Translations under genes and position numbers: made by a program
Source: Candidatus Zixiibacteriota bacterium
Lineage (GTDB): Bacteria; Zixibacteria; MSB-5A5; GN15; FEB-12
NCBI GenBank assembly: GCA_024278935.1
Contig: JAJRSF010000048.1
Location: 124,001 to 188,000 of the forward strand
Direction: 5' to 3'
Length of the DNA: 64,000 nt
Shown here: positions 1 through 64,000 of the stretch, in pieces
Position numbering within the stretch: the first letter of the stretch is position 1
How the letters are laid out: the number at the start of each line of letters is the position of its first letter
The notes under the pieces: generated by a model
Database searches by the model: none
Told to the model about the DNA's origin: nothing
What the model saw: only the letters and a program-made list of their open reading frames with translations

Positions 1-86
1 ACGTAATCAATAAACGACTGCATGTTTGAATTTTGCATACGTTCATCAGATGGTGTCCAGAGTAATTTTTGAGAATCTTGGGGCAA
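1..86 (-). CDS. Acetoacetyl-CoA synthetase, N-terminal fragment (runs off the left edge)
   Basis: Reading leftward from a TTG at 84-86, the frame is open to the window edge and encodes a peptide containing LLWTPSDERMQNSNMQSFI, which resembles the N-terminus of acetoacetate-CoA ligases. A GGAGA sequence lies about 7 bases before the TTG, and the TTG is only 12 bases after the stop of the upstream gene. The first in-frame ATG falls inside the recognisable N-terminal motif, so TTG is the better start. The enzyme would activate acetoacetate to acetoacetyl-CoA. Acetoacetate is a product of fumarylacetoacetate hydrolase, encoded two genes upstream, so this gene fits as the last step of the tyrosine catabolic operon. 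Only about 28 residues are visible. Confidence 0.75.
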   Translation of the reverse strand, partial: MPQDSQKLLWTPSDERMQNSNMQSFIDY

Positions 87-98
87 GATGGTTCTCCG

Positions 99-1085
99 TT
101 AGTTGAGAATGAGTCTGCTTGCAAGTAGTGCGTGTATGGCAAAAGTCACATCGTTTTGCTCTAGTGCTTTTTTGGCAGCGATTTCAATAATACGCATGCT
201 ATTTTCTTTGTCACTTTCAGTAAGAGAAAGAGCCGCAGAAAAAATCTTATGCGGATCATTTTCTTTTAAGATTTGCGGAATCTCCAGTGGTTTAATACCA
301 ATGTTTTTATAGGATGTTATAAAAGTTTGCAGTTCACTTTCAGTAGGTAACTTTTCAATATTGCCTAACTGACCCAAATCGTTCCCGGTTAAAGTTTTTG
401 AATGTTTGATAAATTCAGGAAGCTGGTCAATGCCGATACCTTTGGTTGCAATAGGTTTTTCGATTTCAAAAATAGCATTGTCAAAAGCTTTTGAATAATA
501 ATTCGCAGAGTTTCGTCCGACCAGTCGAATAAGGTTCGGCTCGATAACACCATCTTGCAAAACTGCTTCATCAAAATGAATTTTCACAACTTCGCACACA
601 ACGAGATTACCCGAACCGTTTTTTTCTCCAAGCGGAATTATCTGTTGTACTTTACACTCCATCTGAAATGGAGATTCCGCCACTCGCATAGGTTGCACCA
701 AATCGGATTTAATCGGAGTCAAACCGGATTTAACGAATTCATCAACAGATGAATCATACTCTGTTGATGCTAAACTGACTTGTTGAATAATTTCATACGA
801 AACCGCCTGCACAACGCACTCTTTAATCTTCTGCAAATTGTTCAGTGTATCTTTTGTTGTTCCATCACGACCCCGACGGGCAGGGGAGAAAACAACAATC
901 GGCGGGTTGGCGCCAAAGGCATTATAAAAAGAAAATGGCGAAAGATTATTAAAGCCATCTTCTGAAATTGTCGAAACCAATGCGATCGGTCTTGGAGTCA
1001 CACCACCCAAAAGAAGTTTATGCACTTCCTGCAGCGATGCTTCTTTCGGGTCAACAGATATGAAAGTTTTATTATCAGATTTCAT
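99..1085 (-). CDS. Flavin reductase-like FMN-binding protein with C-terminal extension
   Basis: A 328-residue protein. Residues about 20-210 match the flavin reductase-like (DIM6/NTAB, split-barrel) family: a TPRPIALVSTISEDG stretch and NLSPFSFYNAFGANPP are typical of the FMN-binding fold. The remaining ~115 residues are predicted largely helical, are not part of the usual domain, and I do not recognise them. The gene starts 6 bases after the fumarylacetoacetate hydrolase gene ends and is followed closely by acetoacetyl-CoA synthetase, so it is part of the tyrosine catabolism operon. Its role there is unknown. Homologues often sit beside aromatic-degradation genes, where a reductase or an FMN-dependent side reaction is possible. 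Start ATG at 1083-1085 is well supported by operon spacing. Confidence 0.72.
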   Translation of the reverse strand: MKSDNKTFISVDPKEASLQEVHKLLLGGVTPRPIALVSTISEDGFNNLSPFSFYNAFGANPPIVVFSPARRGRDGTTKDTLNNLQKIKECVVQAVSYEIIQQVSLASTEYDSSVDEFVKSGLTPIKSDLVQPMRVAESPFQMECKVQQIIPLGEKNGSGNLVVCEVVKIHFDEAVLQDGVIEPNLIRLVGRNSANYYSKAFDNAIFEIEKPIATKGIGIDQLPEFIKHSKTLTGNDLGQLGNIEKLPTESELQTFITSYKNIGIKPLEIPQILKENDPHKIFSAALSLTESDKENSMRIIEIAAKKALEQNDVTFAIHALLASRLILN

Positions 1086-1091
1086 AAATGG

Positions 1092-2105
1092 CTAAGCTTG
1101 TTTTTTCTTAGCTAAAATTGAATTACTTTCTTTAGACTTAACCATTTTATTAGAAAGTTTTCCGAGACCATCTATCGTCATATCAATCGTGTCACCATCC
1201 TGTAGCCATATCGGCGTATGCTCTTCGCCTTTTGCTTTTGCTTCAAGAGTCCATGTGCCATTCAACTCAAGATAACAACCGGTGCCGACAGTTCCCGAAC
1301 CGATAACATCACCGGGATAAATTTCAGTACCATATGATGCCCGTTCTAAAATTTCAGCAAAAGTCCAGTTCATATCTTTCATACAACCTTCAGAGACCTG
1401 TTTGCCATTGTGGAACGCTTTCATTTTCAAATCAAACTTATAACCAAATTCAGTCTCAATTTTGTACTGTTCTAACTCGTCGGGTGTAACCATCCAAGGA
1501 CCTATTACTGTTGCAAAATCTTTTCCTTTGGCAGGACCTAAATTAAGTTTCATCTCTTCCATTTGCAGTACACGTGCTGAAAGATCATTCATAATTGTAT
1601 AACCGGCGATATATTGGTCAGCATCTTTGGCAGAAATGTTTTTGCCACGTTTCCCAACAATGATTGCGGCTTCAAGTTCGAAATCAAGTTTATGCATATG
1701 GTCATCCTCGACCAACACATTACCTTCACCATAGATTGCATTATGATTGGTGAAATAAAATATCGGGTACTGATCAAACTCAGGAATCATTTCAACGCCA
1801 CGGTTCCGACGAGCGGTCGCAACATGCTGACGAAACGCGTAAGCATCTCTACATGATGGCGGGTTCGGAATAGGGGCGAGCATTGTAACTTTATCTGCAG
1901 TGATAGAAGTGGTACCTGCTTTGATTGCAGCTTCAACTTTACGGGCAGCATCCATACCGGCATCTTCAAGCCAGAGTAATTCAAGCATTGAAGTCGGTAC
2001 TTGCTGATCAATTGCTTTGCCATTTTCTGCTAAGTCATAAATTTTATTATCAATAGATAATCCAACACGTACTTCTTGATCTTTTAAAAATGATACAAAT
2101 TTCAT
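1092..2105 (-). CDS. fahA: Fumarylacetoacetate hydrolase
   Basis: A 337-residue fumarylacetoacetase of the shorter bacterial type. It cleaves 4-fumarylacetoacetate to fumarate and acetoacetate, the last ring-derived step of tyrosine catabolism. Visible family motifs: SCRDAYAFRQHVATARRNRG near residue 85, the metal-binding acidic cluster LDFELEAAIIVG near 140, and YTIMNDLSAR near 170, followed by KGKDFATVIGPWMVTPDE. It lies between the aminotransferase gene (14 bases upstream) and the flavin-reductase-like gene. Maleylacetoacetate isomerase, which normally makes its substrate from the homogentisate dioxygenase product, is not encoded in the visible part of the cluster. It is either elsewhere or replaced by spontaneous or glutathione-type isomerisation. 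Confidence 0.9.
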   Translation of the reverse strand: MKFVSFLKDQEVRVGLSIDNKIYDLAENGKAIDQQVPTSMLELLWLEDAGMDAARKVEAAIKAGTTSITADKVTMLAPIPNPPSCRDAYAFRQHVATARRNRGVEMIPEFDQYPIFYFTNHNAIYGEGNVLVEDDHMHKLDFELEAAIIVGKRGKNISAKDADQYIAGYTIMNDLSARVLQMEEMKLNLGPAKGKDFATVIGPWMVTPDELEQYKIETEFGYKFDLKMKAFHNGKQVSEGCMKDMNWTFAEILERASYGTEIYPGDVIGSGTVGTGCYLELNGTWTLEAKAKGEEHTPIWLQDGDTIDMTIDGLGKLSNKMVKSKESNSILAKKKQA

Positions 2106-2119
2106 TTATCTAAATCCTT

Positions 2120-3244
2120 TTATTGTTCAACTTTTTCTTTTTGATTGTCGCAAAGAGAATTATACACGTTCGCCATAACCTCTAATGCAAATTTTGTTTC
2201 ATCTATCGTTCCAGAATTTATTCGAACACCATTTGCGATTCCAAATGTATCTACATGACGTAAAATCAATCCTTGGTTCATACAACTTTCGGTGAACTCT
2301 TTGGCAAACTTTTCAGTCGGCATCAGTGCTAGTATAAAATTCGCCGATGTCGGAACTTGCTTAATCCCGATTTTTTCTAATCCCTCTTTAAGCATTGCGA
2401 GAGAATTTTTATTCAACTCTTTTGTCTTAGTTAAAAACTCATCATCATCCAAAGCAGCAATTGCACCTTGTTGTGCGAGTAAGTTTGGCTCAAACGGAAG
2501 TTTCACTTTATACAATGATTCAATAACTTCATCAGGTCCAACCGCAAAACCAACTCGTAATCCACCTAGCCCATATGCTTTAGAAAGTGTCCGAGTTACA
2601 ACCATGTTGTCGTAATCGTAACGAATACCATTTGGGTAATTCGGATTGTCATCGGCATAGGTTGTGTACGCTTCATCGAGAATGACCATGATATGTTCAG
2701 GAACTTTCGCCATGAACGCCTCAAACTCATCCCGCTCAAACATCGTACCAGTCGGATTGTTTGGATTGGCAAGATATATCATAACTGTTTTATCGGTAAT
2801 CGCATTGTAAATCGCATCTAAGTCAAACGTATACTCTTTAAGTGGAACCGTGATAAGTTTGCGTCCATATTTCCGAATCGAAACATAGATACCAATAAAT
2901 GTACCTTCCGATGTCAAAATTTCATCCGACTCAGTCGTGAACGCATTTACAATATATGCAAGAAGTGAATCGGTGCCGTGTCCACAAATGACATGGTTCT
3001 GCTGCACATTATACTTATTGGCAATCGCCATCACTAAGTCATGCGAAAGAGGATCGGTGTATCGGTTCAAACCGCCCAAAGCTTTTTGAATTGCATCAAC
3101 TGCTTTTGGTGATGGACCCAGCGGGTTTTCATTTGAAGCGAGCTTAACAATTTTCGTCAGCTTTTGTTCACGAGCAAGTTCCGAAATCGGTTTACCCGCT
3201 TTATACTGTTTTAATTTTTTTACAAATTGTGGAATCTTAATCAT
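2120..3244 (-). CDS. HisC-like class I/II aminotransferase (probably aromatic amino acid aminotransferase)
   Basis: A 374-residue PLP-dependent aminotransferase of the histidinol-phosphate aminotransferase family. LASNENPLGPSPKAVDAI near residue 36, YLANPNNPTGT near 158, VILDEAY near 188 and the PLP-lysine motif TLSKAYGLGGLRVGFAVG near 220 are all present. HisC-like enzymes often accept phenylalanine and tyrosine. Position between homogentisate dioxygenase and fumarylacetoacetate hydrolase suggests that here it converts tyrosine to 4-hydroxyphenylpyruvate, the HPPD substrate. No other histidine biosynthesis gene is in the window. Substrate choice is inferred from context, so a true HisC cannot be excluded. 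Confidence 0.82.
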   Translation of the reverse strand: MIKIPQFVKKLKQYKAGKPISELAREQKLTKIVKLASNENPLGPSPKAVDAIQKALGGLNRYTDPLSHDLVMAIANKYNVQQNHVICGHGTDSLLAYIVNAFTTESDEILTSEGTFIGIYVSIRKYGRKLITVPLKEYTFDLDAIYNAITDKTVMIYLANPNNPTGTMFERDEFEAFMAKVPEHIMVILDEAYTTYADDNPNYPNGIRYDYDNMVVTRTLSKAYGLGGLRVGFAVGPDEVIESLYKVKLPFEPNLLAQQGAIAALDDDEFLTKTKELNKNSLAMLKEGLEKIGIKQVPTSANFILALMPTEKFAKEFTESCMNQGLILRHVDTFGIANGVRINSGTIDETKFALEVMANVYNSLCDNQKEKVEQ

Positions 3245-3262
3245 TTTAGTTTAAACACTTTC

Positions 3263-4423
3263 TTATTCTAACCAAGACTGTGCGTAGTCTTTGTCGATAG
3301 TATCTTTAACATTTGTAGTCGGAGCAAGCGGGGCATACGTGTCAATCATAACTGCCCATTCGTTTGTCTCTTTTGCTCCAACAGAATCTTCAGTTCTTCC
3401 CGGTTGTGGACCATGAGGCAGACCACCCGGATGAAGAGTGAAAGACCCTTCACGAATTCCTTTGCGAGACATAAAGTCACCCTCAACATAATACAGAACT
3501 TCATCGGAATCAATGTTCGAATGAAAATATGGTGCAGGAATTGCGGAGTCATGGAAATCGTACAAGCGAGGGACAAAATTACAAATAATAAATCCGCCGG
3601 TCACAAAAGCAAGATGTATAGGTGGCGGCAGATGAATCCGCCCTACTTTTGGATGGTAATCTTTTATGTTAAAAGCAAACGGATACAAGTAGCCATCCCA
3701 GCCTACAACACCAAACGGATGGTTGGGAACAATATGTTAAAAGTATCTTTCTTTTGCTTTTACAATAATCCGAAACTCACCAGTCTCAATATTTGGTTCC
3801 ATATATGCAGGCGGACGGAAATCACGTTCGCAATACGGAGCATGTTCTTCCATCTGTCCATATGCGTTTTTATAATGATTTGGTAATTCGTAAGCAGTAT
3901 CTGATTCAATTATGAGGAGTCTATTGTTATTAAAATTATCAAACTTCATCTGGTAAGTTGTCGCACGTGGGATAATAAGTTGGTCACCTTCACTGAATTT
4001 TATCTTACCAAAATGTGAAAGCAAAACACCAGAACCATGATGGATGAAAATATATTCGGCACCCAATGCGTTACGATAAAAATCATCTGTATCTTCGGTT
4101 ACATGGGCAGTTGATATTTTACAGCTTGGGTTTACAAAATATTCATCACGGCTTCCAATATAATTTCCACCTGATTTTTTGTTGGCAGAGAAACAATGAT
4201 AATACAATACCGGTGCTTCAGCCCATGACGTTTCTTTATGCATCGAAATCTCTTTGACAGATTTTACTGCTGTCGGAAGATGATGATGATAGACGTTCGA
4301 GTAAACACCGGAGAACCCTTTTGAAGAGATCAGCTCTTCACGATAAAGTCATTTTCCGTCAGGTTTATAAAAAGTGGTATGTTTTACCCGTGGGATTTCA
4401 CCCAATTTATGATAGAAAGGCAT
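3263..4423 (-). pseudogene. hmgA: Homogentisate 1,2-dioxygenase, frame interrupted by two in-frame stops
   Basis: Read from ATG at 4421-4423, one frame of 386 codons runs to a TAA at 3263, but codon 25 is TGA and codon 229 is TAA. There is no frameshift. The encoded pieces (codons 1-24, 26-228, 230-386) form a complete short-type homogentisate dioxygenase: MPFYHKLGEIP at the N-terminus, HPFGVVGWDGYLYPFAFNI in the centre with the catalytic His, then the Fe-ligand regions YFHSNIDSDEVLYYVEG and LHPGGLPHGPQPG. The enzyme opens homogentisate to maleylacetoacetate. The rest of the sequence looks under selection and its flanking pathway genes are intact. So either the stops are recent, or they are sequence errors, or they are read through. 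Translation could also restart at internal ATGs, giving pieces of about 168 and 141 residues. Confidence 0.85.
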
Positions 4424-4450
4424 AATAGTTCCTTTATCTAATACTTTGTT

Positions 4451-5590
4451 TTAACAAGGAGGCATCAGCTCTTCGGCTGTTTTATCTAAGTTGCCTCGTA
4501 ACTTTTGGTCAAGTTCAATAGACTCAAAGAGTGCTTGGAAATTTCCTTTTCCAAATCCTTTGGCTCCATCTACACGCTGAATAAACTCAAAGAAAAATGT
4601 AGGACGGTCTCCGATAGGTTTTGTAAATAACTGCAGCAAATATCCTTCTGATTCATTATCACAAAGAATATGTTCTCTTTGTAAATCATCAATATTTTCT
4701 TTAATATGCAAATCTTCACGCTCGCGAAGTGCATCATAATATGTTGAAGGAATTTCTAAGAATTCTACACCGTTTTTGCGAAGTGCCGAAATTGTTTTGA
4801 CAATATTTCTGGTCTGAATTGCTATATGCTGAACACCGGAACCATAATACTGTTCAATATATTCTTCAATTTGTGATTTTTTTAGACCGGTGTGTGGTTC
4901 GTTAATTGGATTTTTAATTTTAAAATCAGCCGAACGAACTACTTTGGAAAGAAGAGCGGAATACTTTGTCCCAATATCACCCGCTTTAAAATCAACAAAC
5001 GTTTCAAAATTCATAGTTTTGTTAAAATAACTTGCCCAGATATTCATTTCGTTTTCACGAACATTACCAACGATATGGTCAACACCCATAATCGCAGTAT
5101 CTTCACATTCAATATTGATTTTTTGCCGTGGTTCACACAACCCGGGTCTGAAAATATGTTTATACTTATCTCGGTTGACATAGACCAACTCGGTATCATC
5201 ATATAAACGGATAGCAGCTTCTTCAACATAACCGTTATGATCTTCAAGTTTATGCGGACGTTCAACCATGATAGCACCATTTTGAGTAGCATAGTTAAAA
5301 GCAGTCTCAACATTGTCGACTTCGACCGACCATCTTTTGACACCATCACCATGCAGATTTACAAAACTGGAAATCTCAAAAGTGCTTGGTTGTACAGCCG
5401 ATGTAATAACAAATTTCAAATTATCTTTTGTCAGGTAATATGAAATACGATCTCGTATTCCGGTCTCTGGTCCGGCAAATCCGGTTATTTTCATTCCCAG
5501 TGCTTTTGCATACCAATATGCGACCATTTTTGAAGAGCCGACATAAAACTCTATAAAATCATATCCTCTAATTCCAAGGACATTTGACAT
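4451..5590 (-). CDS. hpd: 4-hydroxyphenylpyruvate dioxygenase
   Basis: A 379-residue non-haem iron dioxygenase that converts 4-hydroxyphenylpyruvate to homogentisate. It has the two vicinal-oxygen-chelate halves of the family. The Fe ligands sit in GVDHIVGNV, GVQHIAIQT and FFFEFIQRVDG, and the C-terminal KGFGKGNFQALFESIE motif is characteristic. I take the ATG at 5588-5590 (MSNVLGIRGYDF) because GGAGG lies 7 bases upstream. A longer in-frame start at 5650 would add 20 residues that do not look like the family and would overlap the promoter at 5631-5659. It is the first gene of the leftward tyrosine operon. Confidence 0.95.
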   Translation of the reverse strand: MSNVLGIRGYDFIEFYVGSSKMVAYWYAKALGMKITGFAGPETGIRDRISYYLTKDNLKFVITSAVQPSTFEISSFVNLHGDGVKRWSVEVDNVETAFNYATQNGAIMVERPHKLEDHNGYVEEAAIRLYDDTELVYVNRDKYKHIFRPGLCEPRQKINIECEDTAIMGVDHIVGNVRENEMNIWASYFNKTMNFETFVDFKAGDIGTKYSALLSKVVRSADFKIKNPINEPHTGLKKSQIEEYIEQYYGSGVQHIAIQTRNIVKTISALRKNGVEFLEIPSTYYDALREREDLHIKENIDDLQREHILCDNESEGYLLQLFTKPIGDRPTFFFEFIQRVDGAKGFGKGNFQALFESIELDQKLRGNLDKTAEELMPPC

Positions 5591-5630
5591 CTGTAACCTC
5601 CAATAAATCAGGTTTATTATTTCTTCTTTT

Positions 5631-5659
5631 ATTATACGTTGTCTAGACAAACATGTCTA
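5631..5659 (-). promoter_or_regulatory. Promoter of the tyrosine catabolism operon with palindromic operator in its spacer
   Basis: On the minus strand TAGACA (5654-5659) and TATAAT (5631-5636) are separated by exactly 17 bases. The spacer contains the perfect 12-base palindrome TTGTCTAGACAA (5639-5650). An overlapping inverted repeat TAGACA-AACA-TGTCTA covers 5644-5659. This is the layout expected for a repressor that occludes RNA polymerase. Transcription would start near 5624 and give a leader of about 34 bases with a good Shine-Dalgarno for hpd. The regulator is not in the window. Confidence 0.6.
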
Positions 5660-5816
5660 AAATTATATAATATACAGCTCCTAATGGCAACAGATTTATT
5701 AGTTATTTTAGATTAAATGGTGCGATGAACTCTATTTACTTTTAATTACTACCTGTGAGGCAAATGATGACAGGAATTGTTCGGTTTTTTGGACTAAAAA
5801 AAGAATATTGAACAAA

Positions 5817-5844
5817 TTGACTTTTTTCTAAAATGTGATATTTT
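5817..5844 (+). promoter_or_regulatory. sigma70-type promoter, probably leaderless start of the sensor kinase mRNA
   Basis: TTGACT (5817-5822), a 16-base spacer and TATTTT (5839-5844) end 6 bases before the ATG at 5851, so transcription would begin at or next to the A of the start codon. No Shine-Dalgarno is present. The same geometry recurs at 20284, 22387, 33146 and 55371. Confidence 0.5.
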
Positions 5845-5850
5845 AAGACT

Positions 5851-8800
5851 ATGCTAATCTTCTATATATCTTTAATATCGCTAAACATATCGCTGATGAT
5901 GACTTATTTTGAAAACCCAATCATTTTAAGCTTATCTCTGAGATCATTCCCGCCATTGGCTATTGTCGTAATGCTAATAATAGCTATTCTCATAATAACT
6001 ATCATCAAATATAGAAGAGTTGTATTAGATTACAAATATAAAGAAAATCATATTAAAGCAATGCTTGACTCAACACCGGATCTTAAATTTATTCTTTCAA
6101 GAGATGGTACATTTCTTGACTTCCACACACATGACAGCTCGCTTCTTTATATCCCCCCTGATGGCATCATCGGAAAAAATATTAAAGAATTAATTCCGGA
6201 AATTTCCGAGAGATTTATGCAGGCTATTGAGAATTCATTTCATGTTGATAAAGCACAAGAGATTGAGTATGAACTGAATATGAATGGTACGATGAACCAA
6301 TATCGAACACGCATCATTCAATTAAGTGAAAATAAAGTATTGGCTGTTGTTGCGAATATTTCTGAGAATGAAATAACGGAAAAATTACTTAAAGAAAGCG
6401 TAGCACGATACCGTGGACTCATAGAATCTCAATCTGATCTGGTTGTTCGGGTTGATAAGGATGGTCGTTTTACTTTTGTAAACAATGCCTATTGTGAAAT
6501 GTTCGGTAAAACAAAAGATGAACTGATTGGAAAAACATTCATGCCATTAGTTCATGAGGATGATATCGAACATACCCTAAAAGAAATGGAAAAAATGAAT
6601 GTCCCGCCATTTCGGGCAGTTCTTGAACAAAGAGCGATGACAAAAAATGGTTGGCGATGGTTGGCATGGGAAGATAATGCAATACTTGATGATAATGGTC
6701 AAGTCCTTGAGATTCAAGGTGTCGGTCGTGATGTCACCGATTACAAAAATACAATTTCTGCTTTAGAAGAAAGTAAGAAACTAAATGAAGCTATTATTAA
6801 ACATTCTCCAGTTGCAATTACTGTTCGGAGTAAATATGGGCAGTTGTTGTCAGCCAATAAAGCATGGCAAGATTATTGGAATATCAGCGATGAACAGATG
6901 CTTCGTTTTATCAACGATGAAAAAAAATCACTCCTCTTCGACGACCAAGATGAATACTTTTCATACTTAGGTGAATGGAAAAGTGAGGTCATCAAAATTT
7001 ATAAAGAGGGAGGACGTCTTCATATCCCGGAACTCAAAGGCGTTGGAGTTAAAAACCAAACAAAATATGCAACATCTTATTTTTATGCTATCAAAGATTC
7101 CAAAGGAAAGTCGACCGGGTTGTTACCCTCTCAGAAGATATTACAGAGAGCAAAAAATCTGTTATAGCCCTGGCGAGATCAGAAAAAATAAACAGAACAG
7201 TCATAGATCAATCACCTCTTGGTATGACTGTTCGAAATAAAAAAGGTCATCTGCTAACTTATAATAAAGCATGGAAATATCTTTGGCAATTGTCAGATGA
7301 AAATATCAATAAATATTTTACAGATAAAAGCAAATCGTTAAAATTTGATGAACGTGATGATTACCTTGGCAAATGGCAGGGAAAAGTTAAAGAGATATAT
7401 GAAAAAGGTGGCCAGCTTCATATTCCAACTATTGAGACCGTTGATCAAAATGGAGCTAAGCGATGGATCTCTCATTATTTCTATAGTATAAATGATGAAC
7501 AAGGAAATGTTGAACTCGTTGTTATTTTAACTGAAAATATCACCGAACGAATTGAAAGTACTATTGCATTAGAAAAATCCGAAGAATTAAAAAGAACAGT
7601 AATTGATCAATCTCCAATTGGAATAACAATTAGAGATAAGCAAGGTCAATTATTAACTTACAATAAAGCTTGGCAAAATATCTGGCAAATTAGCACTGAA
7701 AGAATAAATAATATTGTCCTAAAAAGGAAATCTCAAACTTTCGAACAGTATAGTGAATACTTGAAAGATTATGCAAGTGAAATCCAGAAAATTTATGAAA
7801 ATGGTGGACAGTATCGTACTCCAATTTTAGAAGCATTAAATTATGCTGGTGAAAAACATTGGATATCACATTATATGTATGCAATAATTAATAAAGATGA
7901 AGAAGTAGATATGGTTGTCAGCCTGACTGTTGACCATACCGAACAAAAAGAAGCTGAAATGGCTATGAGAGAGTCAGAAGAAAAATATCGTTCGCTGTTA
8001 TCCAATATTCCGGTAGGAGTTTTCCGAGCGACTCTAGACGGCAGTCCGATATCAATTAATAATGCGATGTGCCATATCTATGGATATGATTCTGTTGAAG
8101 AAATGATAAATGCAGGAGCTATACGTCATTATAAATACCCGGCTCAGCGTGATCAAATGATTGCTATTATGAAAGAAAAAGGTGCCGTTGAAGATTTTGA
8201 AATGGAAATGAAGAAAAAAGATGGCTCCCATCTCTGGGTTTCAGTCTCATTACAAGCTCACTATAATAAAAATTGTGAACTGGATTACTTTGACGGCACC
8301 AATGTTGATATTACCGAACGAAAAAAAGCAGAGATTGATCTTATTGCCTCTGAAATCAAACACCGTTCTTTAGTAAATAATATACCAGTCGGTATCTACA
8401 GGTCAACCGTCGATGGAAGACCTCTTTCATTAAACCCTGCTATGGCAACTATGTATGGCTATGATTCCACAGATGAAATGCTGCAAATAGATGTCAACGA
8501 TAATTATATAGATAGCTCTTTAAGAGATGAAATAATGAGTATGCTGAACAAAGATGACATTATTGAAAATCTGGAAAAACAATATAAGAAAAAAGATGGA
8601 TCTGTCATTTGGGTTTCGTCGACTCTCAAAGCAACACGAGATGAAGATAATAAAATAATATATTTTGATGGCATTGATATCGATATTACCGAACGTAAAA
8701 TTGCTGAATTCGCATTTAAACAAGAGAGAGAAACTCTCAATTCTATTATTGAATCTAATCCGTATCCGATTTGTCTTTTTACCAAAGATGGATTTTTTCA

Positions 8801-10193
8801 TAAAGGTAACAAATCTTATTATACATTGTTCGGAGTTATCCCTCCAAAAAATTATTGCCTTTTTGAAGATGTACAACTGGAAGAACAAGGATATCTAGAG
8901 CACCTAAAGATTGCCGTCGACCAAAAAAAATCTTTTGAATTTCCCGAAGTTGTTTATAATCCCTCGCTTTACAGTCCTGAATATCCAGATAAAGATTTGT
9001 ATTTAAAAACTAACCTGTTTACAATTTTCACTCCCGATAATGAAATTGAATTTATCGTTCTCATTTATCAAAATGTTACCGAACAACGACAGGCTATCTT
9101 AGCTTTAAAAGAATCTGAAGAAAAATTTAGAACTCTTGCTGAATATATTTCTGTTGGCGTCGTTATCTATCAGGATGAAAAATTAGTATATGTCAATCCT
9201 CAAGCGAAACTACTCACCGGATACACCGAAGAAGAAATGAAGCAGATGGATCCATGGGCTTTGTTTGACCCAAGCGTCAAAGATGAAATGCAGCAGCGTG
9301 GGGCAGATAGGTTTGCCGGGAAAGAAGTACCCAATAACTATGAACTTCCTCTTATAGATAAAAATGGTAAGAAAATTTGGGTATTTTATAGTGCTGCATT
9401 AGTTACGTATGATGGTAAGCCTGCAATTATTTCTACTGTTTTAGATATTACGGAAATGAGAGAAACACAATCTGAAATAAAAAGACTGGAACTAGAAAAA
9501 TATAACCAAGTAAAAGAAATCGCCGGTGGTGTTGCTCACGAAATTTATAATTCTTTGTTCCCGGCAAGCTCTTCAATTGAAGTGTTAAAACAACGCATTC
9601 ACTTACATACAGAAGATGATATTAAACGCAATGAAACTTTGCTGAACCTGACTGAATCATCTATAAGAAGAGCGGTCAATATGACTGAACTGGTTACAGA
9701 GTTCTCTAAACTGGATAATCAAGTGAAACCTGAAGAGTTAAATATCGCAGACTTTCTCAACAGATATCTGGTTGAGAACGAATCTTTACTAAACAATATA
9801 AATGTGAAAACTGACATCCCTGATAACCAGATACTTGCAATGAATACATTACATTTCCATTCACTTATGCACAACCTTATGATAAATGCTGTTGATGCTC
9901 TCAAAGATATCGATGATCCGAAAATTGAAATTAAGTCGACACTTGTTGGTAATATAATTACAATTCATTTTATAGATAATGGTGCAGGAATACCAAAAGA
10001 AATTGCCTTTAAAATTTTCGACTCTTTCTTCTCAACAAAACCATATACAGGCACCGGATTAGGACTCGCCATTTGTAAAAAAATCGTATCGTTGTATAAT
10101 GGGGCTATCAGCTACCAGCCATCATTTGACAATGGTGCACATTTTACTATATTACTAAAGACCTCAAACATTCAAACTGATACGCAGGAATAA
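5851..10193 (+). CDS. Membrane histidine kinase with about nine PAS domains (one-base frameshift near 7107)
   Basis: Two open segments (5851-7167 and one covering 7224-10193) join into one protein of about 1447 residues if one A is restored in GGAAAG at 7105-7110. The correct frame then runs through KVDRVVTLSEDITES. The N-terminus has two hydrophobic segments. About nine PAS domains follow, three of which are close tandem copies (HSPVAITVR, QSPLGMTVR, QSPIGITIR) and two more are a similar pair (NIPVGVFRATLDG, NIPVGIYRSTVDG). The kinase core has the H-box VAHEIYNSLFPA, N-box LMHNLMINAVDAL and G-boxes DNGAGIP and GTGLGLAICKKI. It overlaps the response regulator by one base, so the two are a pair. 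The signal is unknown. Confidence 0.85.
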
Positions 10194-11542
10194 TGCCAAA
10201 ATCCGGTTTACTTCTTTTAGTCGATGACGACCCTCTTGTTTTAGAAGCTCTTTATCAGACATTTATTGATGATTACGAGATTATCTTAGCTAAGTCAGGG
10301 ATTGATGCTATTGAGAAGTTACAAGGAAATGATAAGGTAGACACCATCGTTCTAGATATTCGTATGGCTCAAATGGATGGTCTCCAAACTGCTTCAAGAT
10401 TAAAAGAAATCAATTCCTATGTCCCAATTATCTTTCATACCGGCTATCCCGGCGATTATTCTGAAGAGCTTATCGAAAATAATTACCAGCCATTTGATTA
10501 TATTGGTAAAAATGAAAGACCTGCCAGGCTTATTCGAGCGGTCAAAAATGCCGTTTCATATTATCAATTACAATCATCTGATGTAGAACTGATTAAGCTT
10601 GCCAAAGAAGACTACAAAATTATCGGTAAGTCTTATAAGATGTTGGATGTCTACAAAAAAATTGAAAAAATTTCAGCACTACATAACAAAGTAATGATTC
10701 TTGGCGATACCGGTACCGGTAAAGAACTGGTAGCAAAAGCAATCCATAAAAAAAGTAATAGAGCCGACAAACCGCTCGCATTTTTTAACTGTAATTATAA
10801 ATCTGCTGATATCGTAGAATCCGAACTCTTTGGACATATTAAAGGATCGTTCACCGGTGCTATTTCTGATAGAGTAGGAATCTTTGAATATGCCGATAAA
10901 GGAACTTTGTTCTTAGATGAAATCGGTGACTTGGATATTCGAACTCAGGCAAAAATTTTGCGAGTCTTAGAATGTGGTGAGCTTTCACGCATAGGATCTC
11001 CCGATACTATAAAAGTTGATGTACGGCTGATCTGTGCCACTCATCAAAATCTTGAACAAATGGTTGAGGAAAAAGAATTTAGAAGAGATCTTTTCTATCG
11101 TTTAAAAGGTATTACTATCAATCTGCCTCGTTTAATAGATAGACGAGAAGATATTCCTTTACTGATCGACCATTTTAGCCAGGATTATTGTCAGAAGAAC
11201 AATCTGACCCTCAAACTATTTGAACCTCAAGCAAGAGAATTGCTTCTTGACTACGATTGGCCGGGCAATGTCAGGCCACTCTCTGACTCTGTGACCGCTC
11301 TAATCGATCTTTCGCCATCTTATTTTATTACAAAAAAAGATGTCGAGGATTATTTACAATGTGTCAGCGATGAAAATAAGTCTGACGATACATATTCTGC
11401 ACACATGAAAGCGTACAAACGAAAACTTATCTTGAAATCACTCGATAAACATAATGACAATGTTTCTGCGTCCGCTCGTGAATTGTCACTTGACCCATCA
11501 AATCTTAGAAAGCTTATCAAAGAGCTTGATATAAAGAGGTAG
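10193..11542 (+). CDS. NtrC-family sigma54-activating response regulator
   Basis: A 449-residue protein with three domains. A receiver occupies residues 1-125, with acidic pocket VDDDP, phospho-acceptor in VLDIRM and the conserved Lys in YIGKNERP. The AAA+ sigma54-interaction domain covers about 140-375: Walker [21 protein letters not shown], and Walker [11 protein letters not shown] Fis-type helix-turn-helix lies at the C-terminus ([20 protein letters not shown]). The sigma54-contact loop reads GSFTGA rather than GAFTGA. It is translationally coupled to the kinase gene (ATG shares a base with the TAA) and would be phosphorylated by it. A sigma54-type promoter lies 130 bases after its stop, making that locus an obvious candidate target. 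Confidence 0.92.
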
Positions 11543-11671
11543 GTAGAATCGCCCTACCGTAAACAAGTGGAAACAGGTACAATATACTGAGGTCTGTTAG
11601 TCTCGCTTTCTTTTATCTGTGTAAGCCTCTATCCCATAACAAGAATTATATAGAATAATATCTTTACTGTT

Positions 11672-11687
11672 TGGCATGTATGTTGCT
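11672..11687 (+). promoter_or_regulatory. sigma54 (-24/-12) promoter
   Basis: TGGCATGTATGTTGCT matches the sigma54 consensus TGGCACRNNNNTTGCW at every defined position except C to T, with exactly 10 bases between GG and GC. It lies in the gap after a sigma54 activator gene. The predicted start is about 11699. A nearly identical site occurs at 43298. Confidence 0.7.
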
Positions 11688-11698
11688 TTATTAAATAA

Positions 11699-11870
11699 CT
11701 GTAGAGGGGGTACTAGACAATTATTACTACTGGGTTTGACTTTTGAGGCACGTTTTAGAATGAAAATGTAATAAAAATAAATATTTAAATAAGTAAGGGA
11801 TATTGAGGGTATGGGGATTTCTTATTTAATCTGTCCGATGGAGTGGTGCTCAGTCCATCGGATTTTTTTA
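11699..11870 (+). ncRNA. Candidate sigma54-dependent small RNA, about 170 nt
   Basis: Between the sigma54-type promoter and a strong terminator no credible coding frame exists. The possibilities are ATG-AAA-ATG-stop, an 11-codon TTG frame, and a frame from ATG at 11811 that runs through the terminator hairpin into the antisense of the next gene. The predicted transcript carries G-rich, mostly unpaired tracts (GAGGGGG, TGAGGCACG, AAGGGAT, TGAGGGTATGGGGA) in an AU-rich background and ends in a 9-bp hairpin plus seven T. The context of kinase, sigma54 activator, sigma54 promoter and terminator resembles luxO-qrr1 and cbrB-crcZ. Existence of the RNA is inference, and no homologue is claimed. The rest of the gap (11543-11671) holds only a weak GGTAG/CTACC hairpin. 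Confidence 0.45.
11834..11869 (+). terminator. Rho-independent terminator
   Basis: TCCGATGGA (11834-11842), an 11-base loop and TCCATCGGA (11854-11862) form a perfect 9-bp stem, followed by seven T. The T-run is only on the plus-strand side, so it stops rightward transcription just before the convergent gene ending at 11872. Confidence 0.85.
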
Positions 11871-11871
11871 T

Positions 11872-12597
11872 CTACTTTTCTTCGGATGGGTGACAGCATT
11901 CTACTTTCTGCTCGCCCGATTGTTCTACTACAATCTTTGGACTGATATACGGAATCCCAAGTGACATACCACGCAAAATTATCAAAAGTGCGATAATCAC
12001 TCCGCCAACAGGAATAAGTTTTGAAAAGGTAGTTTTCACCTTTGCTGTGAGCAGTCCTGTCGCAAATGAGAGTACCAGCAAAATTGGTAAAGTTCCTAAG
12101 CCAAACAGAGCCATATACAAACTTCCGTTAAGCATTGAACCTGTCGATGCTACCCCTGCTAACGCGATATAGACAAATCCGCAAGGAAGCAGTCCATTTA
12201 AGATGCCGATTAAAAATAATGATGCTATCGATGAGTTCTTAAAAAGTATCGACCAATATTTTTTTACTGTCGTGGAAAACGATGTGAATATCTGAAAAGG
12301 GAAGAGCTTATTAAAAAATCCGGTCGGAACCAACACCATTATCAATATTAAAACACCCATCGAAATCGAAAGAACGTTTTGATAGCCTGCCAGTGAGAAC
12401 TGTTCTCCAATAGAACCGATAATAAATCCCATGATCGCATAGGTGACAACTCTTCCGAGATTGTACACTAATCTGCTGAAGAAAAATTTCCACTTTGATG
12501 TTTTATTAACAGGCAGTGCTAAAACAATCGGACCGCACATCCCGACACAGTGAAATGATCCAAGTAAACCAAAAATAAATGCTGACCATATTTCCAT
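11872..12597 (-). CDS. TauE/SafE-family membrane protein of the cbb3 cluster (often annotated sulfite exporter or CcoH-like)
   Basis: A 241-residue polytopic membrane protein of the TauE/SafE type usually found at the end of cco clusters. It contains the family motif GLLGSFHCVGMCGPIVLAL at residues 9-27, including the HCVGMCGP cysteine/histidine pair, and GILNGLLPCGFVYIALA near 140. The CxxC-like and LLPCGF features hint at copper handling or thiol chemistry during cbb3 assembly, though substrate is not established for the family. The tail ends QKVECCHPSEEK, with a CC-H that could bind metal. It lies 12 bases after fixH and in the same frame, so reading through the fixH TGA would fuse the two. 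Confidence 0.8.
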   Translation of the reverse strand: MEIWSAFIFGLLGSFHCVGMCGPIVLALPVNKTSKWKFFFSRLVYNLGRVVTYAIMGFIIGSIGEQFSLAGYQNVLSISMGVLILIMVLVPTGFFNKLFPFQIFTSFSTTVKKYWSILFKNSSIASLFLIGILNGLLPCGFVYIALAGVASTGSMLNGSLYMALFGLGTLPILLVLSFATGLLTAKVKTTFSKLIPVGGVIIALLIILRGMSLGIPYISPKIVVEQSGEQKVECCHPSEEK

Positions 12598-12609
12598 AGT
12601 TCTCTGATC

Positions 12610-13074
12610 TCAAAAAGTGAGATTCTCCTCTTGATAATATGAAGTATTAGATGATGCCCATTGTAACTTCAACACCCAAAAGCCTTTTAAAAATCGACTG
12701 GTAGATATTGTCATCTGATTGTTTGAGTCCAAACTGATTGGAATCATTTGATCGGCACGTTTGTCAGATGGTCTGAAAAAATGAGCTGTCCCGGCGATAC
12801 CAAGTTCCGCAAGTGAATCTGCAAATGATATCGTTAAAATTTTATTTTCTTTGTCTAAAAGCAAATTTGGTTTTACTGCTAAGTTTTCTGTGTTTTTAAG
12901 CATGTCAATTTTATCTTGATAAGACAATGATTTCTGATAGTAATTATCTTCAACCAAAACATAATTTTGAGTCGTTGAAAAAATAACAAAAGAAAGTATG
13001 AAGATTACAAAGCTACCATATAGTACTGCGATTCCAACTCCCCATAACGATTTCTTTTTATTTGTCTCAGTCAT
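12610..13074 (-). CDS. fixH: FixH/CcoH-family protein
   Basis: A 154-residue protein with one N-terminal membrane helix (residues about 14-34) and a periplasmic domain. It belongs to the FixH/CcoH family, which is needed for cbb3 oxidase assembly or stability. The order ccoG-fixH-TauE is typical, and it begins 3 bases after ccoG ends. The C-terminus WVLKLQWASSNTSYYQEEN is characteristic of the family and lies at the expected end, so its TGA is a plausible natural stop. It is the only complete gene in the window whose best end is TGA. Confidence 0.82.
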   Translation of the reverse strand: MTETNKKKSLWGVGIAVLYGSFVIFILSFVIFSTTQNYVLVEDNYYQKSLSYQDKIDMLKNTENLAVKPNLLLDKENKILTISFADSLAELGIAGTAHFFRPSDKRADQMIPISLDSNNQMTISTSRFLKGFWVLKLQWASSNTSYYQEENLTF

Positions 13075-13077
13075 AAT

Positions 13078-14466
13078 TTAGCGAGGTCCCATAAAGTTTG
13101 TAGTTACTTCTTCAAGCACTTCATTGCCTGAAATCAGTTCAATAGTTATAACATTATTAGTTGAATAAAGTTCTTCTTTTGAAATTTCTATAAAAAAGAC
13201 TGTCTCAAATCTGCCGTCCAAAGGTACTACCGCACTATTGCCGACTAAAATTATTTTTCCATCTTTGTGCTTTAGTTTTAGTTCTATCGGTACATCTTTA
13301 AAAGTTTTGTTCACGACCGAAAGATTATATAAGTTCCGTATGATACCTTCATCTGACTCTTCGTACAACGTTCCCGATGTTCTGAGTATCGTTGCCTCAA
13401 TGTCAGACCTTGTGACGAGTAAAACAGTCATTAGGGTGAGCAAAAATGTCAAACCAATTGTATAGCCTAAAATTCGACCGGTAAATTTAAACTGACCACC
13501 TTTTTCAATAATGTTGCCAGACGAATATCTGATAAGTCCATGCGGAAGATTTACCTTATCCATTACAGAATTACAAGCATCGATACATGCCGTACAATTA
13601 ACACACTCAAGTTGAGTACCGTTCCGAATATCAATTCCGGTAGGGCAGACTTTGACACAAGCGAAGCAGTCAATACAATGTCCACGGTTTGAGAAGTCTT
13701 CATTTCGTTTTACTATCTTTCGTTCTTCACCACGTTTATGGTCATAGGCAACAATTATAGAGTTGTTGTCAAGCAAAACCGATTGAAGACGCCCGTATGG
13801 ACAGACAACCGTACACGCTTGCTCTCTAAACCAGGCAAAGACACCATAAAATATAATTGAAAAGAGAAACATGAATCCAAGCCCAGCCATATGCTGTGAT
13901 GGTGGGTCTGTGATAATTTTCACTAACTCATCTATACTAACAATGTATGCGAGTAATAAATTTCCGATTACAAAGGAAAGTCCAAAGAAGATCGAATGTT
14001 TTAAAGTTTTTTTGAAAATTTTTGAGAAAGTCCATGGAGCAGCCGCAAGCCGTTTTTGACTAGAAGCAGATCCTTCGATAAGATATTCAATCTTTCTGAA
14101 CACCATCTCCATAAAAATTGTCTGCGGGCAAGCCCAACCACAAAAGAGTCGTCCAAAAACTGATGTGAACAGCACAATAAAGACAACAAGTGTGAGTGTT
14201 GCTAAAACAAACAGATGGAAATCCTGTGGCCAGAAAACAATCCCGAAAATAATAAATTTCCGCTCGATAATATTTAAGAGCATCGCTGGGTGACCATCAA
14301 TTTTTAAAAATGGTAAACCGAATAGTATAAGAAGTAGCACCCATGAAAAATAAGTACGTGCTGAATATAATTTACCCTTCGGTTTGGTAGGGTATATCCA
14401 CAACCGCCGACCATGTTCGTCAGTGGTTGCAATTGAATCTCTAAAACTTTTCTTTTCTTCACTCAT
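13078..14466 (-). CDS. ccoG: CcoG (FixG/RdxA) polyferredoxin for cbb3 assembly
   Basis: A 462-residue membrane protein with about five helices. A NapH/NosR-like segment has the RLFCGWACPQTIFMEMVFR motif near residue 105, ACTVVCPYGRLQ lies near 215, and the paired [4Fe-4S] ferredoxin motifs CIDCFACVKVCPTGIDIRNG and CVNCTACIDACNSVMDK lie at about 262-305. It ends in a periplasmic Ig-like domain typical of CcoG. CcoG homologues reduce copper during assembly of cbb3 oxidase. It sits between ccoP and fixH in the expected order, 15 bases after ccoP. Confidence 0.93.
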   Translation of the reverse strand: MSEEKKSFRDSIATTDEHGRRLWIYPTKPKGKLYSARTYFSWVLLLILFGLPFLKIDGHPAMLLNIIERKFIIFGIVFWPQDFHLFVLATLTLVVFIVLFTSVFGRLFCGWACPQTIFMEMVFRKIEYLIEGSASSQKRLAAAPWTFSKIFKKTLKHSIFFGLSFVIGNLLLAYIVSIDELVKIITDPPSQHMAGLGFMFLFSIIFYGVFAWFREQACTVVCPYGRLQSVLLDNNSIIVAYDHKRGEERKIVKRNEDFSNRGHCIDCFACVKVCPTGIDIRNGTQLECVNCTACIDACNSVMDKVNLPHGLIRYSSGNIIEKGGQFKFTGRILGYTIGLTFLLTLMTVLLVTRSDIEATILRTSGTLYEESDEGIIRNLYNLSVVNKTFKDVPIELKLKHKDGKIILVGNSAVVPLDGRFETVFFIEISKEELYSTNNVITIELISGNEVLEEVTTNFMGPR

Positions 14467-14481
14467 GCGTGTAACAACAAC

Positions 14482-15153
14482 TTATTCTTCAACAAGTTCC
14501 CCTTGCGGAGCTTTCTGATTCGGAGGATTGGTACCTCGTAAGGTTTGTACAAAACTAGCCGTCTGTAAAATTTCATCAGGCTTCAAAAACGCTCTCCATG
14601 CAATCATACCTTTGGCAGGGTATCCATATTTCATACTTTTTACAATGTTGGTGAACGACGCACCGTGTAGCCAGTAGTCATCGGTCAGATTCGGACCAAT
14701 ACCACCTTCACCGGCAGCACCATGACATTGTAAACAGTTTCTGATAAACAGATCTTTCCCGTTATTGATATCAGCGATGTCAGTGAATGCTATATACGAA
14801 ATCGTATCAGTCTCGGAAGTCTCTTCAACATATGCCACTTGACCTGCCCCCATGAGTATCATCCGAGGCGTAACATCACCTTCAGGAGTGTAAAACGGAG
14901 AGTGATAACTATCTAATATGCCGAGAGTTTTTGAATCAGATTCTGCAATCCGTACATAATTTGGATCCACTTCCTGCATATATTCATCTTCCTGCAGATA
15001 GCCAATATTAAAGACATGGTAAAAAAGTAAATACAGAACCGACCATGCGATAGTCACATAAAACAACCATAACCACCAAGTCGGTAAATCATTGTCCAAC
15101 TCTTTTATACCATCGTAGTCATGGTCTAACAGTTTGTCATATTCTTCAGACAT
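14482..15153 (-). CDS. ccoP: Cytochrome c oxidase cbb3 subunit III, mono-haem type
   Basis: A 223-residue protein starting at MSEEYDKLLDHDYDG (ATG 15151-15153), preceded by GGAGAG 8 bases upstream. An alternative start 33 bases earlier lies inside the ccoQ-like gene and has no ribosome site. Order: cytoplasmic N-terminus, DNDLPTWWLWLFYVTIAWS helix typical of CcoP, then a periplasmic cytochrome c domain with one haem motif CLQCH and a downstream axial-Met candidate in PAKGMIAWRAF. Canonical CcoP has two c haems in about 290 residues. This one has only a single CxxCH, and the region where the first domain should be is degenerate. Electron entry may therefore differ from the di-haem enzymes. Confidence 0.9.
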   Translation of the reverse strand: MSEEYDKLLDHDYDGIKELDNDLPTWWLWLFYVTIAWSVLYLLFYHVFNIGYLQEDEYMQEVDPNYVRIAESDSKTLGILDSYHSPFYTPEGDVTPRMILMGAGQVAYVEETSETDTISYIAFTDIADINNGKDLFIRNCLQCHGAAGEGGIGPNLTDDYWLHGASFTNIVKSMKYGYPAKGMIAWRAFLKPDEILQTASFVQTLRGTNPPNQKAPQGELVEE

Positions 15154-15154
15154 C

Positions 15155-15334
15155 TTATATCTCTCCATCTTTCTTATCATTATCAAGAGGGATACTTTCC
15201 ATCTCAGAAATAACTTCTTTGTCTAAACTAAAAGTCCATATCACTACTACCGTAAAAATAATAACAAATATTATAAGAGAAATTATTGGAAAAATCTCAA
15301 CTCCGGGCAGTGAAAGTAATGCTTCTTTAATCAT
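15155..15334 (-). CDS. CcoQ-like small membrane protein
   Basis: A 59-residue frame from ATG at 15332-15334 to a TAA just before the ccoP start. It has one strong transmembrane helix (FPIISLIIFVIIFTVVVIW) followed by an acidic, soluble tail. Size, topology and position between ccoNO and ccoP match CcoQ/FixQ, although sequence conservation in that family is too low for certainty. Confidence 0.75.
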   Translation of the reverse strand: MIKEALLSLPGVEIFPIISLIIFVIIFTVVVIWTFSLDKEVISEMESIPLDNDKKDGEI

Positions 15335-15343
15335 AACGTTCTC

Positions 15344-17467
15344 CTAATTACCGGTTTGAGGTTTAACTTTTATATCGGTACCCATTCTTTGCAGGTATGC
15401 GATTAAAGCAATAATCTCTTTGTCGCCGGTCACAGAAATCTTAGACTCCTTAAGAGTGGCAACAATCTTTTCAGCCTGCATAACCATATCTTTAATAGCT
15501 TGCTGATCATAATCTTTAGGATATGGAACCCCTAAAGTAATCATAGCTCTGATTTTTGGAGGCATATCATTGATATCATACGAATCTGTTTCAAGCCATG
15601 GATATGGAGGCATGATAGAACCCGGTGACATCTTTTCAGGTAAAATCATATGGTCAAAATGCCATGCATCAGGATATTTACCACCGATACGAGCAAGATC
15701 AGGACCGGTTCGTTTAGAACCCCATTGGAATGGATGGTCATATACAAATTCACCTGCTTTAGAATATTCACCGTAGCGTTCAGTTTCAGAACGGAATGGA
15801 CGAATCATCTGTGAGTGACAGTTATAACATCCTTCACGAATATAAATATCACGACCTTCAAGTTCAAGTGGAGTATACGGCTTGACCGATTCAATAGTCG
15901 GGATGTTTGATTTTATCATATAAGTCGGAATAATTTCAACAGCACCACCGATAGCAACAGCTACAATAGTTAATACCAAAAACTGCATCGGTTTTCTTTC
16001 AAGCCATCTATGTGTTGTTTCTTTAGGTCCCGTATATTCTTTCGTCAAGGCAGGTGCTTCTGCTTTTTCATCCGCCAGCAATGTGCCTATCTGCATAGTC
16101 TTGATCAAATTATAAAACATAATACAAACACCTGTGAAGAACATAAGCCCGCCGACCATACGGATAACATACATCGGTATAATTTGTGTAACAGTCTGTA
16201 GGAAATTCGGGTAAGCTAAAAATCCTTCAGGTGTAAATTCTTTCCACATCAAACTCTGAGTAATCCCCGCAAAATACATCGGGATAACCCATACTAAAAT
16301 CCCTAAAAAGCCAAGCCAGAAATGAGTATTGGCAAGTCGTTTAGAAAATAATTCAGTTTGATAAATTTTTGGAATCAACCAATAGAGAACAGAGAACGTC
16401 AAAAATCCGTTCCATCCTAATGCCCCTACATGCACATGCGCGATTGTCCAATCAGTGTAATGCGAAAGAGCGTTGATACTTTTAATAGCAAGCATAGGAC
16501 CTTCAAAGGTCGCCATACCATACGCTGTCACAGCTACTACCATAAACTTCAGCACTGCATCATCCCGAACTCTGTCCCATGCACCACGAAGAGTCAGCAG
16601 CCCATTGAGCATGCCACCCCATGATGGAGCTATCAGCATAACCGAAAATACTGTTCCAACCGACTGAGCCCAGTCAGGTAGAGCAGTGTAAAGCAGATGA
16701 TGAGGGCCTGCCCAGATATATAAAAATATCAGCGACCAGAAATGTATTATCGAAAGTCGGTATGAAAATACCGGTCGGTTCGCTGCTTTCGGCAGATAGT
16801 AATACATCAGTCCGAGATATGGTGTCGTTAGGAAAAATGCTACCGCATTATGCCCGTACCACCACTGCACTAAAGCATCCTGCACACCGGCATAGACCGG
16901 ATAACTTTTCATAAATGAAACCGGTAACTCTACCGAGTTAACGACATGTAAAATAGTAACGGTAATAAATGTTGCGATATAAAACCAGATAGCAACATAC
17001 ATATGCCGTTCACGTCTTTTCATAATGGTTCCGAATAATTGGACACCAAAAATAATCCATACTACGGCAATCGCAATATCAATCGGCCATTCAAGTTCGG
17101 CATATTCTTTCCCGGTAGTGTATCCCATCGGAAAGGTGATAGCTGCCGATACAATTATAAGTTGCCATCCCCAAAAATGCAGTTTACTCAAAAGGTCTGA
17201 AAACATTCTTGCTTTACAAAGTCTTTGCAGTGAGTAATACACACCCATAAAAATACCATTACCAACAAAGGCAAAAATTACCGCATTGGTATGAAGCGGG
17301 CGTAATCTGCCGAATGAAAAATATGATATTCCTAAATTTAGTTCAGGCCAGTAGAGCTGAGTCGCGATTATCAATCCGACCAGCATACCAACAATGCCCC
17401 AGACAGTAGTTGCCCAGGCAAAGTTCCTTACAATTTTGTTGTCATAATGAAACGTTTCAAGATTCAT
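15344..17467 (-). CDS. ccoNO: Fused cbb3 cytochrome oxidase subunits I and II (CcoN-CcoO)
   Basis: A 707-residue fusion. Residues about 1-470 are the haem-copper oxidase subunit CcoN, with about 12 helices and the histidine-rich metal sites in RLRPLHTNAVIFAF, QWWYGHNAVAFFLT, WAGPHHLLYT and DWTIAHVHVGALGWNG. After a linker and a further helix (FLVLTIVAVAIGGAVEIIP), residues about 520-707 are CcoO, a mono-haem cytochrome c with GCYNCHSQMIRPFRSE and GPDLARIGG. In proteobacteria these are two genes. Fusion is known in Bacteroidota and relatives. The enzyme reduces O2 with high affinity. Confidence 0.96.
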   Translation of the reverse strand: MNLETFHYDNKIVRNFAWATTVWGIVGMLVGLIIATQLYWPELNLGISYFSFGRLRPLHTNAVIFAFVGNGIFMGVYYSLQRLCKARMFSDLLSKLHFWGWQLIIVSAAITFPMGYTTGKEYAELEWPIDIAIAVVWIIFGVQLFGTIMKRRERHMYVAIWFYIATFITVTILHVVNSVELPVSFMKSYPVYAGVQDALVQWWYGHNAVAFFLTTPYLGLMYYYLPKAANRPVFSYRLSIIHFWSLIFLYIWAGPHHLLYTALPDWAQSVGTVFSVMLIAPSWGGMLNGLLTLRGAWDRVRDDAVLKFMVVAVTAYGMATFEGPMLAIKSINALSHYTDWTIAHVHVGALGWNGFLTFSVLYWLIPKIYQTELFSKRLANTHFWLGFLGILVWVIPMYFAGITQSLMWKEFTPEGFLAYPNFLQTVTQIIPMYVIRMVGGLMFFTGVCIMFYNLIKTMQIGTLLADEKAEAPALTKEYTGPKETTHRWLERKPMQFLVLTIVAVAIGGAVEIIPTYMIKSNIPTIESVKPYTPLELEGRDIYIREGCYNCHSQMIRPFRSETERYGEYSKAGEFVYDHPFQWGSKRTGPDLARIGGKYPDAWHFDHMILPEKMSPGSIMPPYPWLETDSYDINDMPPKIRAMITLGVPYPKDYDQQAIKDMVMQAEKIVATLKESKISVTGDKEIIALIAYLQRMGTDIKVKPQTGN

Positions 17468-17482
17468 TAAAAACTCTCCATC

Positions 17483-17653
17483 TTATCTATTATTATTTTT
17501 TTTGTTTTCATCTTTTATATCATCAAAAAGCATGCGAACCGCAGGTGTATAAGTATCATCAAACTGCCCTTTTTTATTAGCCCATAAAAAGGCTATTAAA
17601 AAAGAAAGAGAAATAAATAATGAAATACCTATAAGTATAAAAAGTGCCGACAT
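17483..17653 (-). CDS. ccoS: CcoS, cbb3-type oxidase maturation protein
   Basis: A 56-residue protein: one N-terminal helix (FILIGISLFISLSFLIAFLW) followed by GQFDDTYTPAVRMLFDD, which is the hallmark of CcoS. It starts 6 bases after ccoI ends and precedes ccoNO by 15 bases. CcoS is needed for haem and copper insertion into the cbb3 catalytic subunit. Confidence 0.88.
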   Translation of the reverse strand: MSALFILIGISLFISLSFLIAFLWANKKGQFDDTYTPAVRMLFDDIKDENKKNNNR

Positions 17654-17659
17654 ACTTTT

Positions 17660-20071
17660 TTATATCCTTAATTTTCTTGCTGTCATATTTGTTGCAATTA
17701 TAGCAAAACCTACCACGGTGAGAGAACTGATTGGCATCAGAACTGCAGCAAAGAGGGGAGATAGTAATCCCATCACAGCAAACCCTAAACCGACTATATT
17801 ATAAAGTATTGAAATTATAAAACTAACTAAAATTATTGAAATTGCTCTATTTGAAAAATCGAGATATTTCGAAATCTCAGCAAATTTTTCACCCGCAAGA
17901 ATTCCATCAGATGCCGGAGAAAAGGCGGACATCTTTTCAGTCACCGCGATACCAATATCTGCCTGCTTTAAAGCACCGGCATCGTTTAAGCCATCACCAA
18001 ACATCAATACTTTTTCGCCTTTGTCTTGTAACTCTCTAACGTAGACCAACTTGTCTTGTGGCGACTGATGAAACCGAAATGCCTCTGCCTCTGGGAAAAT
18101 CTCCCGAAGAGTCGCTAGTTCGCTTTCGTTATCGCCGGAAAGTATTGAAATTGTGTAATCTTCATCTAAAACAGATGCTAACTGAGCTAAATTTTCACGG
18201 TACTGTGCGGAAATTTTATAATAGCCAAAATATGATCCACCTATTGAAACATGTACCCGAGACTCTAATATTTTACTTTTGTCAATCTCAATTTCGGCAT
18301 TGCAAAAAGAAGCCGAGCCAACTTTGATTTCACTCTTCTCAATAATCCCGCAAATTCCTTTACCTGCAATTTCATCAAACTGTTCAATCGCAAAAACTTT
18401 TTCAGACTGCAGGTGGTCGTATAACTTGACACTTAAAGGATGTGTCGAATGGTGAACCAGCGAACGAACATACGATGTCTGTTCAGAAGTTAACTCTTTT
18501 CCGATATATGAAATATTTGATGCTTTCGTTTTTGTCAGCGTACCTGTTTTATCAAAAACAATATGAGTAATCGATGCCAGCTTTTCTACTGTATCACTCT
18601 CTTTGAAAAAGAGTTTGTTCCGTCCTAGTATTCGTTGGGCAGCACCAAGCGTTATCGGTGTCGAAAGAGCCAACGCACATGGACAGGCAATTATAAGAAC
18701 CGAGGTACCAACGAAAATCGCTTTTGATGGGTCAATCAGAAGCCAGATAAAAGAGGCAAACATCGCAATAGAAATCACCGCAAGAGTAAAATGTTTACTA
18801 AAACGCGTTGCTAAATTTGTTAGTGATTTTTTATTTGTCTCAGTGAAATTGGCATCATTCCAAAGTTGAGTTATATAGCTTTGTGAAACATTTTTTAACA
18901 CTTCAAGTTCAACAATACCGCCAACTTGTTTTCCACCGGCATATATTTTGTCGTTATAAGATTTTTCAATCGGTTCCGATTCTCCGGTTACAAAACTGTA
19001 ATCTATCGAGGCGTGCGAACTCAGCAGTCTGGCGTCAGCGGGGATAAGTTCGTTGTTACGAACTAAGATAATGTCGCCTTGCAATAAATCTGTAATAGGA
19101 ACAATCTTTTCAATCTTATCTTTGAGCTGGATAATCGAAATTGGAAAATATGATTTATAATCTTTATCAAACGAAAGCGAATCATAGGTTCTCTGCTGAA
19201 ACAGTTTTCCGATAAGTAAGAAAAAGACTAATCCGGTAAATGAATCAAAATAGCCCGCCCCATTCGATGTCGTGACTTCATAAAGCGAACGCATATATAG
19301 CATCGCTATCCCAAGTGAAATAGGCACATCCATATTGATAATTTTTTGTTTCAGTCCAAAATATGCCGATTTAAAATAAACCGTCGCAGAGAAAAATAAC
19401 ACCGGAATAGAGAGTAATAAATTTAAGTACCCGAAAAAATCTACGAAGTCTTCAGAGAGGGAACCATCCGATGATAAATATTCAGGAAAACTAAACAACA
19501 TGATATTGGCAAAACAGAACCCGGCTACCGCAATTCGAACAATTAACGATGAACCTTTTTTGCTGGTTGTTTTTACTTCATAATCATCTAGAGAAATTTG
19601 TGGCTCATAGCCGATTGATGCTAGTAGCTCGATAAGTTTTCGAAGCGATAATTTGTCATGAGTAAATGTTATCGAAACTTCTTTTTTCAAAAACTGCACT
19701 CTCGAAGAAATTATTGCTTCATGCAGTTTTTGTAAATTTTCAAGCAACCATATACAGGATGAACAGTGAATTTGCGGAACGACAAGAGTCACTTTGCTCA
19801 CCGAAGCGTCAGAAAAGTCTAACAATTTTCCAATAATCTTTTCGTTATCTAAATAGGCAAAATGATTATCATAAATTTTATCAGAAACTTTAATACCCGG
19901 TTTATCTTCAATCTTATAATAAGAACCAAGATTGTTTTCGTTCAAAAGTTCGTATACAAATTTACATCCATTACAGCAAAAATAATCATCACCAATTGCA
20001 ATAGATCTATTAGGGCAACTTTCGCCACAATGTATACAAATTATCTTTTTTGTCGTTTCTACCGAGGGCAT
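17660..20071 (-). CDS. ccoI: CcoI/FixI copper-exporting P1B-type ATPase
   Basis: An 803-residue heavy-metal ATPase. The N-terminus carries a Cys-rich metal-binding segment (CIHCGESCPNRS and FCCNGCKFVYELL). A heavy-metal-associated domain with HCSSCIW follows at about 95-160. The ATPase core has the copper-site CPC in IACPCALALSTP near residue 463, the phosphorylation motif DKTGTLTKTKA near 507 and MFGDGLNDAGAL near 695. This architecture is specific to FixI/CcoI, which supplies copper for cbb3 oxidase. It is first in the leftward cco operon. The 246-base gap to the next gene at 20318 must hold its promoter, but no convincing -35/-10 pair or FNR-like palindrome was found. Confidence 0.94.
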   Translation of the reverse strand: MPSVETTKKIICIHCGESCPNRSIAIGDDYFCCNGCKFVYELLNENNLGSYYKIEDKPGIKVSDKIYDNHFAYLDNEKIIGKLLDFSDASVSKVTLVVPQIHCSSCIWLLENLQKLHEAIISSRVQFLKKEVSITFTHDKLSLRKLIELLASIGYEPQISLDDYEVKTTSKKGSSLIVRIAVAGFCFANIMLFSFPEYLSSDGSLSEDFVDFFGYLNLLLSIPVLFFSATVYFKSAYFGLKQKIINMDVPISLGIAMLYMRSLYEVTTSNGAGYFDSFTGLVFFLLIGKLFQQRTYDSLSFDKDYKSYFPISIIQLKDKIEKIVPITDLLQGDIILVRNNELIPADARLLSSHASIDYSFVTGESEPIEKSYNDKIYAGGKQVGGIVELEVLKNVSQSYITQLWNDANFTETNKKSLTNLATRFSKHFTLAVISIAMFASFIWLLIDPSKAIFVGTSVLIIACPCALALSTPITLGAAQRILGRNKLFFKESDTVEKLASITHIVFDKTGTLTKTKASNISYIGKELTSEQTSYVRSLVHHSTHPLSVKLYDHLQSEKVFAIEQFDEIAGKGICGIIEKSEIKVGSASFCNAEIEIDKSKILESRVHVSIGGSYFGYYKISAQYRENLAQLASVLDEDYTISILSGDNESELATLREIFPEAEAFRFHQSPQDKLVYVRELQDKGEKVLMFGDGLNDAGALKQADIGIAVTEKMSAFSPASDGILAGEKFAEISKYLDFSNRAISIILVSFIISILYNIVGLGFAVMGLLSPLFAAVLMPISSLTVVGFAIIATNMTARKLRI

Positions 20072-20283
20072 AACACCCGAACTCCATACCTTACAATTAC
20101 TTTCAAAGGCTAAAATATACTACAAGCATCCTTGAAGCCCATAAACCAAACAAATATATTGAAAAATTACCATTCGGGCAAGACTTGTTTCTATTTAATT
20201 GCATTCTGAATCAAGTTATGGAATTATCTACAGATTAACCCTCTAGTTGTTTAAGGTCAACTAACTTACTAACAGACTGTTTC

Positions 20284-20312
20284 TTGATTTTAATACAAGA
20301 TTAATGTATCAT
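20284..20312 (+). promoter_or_regulatory. sigma70-type promoter, probably leaderless start
   Basis: TTGATT (20284-20289), a 17-base spacer and TATCAT (20307-20312) end 5 bases before the ATG at 20318. No ribosome-binding site precedes the gene. Confidence 0.5.
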
Positions 20313-20317
20313 TACAC

Positions 20318-21733
20318 ATGGATAAAAAAGAATTTCGCAAACAGGCTCACGAACTTGTCGACTGGATGGCTGACTATCTCGAAAATATCGAAAAACTTCC
20401 GGTCAAATCGCAAGTAGCTCCCAAAGAAATATTTGACAAACTCCCAAATTCTGCACCACAAAAAGCAGAAGATTTCAAATCTGTCTTCGATGATTTCGAA
20501 AAAATAATTATGCCCGGTATTACCCATTGGCAGCACCCATCATTTTTTGCATACTTTCCTGCCAACAGTTCGCCACCGTCAATTTTAGGCGAGATGTTAA
20601 CTTCAACACTTGCCGCCCCATGTATGGTCTGGCAAACTTCGCCGGCAGCAGCTGAACTTGAAGAGCAAGTCATGATATGGCTCCGCCAAATGCTTTCGCT
20701 CCCTGAAAGTTGGTCGGGCGTAATTCAAGACACCGCCTCAACCGCAACATTAGCGTCACTGTTATCTGCTCGTGAAAAATCTTCTGACTATGCCATAAAC
20801 CAACATGGTTTCGCTCAGCAAAAATACAGAGTCTACTGTTCATCGGAAACACATTCCTCTATAGATAAAGCGGTCAAAATTGCTGGCTTTGGTTCTGACA
20901 ATCTGATTAAAGTTGATGTTGACGATTCTTTTGCGATGCGACCTGGCAAACTTGCACAGGCGATTCAAGAAGATGTCGAAAAAGGTTTCACTCCTCTTGC
21001 CGTTATAGCAACTCTCGGGACAACATCAACAACCGCTATCGGCCCGCTAAAACCGATTGGTGAAATTTGTCAAAAGTATAAAATCTGGCTCCATGTCGAT
21101 GCTGCCTTTGCAGGTTCGGCTCTTGTGCTTGATGAAATGAAATTTATGATAGATGGTATCGAATTAGCCGATAGTTTTGTTTTTAATCCGCATAAATGGA
21201 TGTTGACCAATTTTGACTGTTCGGCTTATTTTGTCAAAGATGAAGAAGCCTTGGTCAAGACATTTGAAATCATGCCTGAGTATCTCAAGACAGCTGAAAA
21301 ACTCGATGTGAACAATTATCGTGATTGGGGAATCCCACTCGGTCGACGTTTCCGTGCATTAAAACTTTGGTTTGTGCTTCGTTCGTACGGCATCGAGGGA
21401 ATTCAATCAATGATTCGCAATCATATCAATCTGGCGACTGATTTAGAAACGCAAATCAAACAGCACCCACAGTTTGAACTACTCGCCCCACGTTCTTTAA
21501 ATCTGCTCTGTTTTCGGTTTGTGCCTGACACTAGTTTAGACATTGACACCCTCAACGATATGAACCTGAGAATTCTCGAATCACTAAATGCAACCGGGAA
21601 GATGTTTGTCACCCACACAAAACTGCATGGCAAGTATGTAATCCGAATGTTGATTGGTCAGTCCGATGTCACCAAATCTCATGTTGATTCTGCTTGGGAA
21701 CTGATTCAAAAGACAGCCTTAGAAATCAAATAG
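20318..21733 (+). CDS. Group II PLP-dependent decarboxylase (aromatic-L-amino-acid decarboxylase type)
   Basis: A 471-residue decarboxylase of the aromatic amino acid / glutamate decarboxylase group. The N-terminus MDKKEFRKQAHELVDWMADY and HWQHPSFFAYFPANSS near residue 69 are typical of the aromatic type. The PLP site includes WLHVDAAFAGSA near 264 and the Schiff-base lysine in FVFNPHKWMLTNFDCS near 300. Expected substrates are tyrosine, DOPA or tryptophan, giving amines and CO2, but specificity cannot be read from sequence. It is a single-gene unit with its own promoter and a terminator directly downstream. Confidence 0.88.
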   Translation: MDKKEFRKQAHELVDWMADYLENIEKLPVKSQVAPKEIFDKLPNSAPQKAEDFKSVFDDFEKIIMPGITHWQHPSFFAYFPANSSPPSILGEMLTSTLAAPCMVWQTSPAAAELEEQVMIWLRQMLSLPESWSGVIQDTASTATLASLLSAREKSSDYAINQHGFAQQKYRVYCSSETHSSIDKAVKIAGFGSDNLIKVDVDDSFAMRPGKLAQAIQEDVEKGFTPLAVIATLGTTSTTAIGPLKPIGEICQKYKIWLHVDAAFAGSALVLDEMKFMIDGIELADSFVFNPHKWMLTNFDCSAYFVKDEEALVKTFEIMPEYLKTAEKLDVNNYRDWGIPLGRRFRALKLWFVLRSYGIEGIQSMIRNHINLATDLETQIKQHPQFELLAPRSLNLLCFRFVPDTSLDIDTLNDMNLRILESLNATGKMFVTHTKLHGKYVIRMLIGQSDVTKSHVDSAWELIQKTALEIK

Positions 21734-21737
21734 GCAT

Positions 21738-21767
21738 AAAAAAAGCAGTTACAATAACTGCTTTTTT
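21738..21767. terminator. Bidirectional terminator
   Basis: The stem AGCAGTTA (21744-21751) / TAACTGCT (21755-21762) with a 3-base loop is flanked by seven A on the left and six T on the right. It can therefore end both the rightward decarboxylase transcript and the leftward rubrerythrin transcript if read from either side. Confidence 0.85.
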
Positions 21768-21786
21768 CTTACAATATAAAATCTTT

Positions 21787-22278
21787 TTAACTATCTAAAT
21801 CTCTCCATTCGCCATCTTCAAGCCATTGGTTTGGTTTATCAATAAAATTGATAACATTTTCCATTGTTACCCAATGACGGTGTTCTTCGTCGGCAATTTT
21901 ATGTAAAATAGCAGCATTTTTCGCATTATCCAATTTTTCAGCTTCAGCACGGTAAAACTCTTCCGCTTTTTTCTCAACATCGCGAGCTTGTTCCCACAAA
22001 CTTTTGGCATCATTTGGAAAAGAGAAATCTTTGTTTTCTTCTTTTAATTTCACAAAAATATTTTTCACAGATTCAAAAATTGTCGATGCCTCAGATTCTA
22101 CATACTCCACATCATTCCCATCTTTCATAGACTTAAATAGGATATAATGTTTCTGCTCGTCACCGGCAATTTCTAAAAGTATTTTTTTAAGCTCTGGCTC
22201 ATCAACTTTTGTGGCTGCTTCTTCGTAGTATGCCTTCCCGTCGAGCTCCATCTGCATTGCATATTCAAAAACGTTCAT
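21787..22278 (-). CDS. Rubrerythrin-like ferritin-family protein without rubredoxin domain
   Basis: A 163-residue four-helix-bundle protein. Two half-motifs carry diiron ligands: MELDGKAYYEEAA with EIAGDEQKHYILF, and AEEFYRAEAEKL with KIADEEHRHW. The C-terminus lacks the rubredoxin CxxC centre of classical rubrerythrin. The ending WLEDGEWRDLDS is typical of this stand-alone erythrin group. The likely role is peroxide or oxygen detoxification or iron handling. It has its own promoter (22315-22342) and AAGGAT ribosome site. Confidence 0.85.
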   Translation of the reverse strand: MNVFEYAMQMELDGKAYYEEAATKVDEPELKKILLEIAGDEQKHYILFKSMKDGNDVEYVESEASTIFESVKNIFVKLKEENKDFSFPNDAKSLWEQARDVEKKAEEFYRAEAEKLDNAKNAAILHKIADEEHRHWVTMENVINFIDKPNQWLEDGEWRDLDS

Positions 22279-22314
22279 GATATAATCCTTATCTCTTGGT
22301 GTTAATTTTAGCTC

Positions 22315-22342
22315 AAAATATTATTTTCCACCAGTTTGTCAA
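22315..22342 (-). promoter_or_regulatory. sigma70-type promoter of the rubrerythrin-like gene
   Basis: On the minus strand TTGACA (22337-22342), a 16-base spacer and TATTTT (22315-22320). It leaves a leader of roughly 30 bases containing AAGGAT before the ATG, in contrast to the leaderless promoters nearby. Confidence 0.55.
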
Positions 22343-22386
22343 GAATTCTTTCTAAGTAAATTTCTAAAGTAATGAACATGAACCAC

Positions 22387-22414
22387 TTGATAATCAATCC
22401 AAAATGACTATCTT
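22387..22414 (+). promoter_or_regulatory. sigma70-type promoter, probably leaderless start
   Basis: TTGATA (22387-22392), a 16-base spacer and TATCTT (22409-22414) end 5 bases before the ATG at 22420. There is no Shine-Dalgarno. Confidence 0.5.
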
Positions 22415-22419
22415 CGGAT

Positions 22420-23397
22420 ATGCGATTCTTAAAAAATCAAATATTCATAACTTTGTTGTTCTTTATAATCTTTTCGACATCTCTCTTTAGTGCTGGCACA
22501 AAAATTGAGCCGGTCGAAAAGTCTCACTTTATATATTATTTTGATTCTCCACACTATATCGAGCTTGCCGATTCTCTGCTACTTGAAACCCGCCAATATA
22601 TGATTGAGCTGTTTCAGGATTCTCTTTCGTACAAACCATCTGTCTATCTTTTATCAAATCTTGATGAATTCAATTCACTCGTCAGCGGACATTTCCCTGA
22701 TTGGGGAGCGGCGGCAGCAATTCCACAACGAAAAATGATCGTTATAAAATCACCCGATAGCTTTAACCTCAATAAATCTTTAGACCAATTACTCATTCAT
22801 GAATATGCCCATCTTGCCGTTGCCCACAAATCACCATTTCAGGAACCTCCCAGATGGTTCAACGAAGGCGTCGCCATGTTCGTATCAATGGAGTGGAGTT
22901 GGTCAAACAATATTGCTATGGGACAGGCGGCTGTATTTGGAAAAATTATTGACTTAGAAGAAATCGAAATGGTCAATCGTTTTCATGCCGGCAAAGCACA
23001 AACTGCCTATGCCGAATCATATTTAGCAATTCGCTTTCTGCTCAAAAATTACGGTCAAAGCTCACTCAGAATATTTTTAGAACAGATAAATAGTAACAAA
23101 TCTGTCAATGAAGCGATATATATTACAACCGGGTCAACATTAATAGAATTTCAAAACGATTTTAAAATCTCGTTACACAAACAATTTAATTATGCGAGTT
23201 TATTTATGTATACAATTTTTTTCTGGATTGCCTTAGCGGGTATAGTTGTGTATGCTTTCTTTTTACAGTTTAAAAAAAGAAGAGAGTATTATAAAAAATG
23301 GGATGTAGAAGAAAAACTGGAATCAAAAGATTTTGATTACGGTGACCCTGATAATCCTGAACAAATAGAAGATGACGACGAGGCATGGCGACAGTAA
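22420..23397 (+). CDS. Secreted or membrane-anchored peptidase MA-like metallohydrolase
   Basis: A 325-residue protein. The signal peptide at residues about 7-27 is followed by a gluzincin-type domain: LLIHEYAHLAVAHK contains HExxH near residue 127, and RWFNEGVAMFVSMEW supplies the downstream Glu ligand. A transmembrane helix near 265-288 (MYTIFFWIALAGIVVYAFFL) anchors it, with a short acidic cytoplasmic tail ending EQIEDDDEAWRQ. The topology suggests a periplasmic protease on the inner membrane. The substrate is unknown. The stop overlaps the following acyltransferase gene by 13 bases, so the two are co-transcribed. Confidence 0.82.
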   Translation: MRFLKNQIFITLLFFIIFSTSLFSAGTKIEPVEKSHFIYYFDSPHYIELADSLLLETRQYMIELFQDSLSYKPSVYLLSNLDEFNSLVSGHFPDWGAAAAIPQRKMIVIKSPDSFNLNKSLDQLLIHEYAHLAVAHKSPFQEPPRWFNEGVAMFVSMEWSWSNNIAMGQAAVFGKIIDLEEIEMVNRFHAGKAQTAYAESYLAIRFLLKNYGQSSLRIFLEQINSNKSVNEAIYITTGSTLIEFQNDFKISLHKQFNYASLFMYTIFFWIALAGIVVYAFFLQFKKRREYYKKWDVEEKLESKDFDYGDPDNPEQIEDDDEAWRQ

Positions 23398-24278
23398 AAC
23401 ATAACATAGAATATATTGCTACCAAATTTGGATTTGGACTAGTCAATCTGATGTCTAATGAAACTGCCGACAGATTCGGAAAGTTTATCGGGCGTCTTTT
23501 TAGCCGTTTACTTCCAAAGCGAAAAAAAATTGCAATTGATAATCTGCGGTATGCTTTCAAAGATTCTATCACCGATGACCAGTACGATGAAATCGCCTTG
23601 CGTTCTTTTGAAAATATCGGACAGACATTTATCGACATGGCACGCTTTAAGAATTTTTCGCATAGCAAAATCAAAGAGATCGTTCATTGCCAGGATATTT
23701 CCCCTTTGCAAAAAGCAATCGATGAAAAACGAGGCGGTATAATCGCCACCGCACATTTTGGACATTGGGAGATGGCGGGCGGATGGGTTCACGCCGCAGG
23801 CTTCCCAATCGATATCGTGGTCAAAATCCAAAGCAATCCGCTTGTTAATAAATTAATTGCCAAACTAAGAGGGTATTTGAAATTTGGGCAGATTCAAATG
23901 AAACTGTCTACACTGCGTGAGATTATGACATCGCTCAAAAATAACCGCTTTGTTGTCCTTGCCGCCGACCAGCATGACCCATCAGAAAGCCTGATACTCG
24001 ACTTCTTTGGCAAAAAAGCATCGGTCGCAAAAGGACCCGGTCTTTTTGCCAAAAAACAAAACTGTCCGATTATCCCGGCTGTGATGCGAAGAGTATCGTT
24101 TGAAAAATACGAAGTTCATATCGGCGAAGGCATCTATCCGTCAGATTCTCTCGATGAAAAGGCTGATTTAATACGTATGACCAAAGAGTATCTCGCATTC
24201 CTTGAGAAAATTATTCTCAAATACCCCGATCAATGGATGTGGACACACAGAAGGTGGAAAATAAACAGAGATAATTAG
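23385..24278 (+). CDS. Lipid A biosynthesis lauroyl/myristoyl acyltransferase family (LpxL/HtrB)
   Basis: A 297-residue member of the LpxL/LpxM acyltransferase superfamily. The catalytic HX4E motif is in TAHFGHWEMAGGW near residue 122, and LAADQHDPSESLILDFFGKKA and KGPGLFAKKQNCPIIPAVMRR match the family's substrate-binding blocks. It would add a secondary acyl chain to a lipid A precursor at the inner membrane, which supports a Gram-negative envelope. The start codon lies inside the end of the MA-like peptidase gene, so translation is coupled. Confidence 0.88.
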   Translation: MATVKHNIEYIATKFGFGLVNLMSNETADRFGKFIGRLFSRLLPKRKKIAIDNLRYAFKDSITDDQYDEIALRSFENIGQTFIDMARFKNFSHSKIKEIVHCQDISPLQKAIDEKRGGIIATAHFGHWEMAGGWVHAAGFPIDIVVKIQSNPLVNKLIAKLRGYLKFGQIQMKLSTLREIMTSLKNNRFVVLAADQHDPSESLILDFFGKKASVAKGPGLFAKKQNCPIIPAVMRRVSFEKYEVHIGEGIYPSDSLDEKADLIRMTKEYLAFLEKIILKYPDQWMWTHRRWKINRDN

Positions 24279-24349
24279 CAACTTTTTAAATTTTGCGTAG
24301 TATCATATAATATAAAAATAGTAGGTTTGTATAGAGGAAGGTTGTTAGT

Positions 24350-25609
24350 TTGAAAAAGTCTTATTATATCATCATCGTGTTGGCACTTGTTCTCACCCTG
24401 TACTATGGTGTGAATGCCATCTTTTCTACATCGTTTGAAATCCCCACAACACAAGTAACTCAAGGCGAGTTTATAGTCGCCTTAAATGAAAACGGTTCTA
24501 TCGACGCTAAGCGTTCAATGACTATCTCATGTCCTCGAGTACGTGGTCTGCAGATAACATGGCTTGCTCCCGAAGGTACAATGGTCGAAGAGGGTGACCC
24601 GGTTATCAAATTCGACGCATCACAACAGATGACCGACCTGTCGGACAATCAGTCAAATTTAAAAATCAATATCAACTCACTTGAGCGGGCAAAAAAAGAG
24701 TACACCATTCAGGAAAAACAGCTCAAGCTTGATTTAGAAAAAGCAAAACGTAATTATGATGAAAAAAAATATGATGCGCCCCGTATTGGTGAAGAAGCAA
24801 AGATGGAATACTAACTTGCTGAACTCAACTTCGCCGCACGACTTGAACAGTTAAAAGCTGATGTTGATAAAGCTGAAGTCGAAGCTGACCGTTCCCGTGA
24901 AAAAGTCAAAAAAGCTGAACGAGAACTAGACCAGATGACTATCAAAGCACCAATCCCTGGGCTTGTAGTTTATTTAGAAATCTGGAAAGGCGGCACGATG
25001 GACAAAGTACAGGAAGGTGACTCTCCATGGCCGGGGCAGGGGCTTATAAATATTCCTGACCTTTCTGAAATGATTGTTAAAACAACCGTTTCAGAAATCG
25101 ACGCCAGTAAAGTCGACACCACTCAGGAAGTTCTTATCAACCTTGATGCTTTCCCTGATAGAACCTACAACGGTGTCATCATTAAAAAATCTACTTTAGC
25201 ACGTCGCAAAGAATCCGGTTCTAAAATAAATGTTTTTGATATCGAGGTTGCTATCAGCGACAACGATGGTGAACTCAAACCGGGCATGTCTGCCTCGGCG
25301 AAAATTATTATCAGCCGTATGCAGGATGTTATTTCTGTTCCCCTTGAAGCTGTATTTGAAAAACAGGGCGAAACGATTGTCTATCTGAAAAATAAAAAGA
25401 ACCGACCGGTCAACGTTGGTATCAAAAACTCTATGTCGATTCAAATTTTGGAAGGTCTCGATGGCGACGAAGAAATCTGTCTGTTGAATCCTACTTTAGA
25501 TGAACAAGGTCTCCCGGGTGACAAAGCAACGGAACCCGAAATCAATAAAGACAGAAGTAAATCAAAAAGTGGCAAACGTCCTTCTGGTCGTGGGGGTAAA
25601 GGTAGATAA
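24350..25609 (+). CDS. MacA/HlyD-type periplasmic adaptor, frame interrupted by one in-frame TAA
   Basis: One frame of 420 codons from TTG (24350, after AGAGGAAGG) to TAA at 25607-25609 is broken only by a TAA at 24812-24814 (codon 155). The 40 codons between that stop and the next ATG at 24935 are open and coil-like (LAELNFAARLEQLKAD, EADRSREKVKKAERELDQ). The protein has an N-terminal membrane anchor, a biotinyl-lipoyl-like half (EGTMVEEGDPVIKFD), a coiled-coil hairpin, the second lipoyl half (MTIKAPIPGLVVYLEIWKGG) and a beta-barrel domain. A CAA to TAA change would explain the stop. It is translationally coupled to the FtsX-type gene, which marks it as an efflux adaptor. Confidence 0.82.
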
Positions 25610-26910
25610 TGTTTGATAAAGAAACACTAGCTATCTCGTTTAACGCCCTGCTCGCCCACAAACTTCGCACACTTCTAACCATGCTTGGTGTTATTTCTGG
25701 CGTTGGGGCTGTGATTGCAATGCTATCAATTGGCGAGGGTGCCAAACAGGAAGCTCTCGAACAGATTTCTATTTTAGGAATCAATAATATTATAGTACAG
25801 GCAAAAATCCCCGATGCAGGCTTAAGTTCCGATATGGGACTCGCCAGATCATCTGGCTTATCAATTGCTGATGGCGAAAATATTTTACAATTTGATGCAC
25901 TCTTTAAAAATATCGTCCCGCAACGTTTTGAAGCGGTAACATCGGTTTACTATGGTTCCGAAGAAGTCCACGCTCGAGTTGTCGCAACAACACCTGACTA
26001 TATCTACGCATCATCTGTTGAAGTTGAAAAAGGACGATTCATTACCAAACTTGATTTAGAAAGTTATACCCAGGTCTGTGTTTTGGGTGCCAAGGCAAAA
26101 AGAGCCTTGTTTGCATTTTCAAATCCTATTGGCAAAAGTATAAAAATTGGCGATTTAAGTTTTGTTGTAATTGGTATCATGGCTGATAAATATATTGCTC
26201 GTGGAAAAGTCGAAGGCTTCGAATTAAAAAATCTGAACGAAGATATTTATATTCCATATACTACAGCCACAAAAAAAATTGAACGTTCAACGCTGAACAA
26301 TTCAAGCCGTGGCGGAAGACATTTTTTCTCTTCACAAGTTGATGAAACGAAATACAATGTCCCCGAAGTCGACCAGCTGACTATTACAGTCACCGACCTA
26401 AAATATGTCCAACCTGCAACAAAACTAATAGAATCAATCCTTAGCCGTCGCCATCACAATGTTGACGACTACGATATTGTTGTCCCCGAATCTTTGCTCA
26501 GACAATCGCAAAAAACACAACAGATTTTCAACTTTGTTATGGGAGCAATCGCAGGGATCTCTCTGCTTGTTGGTGGTATCGGTATCATGAACATCATGCT
26601 TGCTACCGTGCTTGAACGAACCAAAGAGATTGGTATCCGCAGAGCGGTCGGAGCAACAAGAGTACATATTATGCGACAGTTTCTAATCGAGGCAGTAACG
26701 ATTTGCCTGAGTGGATGTGTTATTGGCATTGTCATAGGCTTGACTCTTGCAAAAGTTATTGCGTACTATGCCGACTGGCCGACGATTGTATCTGTCTATT
26801 CAATAGTTTTATCTGTTGGAGTCTCTACTGCTGTTGGCGTTGGTTTTGGATTATATCCTGCCAACAAAGCTGCCAAATTAAATGTTATAGATTCATTACG
26901 TTATGAATAA
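25609..26910 (+). CDS. MacB-type FtsX permease lacking an ATPase domain
   Basis: A 433-residue permease. An N-terminal helix is followed by LRTLLTMLGVISGVGAVIAM, the MacB periplasmic core domain (about 50-290) and the C-terminal FtsX three-helix domain with LVGGIGIMNIMLATVLERTKEIGIRRAVGATR (named by its first and last residues; spans about 319-351). The N-terminal ABC ATPase present in E. coli MacB is missing, and no ATPase gene is nearby, so a separately encoded partner must exist. The ATG overlaps the adaptor TAA by one base. Confidence 0.88.
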   Translation: MFDKETLAISFNALLAHKLRTLLTMLGVISGVGAVIAMLSIGEGAKQEALEQISILGINNIIVQAKIPDAGLSSDMGLARSSGLSIADGENILQFDALFKNIVPQRFEAVTSVYYGSEEVHARVVATTPDYIYASSVEVEKGRFITKLDLESYTQVCVLGAKAKRALFAFSNPIGKSIKIGDLSFVVIGIMADKYIARGKVEGFELKNLNEDIYIPYTTATKKIERSTLNNSSRGGRHFFSSQVDETKYNVPEVDQLTITVTDLKYVQPATKLIESILSRRHHNVDDYDIVVPESLLRQSQKTQQIFNFVMGAIAGISLLVGGIGIMNIMLATVLERTKEIGIRRAVGATRVHIMRQFLIEAVTICLSGCVIGIVIGLTLAKVIAYYADWPTIVSVYSIVLSVGVSTAVGVGFGLYPANKAAKLNVIDSLRYE

Positions 26911-26928
26911 GTTTATCGAGGTGTATAA

Positions 26929-28407
26929 ATGAATTATCTGAAAATATTTTTTACTGTTACTCTCTTAGCTGTATCATCCAATGTCATGGCTATCGATCTT
27001 TCACTATCCGATGCCGTCGAGATGGCGTTGCTCAAATCTGACAGAGGTGCTATAATTGAGGGAGACCTCGAAGTTGCCCGTCAGCAATACCAAGCCGAAC
27101 GAATCAACTTCTACGTTCCCGAAATTTCTATCAATGGACAACTTCCGGTCTATCGTGTCTTTGAAAGTTTTGATTATCTCCCGGGGCAACCTGACAAAAC
27201 TTTGAACCGAAGAACCAACTTCGATTTCGATGCTGATATCACTCTCAAACAATCGCTTATTACTGGTGGTGAATTCAGTTTGCAAAGTAGATTGTTCAAC
27301 AAAGATGCCGATTTTCCACAAGTCTTTACAACACGTGATACTGCGGGCAATATTTTAAGTAGAGAGATCGTTGATGTAAACCAGATTAACAAACAAGGCC
27401 AGTTCGATTTTTCTCTCACCCAACCACTCTTAAAACCATCACAACCAAAATATGATTTAAAAAATAAAAAAGATGATTTAAGTATTGCTGAATTGGTCAA
27501 AGTGCAGGAAGTAACTCTTGTGAAAACTGAAATTGTCGATGCATATTTCGGTATTTTGCAAACAAGATTACAATATACGATAGAAACATATAAAACTGAA
27601 TCAGCTCAAATTCAAAAAGTTATCGACTCATCGAAATTTTCAGAAGGTATCCTATCAGAGGAAAACTGGCTGACGTCGGAATCAAATCTTTTGGATGCTG
27701 AACTACAGATGTTTGATAAAGAGAATGAGCGAAACGAAAGAAAGAGAGAACTTGCACTCTTGCTCGATCTAGAACTCTCCGATGAAATCAACACATTAAC
27801 TCCAACAGTTACAGAAAAATTAACAGAGAATCAGAAGAAAATTTATACTGCCAACTGGGAAAATTCAATCACTCTCCTAAAAGCAAAGCATGATTACAAT
27901 AAATCAAAACGGGCTTCCGACTTTACCGCATCATCGCATGGCTTAACAGGTTCAATTGAAGCAAATTATTCTCTTGTTCGTGGTGACATCGAAGTGTTGA
28001 ACACATCCAGTACAAACAACACCGACAGTTGGGGCATGTCTGTTAATTTTACTCTGCCAATCTGGGATGGTGGCTCCAAAGGTGCCGAAATTAAAGCAGC
28101 AAAGCTTTCATCGCAAAAATCAAAAATCGCATTTGAAAAAATTAAAAAATCTGCCAAAGCACAAATCACAACCCTTATAAATAAACTCGATATTAGCTTT
28201 CGTAAGCTCGCTGTTATAAAAAAACAGATAGAACTCGCCAAAAATAAACTGTCAATCGCTGAATTCCGTCACAAAGATGGACAAATTTCTACTTTGGAAT
28301 TATTCGATAGTAAGATATATTACCTTGAAGCACAGGACAAATTGCTCCTTGAACTCAAAGAGTATTATAAATCAAAGTTTGAACTAGAAGGCACATTCAG
28401 AAGCTAA
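26929..28407 (+). CDS. TolC-family outer membrane efflux protein
   Basis: A 492-residue outer-membrane factor with a signal peptide ending near residue 21 (VSSNVMA-IDLSL). Two related alpha-helical/beta-barrel halves follow. LSDAVEMALLKS at the N-terminus and a repeat-half region around VNFTLPIWDGGSKGAEIKAA near 375 are typical of the family. It follows the adaptor and permease genes with an 18-base gap and would complete a tripartite export system. Its TAA shares a base with the ATG of the heptosyltransferase gene. Confidence 0.87.
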   Translation: MNYLKIFFTVTLLAVSSNVMAIDLSLSDAVEMALLKSDRGAIIEGDLEVARQQYQAERINFYVPEISINGQLPVYRVFESFDYLPGQPDKTLNRRTNFDFDADITLKQSLITGGEFSLQSRLFNKDADFPQVFTTRDTAGNILSREIVDVNQINKQGQFDFSLTQPLLKPSQPKYDLKNKKDDLSIAELVKVQEVTLVKTEIVDAYFGILQTRLQYTIETYKTESAQIQKVIDSSKFSEGILSEENWLTSESNLLDAELQMFDKENERNERKRELALLLDLELSDEINTLTPTVTEKLTENQKKIYTANWENSITLLKAKHDYNKSKRASDFTASSHGLTGSIEANYSLVRGDIEVLNTSSTNNTDSWGMSVNFTLPIWDGGSKGAEIKAAKLSSQKSKIAFEKIKKSAKAQITTLINKLDISFRKLAVIKKQIELAKNKLSIAEFRHKDGQISTLELFDSKIYYLEAQDKLLLELKEYYKSKFELEGTFRS

Positions 28408-29441
28408 TGGAACAAAAAATTATAATCCGCACCCCAAACCATCTAGGCGATTGTCTTATGGCATTACCGATGGTAAACGAAGTGAAAGAAGCATACCCGG
28501 CTGGGCATCTTACTGTCTTAGTCCCTGAATCTCTAGCCGATTTATTTCTATCGAACCCTTCCATAGATGAAGTTATTACTATTCCCAAAAAATATACCCA
28601 TGGTTTGGTTGCTATTACCAAGATGAAAGAATTATTAGGTAATGTGAAATATGATGTCGGCTATATTCTCCCACCATCGTTTGGCTCTGCCGCAGGTTTT
28701 AAACTGGCAGGCGTCAAAGAACGTATCGGATACATTACCGATGGCAGACGGCTACTTCTTTCAAAACCGCTTCCACTTCCAATGCCGATAAATTCGGTAC
28801 ATCGTTCGGAGTTGTATTACAACCTCCTCAGAAGAGGCTCGGGCAAAGATATCGAATATGTAAAACCAAAACTTTTCCTCAATGACGATGACATGAACAA
28901 AGCAGCATCATTGCTTGAAAATTATGACCTGCCTCGTAAGTTCGATTTTATAGCTCTCTCATTTCGAGCAGTTGCCGAATCAAGACGATGGGGTAAAGAT
29001 AATTATATAGAACTGATTAAAAAAATTATCGCCGAATTAAAATTGAAAGTCGTCTTAGTAGGTACCGAAGATGACAAAAATATCGGTGATGAAATAGCAT
29101 CAGCTTGCGGAACCGATGCAGTCAAAAACATGGCAGGGGTAACCTCGATCCGTGAAGTAGCGTCAGTTATTTCACTTGCCAAACTTTTTGTCGGCAACGA
29201 CTCAGGTCCGGCACATATTGCCGCCGCTGTAGGAGTCCCCGTTGTTGTCCTGTCAGGTGCCGATGACCCCAAATCGACTTCTCCGATAGCATCGGATAAA
29301 GTGCTACTCTTTCAAGATCAATTAGAATGTATAAGCTGTGTCAAAAATGTCTGCCCAAACAAGGGAGAGGACTTTATGGCATGTATGCGTGAAATTACAG
29401 TCGACAGAACTTTTCAGGCAGTACAATTATTGCTGGCATAG
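28407..29441 (+). CDS. waaF: Glycosyltransferase family 9, lipopolysaccharide heptosyltransferase II-like
   Basis: A 344-residue GT9 enzyme. The N-terminal nucleotide-sugar fold begins IIIRTPNHLGDCLMALPMVN, and the donor-binding half has FVGNDSGPAHIAAAVGVPVV near residue 260, both diagnostic. A Cys-rich CISCVKNVCP segment near 312 resembles the heptosyltransferase II ending. It would add ADP-heptose to the lipopolysaccharide inner core in the cytoplasm. It is the last gene of the envelope operon. Whether the sugar is heptose cannot be seen. Confidence 0.82.
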   Translation: MEQKIIIRTPNHLGDCLMALPMVNEVKEAYPAGHLTVLVPESLADLFLSNPSIDEVITIPKKYTHGLVAITKMKELLGNVKYDVGYILPPSFGSAAGFKLAGVKERIGYITDGRRLLLSKPLPLPMPINSVHRSELYYNLLRRGSGKDIEYVKPKLFLNDDDMNKAASLLENYDLPRKFDFIALSFRAVAESRRWGKDNYIELIKKIIAELKLKVVLVGTEDDKNIGDEIASACGTDAVKNMAGVTSIREVASVISLAKLFVGNDSGPAHIAAAVGVPVVVLSGADDPKSTSPIASDKVLLFQDQLECISCVKNVCPNKGEDFMACMREITVDRTFQAVQLLLA

Positions 29442-29674
29442 CCGGTAAAACGTTATAAATGCTATAATACACCAATTTTATGCAACCTTCACAATTTATG
29501 TTTCATAAAAGACTATAACCATCTTTAGACGCACATTCTGCGATAGTAAGATGCTACTTGACAAACAATTGATATTTCTTACCTTTATGTTAAGCAGAAA
29601 ATGCGTTAAGTCGGTGATTAATTGAATATTAACATTCTTTTTAACCTCTCAATAAATCGACTTCTTGATAATAC

Positions 29675-29716
29675 TTTTGTGTAAACAAAATTTTGTAAAT
29701 AATAATTATATATAAT
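29675..29716 (+). promoter_or_regulatory. Palindromic operator-like site and -10 box upstream of the small secreted protein
   Basis: The 304-base gap 29442-29745 contains TTTTGT-GTAA-ACAAAATTTTGT (29675-29696), that is, an inverted repeat overlapping the perfect 12-base palindrome ACAAAATTTTGT. A TATAAT at 29711-29716 follows, with no clear -35. The palindrome sits where a regulator would bind over the -35. An additional TTGACA near 29556 has no matching -10. A second TATAAT occurs near 29463. No ORF or RNA gene is evident in the gap. Confidence 0.4.
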
Positions 29717-29745
29717 CCTTAGGATATTTAAGGAGAAAACACGAA

Positions 29746-30090
29746 ATGAAACAAGTTACATTCTTTAAACTCATCTTTTTCATTGCCTTTAGTATGTCTG
29801 TTTTCTCGGCATCTATTATTGCTGGTGAAGGCGCTGAAGATGATTTTAGTGATACCCACCCATGGGATCTAGATGGCTATGTCAACGATTCTACTAATTT
29901 TGATGACAACACTATATCTTCTGATTTCAAAAATGGGAACAATGATTTCTTATGGTCAACTTTCTCGTTATCAAGTAGTTTTTCTATTTGGCTTTACAAT
30001 AGTGAGCTATTTACGATAAACAAAGTTACCCTTGAAAAAGACAAGAAAACAGTACTAAAATATCGAGGTAAATTGTCACGATCTAATTAA
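29746..30090 (+). CDS. Small secreted protein of unknown function
   Basis: A 114-residue protein starting after AAGGAGAAAACACGAA. A clear signal peptide (FFKLIFFIAFSMSVFSASIIA) is followed by a mature part of about 87 residues that is rich in Asp, Asn and Ser (GEGAEDDFSDTHPWDLDGY, DSTNFDDNT) with a basic end. It has no cysteines and no recognisable domain. It stands 45 bases before the TPR-sigma54 regulator on the same strand. I cannot assign a function. A Ca-binding or surface-exposed role is only a guess from the acidic composition. Confidence 0.6.
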   Translation: MKQVTFFKLIFFIAFSMSVFSASIIAGEGAEDDFSDTHPWDLDGYVNDSTNFDDNTISSDFKNGNNDFLWSTFSLSSSFSIWLYNSELFTINKVTLEKDKKTVLKYRGKLSRSN

Positions 30091-30134
30091 CTAAATAGTA
30101 GAAATTATAAACAATTTAATATAGTAAGAATACT

Positions 30135-33068
30135 ATGAATCTTTCCTCGCCAAAAATTGTTTTTGATGATAAATTATTAGAAGTCGAAGAACTGTTTCGA
30201 CAACGTAAACATAAATTTGCTGCTGTAGAATTCGCCAAACTGCAAATTGATGATTATAAAGTAAAAGAGTATGAGCTTGGGCTTTACTACTCTCTTGCGG
30301 CAGACAGTGAATACTATAAAAGTAATTATAAAAAAGCTATAGACTTTGGTCTCAAAAGTGTGAAGCTACTTGCCGATTATTCCTTAAATAAACGGTTCGG
30401 CAAAATTCAACTTATCTTATCTAAAACATATTCAGCCCTTGGAGATTTAAAGAATGCTGAAATGAGAGCCAGAGATGGTCTCGCATCGTATCGTAGATGT
30501 GGTGATGATATCGGACAAGCTGATTCTCTAAATACTTTGGCTGGTATCTCTTTTATCCGATGTAACTATAACGATGTTGTCGAAGCTCTCGAAGATGGTC
30601 TCACCCATGTTCGCAATAACCCAAGAAAAGTCGCACAGCTCCGAGGTAACTTGGCTCGTACAAGAGTCTTTACCGGTCAATGGGAAGTTGCTGAAAAAGA
30701 AACTCTCGAAGTTTTAGAATATAATAGAACAAATAACGACGAAACCCCTCTTGCTATCAACACTCTTTCTCTTGCTTATCTGCAAATGCGGTTACGTAAA
30801 TTCCATCTTGCCTCAAAGACTTTAGACACAGCTCTGGAAATCATATACAGGCTTGATCTAAAACGTGAAAAATTTATCTACTTAGAATATGCCGGTGAAC
30901 TTGCTTTTGAAAAAGGTGATAACTTCAAAGCAAAATCGTTCCTGACGAAAGCATACGAACAAGGTCTTCTAATCGCTCCAAATTCTGATATGGTCTCACA
31001 ATCAGTACGTCGTTTAGCTGAAGTCGAACTCACTTTAGATAACATTGACGAAGCAATGAAATACGGACAAAAAGCTTTGGAAACATCGCTTGCCGTTGGT
31101 GAAAAAGTCGAAGTTGGACTCTCAAAAAGAGTCATCGCTCAAATTTTCTCCGTCCAAGGTGAACATTACGATGCTTTAGAATATATTAACCAATCGGTAG
31201 ACCTTATAAGAGAAGTCGGCGACCCGTTTGAGCTTGCTCGTACATTACTGGTCATGATAAATGTAAAACTTGAAGCAAATTCTGAAAATTATGACAAAAT
31301 TAAACTGATTCTCGATGAAGTTGTCAAAATATTTCAAAAACTTAAATTACCATTTTGGATTGCTGAAACAGAATTCAAAGCAGGTGTCTTTTATTGTAAA
31401 CATGGCAACCTTGCCGATGGATTTAAATCACTTTCTAAAGCCGAAAAAATCTATACCGATCTTGATGATAAAGTTAAAATTAGAGCAGTCTCAAAATTCT
31501 TAAAATCTTTATCAGACCAAGCAGTTGCTCTTTCAATCTCCCAAGAAAATGAATTTAAAGTTTTTGGCAACCTTATCACACCTACTGAAATCTCAAATAT
31601 TAAAACAAACCAATTAGAACAAATTTTACAGGTTCTTCTTAATCGTTCAGGTGGCGACAGAGCTTTAGTCTATACACCAGATTTTGTAGAATCTCCAATA
31701 AATACATCGTTCCCAATTTCAAAAAACCAAATGGCAAAATTTGCTATCGGGTTCAATAATTTGCTTGGTGAAGAGATTTCTAAATCAAAACCAACTATTA
31801 TTTTGGATTGCCGACGAGACCCATTTATCAATGGGCTAATCATTGACTCTACCGACATGGTCGCGAGTATGATTGTCATTCCGTTTAAGATGAGTGATGG
31901 CGTCGTAAGCTATCTCTATCTGGACAAAATCAGCCGCAACAATACTTTGAACCCATTCAGTCAGGATGAGCTCAACTTTGCCGTTGGTTTTTCTGACATT
32001 ATAGCTTTCAAGTGGGTTGAAATACAAAAACAAAAATTAATTGAAGATAATTTACGACTCAAAGATCAGCTTCGTCAAAAAGCTGCTTTCCCAAATATCA
32101 TTACCAAGAACTCTGAAATGCTTGAGATGCTTTCTCAGGTCAGACAGGTTCTTAATTCAAACATTTCTCTTTCAATCGAAGGCGAAACCGGTTCAGGCAA
32201 AGATGTCTTAGCTCAGGCTATACATTATAACTCTAATCGGAGAGATAAACGATTTATCTCGGTGAACTGTGCCGCATTACCGGAAACACTTTTAGAGTCT
32301 GAGTTATTTGGACATCGCAAAGGTGCTTTCACCGGTGCTGACAGGGACAAATCGGGACTCTTTGAAGAAGCCGATGGTGGTACTTTTTTCCTCGACGAAA
32401 TTGGTGATATGCCTCTTTCTGTCCAGGCAAAAGTGCTTCGTATTCTGGAAGAAAAAGAAATCATTCGTCTGGGTGAAACTGTTCCTCGCAAAGTTGATGT
32501 ACGTATTATATCGGCAACGAATAGAGACCTCAAAGAACTGATGAGTGAAAAACTTTTCCGTCAGGATTTATACTATCGACTTTCTGCTCTTACTTTTAAT
32601 CTGCCTTCATTAAGAGATCGTAAAGATGACATCCCGTTGTTGATTGAGCATTTCTTAAAAGGTTCATCCAAATCTTTTTCGGCACCAACACTTGCCAAAC
32701 TAGTAATGTATGACTGGCCGGGTAATATTCGTGAGCTTGAAAACGAAGTAAAGAAAATGATTCTTCTCTCAGGTGATGAAAGTGTTATTCAGGTCGAAAT
32801 TCTTTCATCGCAAATAAGTGGCCTCTCGGTTTCAGTTCCGACTAATGTCGCGTGCAATGCAAATGTCTCCGATAAAATTTCTTTTAATGAAGACTTCGGA
32901 TTGTATGACTATCTGGAACAGCATGAAGAAATATTCATCGAAAAAGCACTCAAAGAGAAAAAAGGTGTCAAAAAACATGCTGCCGATCTACTCAATATCC
33001 CGGAATCTACTCTAAGATTGAAAATCAAACAGTATGATATTGATGTCTCAAAAATGAAAAGAAAATAA
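30135..33068 (+). CDS. TPR-GAF sigma54-dependent transcriptional activator
   Basis: A 977-residue one-component activator. Residues about 1-460 are tetratricopeptide-like helical repeats (for example KNAEMRARDGLASYRRCGD, DNIDEAMKYGQKALE). About 490-640 is a GAF-like sensor domain. A short coiled linker leads to the AAA+ sigma54-interaction domain (about 660-890) with Walker A GETGSGKD, the contact loop GAFTGA and Walker B FFLDEIGDM. A Fis-type helix-turn-helix closes the protein (VKKHAADLLNIPESTLRLKI). There is no receiver domain, so control is likely by ligand or protein binding to TPR/GAF. Together with the NtrC-type regulator it makes two sigma54 activators for the two sigma54 sites seen here. 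Confidence 0.9.
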   Translation: MNLSSPKIVFDDKLLEVEELFRQRKHKFAAVEFAKLQIDDYKVKEYELGLYYSLAADSEYYKSNYKKAIDFGLKSVKLLADYSLNKRFGKIQLILSKTYSALGDLKNAEMRARDGLASYRRCGDDIGQADSLNTLAGISFIRCNYNDVVEALEDGLTHVRNNPRKVAQLRGNLARTRVFTGQWEVAEKETLEVLEYNRTNNDETPLAINTLSLAYLQMRLRKFHLASKTLDTALEIIYRLDLKREKFIYLEYAGELAFEKGDNFKAKSFLTKAYEQGLLIAPNSDMVSQSVRRLAEVELTLDNIDEAMKYGQKALETSLAVGEKVEVGLSKRVIAQIFSVQGEHYDALEYINQSVDLIREVGDPFELARTLLVMINVKLEANSENYDKIKLILDEVVKIFQKLKLPFWIAETEFKAGVFYCKHGNLADGFKSLSKAEKIYTDLDDKVKIRAVSKFLKSLSDQAVALSISQENEFKVFGNLITPTEISNIKTNQLEQILQVLLNRSGGDRALVYTPDFVESPINTSFPISKNQMAKFAIGFNNLLGEEISKSKPTIILDCRRDPFINGLIIDSTDMVASMIVIPFKMSDGVVSYLYLDKISRNNTLNPFSQDELNFAVGFSDIIAFKWVEIQKQKLIEDNLRLKDQLRQKAAFPNIITKNSEMLEMLSQVRQVLNSNISLSIEGETGSGKDVLAQAIHYNSNRRDKRFISVNCAALPETLLESELFGHRKGAFTGADRDKSGLFEEADGGTFFLDEIGDMPLSVQAKVLRILEEKEIIRLGETVPRKVDVRIISATNRDLKELMSEKLFRQDLYYRLSALTFNLPSLRDRKDDIPLLIEHFLKGSSKSFSAPTLAKLVMYDWPGNIRELENEVKKMILLSGDESVIQVEILSSQISGLSVSVPTNVACNANVSDKISFNEDFGLYDYLEQHEEIFIEKALKEKKGVKKHAADLLNIPESTLRLKIKQYDIDVSKMKRK

Positions 33069-33092
33069 ATTTTCTCATTAGAAAATAATTAC

Positions 33093-33121
33093 AAGGAGAT
33101 ACAATATGTATCTCCTTTTTT
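33093..33121 (+). terminator. Rho-independent terminator
   Basis: AAGGAGATACA (33093-33103) and TGTATCTCCTT (33107-33117) form a perfect 11-bp stem with a 3-base loop, running into a T-tract. It ends the sigma54 activator transcript. Confidence 0.9.
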
Positions 33122-33145
33122 ATTGCATCTATTTCAAGTAGAGAC

Positions 33146-33174
33146 TTGAAATCTTCTGAATTATCGTTTATCAT
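33146..33174 (+). promoter_or_regulatory. sigma70-type promoter, probably leaderless start
   Basis: TTGAAA (33146-33151), a 17-base spacer and TATCAT (33169-33174) end 6 bases before the ATG at 33181. No ribosome-binding site is visible. Confidence 0.52.
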
Positions 33175-33180
33175 TTTGAT

Positions 33181-34002
33181 ATGAAAATACTCACCTATGC
33201 ACATTTCAATTCCGACCCTTATTTTAATATGGCATTTGATGAATGGATGTTTCAGAAAGTGATCGACCAAGGATCTCTCATCTGTCTCCGCTTGTATAGC
33301 TGGTCGGTGGGAACCATCACCCTTGGTTTTAATCAGCAGTATCACAAAGCATTTGACAGTTCTAAAGTAGGCACAACACCGGTCATCAGGCGCGTGACAG
33401 GGGGGAGAGGACTCTTTCATGATGAATCAGAACTCACCTACTCTATCGCATTAAGTGCTGATTTGATTGATAAGACAATAGTGAGCGAATCTATTTCGGC
33501 TGCTTCCTCAGACATTGCGAAAATCTTGATACAATTCTTAAATCATTTTGATATTTCTTCAGATTATGTAAGGCAATCACATGAATGCGAAAAAAATAAA
33601 GATTTTTTTCTGAAGGCTCCCTGCTTTGCGTCATTTTCTAAAAATGAGATAGTAGCAGATAACCAAAAAATTATCGCATCGGCACAAAGACGAGTACTCG
33701 GTGCTTTGCTTCAACATGGCTCAATTAAAATAAAAGGTATCAAGCAACACGATGCCTTGTCGCCTGATGGTTTTAAGTCTCTAGGAATAAAAGAGATAGC
33801 CCGATTGACAGATCAGGAGTTTCAGCTATATCTGCCTCTGTTTTTTAAAACTTTCGCAAAAGCTTTTAACGCAGAAACGCTTGAAAGCGTGATGAGTATG
33901 AATGAAGAAAAAAGTTTGGAAAAAAGAAAAAACTTGGTTCTGCAGAAATCTGCAGAAAAAAGAGATTTTATTAAACAGAGTGAAGGCAAACTAAGTCTAT
34001 AA
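33181..34002 (+). CDS. Lipoate-protein ligase A / octanoyltransferase family protein
   Basis: A 273-residue member of the biotin/lipoate A/B ligase family. NMAFDEWMF at residue 15, the substrate-binding motif PVIRRVTGGRGLFHDESELTYS near 68-89 and KIIASAQRRVLGALLQHGSI near 160 (with the conserved Lys before the IASAQRR stretch) are typical. It would attach lipoyl or octanoyl groups to 2-oxoacid dehydrogenase or glycine cleavage proteins. No C-terminal accessory domain is present, and ligase versus LipM-type octanoyltransferase is not resolved. It is a monocistronic unit between a terminator and the TonB operon. Confidence 0.82.
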   Translation: MKILTYAHFNSDPYFNMAFDEWMFQKVIDQGSLICLRLYSWSVGTITLGFNQQYHKAFDSSKVGTTPVIRRVTGGRGLFHDESELTYSIALSADLIDKTIVSESISAASSDIAKILIQFLNHFDISSDYVRQSHECEKNKDFFLKAPCFASFSKNEIVADNQKIIASAQRRVLGALLQHGSIKIKGIKQHDALSPDGFKSLGIKEIARLTDQEFQLYLPLFFKTFAKAFNAETLESVMSMNEEKSLEKRKNLVLQKSAEKRDFIKQSEGKLSL

Positions 34003-34038
34003 GTTACTGAAGTCGGTAGGTGACAAGTAAAATATCGC

Positions 34039-34067
34039 TTGACATTCTAGGCGAATCTTGGCTATCT
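34039..34067 (+). promoter_or_regulatory. Possible promoter of the TonB receptor operon
   Basis: TTGACA (34039-34044) with a 17-base spacer and CTATCT (34062-34067). A separate TATAAT at 34078-34083 lacks a good -35. The leader would be about 170 bases long, ending in AGGAGG before the chosen start at 34247. Otherwise the 34003-34246 gap shows no ORF or strong hairpin. Confidence 0.35.
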
Positions 34068-34246
34068 TCGTCTTTTGTATAATTAAAAATATGATAGGAG
34101 TATTCCATTAGATAAGTAGCTAACTGTGATGAAGTTGTAATAAAATATTTCTCTCGATGACTCATCAATTGTTTTACATAGTCTAATGCGATAAATTTAG
34201 TATGAGAAAAAAAATAATTTGTTATACATATCCAGGAGGACGTGTT

Positions 34247-37200
34247 ATGTTTGAAAGTGGTAAGCGGCGATTACTATCGTTTCTCATCCTGGCAGGCTGT
34301 CTTGCCATTTTACCTCTAAGCCTTTTTGCTGCCTCTACAGGTCAAGTGAAAGGCGTCTTAACTGATAAAGATACTGGAGAACCAATTTTTGGTGCTTCTG
34401 TTTTTGTCGTTGGTACCACTTCTGGTGCTAATACAGATTTTGACGGTAAATATCTTATTAAACGATTAGACCCAGGTAAATATACCTTAAGAATTTCTAG
34501 CTTAGGTTATAGTAAGGTTGAAATCGAAAACGTTGTAATTACTTCAGATTTAACCAATGAACAGAACTTTAAGTTAACAAAAGAAGTTACTGATATTGGC
34601 AAAACTATTAAAGTTACTGCTGTACATGACATTCTTGACAAATTTAATACATCAAACGATGTTACTATTGGTGCCGAAACTATTGCGACTGCTCCTGTAA
34701 CGACTGTTGATGAACTTCTCAACACAGTCTCTGGTGTTGTGACAAACAACTCAGGTGAAGTGTTTATTCGTGGTGGTCGTGCTTTTGAAGTTGGCTATAT
34801 TGTTGATGGTGTTCCTTTAGGCGATCCACTTGGTGGTCTAGGTCAATCCGGTGCACAGTTGTCATTAGTGTCTGGTTCGATTCAGGAATTTACTGTTATT
34901 AAAGATGGCTTTGATCCAGAATATGGTAATGCTCTTTCCGGTATTGTAAAAATTAAAACACAAACCGGTTCAAAGGATGTTACCCGTTTAAACATGCAAT
35001 ACATTACTGATGATTTCGGAAATGAAAGCTTGAATAAATATTCTAAAGATTTAGACTATGTCCGTTTCAAACTAAGTGGTCCTGATCCAATTTTTAAAAG
35101 TAAAATTCTTCCTGCTTTAGGTATCAACTACTTTGAAGATAAAGAACTTACTTATTTCTTCTATGCTGAAATGGATAAAAGTGATGGCAACTATCAGTAT
35201 GATCGTTTTGATACCGATATTACTGCAAGAGATTACTCATCATTTAACGTCTTAGGTCTTTCTGTTCCAAACAAACAATATAATAACTACTATTGGATGG
35301 GGAATATTAAGTTCAGACCTGTTCAGAGTATGACTATTATTATGTCTTATAAAAATTCTCAGACTCGTCAGGTTTTATTTGATTGGGAACATAGATACAC
35401 CGCACAAACTGCTCCATATAATATTAATAAATGGAGTACGTTCTCATTTGAAATTTCCCAACAAGTAAACAAAAACATGAACTACGAATTTATCGGTTCA
35501 TATTCTAAAAATGGTACAACACAAAAACCGGGTGATATTGATAATGCTGATGTAGGTCTTGAAGCTGACCAATTCTTTTTTGATACAGAATGGGAAAGCT
35601 ATGAAGACAGAAATAACAATGGCGTCTATGATGCCCCTGAACCTATCATCAATCTTTTTCCGGATACCACAGATTACGGTATCAATGTTACCGGTGCCGC
35701 TTACACGCTTGGCGAATCAAACTTTGAAATAAACCAGCAAGGTGCCACTGCAATCTTTTCAGACTTTAGATTTAATGATAATGGTATTATTGATAGCCTG
35801 GAAGGCGAACCATTCCTTGACTTAAATGGCAATGGCCTTTGGGATGAGGGTGATTTCTTAAACGATAAAAATGGCAACGGTCTGCTAGATTCAGAGCTTG
35901 AATCCAGAATCGGTCAGCATACTGCAGAACCATACTTTGATGGCGATTCTGTCATTGGTGAATCTTTTATCGATGTTGATGATAATGGTGTCTATAACAA
36001 AGGTATTAATATTTTTATTCGTGATACTACCGAAAACAATATGGATTTAAACCATGATGGTCTTTATAATGGGCCTGAGGATGCTTGGCAGCCTGGTGTT
36101 CCATTCTTAGATAGAAACAGTAATGGACTTTATGACTTACCTAATTCTCAGTATGATATCGGTGAACCTTTTACTGATATAAATGGTAATGGTGTCTGGG
36201 ATGGTGGGTCATCAAATTCTTTTTATGATGTTGATACATATAGTGAAGCTGCTATTTGGCATGAAAGAGAAGTTAAAACTCTTCGTGGTGAATTTAAAAT
36301 GTTTGTTCAGCTTGGTAACCACGAGTTAAAAGGTGGCGTCGCATTACAAAGAGAAGATTTAGTATATCAAGAAATTCAACAACCGTATCTACAATATACC
36401 GGACGTCCTGATGGCGGACCATTCCCTGATAGAGGATCTTTCAGAGATATGTTTGCTTATGACCCTTGGGGTGGTCAAGTTTATTTCCGTGACAAACTGG
36501 AATATGGCTCGATGATTGCATCCTTAGGATTTAGATGGGATTTCTTTATTCAAGATAAAAATGATTTAGTTGAAATCGCTCGTAATGATGATTTAGGTTC
36601 CGGTATTATCTTAGGTGATAGACAAAAATTCTCACCTCGTATCGGTTTCTCTTATCCAATCTCTGATAAAGCAAAAGTGCATTTCAACTATGGGCATTTC
36701 TACCAAAGACCTGCTCTTACATATATGTATCAAAGAAACACAGCATCGGTTAGTTTAAATACTGTTATCGGTAACTATAACCTGGACTATATGAAGACTA
36801 TCCAATACTCATTTGGTGTAAGATACGCTATGAACGAAAGTTACTCTCTTGATATCTCTGGTTATTTTAAAGATGAATTTGATAAAATCAATCCTAAATC
36901 AGTTCGTGTTGGTGGCTTGTTCCGTCAGCAGTATCGAAATTCTGATTATGGTCGTGGTCGTGGATTTGAAATGACATTGGAAAAAAGAGGAGCTGGTCTC
37001 GTTAATGGTAGACTCAGTTATACTTATGCCTTTGCCTTTGGTAAAGCATCACAAACAAACTCTGATTACCAATCTGATTTTGAACTTTCTCGCGATCCAT
37101 TAGATGAAGCACCATTGGATAATGATGTACGTCACAGATTTACATCATCTGTCCAAGTATTCGTTCCAAATACAAAAAAACCAAAACTTTTTGGACTTCC

Positions 37201-37582
37201 AATTCCAAACGGTTGGTCTATGGATGTACAAATGTATTTTGAAAGTGGAAGACCTTTCACACCAAGTTCTGATTATCCTAATGTGAATACTGCCCTTGGT
37301 GAAAATATTCAAAGAAACTCCTTACGGAAACCATCGGTACTTAACTTTGATGTTCGTTTCTCAAAAGATTTCGCAATATTTGGTCTAGATAATAAAATGA
37401 TTTTGCAGGTTGAAAACGTATTTGATAGTCGAAATGTAAACTTTGTATATAGTAATACAGGGCTTCCTTTTACGAATAATAATACAAATGGTGAAATCAA
37501 TGAAGGTACTGCTTTCGATAACGATCCAAGTAACTATGATTACGGGCGTCAAATTAGGTTAGGAGTTGAAATCAACTTATAA
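34247..37582 (+). CDS. TonB-dependent outer membrane receptor with carboxypeptidase-regulatory-like domain and Ca-loop insert
   Basis: A protein of 1111 residues from ATG 34247, chosen because AGGAGG lies 7-8 bases upstream and a clean signal peptide follows (LSFLILAGCLAILPLSLFAAS). An in-frame ATG at 34202 would add 15 residues. Order: a CarboxypepD_reg-like beta domain (VKGVLTDKDTGEPIFGASVF), a plug domain with VFIRGGRAFEVGYIVDGVPLGD and LSGIVKIKTQTGS, then a long beta-barrel ending in a terminal-strand-like QIRLGVEINL. The barrel is interrupted at 35606-36202 by repeated D-x-N-x-N-G loops. It is the first gene of an operon with a PorV-like protein and a large lipoprotein. The substrate is unknown. 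Confidence 0.9.
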   Translation: MFESGKRRLLSFLILAGCLAILPLSLFAASTGQVKGVLTDKDTGEPIFGASVFVVGTTSGANTDFDGKYLIKRLDPGKYTLRISSLGYSKVEIENVVITSDLTNEQNFKLTKEVTDIGKTIKVTAVHDILDKFNTSNDVTIGAETIATAPVTTVDELLNTVSGVVTNNSGEVFIRGGRAFEVGYIVDGVPLGDPLGGLGQSGAQLSLVSGSIQEFTVIKDGFDPEYGNALSGIVKIKTQTGSKDVTRLNMQYITDDFGNESLNKYSKDLDYVRFKLSGPDPIFKSKILPALGINYFEDKELTYFFYAEMDKSDGNYQYDRFDTDITARDYSSFNVLGLSVPNKQYNNYYWMGNIKFRPVQSMTIIMSYKNSQTRQVLFDWEHRYTAQTAPYNINKWSTFSFEISQQVNKNMNYEFIGSYSKNGTTQKPGDIDNADVGLEADQFFFDTEWESYEDRNNNGVYDAPEPIINLFPDTTDYGINVTGAAYTLGESNFEINQQGATAIFSDFRFNDNGIIDSLEGEPFLDLNGNGLWDEGDFLNDKNGNGLLDSELESRIGQHTAEPYFDGDSVIGESFIDVDDNGVYNKGINIFIRDTTENNMDLNHDGLYNGPEDAWQPGVPFLDRNSNGLYDLPNSQYDIGEPFTDINGNGVWDGGSSNSFYDVDTYSEAAIWHEREVKTLRGEFKMFVQLGNHELKGGVALQREDLVYQEIQQPYLQYTGRPDGGPFPDRGSFRDMFAYDPWGGQVYFRDKLEYGSMIASLGFRWDFFIQDKNDLVEIARNDDLGSGIILGDRQKFSPRIGFSYPISDKAKVHFNYGHFYQRPALTYMYQRNTASVSLNTVIGNYNLDYMKTIQYSFGVRYAMNESYSLDISGYFKDEFDKINPKSVRVGGLFRQQYRNSDYGRGRGFEMTLEKRGAGLVNGRLSYTYAFAFGKASQTNSDYQSDFELSRDPLDEAPLDNDVRHRFTSSVQVFVPNTKKPKLFGLPIPNGWSMDVQMYFESGRPFTPSSDYPNVNTALGENIQRNSLRKPSVLNFDVRFSKDFAIFGLDNKMILQVENVFDSRNVNFVYSNTGLPFTNNNTNGEINEGTAFDNDPSNYDYGRQIRLGVEINL
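35606..36202 (+). repeat. Eight DxNxNG calcium-loop-like repeats inside the TonB receptor
   Basis: Within one extracellular stretch the protein shows DRNNNGVYD, FNDNGIID, DLNGNGLWD, DKNGNGLLD, DVDDNGVYN, DLNHDGLYN, DRNSNGLYD and DINGNGVWD. Most are preceded by a GEPFLD-like phrase. The pattern matches EF-hand/dockerin or thrombospondin-3-like Ca-binding loops. The family reading is established, and calcium binding here is inferred. Confidence 0.75.
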
Positions 37583-37617
37583 TGGTGAAAAATATTATTA
37601 GAAATAAAGAGGATATT

Positions 37618-38607
37618 ATGTCTTTGGCAAGTAACACAAAACTGAGCGGAGTATCTCTGCGCAGAACACTGACATTAAGCCTTGCTATACTCTTAACATT
37701 GATTGCTTTACTTATGCCATCAACTGTTAATGCTCAAGCAAAAGTTGGTACTACTGGCTCTCAATTCTTAGAGCTAGGGGTGTCCGCAAGAGCAATGGGT
37801 ATGGCTGAAGCTTTTACAGCAGCTGCTGATGATATCTCGGCTGTCTATTATAATCCGGCTGGATTAGTTAACTTATTCGGGTATGAAGCAGCATTTACAT
37901 TGATTCTAATGCCTGCCGATGTGAATTATTCATTCTTTGCTTTTGGACTTCCACTTGAATCTGTTGGTGGTGTCTTAGGCATTGGTATTTATTCACTCAA
38001 CTCAGGCGATATGATTGAAACTACATATGAAAGTGGTGAAATCGGCGGAACAGGCAGAACTTTTAGATGGCAGAACAATGCTGTATCTATCAGTTATGGA
38101 AGATACTTGACTGACCGTTTCTCTATTGGGCTTTCTGTGAAATACATTGGCGTAGATACTCATGATTACTCCGCATCTGGTTGGGCTGCCGACGTTGGAA
38201 CCAACTATGACACCGGTTTTAGAGGTTTCAAAATCGCTATGTCTATTTCAAACTTTGGACCTGACATTACTTTAATCAGTAAATCAGCACCTCTTCCTAT
38301 CAACTTTAAATTTGGTGGGACAATAAATATTATTGAAAGCGAAAACCATGTTTTAACTTTTGCGGCTGAGGGTGCTCATCCATCTGATAACTTAGAAAAA
38401 TATAACACCGGTCTTGAGTATACTTTTAATGATCGTTTCGTCTTACGTGGCGGGTCTCGTTTTAACTATGACGAAGACGGACTTACAGCAGGTGGCGGAG
38501 TAAGAGTGCCATTTGGTGAAGACAGCGAAATACGATTCGATTACGCCTTCCAGGACTTTGGAATCTTGACAGAAGTTCACCGTTTTACAATGTCATTGGC
38601 ATTTTAA
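37618..38607 (+). CDS. PorV/PorQ-type outer membrane beta-barrel protein
   Basis: A protein of 329 residues from ATG 37618, preceded by AGAGGA. An earlier in-frame ATG at 37582 overlaps the TonB receptor stop but lacks a close ribosome site. A signal peptide is followed by the diagnostic GSQFLELGVSARAMGMAEAF and AAADDISAVYYNPAGLVNL motifs of the PorV/UPF0164 family, then alternating beta-strands to a terminal Phe (RFTMSLAF), as in outer membrane barrels. In type IX secretion PorV shuttles cargo to the attachment complex. Two proteases with matching sorting domains are encoded downstream, though the pairing is an inference. Confidence 0.83.
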   Translation: MSLASNTKLSGVSLRRTLTLSLAILLTLIALLMPSTVNAQAKVGTTGSQFLELGVSARAMGMAEAFTAAADDISAVYYNPAGLVNLFGYEAAFTLILMPADVNYSFFAFGLPLESVGGVLGIGIYSLNSGDMIETTYESGEIGGTGRTFRWQNNAVSISYGRYLTDRFSIGLSVKYIGVDTHDYSASGWAADVGTNYDTGFRGFKIAMSISNFGPDITLISKSAPLPINFKFGGTINIIESENHVLTFAAEGAHPSDNLEKYNTGLEYTFNDRFVLRGGSRFNYDEDGLTAGGGVRVPFGEDSEIRFDYAFQDFGILTEVHRFTMSLAF

Positions 38608-38626
38608 AGAAAGTCGGGAAAGTTAA

Positions 38627-40851
38627 ATGAATATGAAAATTATGAATAAAAATAAAATAAGCTTAATTGTCCTGCAATCGTTCTTTATTGCTATGGTGTC
38701 GTTGTTCGTCTTTAGCGGATGCTCTGATACAATTAATGGTGAGCTAAATCAAAATTTAAAACCTATTGTTGAATTTGTAAATATCCCACCTGAAGGTCAA
38801 CAATTCTCTAGAAACCCGGAAGTCTATTGGATCGGTTCTGATCCTGATGGACTTATTGATTATTATCGCTATCATATTGCTGATACTATTTTAGTCAATG
38901 GTGTTTCTGGAATTCCTAATTATATTAGTACATTACATGATACTGACTGGGTGCAAATCAACATTGACCACGATGTAGCTGATCCACATACGACTAATGT
39001 TCTACCATTGACTGCTGATACTATAAATCCGGTAACGAATCCGATTACACAGTTTATTCTTTTACAAGCATTCGATAGAGAAAACTTAGGCTCTGAAGTT
39101 GCCGCTAAATTTTTCAATAGAAATGATAACCCACCGGAAACACGGCTGCTTGATTTTAGTAATCAATTACCTTTTGTAAACTCTGTTTTTGAAGGTGGTA
39201 TTGTTACTGGTTTAAGGTTTAATTGGGTTGGCTCTGATCGTAAAGATTATGATGAAATCGGTCTGACCCCACCTCCATTTGATTATGAGTGGAGACTTTT
39301 TGGACCATTTGAAGATTCTATCATTGATCGTATCAATAACACATTGATTGACGACGTTGTTGTTTCTAATGAAGCTGAAGTATTTTACTTAGGTGATAAT
39401 ATCATCAGGTGTCGTGACACTACGATAAGTACGGTTGATTCTATTTACACTTTAGAACTATGTGATACAATATTATATAATCAGGCGTTCTATGATTCTG
39501 ATACTTTGTTGGCATTCTATAAAAGAGATAAAATCATAAGAGTTGATGATCCTCTTATTTCATCATTACTTGTGACAAGCTCTTTTAATGGTATTGACCA
39601 ATGGGTGCAAAACGAAAGAGATACTTTATATAATGTGTATAAAAAATCTACTTCTGACACAACCGTTGAATTTAGTTTTATCTCTGGGTTCGTTCTCGTG
39701 ATGATGCTTTTGTTAAAGATTTAACTCCGGCTTTTAAATCATTCCCGGTAATCAATCCTAAATATGAACGTGATATTGCTGTGATAGATTTCACTCCAAC
39801 ACCGGCTAATGCTCAAGAAAATCATGCACAATATATTAGTCTTGAATTGGCTAAAGGATTTTGGTATGACCTCATTCATGAATGGGGCGCAACAAGACCG
39901 TCTGGGACTGTTCTCTTTGATACTTCCTTCTTTACAGCGAGTGAAGTAACTTACGACGCTGAAATCGGTGTCTCAGGTATTGATTATATTATCGCACGTA
40001 AGTATTTTGGTGTTAATGGTATTCCAATTAAGTACTTGTTAAAACATAAAGTACTGATTCTCTATAATGAAAGCTTTAAGTCGTCAGGATTTGTCGATGT
40101 TGGAGGAGTTAGTTACCCCGAAATATTAACTGCCATGGATGCTGGGATCAATGTATGGGCTAACTGGAGAAATGCAGGACCTGTACAACCTGGATCTGTA
40201 ACATCAGTTGATATTTCTGCTTCATTTGACTTTAGGCTTTATTTTGGAGTTATGGGTTGGACTTATTCTGCTTGGTTCGGTAAAGCATTTGAACCATTTG
40301 TCCCACCTGAGCTAATGAAGAGGAATGAAGACTTTGTTGGTACGTACTCTATAAACGAAGCCGCATGGCCAAGTTTAGATATTGATACATCTTTTCTGCA
40401 TACCAGATTGGGTTGGCATACTACTCTTACTTTCTTAGATACTTTCTTTTATGAACCATCTCTTGGCTGGAGAGACACTATTGCTGCAGTACCAGAGGTA
40501 AACTGGTGTTCAAGAGCTCCGGGAACAGAAGTTATGTATCTATATAAATCAAAATATGGTCCTGGTTTTGAAGATGATTACGAAGGTGCTCCAGTTGGAC
40601 ATCGCCTAGAATCTAACTTCTTTAGATCTGTTCACTTTAACTTTACCATGCTGACTATTGAAGAACTTCAAGCTCAGAAGATTACAAACTCTGTCTTAGA
40701 CTGGTTGTATGAAACAGCATTGAATAGTTCGACTGTTCAAGAAAATAGATATGAAGATGCTCCGAATAAAATTTCTCTTGACGATGCTCGTTCAAGATAT
40801 GAACAACGCATGATAGATCAAGCTGAAGAAAGAGCAATTTCAGGTAACTAA
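38627..40851 (+). CDS. Large lipoprotein of unknown function (one-base frameshift near 39684)
   Basis: Two open segments (38627-39724 and one covering 39781-40851) join into about 741 residues if one base is added near 39683-39685. The correct frame reads WVRSRDDAFVKDLTPAFKSF, which is the natural continuation. The N-terminus has a lipoprotein signal with SLFVFSGC. An Ig- or fibronectin-like region follows (EFVNIPPEGQQFSRNPEVYW, GSDPDGLIDYYRYH). The C-terminal half is a globular domain I do not recognise. Proteins of this layout are commonly found beside TonB/PorV genes in FCB genomes. It is the last gene of the operon and lies just before a terminator. Confidence 0.7.
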
Positions 40852-40879
40852 CTGAGAGTTCTTACTTAAAATAGATTAA

Positions 40880-40910
40880 GGGATTGAAGGAAACTTCAGT
40901 CCCTTTTTTT
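40880..40910 (+). terminator. Rho-independent terminator
   Basis: A 10-bp stem with one G-T pair, GGGATTGAAG (40880-40889) / CTTCAGTCCC (40894-40903), a GAAA loop and seven T. It ends the TonB-PorV-lipoprotein operon. Its T-run overlaps the downstream TAA (40909-40911) of the convergent gene as extended through its in-frame TGA. Confidence 0.9.
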
Positions 40911-43077
40911 ATTGGAGAAGGTTTTGTATCTTACGAAGATTTTTATGTTGAGGAAACTTTTGTAATGCGATACCTAAAATTCTTTTACCATCGTCTATTT
41001 GATTGAGTGATCAATAACCACTGACAAGATTTACATACGCTTCAACAAATGTTGAATCAAGTTCTAGTGACTTCTTACTGCTTAAAACCGCTTCTTCAAA
41101 CTGACCTGATATACCGTATATATATCCTAAATGATAATAAGATTTTGCCTTTTGTTTGTTCCACTCGCTAATACTATTTGATGACGAATACTCAAACGAA
41201 GCATCGTCGGTCTCAATAGGAGGAGGAGATGTCTCAACCGCATCTTTTAATATAGAAATCGCAAGTCTGTTATTAATCGTCGAATCATTATAAATATGGA
41301 GAGCCATCTCATTTAAAACATAAATATTATCGTCGGTTCGTTCTCTAACCTCACGCAGTTTATCTTGAATGTCAAAAAATGAAAAATGTTGTTTGAAAAT
41401 AATCCGTACATAAAGTAGATTCGATAAAATTTGATATGGCTCTAAGCCAAGAGATCTGTTTATTGCAACTAAGGCAGAATCATGCATCTCTAAACTTTGA
41501 AAAATCGATGCTGCGTTGGTGAACCCTTTTGATTGCAATGGGTGTAACTCTTTTTCTTTATTTATATAATATCGAGCAGAATCAACATTACCCATCTCCA
41601 AAAATATCGCCCCAATATTTAAATTATTCTCAGCATAATCCGGATCCAGTTCATTTGCTTTTTTAAAATATGTTAATGCCGTTCCTAAATCACCATTTGC
41701 CGAGTAATAAAGACCTTTTGATGCATAGACATGCGAGGCAGAACCTGTAGGAAGCGAAACAAACGGATAAAACGAAAACAGACCAACAACTAATGCTATG
41801 CCGACTAATTTAAAAGCATAACGAGGCTTTTTGCGTAACAACATTTGTATCGCCACTAAACTATGACTACCTAAAATTATATAAAACGGAATCAGAGGTA
41901 GACGAAAACGACTACTGAAAAAGAACAACGAGGTCATAAGAATATACAAAACTATCAAGCCTAATAAAAACAAAGCAAATTTGTTCTCACGACCGGTTAT
42001 AAGAAGAGATAGGATTGTTAATGAAAACAGAATTCCAAATGACAACTTATTATACTTAAGCAAGTTTACTTTATTAAAGTAAACCTGTAAATATCTGTTA
42101 TTGGAAATCTCCCGATTGGAAATATTATGATACATCTTCTCAAAATATAATTGTATAAATTGTCCAGGATTTGCAAATATCCAATCAATCGCTTTTGATG
42201 TCCAGTATGATGATATCTCGCTCTGAGAAAGTTTTGTACCTATATCTTTTTCGGCAATATAACTAATCTGTTTTATATGCCAATTAAACCCTAATGGCGC
42301 TGGGAGAACCGCAGAGATTCCATTGGCAGCATCATTGTTCCCAACATACAAATTGATTCCACCTTGCGATGCAATCAAAACAGGGTCATCGGCGACTACG
42401 ATATTTCGAACAAAAACAGGAGCAATACAAATGAACAACCCTATTGAAAAGAGTAACAGAGGTTTCAACTTTAACTTTTGCAAATACATAATTATCAATA
42501 TTATAAATAAAGCAACCACCAGAGCAGTCGGGCGAGTAATCGACGCCAACCCTAAAAAGAGTCCTGCGTAAAAAACTAATTTAGGCGAACCATCTTTCCA
42601 CCACTTTATAAAAAAGTAAATTCCTATTTGCAGAAACAACATAAACAGCGAATCCAAAAGCAATTCCGACTCAAAATAATAGATTATAGGAAATAGGGCA
42701 TGGAGCAGACCTGCCACCAACCCGGTTCGTTTATTATAAATCTCTTTACCGGTCAGGTAGGTAATTGCTATAGCAAGCAGCCCCGGGATTACAGAAAATA
42801 ACCGAACAGCCCACAAAGAGACCCCAAACAGTTTGTAAATACCAGCAAGGTAGAAAATATAAAATGGCGCTCGAAAGTATGTCGTATCACCAAAGATATT
42901 CCCATCTAAAATAGAAATCGCCCAATTATGGTGAAAGTTATTATCAACCGTGAGCTGATCCCAATCCGGCAATTGGCTGTATTCCCATAAATAGAGTAAC
43001 CGAAGAACTAATCCAATCAGCAGAATTCCATAAAGAACAATATTGTCAGAAAAATGGGTTGTGAATTTCTTTATCAT
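40909..43077 (-). CDS. Membrane glycosyltransferase (PMT/ArnT-like) with C-terminal TPRs; in-frame TGA before the last 33 codons
   Basis: Codons from ATG 43075-43077 run to a TGA at 41011-41013 (688 residues), and the same frame then continues for 33 codons to TAA at 40909. The N-terminal ~440 residues form about ten membrane helices of the GT-C type, with the DxD-like loop LPDWDQLTVDNNFHHNW near residue 37 and YFRAPFYIFYLAGIYKLFG. The C-terminal part consists of TPRs (GTALTYFKKANELDPDYAEN). The final repeat spans the TGA in perfect register: YVNLVSGY, TGA, SLNQIDDGKRILGIALQKFP, with the TGA at an often aromatic position. It probably transfers sugars from a polyprenyl donor to proteins or lipids. 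A TATATT lies 6 bases before the ATG with a weak -35. Confidence 0.8.
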
Positions 43078-43297
43078 TATTTGAATATATGAAATATGCC
43101 AACACTTTGCTTGTAAAAATATGCACCCTTTTAATGACTTAAAAACAGATGTTATGCGAAATTTTGCATTCCTGTGAAATCAAATTCTTACTCTCTGATT
43201 TTGTATGCAATTTCATTCATCTAGTTAACCTTGTTAACAGTAACATGATACGGCTTGTTTGTTATGCTTTTATCCTCAATCCAAATATCAGAAACTT

Positions 43298-43313
43298 TGG
43301 CATGTCGGTTGCA
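43298..43313 (+). promoter_or_regulatory. sigma54 (-24/-12) promoter of the secreted protease genes
   Basis: TGGCATGTCGGTTGCA matches the sigma54 consensus with only C to T at one position and 10 bases between GG and GC. It shares TTTGGCATGT-NN-GTTGC with the site at 11672. Start would be near 43325, giving a short leader with TTAGGAGATC before ATG 43353. The remainder of the 43078-43297 gap shows nothing definite. Confidence 0.68.
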
Positions 43314-43352
43314 CAAAGGTATAACGGACTTTATATAAATTTAGGAGATCGT

Positions 43353-46252
43353 ATGTATCTTACTTCTGTTAAAACGTACATTGTAATACTGTTTGTTCTG
43401 CTGATAAATGTTTCTATCTCTTTTGGAGCAGTTTTATCTCCAACTCTGTCAAATAAGATTGATGATAGCAACTTTGACTCTGTTGTAACAGTTGTAGTTA
43501 TTCTTGACACAGATGCCCAAGCTACTAATTTACAACTACTCGCTCCATCAAAATCTATATATAATCGCTCTGATAATATTAAAAGAGTACTCAAAAAACT
43601 AACATCTTATGAAGCCCCATATCAAAACTCCATAGAACAATTTTTAAATAAAAATTCCAGCCAACCAATAATTAAACATTGGATTATCCCTGCCTATACT
43701 GCAGAACTCAAAATTTCAGAAATCCAAACACTCTCAAATTTACCGGGTGTTAATATAATAGTAGAAAATGTCCAGCTCAATTTTGAAGACCCTATGAAAA
43801 ACGAACCTGCTCCATTATCTACATCTGTCGCAATTTCAAACGAACTCTACTTAATGAATGTTCCTGCCTTATGGAACAAAGGACTCAAAGGAAAAGGTTC
43901 TCTGGTCTGTTCATTTGATACGGGCGTTGAAGGTACTCATCCTGCACTCGCATCTAAATGGAGAGGCAACCACGCACCTCTTTCTGCCTCTTGGTTTTCA
44001 AAAGTAGCACCTGAATCAACTCCGTTTGATGCCACCGGTCATGGTACCCACACAATGGGCGTCATGGTTGGTTCCTTAGCAGCAGACAGTTTTGGTGTTG
44101 CCCCTGATGCAGAATGGATTTCAGCTGGTGTTGTCGACCAAGGACGTAGTTTGTCTATGACACTTTCTGATATTATCGAAGCGTTCCAGTGGGCGTTAAA
44201 TCCTGATGGCGATGTTGAGACTACCGATGATGTCCCGGATGTTATCTTAAACAGTTGGGGAATCCCAAAAGGACTTTTCCTCCCATGTGATGATACTTTC
44301 TGGGGTGTGATTGACAATGTTGAAGCAGCCGGAATCGTAACAATTTTTGCCGCTGGAAACGAAGGACCTGAACCAATGACTCTTCGCTCACCTGCAGATC
44401 GAGCAACACACCAGCTTAATTCATTTTCAGTTGGAGCAGTAAACTTAAATCGTGAAGTTGCCGATTTCTCAAGTCGCGGGCCTTCATCATGTGACCCTAC
44501 TCAAATCACACCGGAAATCGTTGCTCCGGGTGTTAACATCCGCTCATCAACAAAAGGTGGAGGCTTTGCCTATATGTCGGGTACTTCAATGGCAGCTCCT
44601 TATATCGCCGGTGCCGTAGCACTCATCCGTCAGTACAATAAAACGCAACAGTTGAACAAATTAAAAATGCTTTTATACTTTCCGCAATTGACTTAGGTAA
44701 CAATGGTGAAGATAACGCATATGGAAACGGCTTTGTAGATTTACAATCTATTCTCCAATATATCCCGCTTCCACAAGACCCTGAATACCAAATTGCTTCG
44801 TCAAACTTTGTTGGAACTTCGTTTGTTCTCCCGGGTGAATCATTTGAATTACAACTGACATTACAGAATCCATCAGGCAATGTTGAAACTGCCACAGTAC
44901 AACTTATCACAGCTGATAATAACCTGACTATTCAATCAGGTAGCTCTAACTTTTTCTTTGGCGTTGGTGGTACTATTGCCCAAAATATAATTCCTTTTGA
45001 ACTTACCGTTGATGCCAATGTTGTCCATGGACAGTTGCTGAACTTATCGGCTCTGATAACTTCATCAAATACACTTGCGACTGACACTGTTGATTTTAGA
45101 ATTACTGTTGGTGTACCTGTTGAAGGAAATATCGCAACACATATAAATAACAAACTCAATCTTACTGTGTCAGACTTTGGACCTTTCGGTTTTGCTCCGG
45201 GGTCAGTCTATAACTTGGCGTCCGATGGTTTCCGTTTTAATGGTTCCGAAAATCTCTTATACGAATCAGGACTTATTATCGGAAGATCATCACTCCAAAT
45301 GTCAACTTCTATCAGAGATGAAAACGGTAAATTCAGACCATCCGATTTTGCTCCTACCACTGCCTTGAGTACATCAACTCTCTCAGCTTCCGGTGAGGAA
45401 AGTAGAACAGCAACCTTTGATGACAGCCAGTCACAGATTTCTATCCCAATCGAAGTAAGACAAGAAACTATCCACTCCAACCAAATCGGGGAAGAGGGAC
45501 TGTTGATTGTAAAATATAGTTTACAAAATAATTCTAATGAAATTATCACCGGAATGCATTTTGGAATCCTGCATGACTTTGATCTTTCAGCATCTGATCA
45601 AATAACTTTTGACAACACTCTTTCACTTATCTATCAAAAAAATGATGCCGGTATCTATGTCGGAGTTGTTGACTTAAAAAATATGACATCATTTAAAACG
45701 TATGAAAACGTTTCAGGTAAAATTGGATTCTCAAATACAGAACTGATGACAATCATTTCAGATGTCTCAAACAATATCAACGACACCTTATCTGCCGACA
45801 TGATGTTTATCACATCAACTGACAAATTTAATCTCGCACCACAAACTTCCTATGATATCGCCTTTGCCTATGTCTGTGGTAATTCACTTAACGAACTATA
45901 CGACAATGCTGTCTTGGCAAAACAAAAATTTGATATAGCGACCGACATTGATGACAACTATGCTAACCTTCCAAATCAGTTTGAACTTTCACAAAACTAC
46001 CCCAACCCGTTTAACCCTTCTACAACGATTGCCTTTAACTTACCAACTGCTTCCGATGTGAAACTTGAAATTTACAATGTCTTGGGTCAGTTAGTCAAAA
46101 CTCTCGCAGACACTCACCTTGCCGCCGGAAACCATGCCGTCACATGGGATGCGACCGATAACGGTAATCAAAAGGTAGCAAGCGGAATTTATTTCTACCG
46201 TTTAAGCGATGAAAATCAATTTAAAACGCAGAAGATGACGTTATTAAAATAA
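43353..46252 (+). CDS. Secreted subtilisin-like serine protease with C-terminal sorting domain (one-base frameshift near 44641)
   Basis: Two segments (to 44696, and one covering 45035-46252) join into about 966 residues if one A is restored in the AAAA run at 44640-44643. The joined frame reads NATVEQIKNAFILSAIDLG. I start at ATG 43353 because of AGGAG and a signal peptide (VILFVLLINVSISFGA). The catalytic triad is visible: Asp in CSFDTGVEGTHP, His in GHGTHTMGVMVG, Ser in SGTSMAAPYIAGAVAL. Beta-rich domains follow, and a C-terminal sorting-type domain beginning SQNYPNPFNPSTTI and ending in KMTLLK. Expected to be exported and processed, perhaps by a type IX-like route. Upstream in-frame ATGs from 43149 lie across the sigma54 site and are unlikely starts. 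Confidence 0.85.
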
Positions 46253-46330
46253 GACTGGACATTTTAGGAACTGATAGATACATAATATGTTAGAAAAGAA
46301 AATAACTTTATTTAAACAAAGGCATAGATA

Positions 46331-49092
46331 ATGTTTTCAAAAAAAATAATAACTCACATTCTGTACTTTATAGTAGCACTGAGTTTCACGGCACAATTTG
46401 CGTTTGCTGTAGCACCATCAAAAGATGTTATCACCAAATTGAAACAAGATGGTGTCTATGATGAAAAGATGGCTCTCCTCAAAGATTTCCATAAACGAGG
46501 TGGATGTTCCCCTGTTGAAAATATCTTCAAAAAAGGAAAAAACTCACTCGCAGCAGGTAATGAAGCTGTTGTTGATACAGTCAATGTAGTTGTTCTGTTA
46601 GTCCAATTTTCTGACAATCTCGCAAGTGGAGATGAACAATTTGGTACTATTGCCGATTTTGATTCTATCCTGTTCTCTCAATCATCGGATATCATAAATA
46701 ACCCATCCGGTTCAATGACTGACTTCTATTTAGAAAATTCCTACGGTAACTTTTATATCAAAGGTGATATTACGGTTGGTACATGATGCCGGAATCTTAT
46801 GCATACTATACTAATAATGAGAGTGGACTTGGAGCTTATCCAACTAATTCTCAGAGATTGACTGATGATGCTATTCAAATTGCTGATGCGGATGTTGATT
46901 TTTCATTATATGATTTTAATAATGACGGTGACTGCGATGGTGTGATTCTTATTCACGCTGGTGCCGGCTTTGAAACTTCTGGCTTAACAACTGATATTTG
47001 GTCGCATAAATGGTCAATTCGTTCACCTCGATCTTTAGATGGTGTTTGGGTCGATAATTACAACATGAATCCTGAAGAGTATATTACAGGTGGTGGTACT
47101 ACACTTTCACCAATCGGTGTTTTCTGTCATGAGTATGGACATTTCTTAGGACTCCCTGATTTATATGATACTTCAGATACAACGAATACTTCTTCAGGTC
47201 TTGGAGAATGGTCGCTAATGGCATCCGGTAATTATAATGGCCCTGGTGATAACTCAAGATACCCTGCCCATTTTGATCCGTGGTGCAAATCACAAATCGG
47301 TTTTATAAATCTCATAGATGTCACCGATAATCTATACAACGTAGAAATCCCGCAGATAGAAACAAATCCAACGGCATACAGACTACGCAATGCTATTACC
47401 GGTCCAAGTGAATATTTTATCGTTGAAAACAGACAAAAAGTCGGCTTTGATGCATACTTGCCATCCGAAGGACTTCTGATTTATCACATCGATGAAACCC
47501 GTGCTGATAATACTGACTTTTTTAGATACAAAGTTGCCTTGGAACAAGCTGACAATTTAAACCAGTTAGCATTTCACGGTAGTGGTGGTGACACTGGTGA
47601 TCCATTCCCGGGTTTAACTGACAATAGAGAATTCCAACAATACACTGCTCCAAACTCATACCTCTACAGTGGCACTGCTTCTCAAATTGGTGTATGGAAT
47701 ATCTCAAACTCTGATTCTATTATGACTGCCGATCTTGATGTTGCCTATTCAAGACCTTGGATCGAATCTGTCGGACTATCACCATTTGTTATGGCAGATG
47801 CTGACTCTGATGGTATTTTAGAACCGGGCGAAACAGTACAATTCTTTTTCTCAATAAGTAATCAGATGAGAATAACTGAAAACGTACATGCTACATTATC
47901 AAGCGATAACCCCAGTTTACAATTTACTCAAAATAATATTACAGTTCCCGGTTTGTTTTATTCTGCAACTCTGCAAAACCCTTCCGCACCAATTGAATTC
48001 ATAATACCGGACACAGTTAGTCCACGTATTGATTCATTCTTCTTGACAATCACAACCGACTCTCTTGATGCATTTTCAAATCCAATAACTGGCTCAGTAA
48101 CACATATAAAAACTTTTGGATTCGAATTCACTATCGGTCAACCAAATATCTTAATCGTTGATGCCGATAGGGGAGACACACTCCAAGCAGGAGTCGAAAA
48201 TTCTCTCTATAATAAAAGAGTTCCTACAGACACTTGGGATAGAAACAACGATGGTACTCCAAACATCGGTGACATTGCTCCATATGATATAATTCTTTGG
48301 AATACCGGAACTAATACGGTCTCCGGTGCTATCAATGCTGCCGATATCGCGGTCATGAAACAAATTATGGATGCTGGCAAAAATCTTATGCTATCAACAG
48401 TAGGTGGTGTTGATGACATCATAGGTATAGACTCTACATTGATGACAGACTATTTCCATATTCGGAAAGATGCTACTGTCATGTATCCTGAATACCTCGG
48501 AACTCCGGGGAGTGCCTTGGGAAACAATATGAAATTCCTTCCGGGTTCATCATTCTTTACACCTGTCGTGACCCTCATACCAATAGGAGCAGGAGCTCCC
48601 GAATTTTCATCAGGCGGACAGATTGTCGGCGTATCATATAGTGGTTCATACAAGTCTTTATTCATAACATTTGGGGCCGATTCAGTTGATAATAATATAC
48701 CCGGTTATAATACGCAGTCAGACTATTTTGATAGAGTCGTCGATTTCTTCGGAGGTATCGCAACTGACATTTACGACGGCAACCCATATGCTCGCATTCC
48801 AAATTCATTTGACCTCTCGCAGAACTATCCGAACCCGTTTAACCCGACTACTACTATCAGATATACAATCCGACCTACCGATGAAATCGGTGCTGTGACT
48901 CGTCTTGATGTTTTCAATATGATGGGACAAAAAGTTATCACTCTTGTCGATGAAGCCCAAATCCCGGGTAATTATGAAGTTCAGTGGGATGGGGTCAACT
49001 CAAATCACCAAGAAGTATCCTCGGGGATGTATTTCTACCGTCTAACCCGTGGTTCTGAATATAGCAGTAAAAAAATGACTCTTCTGAAATAA
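46331..49092 (+). CDS. Secreted M6-family metalloprotease with C-terminal sorting domain (one-base frameshift near 46770)
   Basis: Segments 46331-46786 and 46783-49092 join into about 920 residues when one T is restored in ATTA at 46769-46772. The natural frame reads YGWYMMPESYAYYTN. The N-terminus is a signal peptide. The M6 (immune inhibitor A-like) domain has the zinc motif CHEYGHFLGLPDLYD and the downstream LGEWSLMASGNYNG. A beta-rich middle region and an Ig-like domain precede the sorting-type domain (SQNYPNPFNPTTTI to KMTLLK). It lies 78 bases after the subtilisin gene without its own clear promoter, so it probably shares the sigma54 promoter. Confidence 0.85.
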
Positions 49093-49116
49093 ATATAAAG
49101 TCCAACTATTTATTTC

Positions 49117-49146
49117 AATAGCCGCTCTTTTCAGAGCGGCTATTTC
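49117..49146 (+). terminator. Rho-independent terminator
   Basis: ATAGCCGCTCT (49118-49128) / AGAGCGGCTAT (49133-49143), a perfect 11-bp stem with a TTTC loop and a short T-tract. It ends the protease transcript. Confidence 0.85.
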
Positions 49147-49204
49147 TATATACAGCAATAAGTTAAATTAAAACAAGAAAAGTTGAGATTGTGCTATTTT
49201 TCAC

Positions 49205-49232
49205 TTGACAATTTGCTGATATATAGTATAAT
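49205..49232 (+). promoter_or_regulatory. Strong sigma70 promoter of the fur-feo operon
   Basis: Consensus TTGACA (49205-49210) and consensus TATAAT (49227-49232) are separated by 16 bases. The start is about 49239, giving a leader of about 35 bases. This is the best consensus promoter in the window. Confidence 0.75.
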
Positions 49233-49253
49233 TGAAATTGAAAGTCGATTTCA
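49233..49253 (+). promoter_or_regulatory. Candidate Fur-type operator over the transcription start
   Basis: The inverted repeat TGAAAT-N9-ATTTCA begins directly after the -10 box and covers the predicted +1. It is AT-rich and of Fur-box size but not the classic sequence. Autoregulation by the downstream Fur-family product is the simplest reading. Confidence 0.45.
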
Positions 49254-49273
49254 TTTAGAAAGTTGAGAGAAAA

Positions 49274-49717
49274 TTGAAAGAGTTTTTACGTACAAAAGGT
49301 TTTAAAATGACTCCCCAGAGAGAGATGATTTTCCGCTCATTTTTTGAGTTAGGTGAACATGTCTCAGTTGATGAGTTATATGATAAAGTACGTTCTCTTG
49401 ATCATTCTATTGGCTATTCAACTGTCTGGCGTAATCTCAAACTTATCTGCAAAGTTGGCTTAGCCGAAGAGGTTAACCTTGGCGATGGTATCACCAGATA
49501 CGACCGGGTTACCAAAATTCCTCATGGACATCTGTTTTGTCTGACCTGTAAAAAATTAGAAGAATTTCCGGTTGACCAACTTGTTGGAGTTCTTGCAGAA
49601 ACAGCAGGCGAAAGAGATTTTACACCCGAAAGTTTCAAAATTGAAATCAAAGGTATTTGCAAAGACTGTCTGAATAAGTCTGAAGAAGAAATCGAGAGTG
49701 AGGAAGACAATGTCTAA
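49274..49717 (+). CDS. fur: Fur-family metalloregulator
   Basis: A 147-residue Fur-family repressor from TTG 49274 (after GAGAG). Later ATGs would cut into the first helix. The DNA-binding domain includes MTPQREMIFRSFFELGEHVSVDELY with the recognition region SIGYSTVWRNLKLIC. The dimerisation domain has HGHLFCLTCKKLEEF with the CxxC site and IKGICKDCLNKSEEE with the second CxxC. Its place at the head of feoAB argues for ferrous iron sensing, though zinc (Zur) or peroxide (PerR) roles cannot be ruled out by sequence alone. The end overlaps the cytochrome gene by 8 bases. Confidence 0.88.
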   Translation: MKEFLRTKGFKMTPQREMIFRSFFELGEHVSVDELYDKVRSLDHSIGYSTVWRNLKLICKVGLAEEVNLGDGITRYDRVTKIPHGHLFCLTCKKLEEFPVDQLVGVLAETAGERDFTPESFKIEIKGICKDCLNKSEEEIESEEDNV

Positions 49718-49973
49718 TTTGATTCCTTTCCTTATCCTCACAGTTCTTATTTCTATTGCCTGCGGTGAATCTCAAAATCTTAACGCACAGCAAAAACAAG
49801 GCAAAAAAATATACGAATCACTTTGTGACAAATGCCATAGACTGATAGAACCTACCCAACATACTGATTCTGAATGGAAACTGGCTGTGGAACGTTTTGG
49901 TACAAAATTAAAACTACAGCAATCTGATAAAGATGCTGTCGTGCAATACTTAATCGTAGTAAACGAAAAATAA
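49710..49973 (+). CDS. Small mono-haem c-type cytochrome, possibly a lipoprotein
   Basis: An 87-residue protein from ATG 49710 (GAGGAAGACA just upstream). An N-terminal hydrophobic segment with SIACGE may be a lipobox. Then comes one haem motif, CDKCH, near residue 41. The rest (EWKLAVERFGTKLKLQQSDKDAVVQYL) resembles short cytochromes used as domain fragments. Its position between fur and feoA, overlapping fur, ties it to iron uptake. A periplasmic electron carrier that keeps or makes iron ferrous is an attractive but unproven idea. Confidence 0.75.
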   Translation: MSNLIPFLILTVLISIACGESQNLNAQQKQGKKIYESLCDKCHRLIEPTQHTDSEWKLAVERFGTKLKLQQSDKDAVVQYLIVVNEK

Positions 49974-49990
49974 AAATAAAGGCACTACTG

Positions 49991-50221
49991 ATGACACATT
50001 TAAACAAACTGCAACCGGGTCAAAAAGGTAAAGTCGTTGGCTTTACCGATGATAATAAAATATCTCGGAGACTTCTCGAACTCGGGGTTGTTCCCGGTAG
50101 AGATATCGAACATCTGCGTAACGCACCTCTTAATGATCCAATGGAAATTCAGATTGGTCCTTGCTGTTTGTCTTTAAGACATGCAGAAGCTTCGATGGTT
50201 ACAATAGAACTTGATGACTAG
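49991..50221 (+). CDS. feoA: FeoA, ferrous iron transport accessory protein
   Basis: A 76-residue SH3-like protein: LNKLQPGQKGKVVGFTDD, RRLLELGVVPGRDIEHLR and PMEIQIGPCCLSLRHAEA are typical of FeoA. It assists FeoB in the cytoplasm, and lies 11 bases before feoB. Confidence 0.92.
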   Translation: MTHLNKLQPGQKGKVVGFTDDNKISRRLLELGVVPGRDIEHLRNAPLNDPMEIQIGPCCLSLRHAEASMVTIELDD

Positions 50222-50232
50222 AACAAAAATAT

Positions 50233-52647
50233 ATGTCTTCTCAAAATGTTAAGAGTGTGAGTCCGAATATTGTAGCTGTTTGTGGTAATCCGAATTGTGG
50301 GAAGACTACAATATTTAATCATATCACCGGACTGAACCAACATGTCGGCAACTATCCCGGCGTTACTGTTGAACGAATTATCGGTAAGTTCTCTCTCGCA
50401 AAAGATCCCTCCAAAAAATATTCTCTTATTGACATCCCCGGTACATATTCACTGGCAGCATTTACACCCGATGAATATATCGCCGCATCATCGTTGTTCG
50501 GCGAAATCAAAAATGATAGCCCCCCCAATGTTATAATCGCAGTTTTAGATGCCACCGACTTAGAACGATCTTTTTACCTCCTCCTACAAATTCTACAAAC
50601 CAATCTTCCTATCGTAGTCGCTGTTAATATGATTGATATTGCTAAAAAAAGAGGTATCGATGTTGACTGTCAAAAACTTTCAAATCTGTTAGGCGGCATA
50701 CCTGTACTGCCGGTTGTCGGCAACAAAGGGACAGGGGTCCAAGAGGTAAAAGAAAAAGCAGTCGAACTTCTAAACTCTCCAAAACGAATCCCGGAAAAAA
50801 TATATTGTCCTTCAACTGAAGGACTTCTTGATAAATTAAAAGAAAATTTTGGCGATGAAAAACGTTCGCGAGCACATTACGCTCGGATTATATTCGACAC
50901 AGACGGCGAAGCAGAAAAAAGATTTATAAAAGAAGTCGGGGAAGATGCAACCCGGATCCTCAAAGACGGTCGCAAAAAAATTATCGACGAAAATGGTTTC
51001 CTATCCCAAGCAGAAACATCATCGCTGACAAAAAAATCAGAATTCCTCTACGCCGACACCGTAACAAGTGATAAAGAAAAAAAATCAACCAGAACTGAAA
51101 AAATTGATAAGTTTGTACTGCATCCTGTCATAGGTCCAATCCTATTAGTCCTCATGATGTATTTTGTTTTCCAATCAATCTTTAGTTGGGCTGAACCTAT
51201 CATGAATATGATAGACGGCTTTTTCGGAATATTATCAGGCTATGTCGAGGCGTCGATGGTCGAAGGACCGCTCCGTTCTCTCATCACCGATGGTATTATC
51301 GGCGGAGTAGGCTCGGTTCTGATTTTCATACCGCAAATTGTAATTTTGTTTTTATTCATCGCACTCTTAGAAGACTCCGGTTATATGCCGAGAGCCGCAT
51401 TTTTAGTAGACCGAATGTTCAGATGGTGTGGACTCTCGGGTAAATCATTTATCCCGATGCTTTCATCATTTGCTTGTGCCGTTCCCGGTATCATGGCAAC
51501 CCGAACTATCGAAGATAAAAAACTGCGATTCATCACCATTCTCGTTGCACCTCTTATGACCTGTTCGGCAAGACTACCGGTCTACGCAATCATGATCTCA
51601 GCATTCTTACCATATAAGTCGTACTATGGAATTGTCAACTTGCAGGGACTTACCCTTACGATGTTATATCTTCTTGGGATCGTTGTCGCAGTTATTGTCT
51701 CATTTATCTTAAAGAAAACAATTTTGAAAACAGAAGTTGGCACATTCCTGATGGAACTTACATCCTATAAAATCCCAACGTTGAAATCAATTTTTATTCG
51801 AGTCTTTAATCGTGCCAAACATTTTATCATCCGTGCCGGTACTGTCATCATGGCGATTACAATTATAATATGGGCATTAAGTTATTATCCACACGTCGAA
51901 TCTAACTCTGCTGAGCTTCAGGCAAAACAGGAACGTATAGAACAATCTATGGAATTAAATAAAAAATCTACAATCGCTGACATAGATGAATTAGCCAACG
52001 GCTTTGACTTTATCCAAAGAGTCAAAGTAAACAAACTGATGAAAACTATCGACATGTTCACATCTGTTGGAAGTCTTGACACGATGATTATAAAAATTCA
52101 TGGACTCAACCTTGACTATACCGATGTCATCAACAGGTACAGTAAGTTCCAACGATTTAATCTGCATGCCCAACTGAAGATAGACAATTTATCAAACGAA
52201 GCTGCCGGTCATCAAATACGAAATTCTTACCTCGGTAAAATGGGCAAGACTATCGAACCACTTTTTAAACCTCTTGGATGGGATTGGAAAATTACTATGT
52301 CGGTTCTTGCTTCATTCCCTGCTCGCGAAGTTATCATTGCCGTTCTTGGTACAATTTATAATTTAGGCACCGATGTTAACGAAGAGTCATCATCGCTTAT
52401 TGACAAAATGCGTCAAGCGAAGTGGGAAGATGGTGACAAAGTTGGTCAACCGGTTTTCACTGTTGCCGTCGCCATTTCAATCATGGTATTCTTTGCCCTT
52501 TGTTGCCAATGCGGGGCAACGCTTGTCACTATAAAACAAGAGACAGGCACTTGGGCGTATCCGGCCTTTGTCTTTACATACATGACAGTTCTTGCTTATA
52601 TATGTTCGTTCTTAAGTTATCAATTCTTTACAATGGTAGGTTTATAA
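50233..52647 (+). CDS. feoB: FeoB ferrous iron transporter
   Basis: An 804-residue GTPase-linked iron transporter. The G domain has GNPNCGKTTIFNHITG (Cys in place of the usual Ser before GKT), switch region VGNYPGVTVER, DIPGTYSL and the NMID base-recognition motif. Two Gate domains follow, with FIPMLSSFACAVPGIMATRTI near 415 and FPAREVIIAVLGTIYNLG near 695. A long, charged, partly coiled periplasmic or loop segment (about 555-670) is inserted before the last membrane group and makes the protein somewhat longer than E. coli FeoB. Near the end, FALCCQCGATLVTIK is typical. Confidence 0.95.
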   Translation: MSSQNVKSVSPNIVAVCGNPNCGKTTIFNHITGLNQHVGNYPGVTVERIIGKFSLAKDPSKKYSLIDIPGTYSLAAFTPDEYIAASSLFGEIKNDSPPNVIIAVLDATDLERSFYLLLQILQTNLPIVVAVNMIDIAKKRGIDVDCQKLSNLLGGIPVLPVVGNKGTGVQEVKEKAVELLNSPKRIPEKIYCPSTEGLLDKLKENFGDEKRSRAHYARIIFDTDGEAEKRFIKEVGEDATRILKDGRKKIIDENGFLSQAETSSLTKKSEFLYADTVTSDKEKKSTRTEKIDKFVLHPVIGPILLVLMMYFVFQSIFSWAEPIMNMIDGFFGILSGYVEASMVEGPLRSLITDGIIGGVGSVLIFIPQIVILFLFIALLEDSGYMPRAAFLVDRMFRWCGLSGKSFIPMLSSFACAVPGIMATRTIEDKKLRFITILVAPLMTCSARLPVYAIMISAFLPYKSYYGIVNLQGLTLTMLYLLGIVVAVIVSFILKKTILKTEVGTFLMELTSYKIPTLKSIFIRVFNRAKHFIIRAGTVIMAITIIIWALSYYPHVESNSAELQAKQERIEQSMELNKKSTIADIDELANGFDFIQRVKVNKLMKTIDMFTSVGSLDTMIIKIHGLNLDYTDVINRYSKFQRFNLHAQLKIDNLSNEAAGHQIRNSYLGKMGKTIEPLFKPLGWDWKITMSVLASFPAREVIIAVLGTIYNLGTDVNEESSSLIDKMRQAKWEDGDKVGQPVFTVAVAISIMVFFALCCQCGATLVTIKQETGTWAYPAFVFTYMTVLAYICSFLSYQFFTMVGL

Positions 52648-52790
52648 TGTCCCCTGAAACACAAACTGTTATTATCATTATTGTCTGCGTCTTGGCAGTC
52701 TCGTACTTGGTCTACAATTTTTTTAAAAAGCGAAAAGCTAAATCGTCATGTGCAAACTGTCCTGTCATTAAACAGATAAACGAAAAATAA
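52647..52790 (+). CDS. FeoB-associated Cys-rich membrane protein
   Basis: A 47-residue protein whose ATG shares a base with the feoB TAA. One membrane helix (VIIIIVCVLAVSYLVYNFF) is followed by a basic stretch and CANCPVIK. This matches the short FeoB-associated cysteine-rich proteins that replace FeoC in many lineages. A role in iron delivery or regulation of FeoB is presumed for the family. Confidence 0.8.
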   Translation: MSPETQTVIIIIVCVLAVSYLVYNFFKKRKAKSSCANCPVIKQINEK

Positions 52791-52807
52791 ATTTACGCTC
52801 TACATGT

Positions 52808-52843
52808 AAAAAACGGAATTCATAATTGAATTCCGTTTTTTTT
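52808..52843. terminator. Bidirectional terminator
   Basis: CGGAATTC (52814-52821) / GAATTCCG (52828-52835), with flanking A- and T-runs extending the stem. Eight T lie on the right and six A on the left, so it can serve both the feo operon and the convergent gene ending at 52862. Confidence 0.88.
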
Positions 52844-52861
52844 GCTCTATGCTTTTACTTT

Positions 52862-55186
52862 TTATGTCTGGAATAAGTATTGCAGTTTGAAGAAGAACTT
52901 CCGTTGTGTTAAAGTATTATCAAACACTATAGGATCGAAATTATTTCTATTTACAATATCTCTACTTGATTCAAAATAGCTACTTGTTGAGCCAAAGTAG
53001 AACACAGTAAATGGATTTAGTCTATAGGTAATCAAAGGTTCTATATCAAATGATGCGGAAAACGAACTGGAAAGCTCTGCAGCTCCATCTTCATCTAAGT
53101 CACCATTGTACAAGAAATCCGACTCTCTGTATTGAGCAACTACTCTCAGAGATAACTTCTTGTTATATTGATACTGAATCCGAGTTCTGAAAATTGATTG
53201 GCTGAATTGTTCTTCGTTTGTATTTATATCATCACCTTTTACAAACCTAAAAGATGGTTCAATATTTAAATTATCAAACGCTTTTATTTCTAAACCACCA
53301 TTCAATGACATTCTATCACTGAGTACAAATAATCTTCTTGCGATACCATTTCCAAAACTCGCCGAGACATACATACCTAATACAGAATTAAGCTGACTGT
53401 TAACATTGAAATTTATATTTCGCATATCATCATAGCTAACACCATTGTAAACCTCAGAACTATTATCAAGGTTCAGGCTTATACGTGTTTGTGCCAGACG
53501 AAGATTTGTATTTATACCAACATTAAAGTTTTGAATTTTAATAATACCGGTCTGCATATTCCAACGTGAGAACCCTGATGCTTGCGGGGTAATACGTTCA
53601 AACAAACCTTCTGTAGGTAAAAATTGATACTGGGTATAAAAATTTGCCGTCCTATGATTGTTGACCGGATCAAAACCGGTCTCGGTTCTATACTTAGGGT
53701 CAAGCTGATTGTAGCTTGCTTGAGCAAAGTACGAACGAGTCATATAACGCAACCTCGAAATTGTCGCTATACCACCATAAGATTCACCATCAAAATTTAA
53801 AGTAATATCACCGTCATAATTTATTTTGTCAGGACCTAATATAGTACTATCAGTTCCTTCTTGGGTATAGGCATAAATCGTCTGCATATCAAACCGAAGC
53901 GAACGAGTCAAAGCGAGATCAACATCGATAGCAAAAATAGTATTAGAACCTTCTTCACCTTCATAACGACGGTCATTCAGCATGAAACCGATTCGTGAAT
54001 TACGCCCGATAGATTTTAATCCACGTAAAGAATTAACAAAACTTTTACTCGCCTTAAAAGTATAGTCAAATTCTTCAAGTGGAATAATATAAGCCGAGGA
54101 ATCATCATAGGCAGAAATAAGTCCAAACCTAAATTTTCCGGGACGACCGGTCAATTTAGTAACATACTGCGGATTAAAAATTGTTCTCGAATAAAATGAG
54201 TTAAACATTGTCCGAAATATATCAGCACCCTCTTGGAAAAACGGACGTCGGTCAGGGAAGTAAAGCGAGAAGGTTGAGTTTACATCTATCTGGGCTGCGT
54301 CAGCTTCAATTTGTGAGAAATCAGGATTGACAGATGCTTCAAGTGTAACGTCAGATGTTATCGCATATTTTCCGGTAAGTGCAAGTTCACTTTCAAAGCC
54401 TAAATTTTCTAAATTAGTCCCATTAAATTGATGGTCTTGATTTCCTACATAGGCAGGAAGAATCTCAATCCCTTTACCTGGTTTCACAGCACTGATACCA
54501 TTGATAGTACCCCATTGGCAAGGACCGCATTGTTCGTTTCGATCAGTTGCTGCCCATGCATACTGATGGTAACTTTCTCTCGGATGGCTCCGTCTAAAAT
54601 CTATTTTCCAAGACTGCACTTCCTTGTTTGGAAACCGTAAAGAAGAAAATGGAATTGCCATTTCAACTTGATAGCCAAAATCTGTTATCTGTGCCGATGA
54701 TTCCCAAATCAAATCATAGCCGGTATCACTACCGGTTATTGAATTCCATAAATTATCTTTTTGCACACCCAACGGATTTACATATAGCATATAAGCCACC
54801 GAGGCATCACCATAGGTATCAATAAGTACCTCAACTTCATCATTCCCCGAGTACTGATCACGTTGAGTCATCGACGCTCTAATAGAAGCAGGGTCATCAT
54901 AACATTTAAAACTTACATACAGATTATTTTCATCATACGTAATAAATGTTTCTGTCTTGACTGCAGGCGGAATATTTTCACCCGGGTCTCGTTCAATAAA
55001 GTCAGAAATAACAGTGGCATCTTTCCACTCTTCTGCATTAACATCACCGTCGATTTTTATTGTTTGGGAAACTTTTTGTACTGAGAGAGATGGCGTATAG
55101 GCGCTCTCTGGAACATTTGCTAAAACCATGCCTGAAAAAATTAAGCAGGTTACAGAAATGATAAAAAACTGATTACCAATTTTCAC
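52862..55186 (-). CDS. DUF5916-type outer membrane protein with N-terminal CBM9-like domain
   Basis: A 774-residue protein from GTG 55184-55186, preceded by GAGGAG, with a signal peptide. Residues about 35-235 form a family 9 carbohydrate-binding-like domain: KIDGDVNAEEWKDATVISDF, ENNLYVSFKCYDDP, GYQVEMAIPFSSLRFP. Residues about 240-774 are a DUF5916-type beta-barrel, with FSLYFPDRRPFFQEGADIF and YVTKLTGRPGKFRFGLISAY, ending FFFKLQYLFQT. Such proteins are frequent in Bacteroidota and relatives, and the substrate is unknown. The 219-base gap upstream has a hairpin ACCTCTA-AAA-TAGAGGT at about 55253-55269 that could be a leader structure or operator. Confidence 0.85.
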   Translation of the reverse strand: MKIGNQFFIISVTCLIFSGMVLANVPESAYTPSLSVQKVSQTIKIDGDVNAEEWKDATVISDFIERDPGENIPPAVKTETFITYDENNLYVSFKCYDDPASIRASMTQRDQYSGNDEVEVLIDTYGDASVAYMLYVNPLGVQKDNLWNSITGSDTGYDLIWESSAQITDFGYQVEMAIPFSSLRFPNKEVQSWKIDFRRSHPRESYHQYAWAATDRNEQCGPCQWGTINGISAVKPGKGIEILPAYVGNQDHQFNGTNLENLGFESELALTGKYAITSDVTLEASVNPDFSQIEADAAQIDVNSTFSLYFPDRRPFFQEGADIFRTMFNSFYSRTIFNPQYVTKLTGRPGKFRFGLISAYDDSSAYIIPLEEFDYTFKASKSFVNSLRGLKSIGRNSRIGFMLNDRRYEGEEGSNTIFAIDVDLALTRSLRFDMQTIYAYTQEGTDSTILGPDKINYDGDITLNFDGESYGGIATISRLRYMTRSYFAQASYNQLDPKYRTETGFDPVNNHRTANFYTQYQFLPTEGLFERITPQASGFSRWNMQTGIIKIQNFNVGINTNLRLAQTRISLNLDNSSEVYNGVSYDDMRNINFNVNSQLNSVLGMYVSASFGNGIARRLFVLSDRMSLNGGLEIKAFDNLNIEPSFRFVKGDDINTNEEQFSQSIFRTRIQYQYNKKLSLRVVAQYRESDFLYNGDLDEDGAAELSSSFSASFDIEPLITYRLNPFTVFYFGSTSSYFESSRDIVNRNNFDPIVFDNTLTQRKFFFKLQYLFQT

Positions 55187-55370
55187 AATATAACTCCTCT
55201 TTACATACCCTTAAAAAATAGCTGTCGAGAGCAGTTATTTTAAAAATTGGACCTCTAAAATAGAGGTTTCTATCTTGCATATTTAATCATACAAGTAAGT
55301 ATACGAGTAGGTATCAAAAAGTTTCATTTTTGATAAAATAATTCTAAATACGCTATTTGTGCGTAAAAAG

Positions 55371-55399
55371 TTGACTCTGAACCATTTTAAAAGTATACT
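55371..55399 (+). promoter_or_regulatory. sigma70-type promoter with overlapping palindrome, probably leaderless start
   Basis: TTGACT (55371-55376), a 17-base spacer and TATACT (55394-55399) end 6 bases before ATG 55406. The -10 lies inside the perfect 14-base palindrome AAAAGTATACTTTT (55389-55402), which could be a repressor site. No Shine-Dalgarno is present. Confidence 0.55.
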
Positions 55400-55405
55400 T
55401 TTGCT

Positions 55406-56209
55406 ATGTTTCAGAAAATTCCAATAATGATAGGGCAGTACCGCCCTTTGAATTCATATATGCACGCAATCGATACTCGGGTCAAAATCCTGCCGATTGT
55501 ACTCCTTCTGATATTGATACTATTCAGCAGTTCAATTCTGTTTTATTCGATAATTCTGGCTCTCATAATTTTGTTCCTCGCATATTCAGGAGTGAACAAA
55601 ACTATCTTAAAAGAAAATCTAAAACCGCTTCTCTTTTTCATCGCCTTTACATCAGGCTACCATTTTTTGTTTACTGGCAAAGAGACCGAAGTTCTATTTT
55701 CGCTATTCAACATCACCCTTTACAAAGGTGCCGTAGTCTCAGCATTTTATTATTCACTGCGTTTGGTTTTATTTCTCTCAGCAGCCTTTTTTGTAACTCT
55801 CACATGCTCACCATCAGAACTTTCAGAAGCAATCACAAAACTACTTCGACCTCTCAAAGTTTTCAAATTTCCTCTCTCTGATTTTTCGCTGATACTTTTT
55901 ATCTCACTTCGATTCATTCCGATTTTATATGAAGAGTTTCATAATATAAAAAATGCACAGCAAATGAGAGGTGTCAAATTTACTGGTTCTTTTATCTCTA
56001 AAATTCTAAATTTAAAACCGATCGTTATTCCACTCTTTTTGTCGGCAATACGAAGAGCCGATGAATTATCCGAAGCGTTACTTGTACGTGGCTACAACTC
56101 AAAAGGGGAGAGAACCTTTTATTCGACTCATCAACTTTCGTATATTGATATATCTTTTTTAATCCTAACCCTATCTTTTATAACCGTTTTGTATTATTTT
56201 ATTGGTTAA
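55406..56209 (+). CDS. EcfT-type transmembrane component of an energy-coupling factor transporter
   Basis: A 267-residue membrane protein with about five helices. The EcfT signature region includes HAIDTRVKILPIVLLLILIL near residue 21 and the two coupling-helix motifs AQQMRGVKFTG and ALLVRGYNSKGER, corresponding to the usual A-R-G motifs. It would couple ATPase subunits to a substrate-binding S component, but neither EcfA nor an S component is encoded here. So the partner genes must be elsewhere and the vitamin or metal carried is unknown. It is first in an operon otherwise devoted to housekeeping functions. Confidence 0.85.
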   Translation: MFQKIPIMIGQYRPLNSYMHAIDTRVKILPIVLLLILILFSSSILFYSIILALIILFLAYSGVNKTILKENLKPLLFFIAFTSGYHFLFTGKETEVLFSLFNITLYKGAVVSAFYYSLRLVLFLSAAFFVTLTCSPSELSEAITKLLRPLKVFKFPLSDFSLILFISLRFIPILYEEFHNIKNAQQMRGVKFTGSFISKILNLKPIVIPLFLSAIRRADELSEALLVRGYNSKGERTFYSTHQLSYIDISFLILTLSFITVLYYFIG

Positions 56210-56210
56210 G

Positions 56211-56972
56211 ATGAACAAAAATATAAAACTCATTGTCGAATACGATGGCACCAACTTCGCCGGCTGGCAATCCCAGCTAAATGGTATCACAGTGCAGGAT
56301 AAAATCCAGGATGCTATCTTCAAAACGACCGGGCAGAAAATAAATATGTCAGCCGCTGGTCGCACCGATGCAGGTGTCCATGCCTTAGGGCAGACTGCAA
56401 ATTTCCAAATCGACCATACTGTCGAACCATCCCAATACAAAAACGCCCTCAACTATTATCTCCCAAAAGATATCCGTATCAAATCATCATCAGAAGTTCC
56501 CCTTGATTTCCATTCTCGCTTTGATGCGCTCTCAAAAGTCTACCGCTATATTATCGGCTTTGAAAATTCTGCTCTCTATTTTAACCAGCGATGGGAAATG
56601 ACCGAAAAACTCAATTTAGAAACACTTTCAAAAACCGCCGAACTTGTAATTGGCGAACATGACTTTGCCCCATTTTGTGTGGTGACATCTCGCAAAGAAA
56701 ACAACAATTGCACTATTTTTGAAGCCGACTGGAAATTTGATAACGGACAGGCAATTTTTGAAATTAGAGGTAACCGCTTCTTACACAGCATGATTAGGTC
56801 TATGGTTGGAGCAATGGTTCAAATTGCCTCTCAAAAACAAGCCAAAAATAAGCAGCACTTGACTTTAGATTCGTTTAGAGATATTATAGAAAGCTCTACT
56901 GATTATAGAATTTCAAGCTCCGCACCGGCACAGGGATTGTACCTCGTTTCGGTCGAATACAAAAAGGATTAA
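56211..56972 (+). CDS. truA: tRNA pseudouridine(38-40) synthase
   Basis: A 253-residue TruA from ATG 56211, just after the ecfT stop. A TTG at 56202 would only add three residues. LIVEYDGTNFAGWQSQ at the N-terminus and the catalytic Asp in AAGRTDAGVHALGQ near residue 52 are diagnostic, with FEIRGNRFLHSMIRSMVG near 185. It modifies uridines in the tRNA anticodon arm. Confidence 0.94.
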   Translation: MNKNIKLIVEYDGTNFAGWQSQLNGITVQDKIQDAIFKTTGQKINMSAAGRTDAGVHALGQTANFQIDHTVEPSQYKNALNYYLPKDIRIKSSSEVPLDFHSRFDALSKVYRYIIGFENSALYFNQRWEMTEKLNLETLSKTAELVIGEHDFAPFCVVTSRKENNNCTIFEADWKFDNGQAIFEIRGNRFLHSMIRSMVGAMVQIASQKQAKNKQHLTLDSFRDIIESSTDYRISSSAPAQGLYLVSVEYKKD

Positions 56973-56975
56973 AGA

Positions 56976-57620
56976 ATGAAATTTTTTATCGATACCGCTA
57001 ATTTAGAAGAAATCAAAACTGCTGCATCACTAGGTGTTTTAGATGGCGTCACAACTAACCCATCTTTGGCAGCCAGAGAAACAGCTCCATACAAAGAAAT
57101 TTTAGCAGAAATCTGCAAGGTCGTCAAAGGTCCTGTTTCTGCCGAAGTTATCGCAACAGATTTTGATGGCATGATGAAAGAAGCCGAAGAGCTTATGAAA
57201 ATCGGCGACAATATCGTTGTCAAAATTCCTACAATCTTAGAAGGTCTCAAAGCAATCAAAGCACTCTCCACCCAAGGCGTCATGACCAACGCAACTTTAG
57301 TTTTCTCACCTATGCAGGCACTTCTTGTTGCTAAAGCTGGTGCCACTTATGTCTCTCCATTTATTGGACGCCTCGATGACATCTCTCACAACGGCATGGA
57401 ACTTATTGATTCTATCTGCACAATTTATAACAACTATACTTTCGCAACCGAAGTTCTCGTAGCATCGGTAAGACATCCAATGCACGTTGTCGACGCTGCC
57501 CTTATAGGTGCCGATGTTGTCACTATGCCACTCAAAGTTATTTCACAACTGATCAAACATCCTCTTACAGACATCGGTCTTGAAGCATTCTTAGCAGATT
57601 ATAAAAAGGCAAATAAATAA
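56976..57620 (+). CDS. Transaldolase, short (TalC/fructose-6-phosphate aldolase-like) type
   Basis: A 214-residue class I aldolase of the small transaldolase family: [33 protein letters not shown], the Schiff-base lysine in [17 protein letters not shown] near residue 85, and [13 protein letters not shown]. It acts in the non-oxidative pentose phosphate pathway. Transaldolase and fructose-6-phosphate aldolase activities are not separable by these motifs. It is separated from truA by 3 bases. Confidence 0.93.
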
Positions 57621-58913
57621 ATGATCGAAAGATATACACTAAAAGATATGGGAGCTATCTGGTCTGACCAAAGTAAATATCAATGTTGGTTAGAAGTCGA
57701 AGTAGCCGCCGCCAAAGCAATGGCAGATGCAAAAATGATTCCGATGAAGTCCTATAAAGTCATTGCTAATAAAGCAAAATTCGATGTTGCCCGTATCAAT
57801 GAAATCGAAGCAGAAATCAACCACGATGTTATCGCATTCCTTACATCGGTTTCCGAATATGTAGGGGAAGATGCCAAGTACTTACACTTCGGTATGACAT
57901 CTTCAGATATGCTAGACACCGCTCTTTCATTACAGATGAAAAAAGCAGCAGCAATCATCGACAAAAAAGTTGTCCTCGCATTAAAAGAAATAAAAAAACT
58001 AGCCGAAAAATATAAAATGTCGCCATGTATCGGACGTTCCCATGGTGTCTTCGCTGAACCTACCACAGTAGGTCTCAAATTTGCCATCTGGTACACCGAA
58101 CTATCTCGTGCCAAAGAACGTTTTGATGCTGCCACTAAATCAATTTCTGTTGGTATGGTCTCAGGAGCAGTTGGAAATTTTGCTAACTTAGATCCTAAGA
58201 TTGAAAAAGCAGTTTGTAAAGAACTCGGCTTAAAACCTGCCGAAGTTTCTACCCAGGTTATCCAGCGTGATCGTCATGCCGCATTTATAAATGCTATCGC
58301 CCTCATGGGTTCATCGCTTGAAAAATTTGCGACCGAAGTCCGACATCTGCAACGTACCGAAGTGAACGAAATGATGGAAGGCTTTTCCACAAAACAAAAA
58401 GGTTCTTCCGCTATGCCGCATAAGAAAAACCCGATCACTGCCGAACGTATCACCGGTATTGCTCGCTTGGTTCGTGGCTATGCTGTTTCCGCTATGGAAA
58501 ATATTGCCCTCTGGCATGAACGTGACATTGCTCATTCTTCGGTCGAGAGAGTTATCATTCCTGACTCATGTATCATCATTGATTACGGTCTCCAAAAATT
58601 TATTGAGCTACTCAAAGGTCTTGTCGTTAATGAAAAACGGATGATTGAAAATATCTATTACAAAGGCGGAGTAGTTTTTTCACAACGCTTCCTTTTGAAA
58701 CTTACAACAAAAGTTGAAACTCGTGACATCGCCTACCGTCTTGTTCAGAAAAATGCAATGGCTGCCAACGATGGCAAAGGACTCTTCCGTGACTTACTCA
58801 AAGAAGATGCCGAAGTAAGAAAATATTTATCTGAAAAAGAAATAGATAATTGTTTTGGATTAGATTACTATACGAAAAACGTTTCAAAAATATTCAGACG
58901 GGTCTTTAAATAA
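57621..58913 (+). CDS. purB: Adenylosuccinate lyase
   Basis: A 430-residue fumarase/aspartase superfamily enzyme acting twice in purine synthesis. The N-terminus MIERYTLKDMGAIWSDQSKY, the catalytic-His region FGMTSSDMLDTALS and PCIGRSHGVFAEPTTVG, and the signature GSSAMPHKKNPITAERI near residue 262 are all present. It starts directly at the base after the transaldolase stop and overlaps psd by one base. Confidence 0.95.
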   Translation: MIERYTLKDMGAIWSDQSKYQCWLEVEVAAAKAMADAKMIPMKSYKVIANKAKFDVARINEIEAEINHDVIAFLTSVSEYVGEDAKYLHFGMTSSDMLDTALSLQMKKAAAIIDKKVVLALKEIKKLAEKYKMSPCIGRSHGVFAEPTTVGLKFAIWYTELSRAKERFDAATKSISVGMVSGAVGNFANLDPKIEKAVCKELGLKPAEVSTQVIQRDRHAAFINAIALMGSSLEKFATEVRHLQRTEVNEMMEGFSTKQKGSSAMPHKKNPITAERITGIARLVRGYAVSAMENIALWHERDIAHSSVERVIIPDSCIIIDYGLQKFIELLKGLVVNEKRMIENIYYKGGVVFSQRFLLKLTTKVETRDIAYRLVQKNAMAANDGKGLFRDLLKEDAEVRKYLSEKEIDNCFGLDYYTKNVSKIFRRVFK

Positions 58914-59593
58914 TGATAGCGAAAGAAGGCTACATATTTATATTTCTTTCTTTAATAATAATGATACTTTGTTACGCAGCATCATTAGCGATGCAAAGCA
59001 CAATCTTTTATGCTTTTGCTGTGCTGTTTGCTGCCCTAACTTTGTTTATCACATATTTCTTTCGTGACCCAAACAGAACTTTTGAAAACAAAGATGGCGT
59101 ACTTGTTTCACCCGCCGATGGAAAAGTATTGTATGTGAAAAATATCGGACATCATGATTTTGTAGGTGGTGACACTATCAAAATTGCGATCTTTCTGAAT
59201 GTCTTTGATGTACATATCAACCGTATTCCGACTGACGGAAAAATCGACTTTGTGAAATATAACCCCGGCAAGTTTCATGTTGCCTCGGTTGACAAAGCAT
59301 CCGATTTAAACGAACAGACCGAAATCGGTATAACTGCCAAAACAGGGCAGAAGATAATCTGCAAACAAATCGCCGGACTTATTGCCCGTCGTATTGTCTG
59401 CCGTATCAAAGATGGCGACTCAGTCACCGCAGGAAACAGGTTCGGGCTTATTCGTTTTGGCTCACGCACCGAACTCTTTGTACCGGCTGATACAAAAATA
59501 GATGTCAAAGCTGGCGATCATGTTGTCGGAAGCGAAACTATTATCGGACAACTCACGTCTAAAGAGATAGATAGTAATGCAGAGGAAAATTAA
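58913..59593 (+). CDS. psd: Phosphatidylserine decarboxylase (short, archaeal/Gram-positive-like type)
   Basis: A 226-residue proenzyme: two N-terminal helices, YFFRDPNRTFENKDGVLVSPADGKV near residue 45, FLNVFDVHINRIPTDGKI near 100, and the self-cleavage site in LIRFGSRTELFVP near 180, where the Ser becomes the pyruvoyl group. It makes phosphatidylethanolamine from phosphatidylserine. Directly followed by pssA, giving the whole two-step route. Confidence 0.93.
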   Translation: MIAKEGYIFIFLSLIIMILCYAASLAMQSTIFYAFAVLFAALTLFITYFFRDPNRTFENKDGVLVSPADGKVLYVKNIGHHDFVGGDTIKIAIFLNVFDVHINRIPTDGKIDFVKYNPGKFHVASVDKASDLNEQTEIGITAKTGQKIICKQIAGLIARRIVCRIKDGDSVTAGNRFGLIRFGSRTELFVPADTKIDVKAGDHVVGSETIIGQLTSKEIDSNAEEN

Positions 59594-59597
59594 TTAA

Positions 59598-60353
59598 ATG
59601 ATTAACAGAGCTGTCATTCCAGGTACTTTCACAATGGGTAATATTGTTTGTGGATTTTTGGCAATCTTATCAGCCTTTAATGGTGAAATCGTTGATGCCT
59701 GCTGGCTGATTGTCTTGGCAGGATTCCTTGATGCCCTCGATGGAAAAGTCGCTCGAATCTCAGGCGGTGCATCCCAATTCGGAGTTGAACTCGATTCCCT
59801 GGCAGACTTCCTGTCATTTGGCGTTGCCCCTGCTGTTTTAGTTCATACAATTATTTTGAACTACCTTGGCAAATTAGGCTGGGTCATCTCAATCGTTTAT
59901 ATCATGGCAGCATCATACAGATTAGCACGCTACAACCTACTGGCAGATACTGATGAGAAAAAAGACTTCCTCGGTCTTCCTGTTCCAATGGCTGCCTTAC
60001 CGCTAGTTACCTATATTATCTTTTCATACAAAATTTGGGGTAGTTTACAATATTCAGAAATTTTAATCACTATGGTCATTCTTTTCGCCTTTTTGATGGT
60101 CTCACAAGTGAATTATGACGCTTTCCCCGATAAATTTGAAACCCCACAAGCAAAAAGGAAACTCGGTTTATTACTCATTTCTGCAATAATAATTGTAATA
60201 AAACCAAGACTTTTATTGTTTCCGTTTTTTGCTTTATATATATTGTATGGTATAACTCATCAGGTGTATGTGTTATTATATACCGGTGTTGGGAAAATTT
60301 CCAACAACGATAATGAAAGAAGAAAGTCAGATAAAAGGTTAGATAATGAGTAA
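59598..60353 (+). CDS. pssA: CDP-diacylglycerol-serine O-phosphatidyltransferase
   Basis: A 251-residue integral membrane enzyme of the CDP-alcohol phosphatidyltransferase family. The signature DALDGKVARISGG and ELDSLADFLSFG (DG-x2-AR-x8-G-x3-D-x3-D) lies at residues about 45-75. It makes phosphatidylserine, the substrate of Psd encoded four bases upstream. The end overlaps purS by 8 bases. Confidence 0.93.
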   Translation: MINRAVIPGTFTMGNIVCGFLAILSAFNGEIVDACWLIVLAGFLDALDGKVARISGGASQFGVELDSLADFLSFGVAPAVLVHTIILNYLGKLGWVISIVYIMAASYRLARYNLLADTDEKKDFLGLPVPMAALPLVTYIIFSYKIWGSLQYSEILITMVILFAFLMVSQVNYDAFPDKFETPQAKRKLGLLLISAIIIVIKPRLLLFPFFALYILYGITHQVYVLLYTGVGKISNNDNERRKSDKRLDNE

Positions 60354-60582
60354 AAAAACTGTATATGTTCGGCTCAAAGAAGGTGTCCTAGACCCACAGG
60401 GTGTAACGATAAATAAATCACTCAAACAGATGGGTTACGATGATTTTATCTCTGTCCGTTTTGGTAAATTCTTTGAACTGGAAATTAAAGATGATGCGAC
60501 CGATATTGATCGCAAACTTAATGAAGTCTGTGAAAAACTTCTCAGCAATCCGGTTATCGAAAACTTTACGGTGGAGAAATAA
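60346..60582 (+). CDS. purS: Phosphoribosylformylglycinamidine synthase subunit PurS
   Basis: A 78-residue PurS: VYVRLKEGVLDPQGVTINKSL and the FFELEI strand are typical. It bridges PurQ and PurL in the multi-subunit FGAM synthase. It overlaps pssA and is followed after 2 bases by purQ. PurL is not in the window. Confidence 0.93.
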   Translation: MSKKTVYVRLKEGVLDPQGVTINKSLKQMGYDDFISVRFGKFFELEIKDDATDIDRKLNEVCEKLLSNPVIENFTVEK

Positions 60583-60584
60583 AA

Positions 60585-61292
60585 ATGAAATTTGGGGTCG
60601 TAACATTTCCCGGATCAAATTGTGATTATGATGCCTACGCTGCCGTAAGACATGTCGTCGGCGAAGATGTAGAATTTCTTTGGCATAAATCAAATGATCT
60701 CTTGAACTCCGACGTTATCATTTTACCGGGTGGCTTCACCTATGGTGACTATTTACGCTCCGGTGCTATTGCCAAATTTGCACCGATTATGGAATCGGTC
60801 ATCAAATTTGCAAACAGCGGTGGAAGAGTTATCGGTATTTGTAATGGGTTTCAGGTCTTAACAGAATCAGGTCTTTTACCGGGTGCTTTAATCCGTAATG
60901 ATCATCTTCGGTTCAGTTGCAAATATGTATATCTCAAAGTTACCAATAATCAAACAGATTATACTTCGGTTTGTAAAAATGGTGACGTTCTAAAAATTCC
61001 TATTGCCCATGGCGAAGGAAATTATTACAATTTTGATGGTGACATAAAAACTCTCGAAGATAACAACCAGATTGTTTTTAGATATTGTGATGAAAACGGT
61101 GATGTCAATGCACAAAGTAATCCAAACGGTTCTATCAATAACATCGCCGGTATTATGAACAAAGAAGGTAATGTCCTCGGCATGATGCCTCACCCGGAAC
61201 GTGCTGTTGAGCAACTTCTAGGTTCAACCGACGGATTACGTTTGTTTGAATCACTCCAAACAGCGTTCTCTAAAGTGTCGATAGGCGGTTAG
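60585..61292 (+). CDS. purQ: Phosphoribosylformylglycinamidine synthase subunit PurQ
   Basis: A 235-residue class I glutamine amidotransferase. The N-terminus KFGVVTFPGSNCDYDAY, the nucleophile Cys in GRVIGICNGFQVLTESGLLP near residue 88, and the His/Glu of MMPHPERAVEQLLGSTDG near 205 give the full triad. It supplies ammonia to the FGAM synthase complex. Confidence 0.95.
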   Translation: MKFGVVTFPGSNCDYDAYAAVRHVVGEDVEFLWHKSNDLLNSDVIILPGGFTYGDYLRSGAIAKFAPIMESVIKFANSGGRVIGICNGFQVLTESGLLPGALIRNDHLRFSCKYVYLKVTNNQTDYTSVCKNGDVLKIPIAHGEGNYYNFDGDIKTLEDNNQIVFRYCDENGDVNAQSNPNGSINNIAGIMNKEGNVLGMMPHPERAVEQLLGSTDGLRLFESLQTAFSKVSIGG

Positions 61293-61293
61293 T

Positions 61294-61560
61294 TTGAAAA
61301 GAAGAGAAACTACATTTATTATTGTTGCCTTAATCTTAGGAGCAGTCCTTGGTGGACTTGTTGGTGACATTGTCGGGACATTTTTACCCGATAGTGCCGC
61401 TAAAACTGTCTTCACAACATCTATTCCTATTGGCTTTGATGCAGTAAAAATTGATTTATATACAATCGCGTTTACTATCGGTTTAAAATTAAAAATAAAT
61501 TTTATGTCGATGCTTGTAGTTCTATTAGTTATTATCTATTTTAGATGGTGGTATTTATAA
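61294..61560 (+). CDS. DUF4321-type small membrane protein
   Basis: An 88-residue protein starting at TTG 61294, one base after purQ ends. Its N-terminal helix contains ILGAVLGGLVGDIVGTFLP, and a second helix is near the C-terminus. The middle includes IDLYTIAFTIGLKLKIN. This matches the DUF4321 family of short membrane proteins, whose role is unknown. Confidence 0.68.
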   Translation: MKRRETTFIIVALILGAVLGGLVGDIVGTFLPDSAAKTVFTTSIPIGFDAVKIDLYTIAFTIGLKLKINFMSMLVVLLVIIYFRWWYL

Positions 61561-61587
61561 TGATTATCTCACCTCAGGAGGTGTAAA

Positions 61588-61800
61588 ATGTTTGGCATGG
61601 GTCCACTTGAAATGATCCTTATCTTTTTAGCTATTCTTTTGTTATTCGGTGCAAAAAGACTTCCCGAAATCGCAAAAGGTTTAGGTAAAGGAATCTCGGA
61701 ATTTAAAACAGCAATGAAAGATACAACAAACGAACTGAAAGGTTCAATTGAAGAATCTGACAAAAAAGATAACAAAGAAGAAAAAAAAGACAATAAGTAA
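61588..61800 (+). CDS. tatA: Twin-arginine translocase TatA/TatE component
   Basis: A 70-residue protein after CTCAGGAGGTGTAAA, the best ribosome site in this operon. A short membrane helix MGPLEMILIFLAILLLFGAKR, the conserved LPEIAKGLGKGISEFK amphipathic helix and a charged KKDNKEEKKDNK tail are the TatA hallmarks. tatB and tatC are not present here. Confidence 0.92.
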   Translation: MFGMGPLEMILIFLAILLLFGAKRLPEIAKGLGKGISEFKTAMKDTTNELKGSIEESDKKDNKEEKKDNK

Positions 61801-61805
61801 AACAG

Positions 61806-62279
61806 ATGGACAACATATTTCGCAATGGCGATAAATTCAGTTTAAAAGATGCTGAGAAAATAAGCAAAGTTTTACACGCTGAAAAACTTTCAGAAGAATC
61901 CGATCGCTTTCGTATTCGTATTGTTGACGCCGAAAGCAGACGCTCGCTTTCTTTGGAAATCTTCCCCGAAGTTTCTTTGGGCAAAGTACGTGGCATGCTT
62001 ATCGTTGTCTACACCGGTAACTCTCATTTACAATTACATAATTGTACCGGCTATGTTATCTCTGAAGAATTAGGCGAAGTTACATTCATCGCTGAATCTT
62101 CTGACAGACTCTCAGGCATAGTAGTTGAACAAGGAGCTTCATGCTCTTTATATGCTGCCTTAGACCGTGAACTTATTTCATCCGACTTTACCCAGCTTGG
62201 GGTAGAGGTTATGCTCTCAGGAGTTGCCTTGTCTTTAGCGGAAGATTTGCTTTCGTCAGATTCAGGCGACGAAGAATAG
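61806..62279 (+). CDS. Conserved-looking protein of unknown function
   Basis: A 157-residue soluble protein with no signal peptide, 5 bases after tatA. Sequence alternates beta-rich stretches (RFRIRIVDAESRRSLSLEIF, VRGMLIVVYTGNSHLQLHN) and ends with an acidic tail SSDSGDEE. A single CTGYVISEELGEVTFIAES region hints at a small barrel or cupin-like fold, but I recognise no family. It is the last gene of the operon, followed by a terminator. Confidence 0.55.
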   Translation: MDNIFRNGDKFSLKDAEKISKVLHAEKLSEESDRFRIRIVDAESRRSLSLEIFPEVSLGKVRGMLIVVYTGNSHLQLHNCTGYVISEELGEVTFIAESSDRLSGIVVEQGASCSLYAALDRELISSDFTQLGVEVMLSGVALSLAEDLLSSDSGDEE

Positions 62280-62301
62280 TCTTTGCTTCCCATAAAATAA
62301 T

Positions 62302-62338
62302 AAAGCCGTTGGCGTAATACGCACCAACGGCTTTTCTC
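62302..62338 (+). terminator. Rho-independent terminator
   Basis: AAAGCCGTTGG (62302-62312) / CCAACGGCTTT (62324-62334) stem with an inner CGT/ACG pairing in the loop and a short T-tract. It ends the ecfT-to-61806 operon just before the convergent kinase gene. Confidence 0.85.
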
Positions 62339-62358
62339 TTAGTTGATAAAAATATTTT

Positions 62359-64000
62359 TTAACTGAATGACTCAACAAAATCAGATATATCATTTTTAAT
62401 ATCAGATGCTTTTTGATACCGTTCATCAGGCTCTTTCTGTAAAGCACGACTTACTATATGATCAAACAATAACGGAATCTGAGGATTCAAGTTTGATGGT
62501 TTTTCAGGTTCGTGGTTCATGACAGAATAAATAAGCGATGTTATATTCTCACCTTTAAACGGACGTCTTCCGACCAACAGTTCATAGATAACTACACCGA
62601 GTGAAAACAAATCGGCACGTTTATCAACCGTTTGACCTTTGAGTTGTTCCGGTGAAATATAGTTTGGTGTACCCATCGCAATACCGGTTTTGGTCATCGA
62701 GTTTGAATCAACACGAGCAATACCGTAATCGAGTAACTTAACATCATAAGATGAAGTTATCATGATATTGGCAGGCTTAATATCTCGATGCACAATTCCT
62801 TTGTTATGACCATATTCCAAAGCATCACAAATTTGAGATATCATCTTTGAAATGATTTTGAAATTCAATTTGGTTTTTTTCTTAATCAAATCTTCAAGAG
62901 TCCGACCTTCTAAATATTCCATTGCGATATATTGCAGTTGATCCTCAGAACCAACATCATAAATCGTAACAATATTCGGATGAGACAATTTACCGGCTGC
63001 TTGTGCTTCTCTAAAGAGACGTTCTTTCAACTCTTCCATCTCTTCAATATCATTCACAAAATCCAAGCGAATAGTTTTCAGAGCAACAGGACGGTTAATC
63101 GCAGGATCAACACCTTTGTAGACATGCCCCATAGCACCCTTACCAAGAGTACCTAAAATTTCATAACGACCAAGTTTCTTTAGTTCACATTCTTGTAAGA
63201 CATGTTCTTGAGAACTGGAATCATTTAAACTAATATTTCCAAACTGTTCAATTTCACTCTTATCAGAATCTGTAAATGGCTCGGCGCCGATTATTTCAGG
63301 TTCGGAATTCAAATTGTTTGGGTCTATTGCCGATGTTTTTTCATTAGTCGCATTGGTTGTAGTCGAATCTAAATTGAGAGACTGATGGTCTATACTTGAA
63401 ACTTCTCCAATCATAGCAGTTCTCTGATTAGCTGAATCAGAAAGATTCTCCTGAATCTCACGTAACGGTACCGACTCTTCAGAAACAGAAACTTTTTTGC
63501 TTTAGAAGGTTTAGGCATTTTAGATTTTAGTGGAGAACTCTTTTTAGCTTTTCCGGTAAGAAGTTCAGAATCTATAAACGGAGCAGCAATCATAAAGCAA
63601 ATAAGTTCCAAAGCGATATAAATTGTATTTGGAAGTATCAAAAATGAACTGTAAAGAAAATAGTTTACGTTGGCTAAAAATATCAATCCGACAAATAAAA
63701 TAACAAACCGATACAGCGAAGATACCTGCGGCATTATAAACGCACAAAGTCCACCAATTATAAATAAGAGTAATAAGTTGATAAGCGAATTATCTACATT
63801 ACTATTGAGAACATTATTGTTGATTATGTTTTGCATTATCGATGCTCGGATAAAACTTTTTGATGCTTGATCATGAACCGGAGTTTTAAAATATTGGTTC
63901 ACTCCAAAATTGTCTACAGCTATTAAAACTAATTTGTTGGCAACATTTCTAATATCTACTTCTTCATTTAATATCTTGGCGGCAGATATTTTTTTGAAAT
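62359..64000 (-). CDS. CHASE2 sensor Ser/Thr protein kinase, 5' end beyond the window (one-base frameshift near 63504)
   Basis: The minus strand is open from the right edge to 63411, and the kinase frame runs from there to 62359. Adding one A to the A6 run at about 63501-63506 joins them: KKVSVSEESVPLREIQENLSD becomes continuous with the kinase N-terminus. At the edge the sequence ISAAKILNEEVDIRN and LVLIAVDNFG, then YFKTPVHDQASKSFIRASIM, matches the end of an extracellular CHASE2 domain. About three membrane helices follow. The kinase has the glycine loop LGKGAMGHVYKG, HRDIKPANIMI and LLDYGIAR (DYG for the usual DFG), GTPNYISPEQLKG. It would phosphorylate proteins in response to an extracytoplasmic signal. 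The GTG at 63902 is not a real start. Confidence 0.82.

Follow-up and report, generated by a model that had tools for sequence, protein, structure and literature searches.

We analysed a 64,000-nucleotide stretch of Candidatus Zixiibacteriota DNA (hereafter the window), in which a forward-strand open reading frame of 1,126 residues (34202..37582) encodes a TonB-dependent receptor. Although the frame is open from 34202, the probable start of the gene is the second ATG at 34247 (residue 16; gene 34247..37582, + strand), because this codon is preceded by AGGAGG in the upstream sequence and a Met is aligned here in most orthologs that reach that far. The receptor begins with a CarboxypepD_reg-like N-terminal domain (34343..34594, + strand; residues 48–131; Pfam PF13715 and PF13620, both above cut-off), which is followed by a Plug domain (34649..34942, + strand; residues 150–247; PF07715, 37.6 bits against a cut-off of 23.9) and then by an outer-membrane barrel matching OMP_b-brl_4 (PF25183, 49.6 bits against a cut-off of 30), the plug-then-barrel order of a TonB-dependent receptor. 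A TonB-box-like stretch was judged by eye near residues ~130–140. The receptor scored 61.9 bits with the NCBIfam SusC/RagA model TIGR04056, far under its cut-off of 368.25, and no SusD domain was found among the neighbours scanned with Pfam. Eight Plug matches in the same genome exceed the cut-off, one of them at this receptor.

Within this otherwise standard receptor lies a discrete insert with a cluster of calcium-type loops, located exactly where the original prediction had placed it: the first loop starts at 35606 and position 9 of the last ends at 36202. No Pfam model (to E 0.1) or NCBIfam model spans the array. Reading along the + strand, loop 1 begins at D469 (DRNNNGVYD, 35606..35632), followed by a degenerate loop 2 at residue 523 with Arg at position 1 (RFNDNGIID, 35768..35794), loop 3 at D540 (DLNGNGLWD, 35819..35845; identified by motif match and alignment) and, 15 residues further on, loop 4 at D555 (DKNGNGLLD, 35864..35890). 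Loop 5 at D591 (DVDDNGVYN, 35972..35998) opens a region that recurs in lipoprotein-like proteins, and this shared region also contains the motif matches of loop 6 at D615 (DLNHDGLYN, 36044..36070), loop 7 at D637 (DRNSNGLYD, 36110..36136) and loop 8 at D659 (DINGNGVWD, 36176..36202). The cluster had been described as eight DxNxNG loops, a count that is reached by including the degenerate site 523, whereas D.N.NG itself occurs only five times and the strict pattern D.[DN].[DN]G seven times (469, 540, 555, 591, 615, 637 and 659). Shuffling residues 455–700 2,000 times gave at most one D.N.NG and three D.[DN].[DN]G matches, and shuffling the whole receptor 2,000 times gave at most two and four; the loop array is genuine, with a count far above that of the shuffles. 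Just one further window frame of at least 60 residues contains more than a single D.[DN].[DN]G match. This frame (46768..49089, 774 residues) has four, at 48, 52, 343 and 490, the first two of which overlap.

To follow the loops across related receptors, we used a family set comprising the best 30 loci of a longer match list, own receptor included and weaker and partial matches left out, together with a class-wide alignment of 41 rows, with class-wide loop counts taken from 40 diverse receptors. At site 523, Asn3, Asn5 and Asp9 are present in all 30 family rows, 27 of which have Arg at position 1. In the class-wide alignment, position 1 is Asp in 22 of the 27 rows with a residue there and is gapped in the remaining 14. 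Because this position is mostly Asp class-wide, eight is a plausible older loop count. Each loop had also been said to be paired with a GEPFxD phrase, which does not hold: GEPFxD occurs exactly only twice in the array and GESFID once. From the alignments, the phrase is best read as an acid at −4, an aromatic residue at −2 and the first Asp of the loop, and the conserved companion is the −4 acid, found at five of the seven strict loops. Position −4 is E or D in 30/30 family rows for loops 469, 540, 555, 591 and 659, is Pro in 15 and Glu in 4 of the 30 rows for loop 615, and is acidic in none for loop 637. Taking all loops together, an acid stands at −4 in 71% of the 197 loops of the family and 66% of the 288 class-wide loops, the mean acidic content of family receptors being 13%. 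Loop 1 has Glu at both −4 and position 12 in 30/30 family rows, and D551 is at once position 12 of loop 3 and position −4 of loop 4, these loops standing 15 residues apart.

The loop ligand columns are the most conserved of the column sets compared. The mean majority-residue fraction at positions 1, 3, 5, 6 and 9 was 0.955 in the family (30 rows) and 0.906 class-wide (41 rows), values favoured by the use of positions 1, 3, 5 and 6 in finding the loops, for which 9 and −4 were not used. The corresponding fractions were 0.665 and 0.469 for the rest of the insert, 0.785 and 0.589 for the plug, and 0.763 and 0.577 for barrel residues 690–1126. Position 9 is Asp in 92% of the 197 family loops and 88% of the 288 class-wide loops. 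Copy number had been suggested as possibly variable between strains, and among related species such variation was not borne out: residues 400–780 contain seven strict loops in 16 and six in 12 of the 30 family receptors, giving six or seven in 28/30, with eight in one and five in one. Spacing is likewise near-constant in the family, mostly 70–73, 15, 36, 24–25, 22–28 and 22 residues, with 36 and 24 merging to 60 where 591 is not strict; exceptions include L017, L023, L024, L026 and L028. We therefore rejected copy-number variation among related species on the near-fixed number and spacing in the 30 family orthologs. Variation in loop number appears between families, the 40 class-wide receptors having 5–12 strict loops, and two of them have further strict matches elsewhere in the protein (two in L092 and one in L100).

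We next considered where the insert lies in the receptor fold. An AlphaFold2 model of the whole receptor, built with 14 alignment rows, had a mean pLDDT of 42.9 and a pTM of 0.40; strands 406–423, 426–442, 687–704 and 707–724 lie in its better part, with pLDDT ~80. The insert, residues 443–686 (35528..36259, + strand), falls between strands 426–442 and 687–704 and is almost without predicted secondary structure, with block pLDDT values of 23–45 (51 for residues 441–450). Counting by eye in this model of mean pLDDT 42.9 gave ~22 strands, with 353–356/360–374 and 750–753/756–768 each taken as one. Eight turns of 2–5 residues, including 424–425 and 705–706, lie on the side opposite the insert, and two presumed periplasmic connections (294–316 and 987–1005) are longer than these short turns. 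Strand parity and the short turns on the opposite side would place the insert outside the cell, probably as extracellular loop 4 between predicted strands 7 and 8. The extracellular location proposed originally thus agrees with this weak model, which, as regards location, puts the loops outside the predicted barrel strands. Modelling residues 424–708 alone (14 alignment rows) gave a mean pLDDT of 34.5 and a pTM of 0.18, and neither low-confidence model (pLDDT over the array 23–45, mean 34.5) has helix pairs flanking the loops. Because pLDDT is low over the array, the models neither back nor refute calcium geometry. The 50 matches listed by Foldseek for the whole weak model are TonB-type receptors.

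The lack of a predicted fold for the array, together with its composition (D 12, N 11 and G 11 percent of residues 455–700), would suit a low-complexity spacer, that is, an Asn/Asp/Gly-rich loop whose motif is kept by internal duplication and compositional bias without any metal. One 40-base direct-repeat pair, 80% identical, is also in keeping with duplication, and it is the longest among the four direct-repeat families. However, the other direct repeats are only 14–18 bases long and TRF found no tandem array, on which grounds we rejected recent DNA duplication as the source of the repeats. Also against a spacer, conservation is higher in the ligand columns than in those of the plug and barrel, and the loop spacing is near-fixed in the family. 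We regard a metal-free spacer as improbable.

Repeated calcium loops are also a feature of thrombospondin type 3 repeats and dockerins, which the array resembles in this respect, although residues 455–700 contain no cysteine and the Pfam models for thrombospondin type 3 repeats and dockerins gave no match at E 0.1. EF-hand Pfam models likewise gave no match in the receptor at E 0.1. Searching the PDB with the array profile returned four matches up to E 10, the best two being EF-hand-type calcium proteins (E 0.012 and 0.02), and the single array sequence returned two weak matches (E 1.1 and 1.5). Passages of a survey of Dx[DN]xDG calcium loops report that such loops occur outside EF-hands (PMC3123361). 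The array has the loop sequence and conserved ligand positions of this group, sharing with the proteins described in those passages the spacing D1-x-[DN]3-x-[DN]5-G6 and a backbone ligand right after the motif, and differing from them in that Asn predominates at position 5 and eight loops are gathered in one barrel loop (PMC3123361). Because Dx[DN]xDG loops are known for calcium in those passages (PMC3123361), calcium is the likely ligand of the loops, and from the conservation of the ligand positions the calcium-stiffened array proposed originally is plausible. Binding may be weak at some sites, given that Asn mostly replaces the usual Asp at position 5, that 637 is without a −4 acid and that 615 rarely has one. 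The text of PMC3123361 mentions neither TonB nor the outer membrane, and the open-licence PMC papers searched yielded no account of a large calcium-loop domain within an extracellular loop of a TonB receptor.

The array is widespread in the lineage. A 12-row profile of the insert (A2), applied at a threshold of E 1e-6 to 118 sampled genomes, all of one class, matched 113 of them, including 77 of the 78 genomes with completeness of 90% or more and contamination of no more than 5%; the five genomes without a match (G047, G074, G085, G108 and G115) include one of good quality. In every matching genome apart from G118 (410 aa), the open frame that contains the best match has at least 500 residues; contig ends truncate some of these frames. 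A single receptor-sized match per genome is usual, and G030 and G084 have two. In the genome analysed here, the array region matches three times: in the receptor, in a 354-aa frame and, weakly, on C13 (E 0.04).

Beyond the receptors, the part of the array with the last four loops also occurs in 15 short ORFs of 250–382 aa, most of which are lipoprotein-like, and this bears out the claim that the insert is modular. Four strict loops are present in 5 of these ORFs, three in 8 and two in 2. A lipobox pattern occurs in 9/15, although the one in L129 lies inside the protein and lacks credibility. Among the six ORFs without the pattern, five have a hydrophobic stretch ending in Cys, judged by eye, and the sixth, L127, is truncated at the 5′ end. 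The copy in the genome analysed here shares 49% identity with insert positions 93–220, corresponding to receptor residues 547–674. In this genome, a 348-aa lipoprotein-like ORF with the last-four-loop region (L002, 1399..2445; G000:C11) lies near an ABC transporter ATPase-like ORF, and G022 and G040 (L119 and L121) each have two neighbouring four-loop lipoprotein-like ORFs within ~6 kb. A recent exchange of the module between the receptor and the lipoprotein of this genome would fit a quick tree of the module (85 rows, 88 columns), in which the two group together (SH-aLRT 87), but the same data do not reject the alternative that the 15 lipoprotein-like ORFs form a single clade (AU p 0.161). 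The array is probably a genuine surface module common to the receptor and small lipoproteins.

The genes around the receptor also encode surface proteins. The next gene (37582..38607, + strand) encodes an outer-membrane barrel of the PorV/PorQ family (NCBIfam NF033709, 190.1 bits against a cut-off of 90), which reaches only this broader family, scoring 61.7 bits with the type 9 PorV model NF033710 (cut-off 250). It is followed by a large lipoprotein-like gene (38627..40851, + strand) with a signal peptide ending in FSGC, judged by eye, and no Pfam match. This gene comprises two ORFs here (38627..39724 and 39781..40851) and is split in L038 too, while a single frame of 720–798 aa is found in L035, L036, L040, L041, L043 and L045; the split may reflect a broken gene or an assembly error. 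The family gene order, represented at 30135..38607 in the window, is a sigma-54-type activator, a lipoate ligase, the receptor and the PorV-family barrel. Across 43 loci (L004–L046, some being the same contig under two ids), 39 have a PorV-family ORF after the receptor, and the four without it end within the receptor or ~0.5 kb past it. A lipoate ligase stands before the receptor in 34, and the nine loci without one have less than 0.85 kb upstream. The sigma-54-type activator is found in seven of the loci that reach far enough, and the large lipoprotein in nine. Class-wide, where loci end 0.4–1.7 kb after the receptor, a PorV-family gene lies directly downstream in 8/40, comprising five of the six loci from the same order and 3/34 outside it. 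An earlier single-sequence check found a PorV-family ORF in 9 of these 40 loci, directly downstream in 8. With only 8/40 class-wide loci having it directly downstream, we rejected the PorV-family neighbour as a constant partner. In ten loci of other families (L080, L081, L084, L090, L091, L092, L099, L100, L104 and L105), a different exported protein follows the receptor and carries variants of an EFPxGS...YLFQGALW-like stretch; the three of these ten that were scanned had no Pfam match. The genome analysed here also has an SprA match above cut-off (G000:C64) and ten PorV-family matches above cut-off, and it probably encodes a type 9 secretion system because of the SprA match.

These neighbours bear on the main rival to the docking reading we favour, namely that the receptor is an Oar-type barrel that exports or assembles surface proteins, the calcium domain serving as a folding or docking platform outside the cell, with no part in nutrient import. 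The barrel match is to PF25183, which we take to cover Oar-like receptors, and Oar is reportedly needed for secretion of the protease PopC (PMC11658791). The receptor is like Oar in its TonB-dependent receptor architecture, and a family link through PF25183 is possible. An export role would also suit an array found in nearly all sampled genomes, the placement of the receptor beside surface-protein genes (the PorV family and the large lipoprotein here, another exported protein in other families), and the SprA and PorV-family matches in the genome. However, PorV-family genes are numerous in this genome, which makes their adjacency weak evidence, the receptor neighbours differ between families, and the export role draws on the barrel-family match. 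We consider export or assembly unlikely, while ranking it first among the alternatives. A broader scheme, in which a portable calcium-shaped domain common to receptor and lipoproteins recognises the same partner or each other and the receptor would serve surface-protein export or assembly, not nutrient uptake, is in our view somewhat more doubtful still.

Known calcium-dependent proteins of the outer membrane provide two further points of comparison. According to excerpts of PMC7360065, the affinity of BtuB for B12 drops ~1000-fold at sub-saturating calcium, and calcium in the present receptor might by analogy act mainly as a switch of affinity for a small ligand. In BtuB, calcium acts on extracellular parts of a TonB-dependent receptor (PMC7360065), as it would in the array, and calcium-bound BtuB (1nqg) ranks second in the Foldseek search with the whole weak model. 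That match, however, comes from a weak model and is unspecific among receptors, and BtuB, as described in those excerpts, has two sites in a single five-aspartate cage, whereas the array is a repeated-loop domain of ~240 residues (PMC7360065); eight spaced loops in so large a domain are more than a switch would need. Calcium gating of the BtuB kind therefore seems to us improbable, on a par with the metal-free spacer. Another analogy is the C-terminal domain of BamM from Flavobacterium, which, in the portion of PMC12611786 that describes it, lies at the cell surface without well-defined secondary structure, is held partly by seven calcium ions and belongs to a protein complexed with the FadL-family barrel BamG and the surface lipoprotein BamH. 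The array would resemble this domain in being extracellular, without clear secondary structure and calcium-shaped (PMC12611786, in part). BamM, unlike the array, is a separate lipoprotein in that description (PMC12611786). No BamM chain is among the four PDB matches of the array profile up to E 10, so that we draw an analogy and make no claim of homology.

Taken together, we favour, as a reasonably probable account, the reading of the array as a docking domain at the cell surface that owes its shape to calcium and sits in extracellular loop 4 of a Zixibacteria receptor, itself widely conserved and usually present once per genome. A single Ca2+ would be bound by each loop of the form D1-x-N3-x-N5-G6-x7-[YW]8-D9, most of them with an acid at −4 or 12, in the manner of other Dx[DN]xDG sites but probably with no EF-hand helices. 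Only on binding calcium, most likely in the extracellular space, would the chain settle into a defined shape. We infer calcium binding, calcium-driven folding and a docking role, the last of which would consist of a defined surface for capturing a ligand, or a partner protein of the cell surface, and offering it to the receptor pore. Such a docking surface, rather than a stretchable tether, is suggested because loop number and spacing are near-constant in the family and because the last-four-loop region is reused in lipoproteins. The original idea of a capture arm for a large substrate or for surface contact is a guess.

If the array proved to be only a rigid nutrient-capture loop, its interest would be modest. 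Its presence in 113/118 genomes of a mostly uncultured lineage probably points to a general surface function, and the occurrence of the module in lipoproteins too would provide a handle on which surface proteins work together. The array also lends itself to experiments on whether calcium drives folding at the cell surface.

Follow-up and report, generated by a model that had tools for sequence, protein, structure and literature searches.

Evidence for a conserved sigma-54 promoter before the secreted S8–M6 protease genes of Zixibacteria and for a regulon of exported proteins

The window analysed here, a 64,000-nucleotide stretch of a Candidatus Zixiibacteriota genome, carries two adjacent genes for secreted proteases on its + strand. 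The first (43353–46252) encodes an S8 (subtilisin-like) protease (PF00082, E = 1e-43) with a clear signal peptide beginning at 43353 and a C-terminal Por_Secre_tail/FlgD-like sorting domain, which together mark it as a T9SS-type exported protease. An upstream extension of its reading frame to 43149 was rejected because the signal peptide starts at 43353. The second (46331–49092) encodes an M6 metalloprotease (PF05547), also with a C-terminal sorting domain. Both genes are interrupted by frameshifts: S8 near 44637–44645, in a short A run, giving the ORFs 43353–44696 and 45035–46252, and M6 near 46770–46785, giving 46331–46786 and 46783–49092. In relatives, S8 is a single intact frame of approximately 970 amino acids and both M6 pieces align in one frame. 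Since both breaks fall at short homopolymers, assembly error is the likely cause; otherwise, the local S8/M6 copy may have decayed and hence be inactive. The two genes are separated by 79 nt, a search of this gap for a + strand terminator found none, and M6 lies directly behind S8 in eight of the 11 relatives' loci long enough to show it (it was not found there in L117, L118 and L120). Co-transcription of M6 with S8 from the promoter described below, as put forward in the initial annotation, is thus probable. Upstream, the regulatory intergenic region extends to the start of a divergent PMT_2/TPR glycosyltransferase-like gene (41011–43077, − strand), a neighbour that 10 of 12 relatives' loci share; a conserved upstream word, CAATATAG, may represent the −10 element of this gene. 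Downstream, a perfect sigma-70 promoter (TTGACA-16-TATAAT, 49205–49232) separates the M6 gene from the feoB region and bounds the protease unit.

The sigma-54 −24/−12 promoter element of the protease genes, TGGCATGTCGGTTGCA (TGGCATG-N4-TTGCA), occupies 43298–43313 on the + strand, and its −24 GG and −12 GC stand at exactly the 10 bp spacing of the YTGGCACG-N4-TTGCW context. It ends 39 nt before the S8 ATG at 43353, in agreement with the earlier placement of the site just before the protease start (counted there as 40), and a ribosome-binding site and the signal peptide follow just downstream. Perfect matches to TGGCAYG-N4-TTGCW occur twice in the window, here and at 11672–11687 (+ strand), where the comparison site TGGCATGTATGTTGCT is identical to it at 13 of 16 positions, as the initial annotation had reported. 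The C-to-T deviation to which that annotation drew attention is present in both sites but is no special signature, T being the commonest base at this position (49 of 76 orthologous promoters). When two mismatches to the motif are allowed, the window holds 16 matches versus 13.6 in shuffled sequences, so that only near-perfect matches are informative and the two-mismatch matches were dropped as evidence. The S8 promoters of relatives also have a conserved GG (58/76 and 47/76) just past the expected transcription start, approximately 14 nt downstream of the −12 GC.

The strongest evidence for the element comes from orthologous loci. An S8 ortholog is found in 96 of 98 relatives, the named ones being mostly Candidatus Zixiibacteriota metagenome-assembled genomes. 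Upstream regions were scored with hand-chosen weights based on the textbook consensus, a C at the first position being admitted after inspection of the data. Counting relatives as the non-independent samples that they are, a score of at least 14 (of 15.1) was reached in 70 of the 78 S8-ortholog upstream regions examined and at least 13 in 76; when T is required at the first position, sites with that C still reach approximately 14.4 of 15.4. By taxonomic rank, at least 14 was reached in 3/3 regions at the level of genus, 43/45 of family, 19/22 of order and 5/8 of class, compared with 0.6% of shuffled sequences and one of 12 S8 paralogs. Between genera the flanking DNA has strongly diverged and the element has been kept, with a lineage consensus of YGGCAYA-N4-TTGCTC-N-AA (AAA after the −12 element), and its intergenic position before the S8 gene is conserved in the related genomes, as befits a sigma-54 promoter. 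At the level of sequence, these comparisons confirm the site at 43298–43313 as a real sigma-54 element.

The host genome (3.4 Mb, 68 contigs, 95% complete) was then considered as a whole, by pattern searches that each had a reversed-pattern control. The strict motif TGGCAYG-N4-TTGCW has four matches in the 3.4 Mb, including a copy at C30:6337 identical to TGGCATGTCGGTTGCA at 16 of 16 positions. The relaxed pattern TGGCNYR-N4-TTGCW gave 17 matches versus five for its control, and GGCAYR-N4-TTGCW gave 15 versus 12, a bare count that is not enriched; 13 of these 15 are intergenic, however, with a binomial P of 1e-11 to 1e-9 when 10–15% of the DNA is taken as intergenic (ORFs of at least 100 amino acids cover approximately 92% of the window). 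In these pattern searches, which took the place of the genome-wide matrix scan suggested earlier, the GGCAYR enrichment lies in intergenic position and not in the count. Three-mismatch genome matches, mostly within genes, were left unused. The host genome contains rpoN and approximately 20 activators with the PF00158 domain (enhancer-binding proteins; EBPs), and its GGCAYR-type targets include the flgB flagellar operon, a textbook sigma-54 target, and a microcompartment (BMC) operon. In a congener, flgB, a lipoprotein, a 230-amino-acid protein and a dockerin-like protein recur as sigma-54 targets. In a separate observation, the −12 element of a sigma-54 site is followed after only approximately 17 nt by the ATG of a conserved, non-exported 126-amino-acid protein (L187, L208), which suggests a very short leader.

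A second layer of conserved sequence lies farther upstream of the S8 promoter. A distal enhancer-like block, TTATGCGAAATTTTGCATT (43147–43170), contains the half-site TTGCA at 43164–43168, and its pattern TTRTGCnnnnnTTTGCAT is retained within the genus; a second half-site, TGCAA at 43206–43210, lies 92 nt before the promoter element and forms part of a match to the combined pattern TGCAA-N70..100-GGCAYR-N4-TTGCW. The region 90–200 nt upstream of the S8 promoter is a conserved block with TTGCAY half-sites, plausibly an enhancer. Across 70 S8 upstream regions, the words TTTGCA/TGCAAA cluster at about −200 to −125, and TATGCAAA/TTTGCATA occurs in 21 of the 70 versus 1.4 expected. S8 orthologs carry on average 2.0 TTGCA/TGCAA half-sites versus 0.38 expected and paralogs 0.5, for a half-site that was chosen after inspection of the alignments. 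The half-sites often face each other (TTGCAY-N3-RTGCAA), and their spacing and orientation vary between lineages. Without mismatch, the palindrome TGTGCAANNNTTGCACA has only two copies in the host genome, 88 and 138 nt before two sister promoters; a one-mismatch copy at C33:170862 was rejected because it lies inside a TetR-type gene. The combined pattern has five matches in the host versus none for its control, and approximately 42 versus eight over 55 genomes. The 30 of its loci that were inspected are mostly intergenic; by a crude test, about half precede proteins with an obvious signal peptide, and PEP-CTERM-type proteins recur among them.

The genes behind promoters of this kind are largely those of exported proteins. 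Host sigma-54 promoters with at least two half-sites precede the S8 protease, a dockerin-like protein, a cohesin/T9SS protein, three PEP-CTERM proteins and one further exported protein, whereas half-sites are absent from the sigma-54 promoters of flgB, the microcompartment operon, the lipoprotein, the 230-amino-acid protein and others, and from the 11672 site. A one-mismatch copy of TGGCATGTCGGTTGCA (L005, C33:197878) precedes an exported cohesin-domain protein with a T9SS sorting tail, and the identical copy at C30:6337 (L001) precedes, at a distance of 500 nt, the dockerin-like protein, a likeness judged by eye, as no Pfam model matched the available part of the protein. This exported protein has its half-site promoter in a congener as well. 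PEP-CTERM genes with both a sigma-54 site and distal half-sites were found at L193 and L192 (C32) and L036 (C33) in the host and at L213 and L255 in relatives, and their tails pass the Pfam and NCBIfam cut-offs. The host also encodes an exosortase (EpsH; L281, C7; PF09721, E = 1e-66; TIGR02602 over cut-off), as do 17 of the 20 other relatives searched. In the vicinity of the C7 exosortase gene are a polysaccharide gene and one for an M4-like metalloprotease. The initial annotation had asked whether other hits precede proteins with YPNPFNP sorting domains; one protein with a YPNPFNP/T9SS tail was found, to which three with PEP-CTERM tails can be added. As such matches precede proteins with T9SS or PEP-CTERM tails, the comparative sequence data give good support to a sigma-54 regulon of exported proteins; the restriction to exported proteolysis that the initial annotation had proposed does not hold, the targets being broader.

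We therefore favour, with a probability of roughly 0.85, the explanation that 43298–43313 is a functional, enhancer-activated sigma-54 (RpoN) promoter belonging to a shared export programme. The element, its conservation, the half-sites shared between loci, rpoN and the approximately 20 activators are directly observed. In the mechanism that we propose, RNA polymerase–sigma-54 would bind the −24/−12 element as a closed complex, and an enhancer-binding protein seated on the TTGCAY half-sites 80–200 bp upstream, presumably responding to an inducing signal, would loop over and open the complex by ATP hydrolysis. Transcription would start near 43324, and read-through would extend the mRNA from the S8 protease gene into that of the M6 protease. 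The other exported proteins (PEP-CTERM, cohesin/T9SS-tail and dockerin-like) would be driven by the same enhancer and promoter module, and because this module recurs at their genes, one activator probably turns on the export programme, extracellular proteolysis included. Export and digestion may in this way be switched on together. The wider proposition, for which we judge the odds somewhat better than even, is that a previously undescribed, Zixibacteria-wide sigma-54 regulon with a TTGCAY enhancer and one activator couples exosortase/PEP-CTERM and T9SS-like sorting with the conserved protease pair. If this is true, the building of the cell surface and the digestion of extracellular protein are under one switch.

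The most serious competitor accepts the sigma-54 promoter but assigns a separate EBP to each target, with TTGCAY either common to long intergenic regions in general or bound by another regulator. The approximately 20 EBPs of the genome, the varying spacing and orientation of the half-sites and the fact that similar-looking palindromes are bound by many activators are all compatible with it. We nevertheless consider it unlikely, although not to be taken lightly, given that the half-sites mark the S8, PEP-CTERM, cohesin and dockerin-like genes, are missing at flgB, the microcompartment operon, the lipoprotein and the 230-amino-acid protein and remain near expectation at S8 paralogs, and that both perfect palindromes in the genome belong to half-site promoters.

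A common activator therefore remains the preferred arrangement, and two candidates are encoded in the window itself: EBP1 (10193–11542, + strand), an NtrC-type response-regulator activator with a GSFTGA motif, and EBP2 (30135–33068, + strand), a TPR-containing sigma-54 activator with a GAFTGA motif and a Fis-type HTH. The earlier suggestion that these two are the regulators has weakened, since they are only two among approximately 20 PF00158 proteins and searches at E < 1e-100 gave no EBP1 ortholog for many of the relatives whose S8 promoters retain the sigma-54 element (G007, G011, G014, G020, G026, G027, G036 and others); EBP1 is not likely to regulate the S8 promoter. The same absence makes it very improbable that EBP1 runs one protease regulon from both window sites, a reading that the agreement of the core elements at 13/16 positions and the closeness of EBP1 to the 11672 site would otherwise invite. 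The 11672 site has no TTGCA half-sites, and behind it stands no + strand gene, hence no protease, but a terminator-ended unit of approximately 170 nt, a putative small RNA (11698–11869, + strand) that ends in an intrinsic terminator (stem 11834–11862, loop with GTGCTC). Folding of the whole unit is no better than that of shuffled sequences, and an Rfam search matched no family. In several relatives a GGCAYG element resembling the 11672 site lies approximately 133–137 nt after EBP1, mostly with GT for GC at −12, and approximately nine have a terminator approximately 290–375 nt after EBP1 with a GTGCTC/GTGCTG loop and compensatory stem changes. The 11672 site thus looks like part of a separate sigma-54 unit for a small RNA, and its initial assignment to the protease regulon was not upheld. 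That the 43298 match arose by chance and an ordinary sigma-70 promoter serves S8 can be practically dismissed, for although a short consensus is readily matched when two mismatches are allowed, this match is kept in the same place in 70 of 78 relatives despite diverged flanks, and no + strand sigma-70-like match between 43070 and 43353 is among those listed.

Zixibacteria are uncultured and are known from sediment and similar metagenomes. A literature search for Zixibacteria together with sigma-54 or PEP-CTERM found no paper, and none was found on the regulation of their exported enzymes. A class-wide promoter before one secreted protease accordingly offers a handle on exported-enzyme regulation in this group, permitting metatranscriptome checks for co-induction of S8/M6 and PEP-CTERM genes and assays of activators against one DNA motif.

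Compared with canonical sigma-54 promoters (TGGCACG-N4-TTGCW with NtrC-type enhancers), the promoters described here share the GG-N10-GC spacing, the consensus and an upstream activator region, but differ in the lineage consensus YGGCAYA-N4-TTGCTC with AAA after the −12 element and in the TTGCAY half-site. Sigma-54 has been proposed to govern the bacterial exterior, including exopolysaccharides, flagella, lipopolysaccharides, lipoproteins and the cell wall (Francke et al., 2011; PMC3162934). The targets found here, largely exported proteins and flagella, agree with that proposal; secreted proteases are not among the themes just listed. The closest known system is the PEP-CTERM/EpsH regulon of PrsK/PrsR. 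In Proteobacteria only, sigma-54 sites with an activator motif 1 ending in TTTACA have been described before PEP-CTERM genes (Haft et al., 2006; PMC1569441), and pepA of Aquincola, a PEP-CTERM gene, is RpoN-dependent (PMC9850573). Both systems combine a −24/−12 element with a distal activator motif in long intergenic regions and involve PEP-CTERM genes and an exosortase. In Zixibacteria, however, the distal motif is TTTGCATA/TATGCAAA, with TTGCAY in place of TTTACA. In an NCBIfam classification, which named no activator for the regulon, no host EBP reached the cut-off for PrsR (TIGR02915), a mark of the proteobacterial type (best score 444 bits versus a cut-off of 502.6), and PrsK/PrsT, searched for around the exosortase only, were not found there. 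The Zixibacteria module also, and most widely, precedes the secreted S8(-M6) protease, as well as T9SS-tailed, cohesin and dockerin proteins. The Zixibacteria regulon works alike, but its motif and host group differ and its targets are extended; it is a variant of the proteobacterial PEP-CTERM/PrsR regulon, related to it but not a member. This points to control of PEP-CTERM export by sigma-54 beyond the Proteobacteria, with different enhancer DNA.
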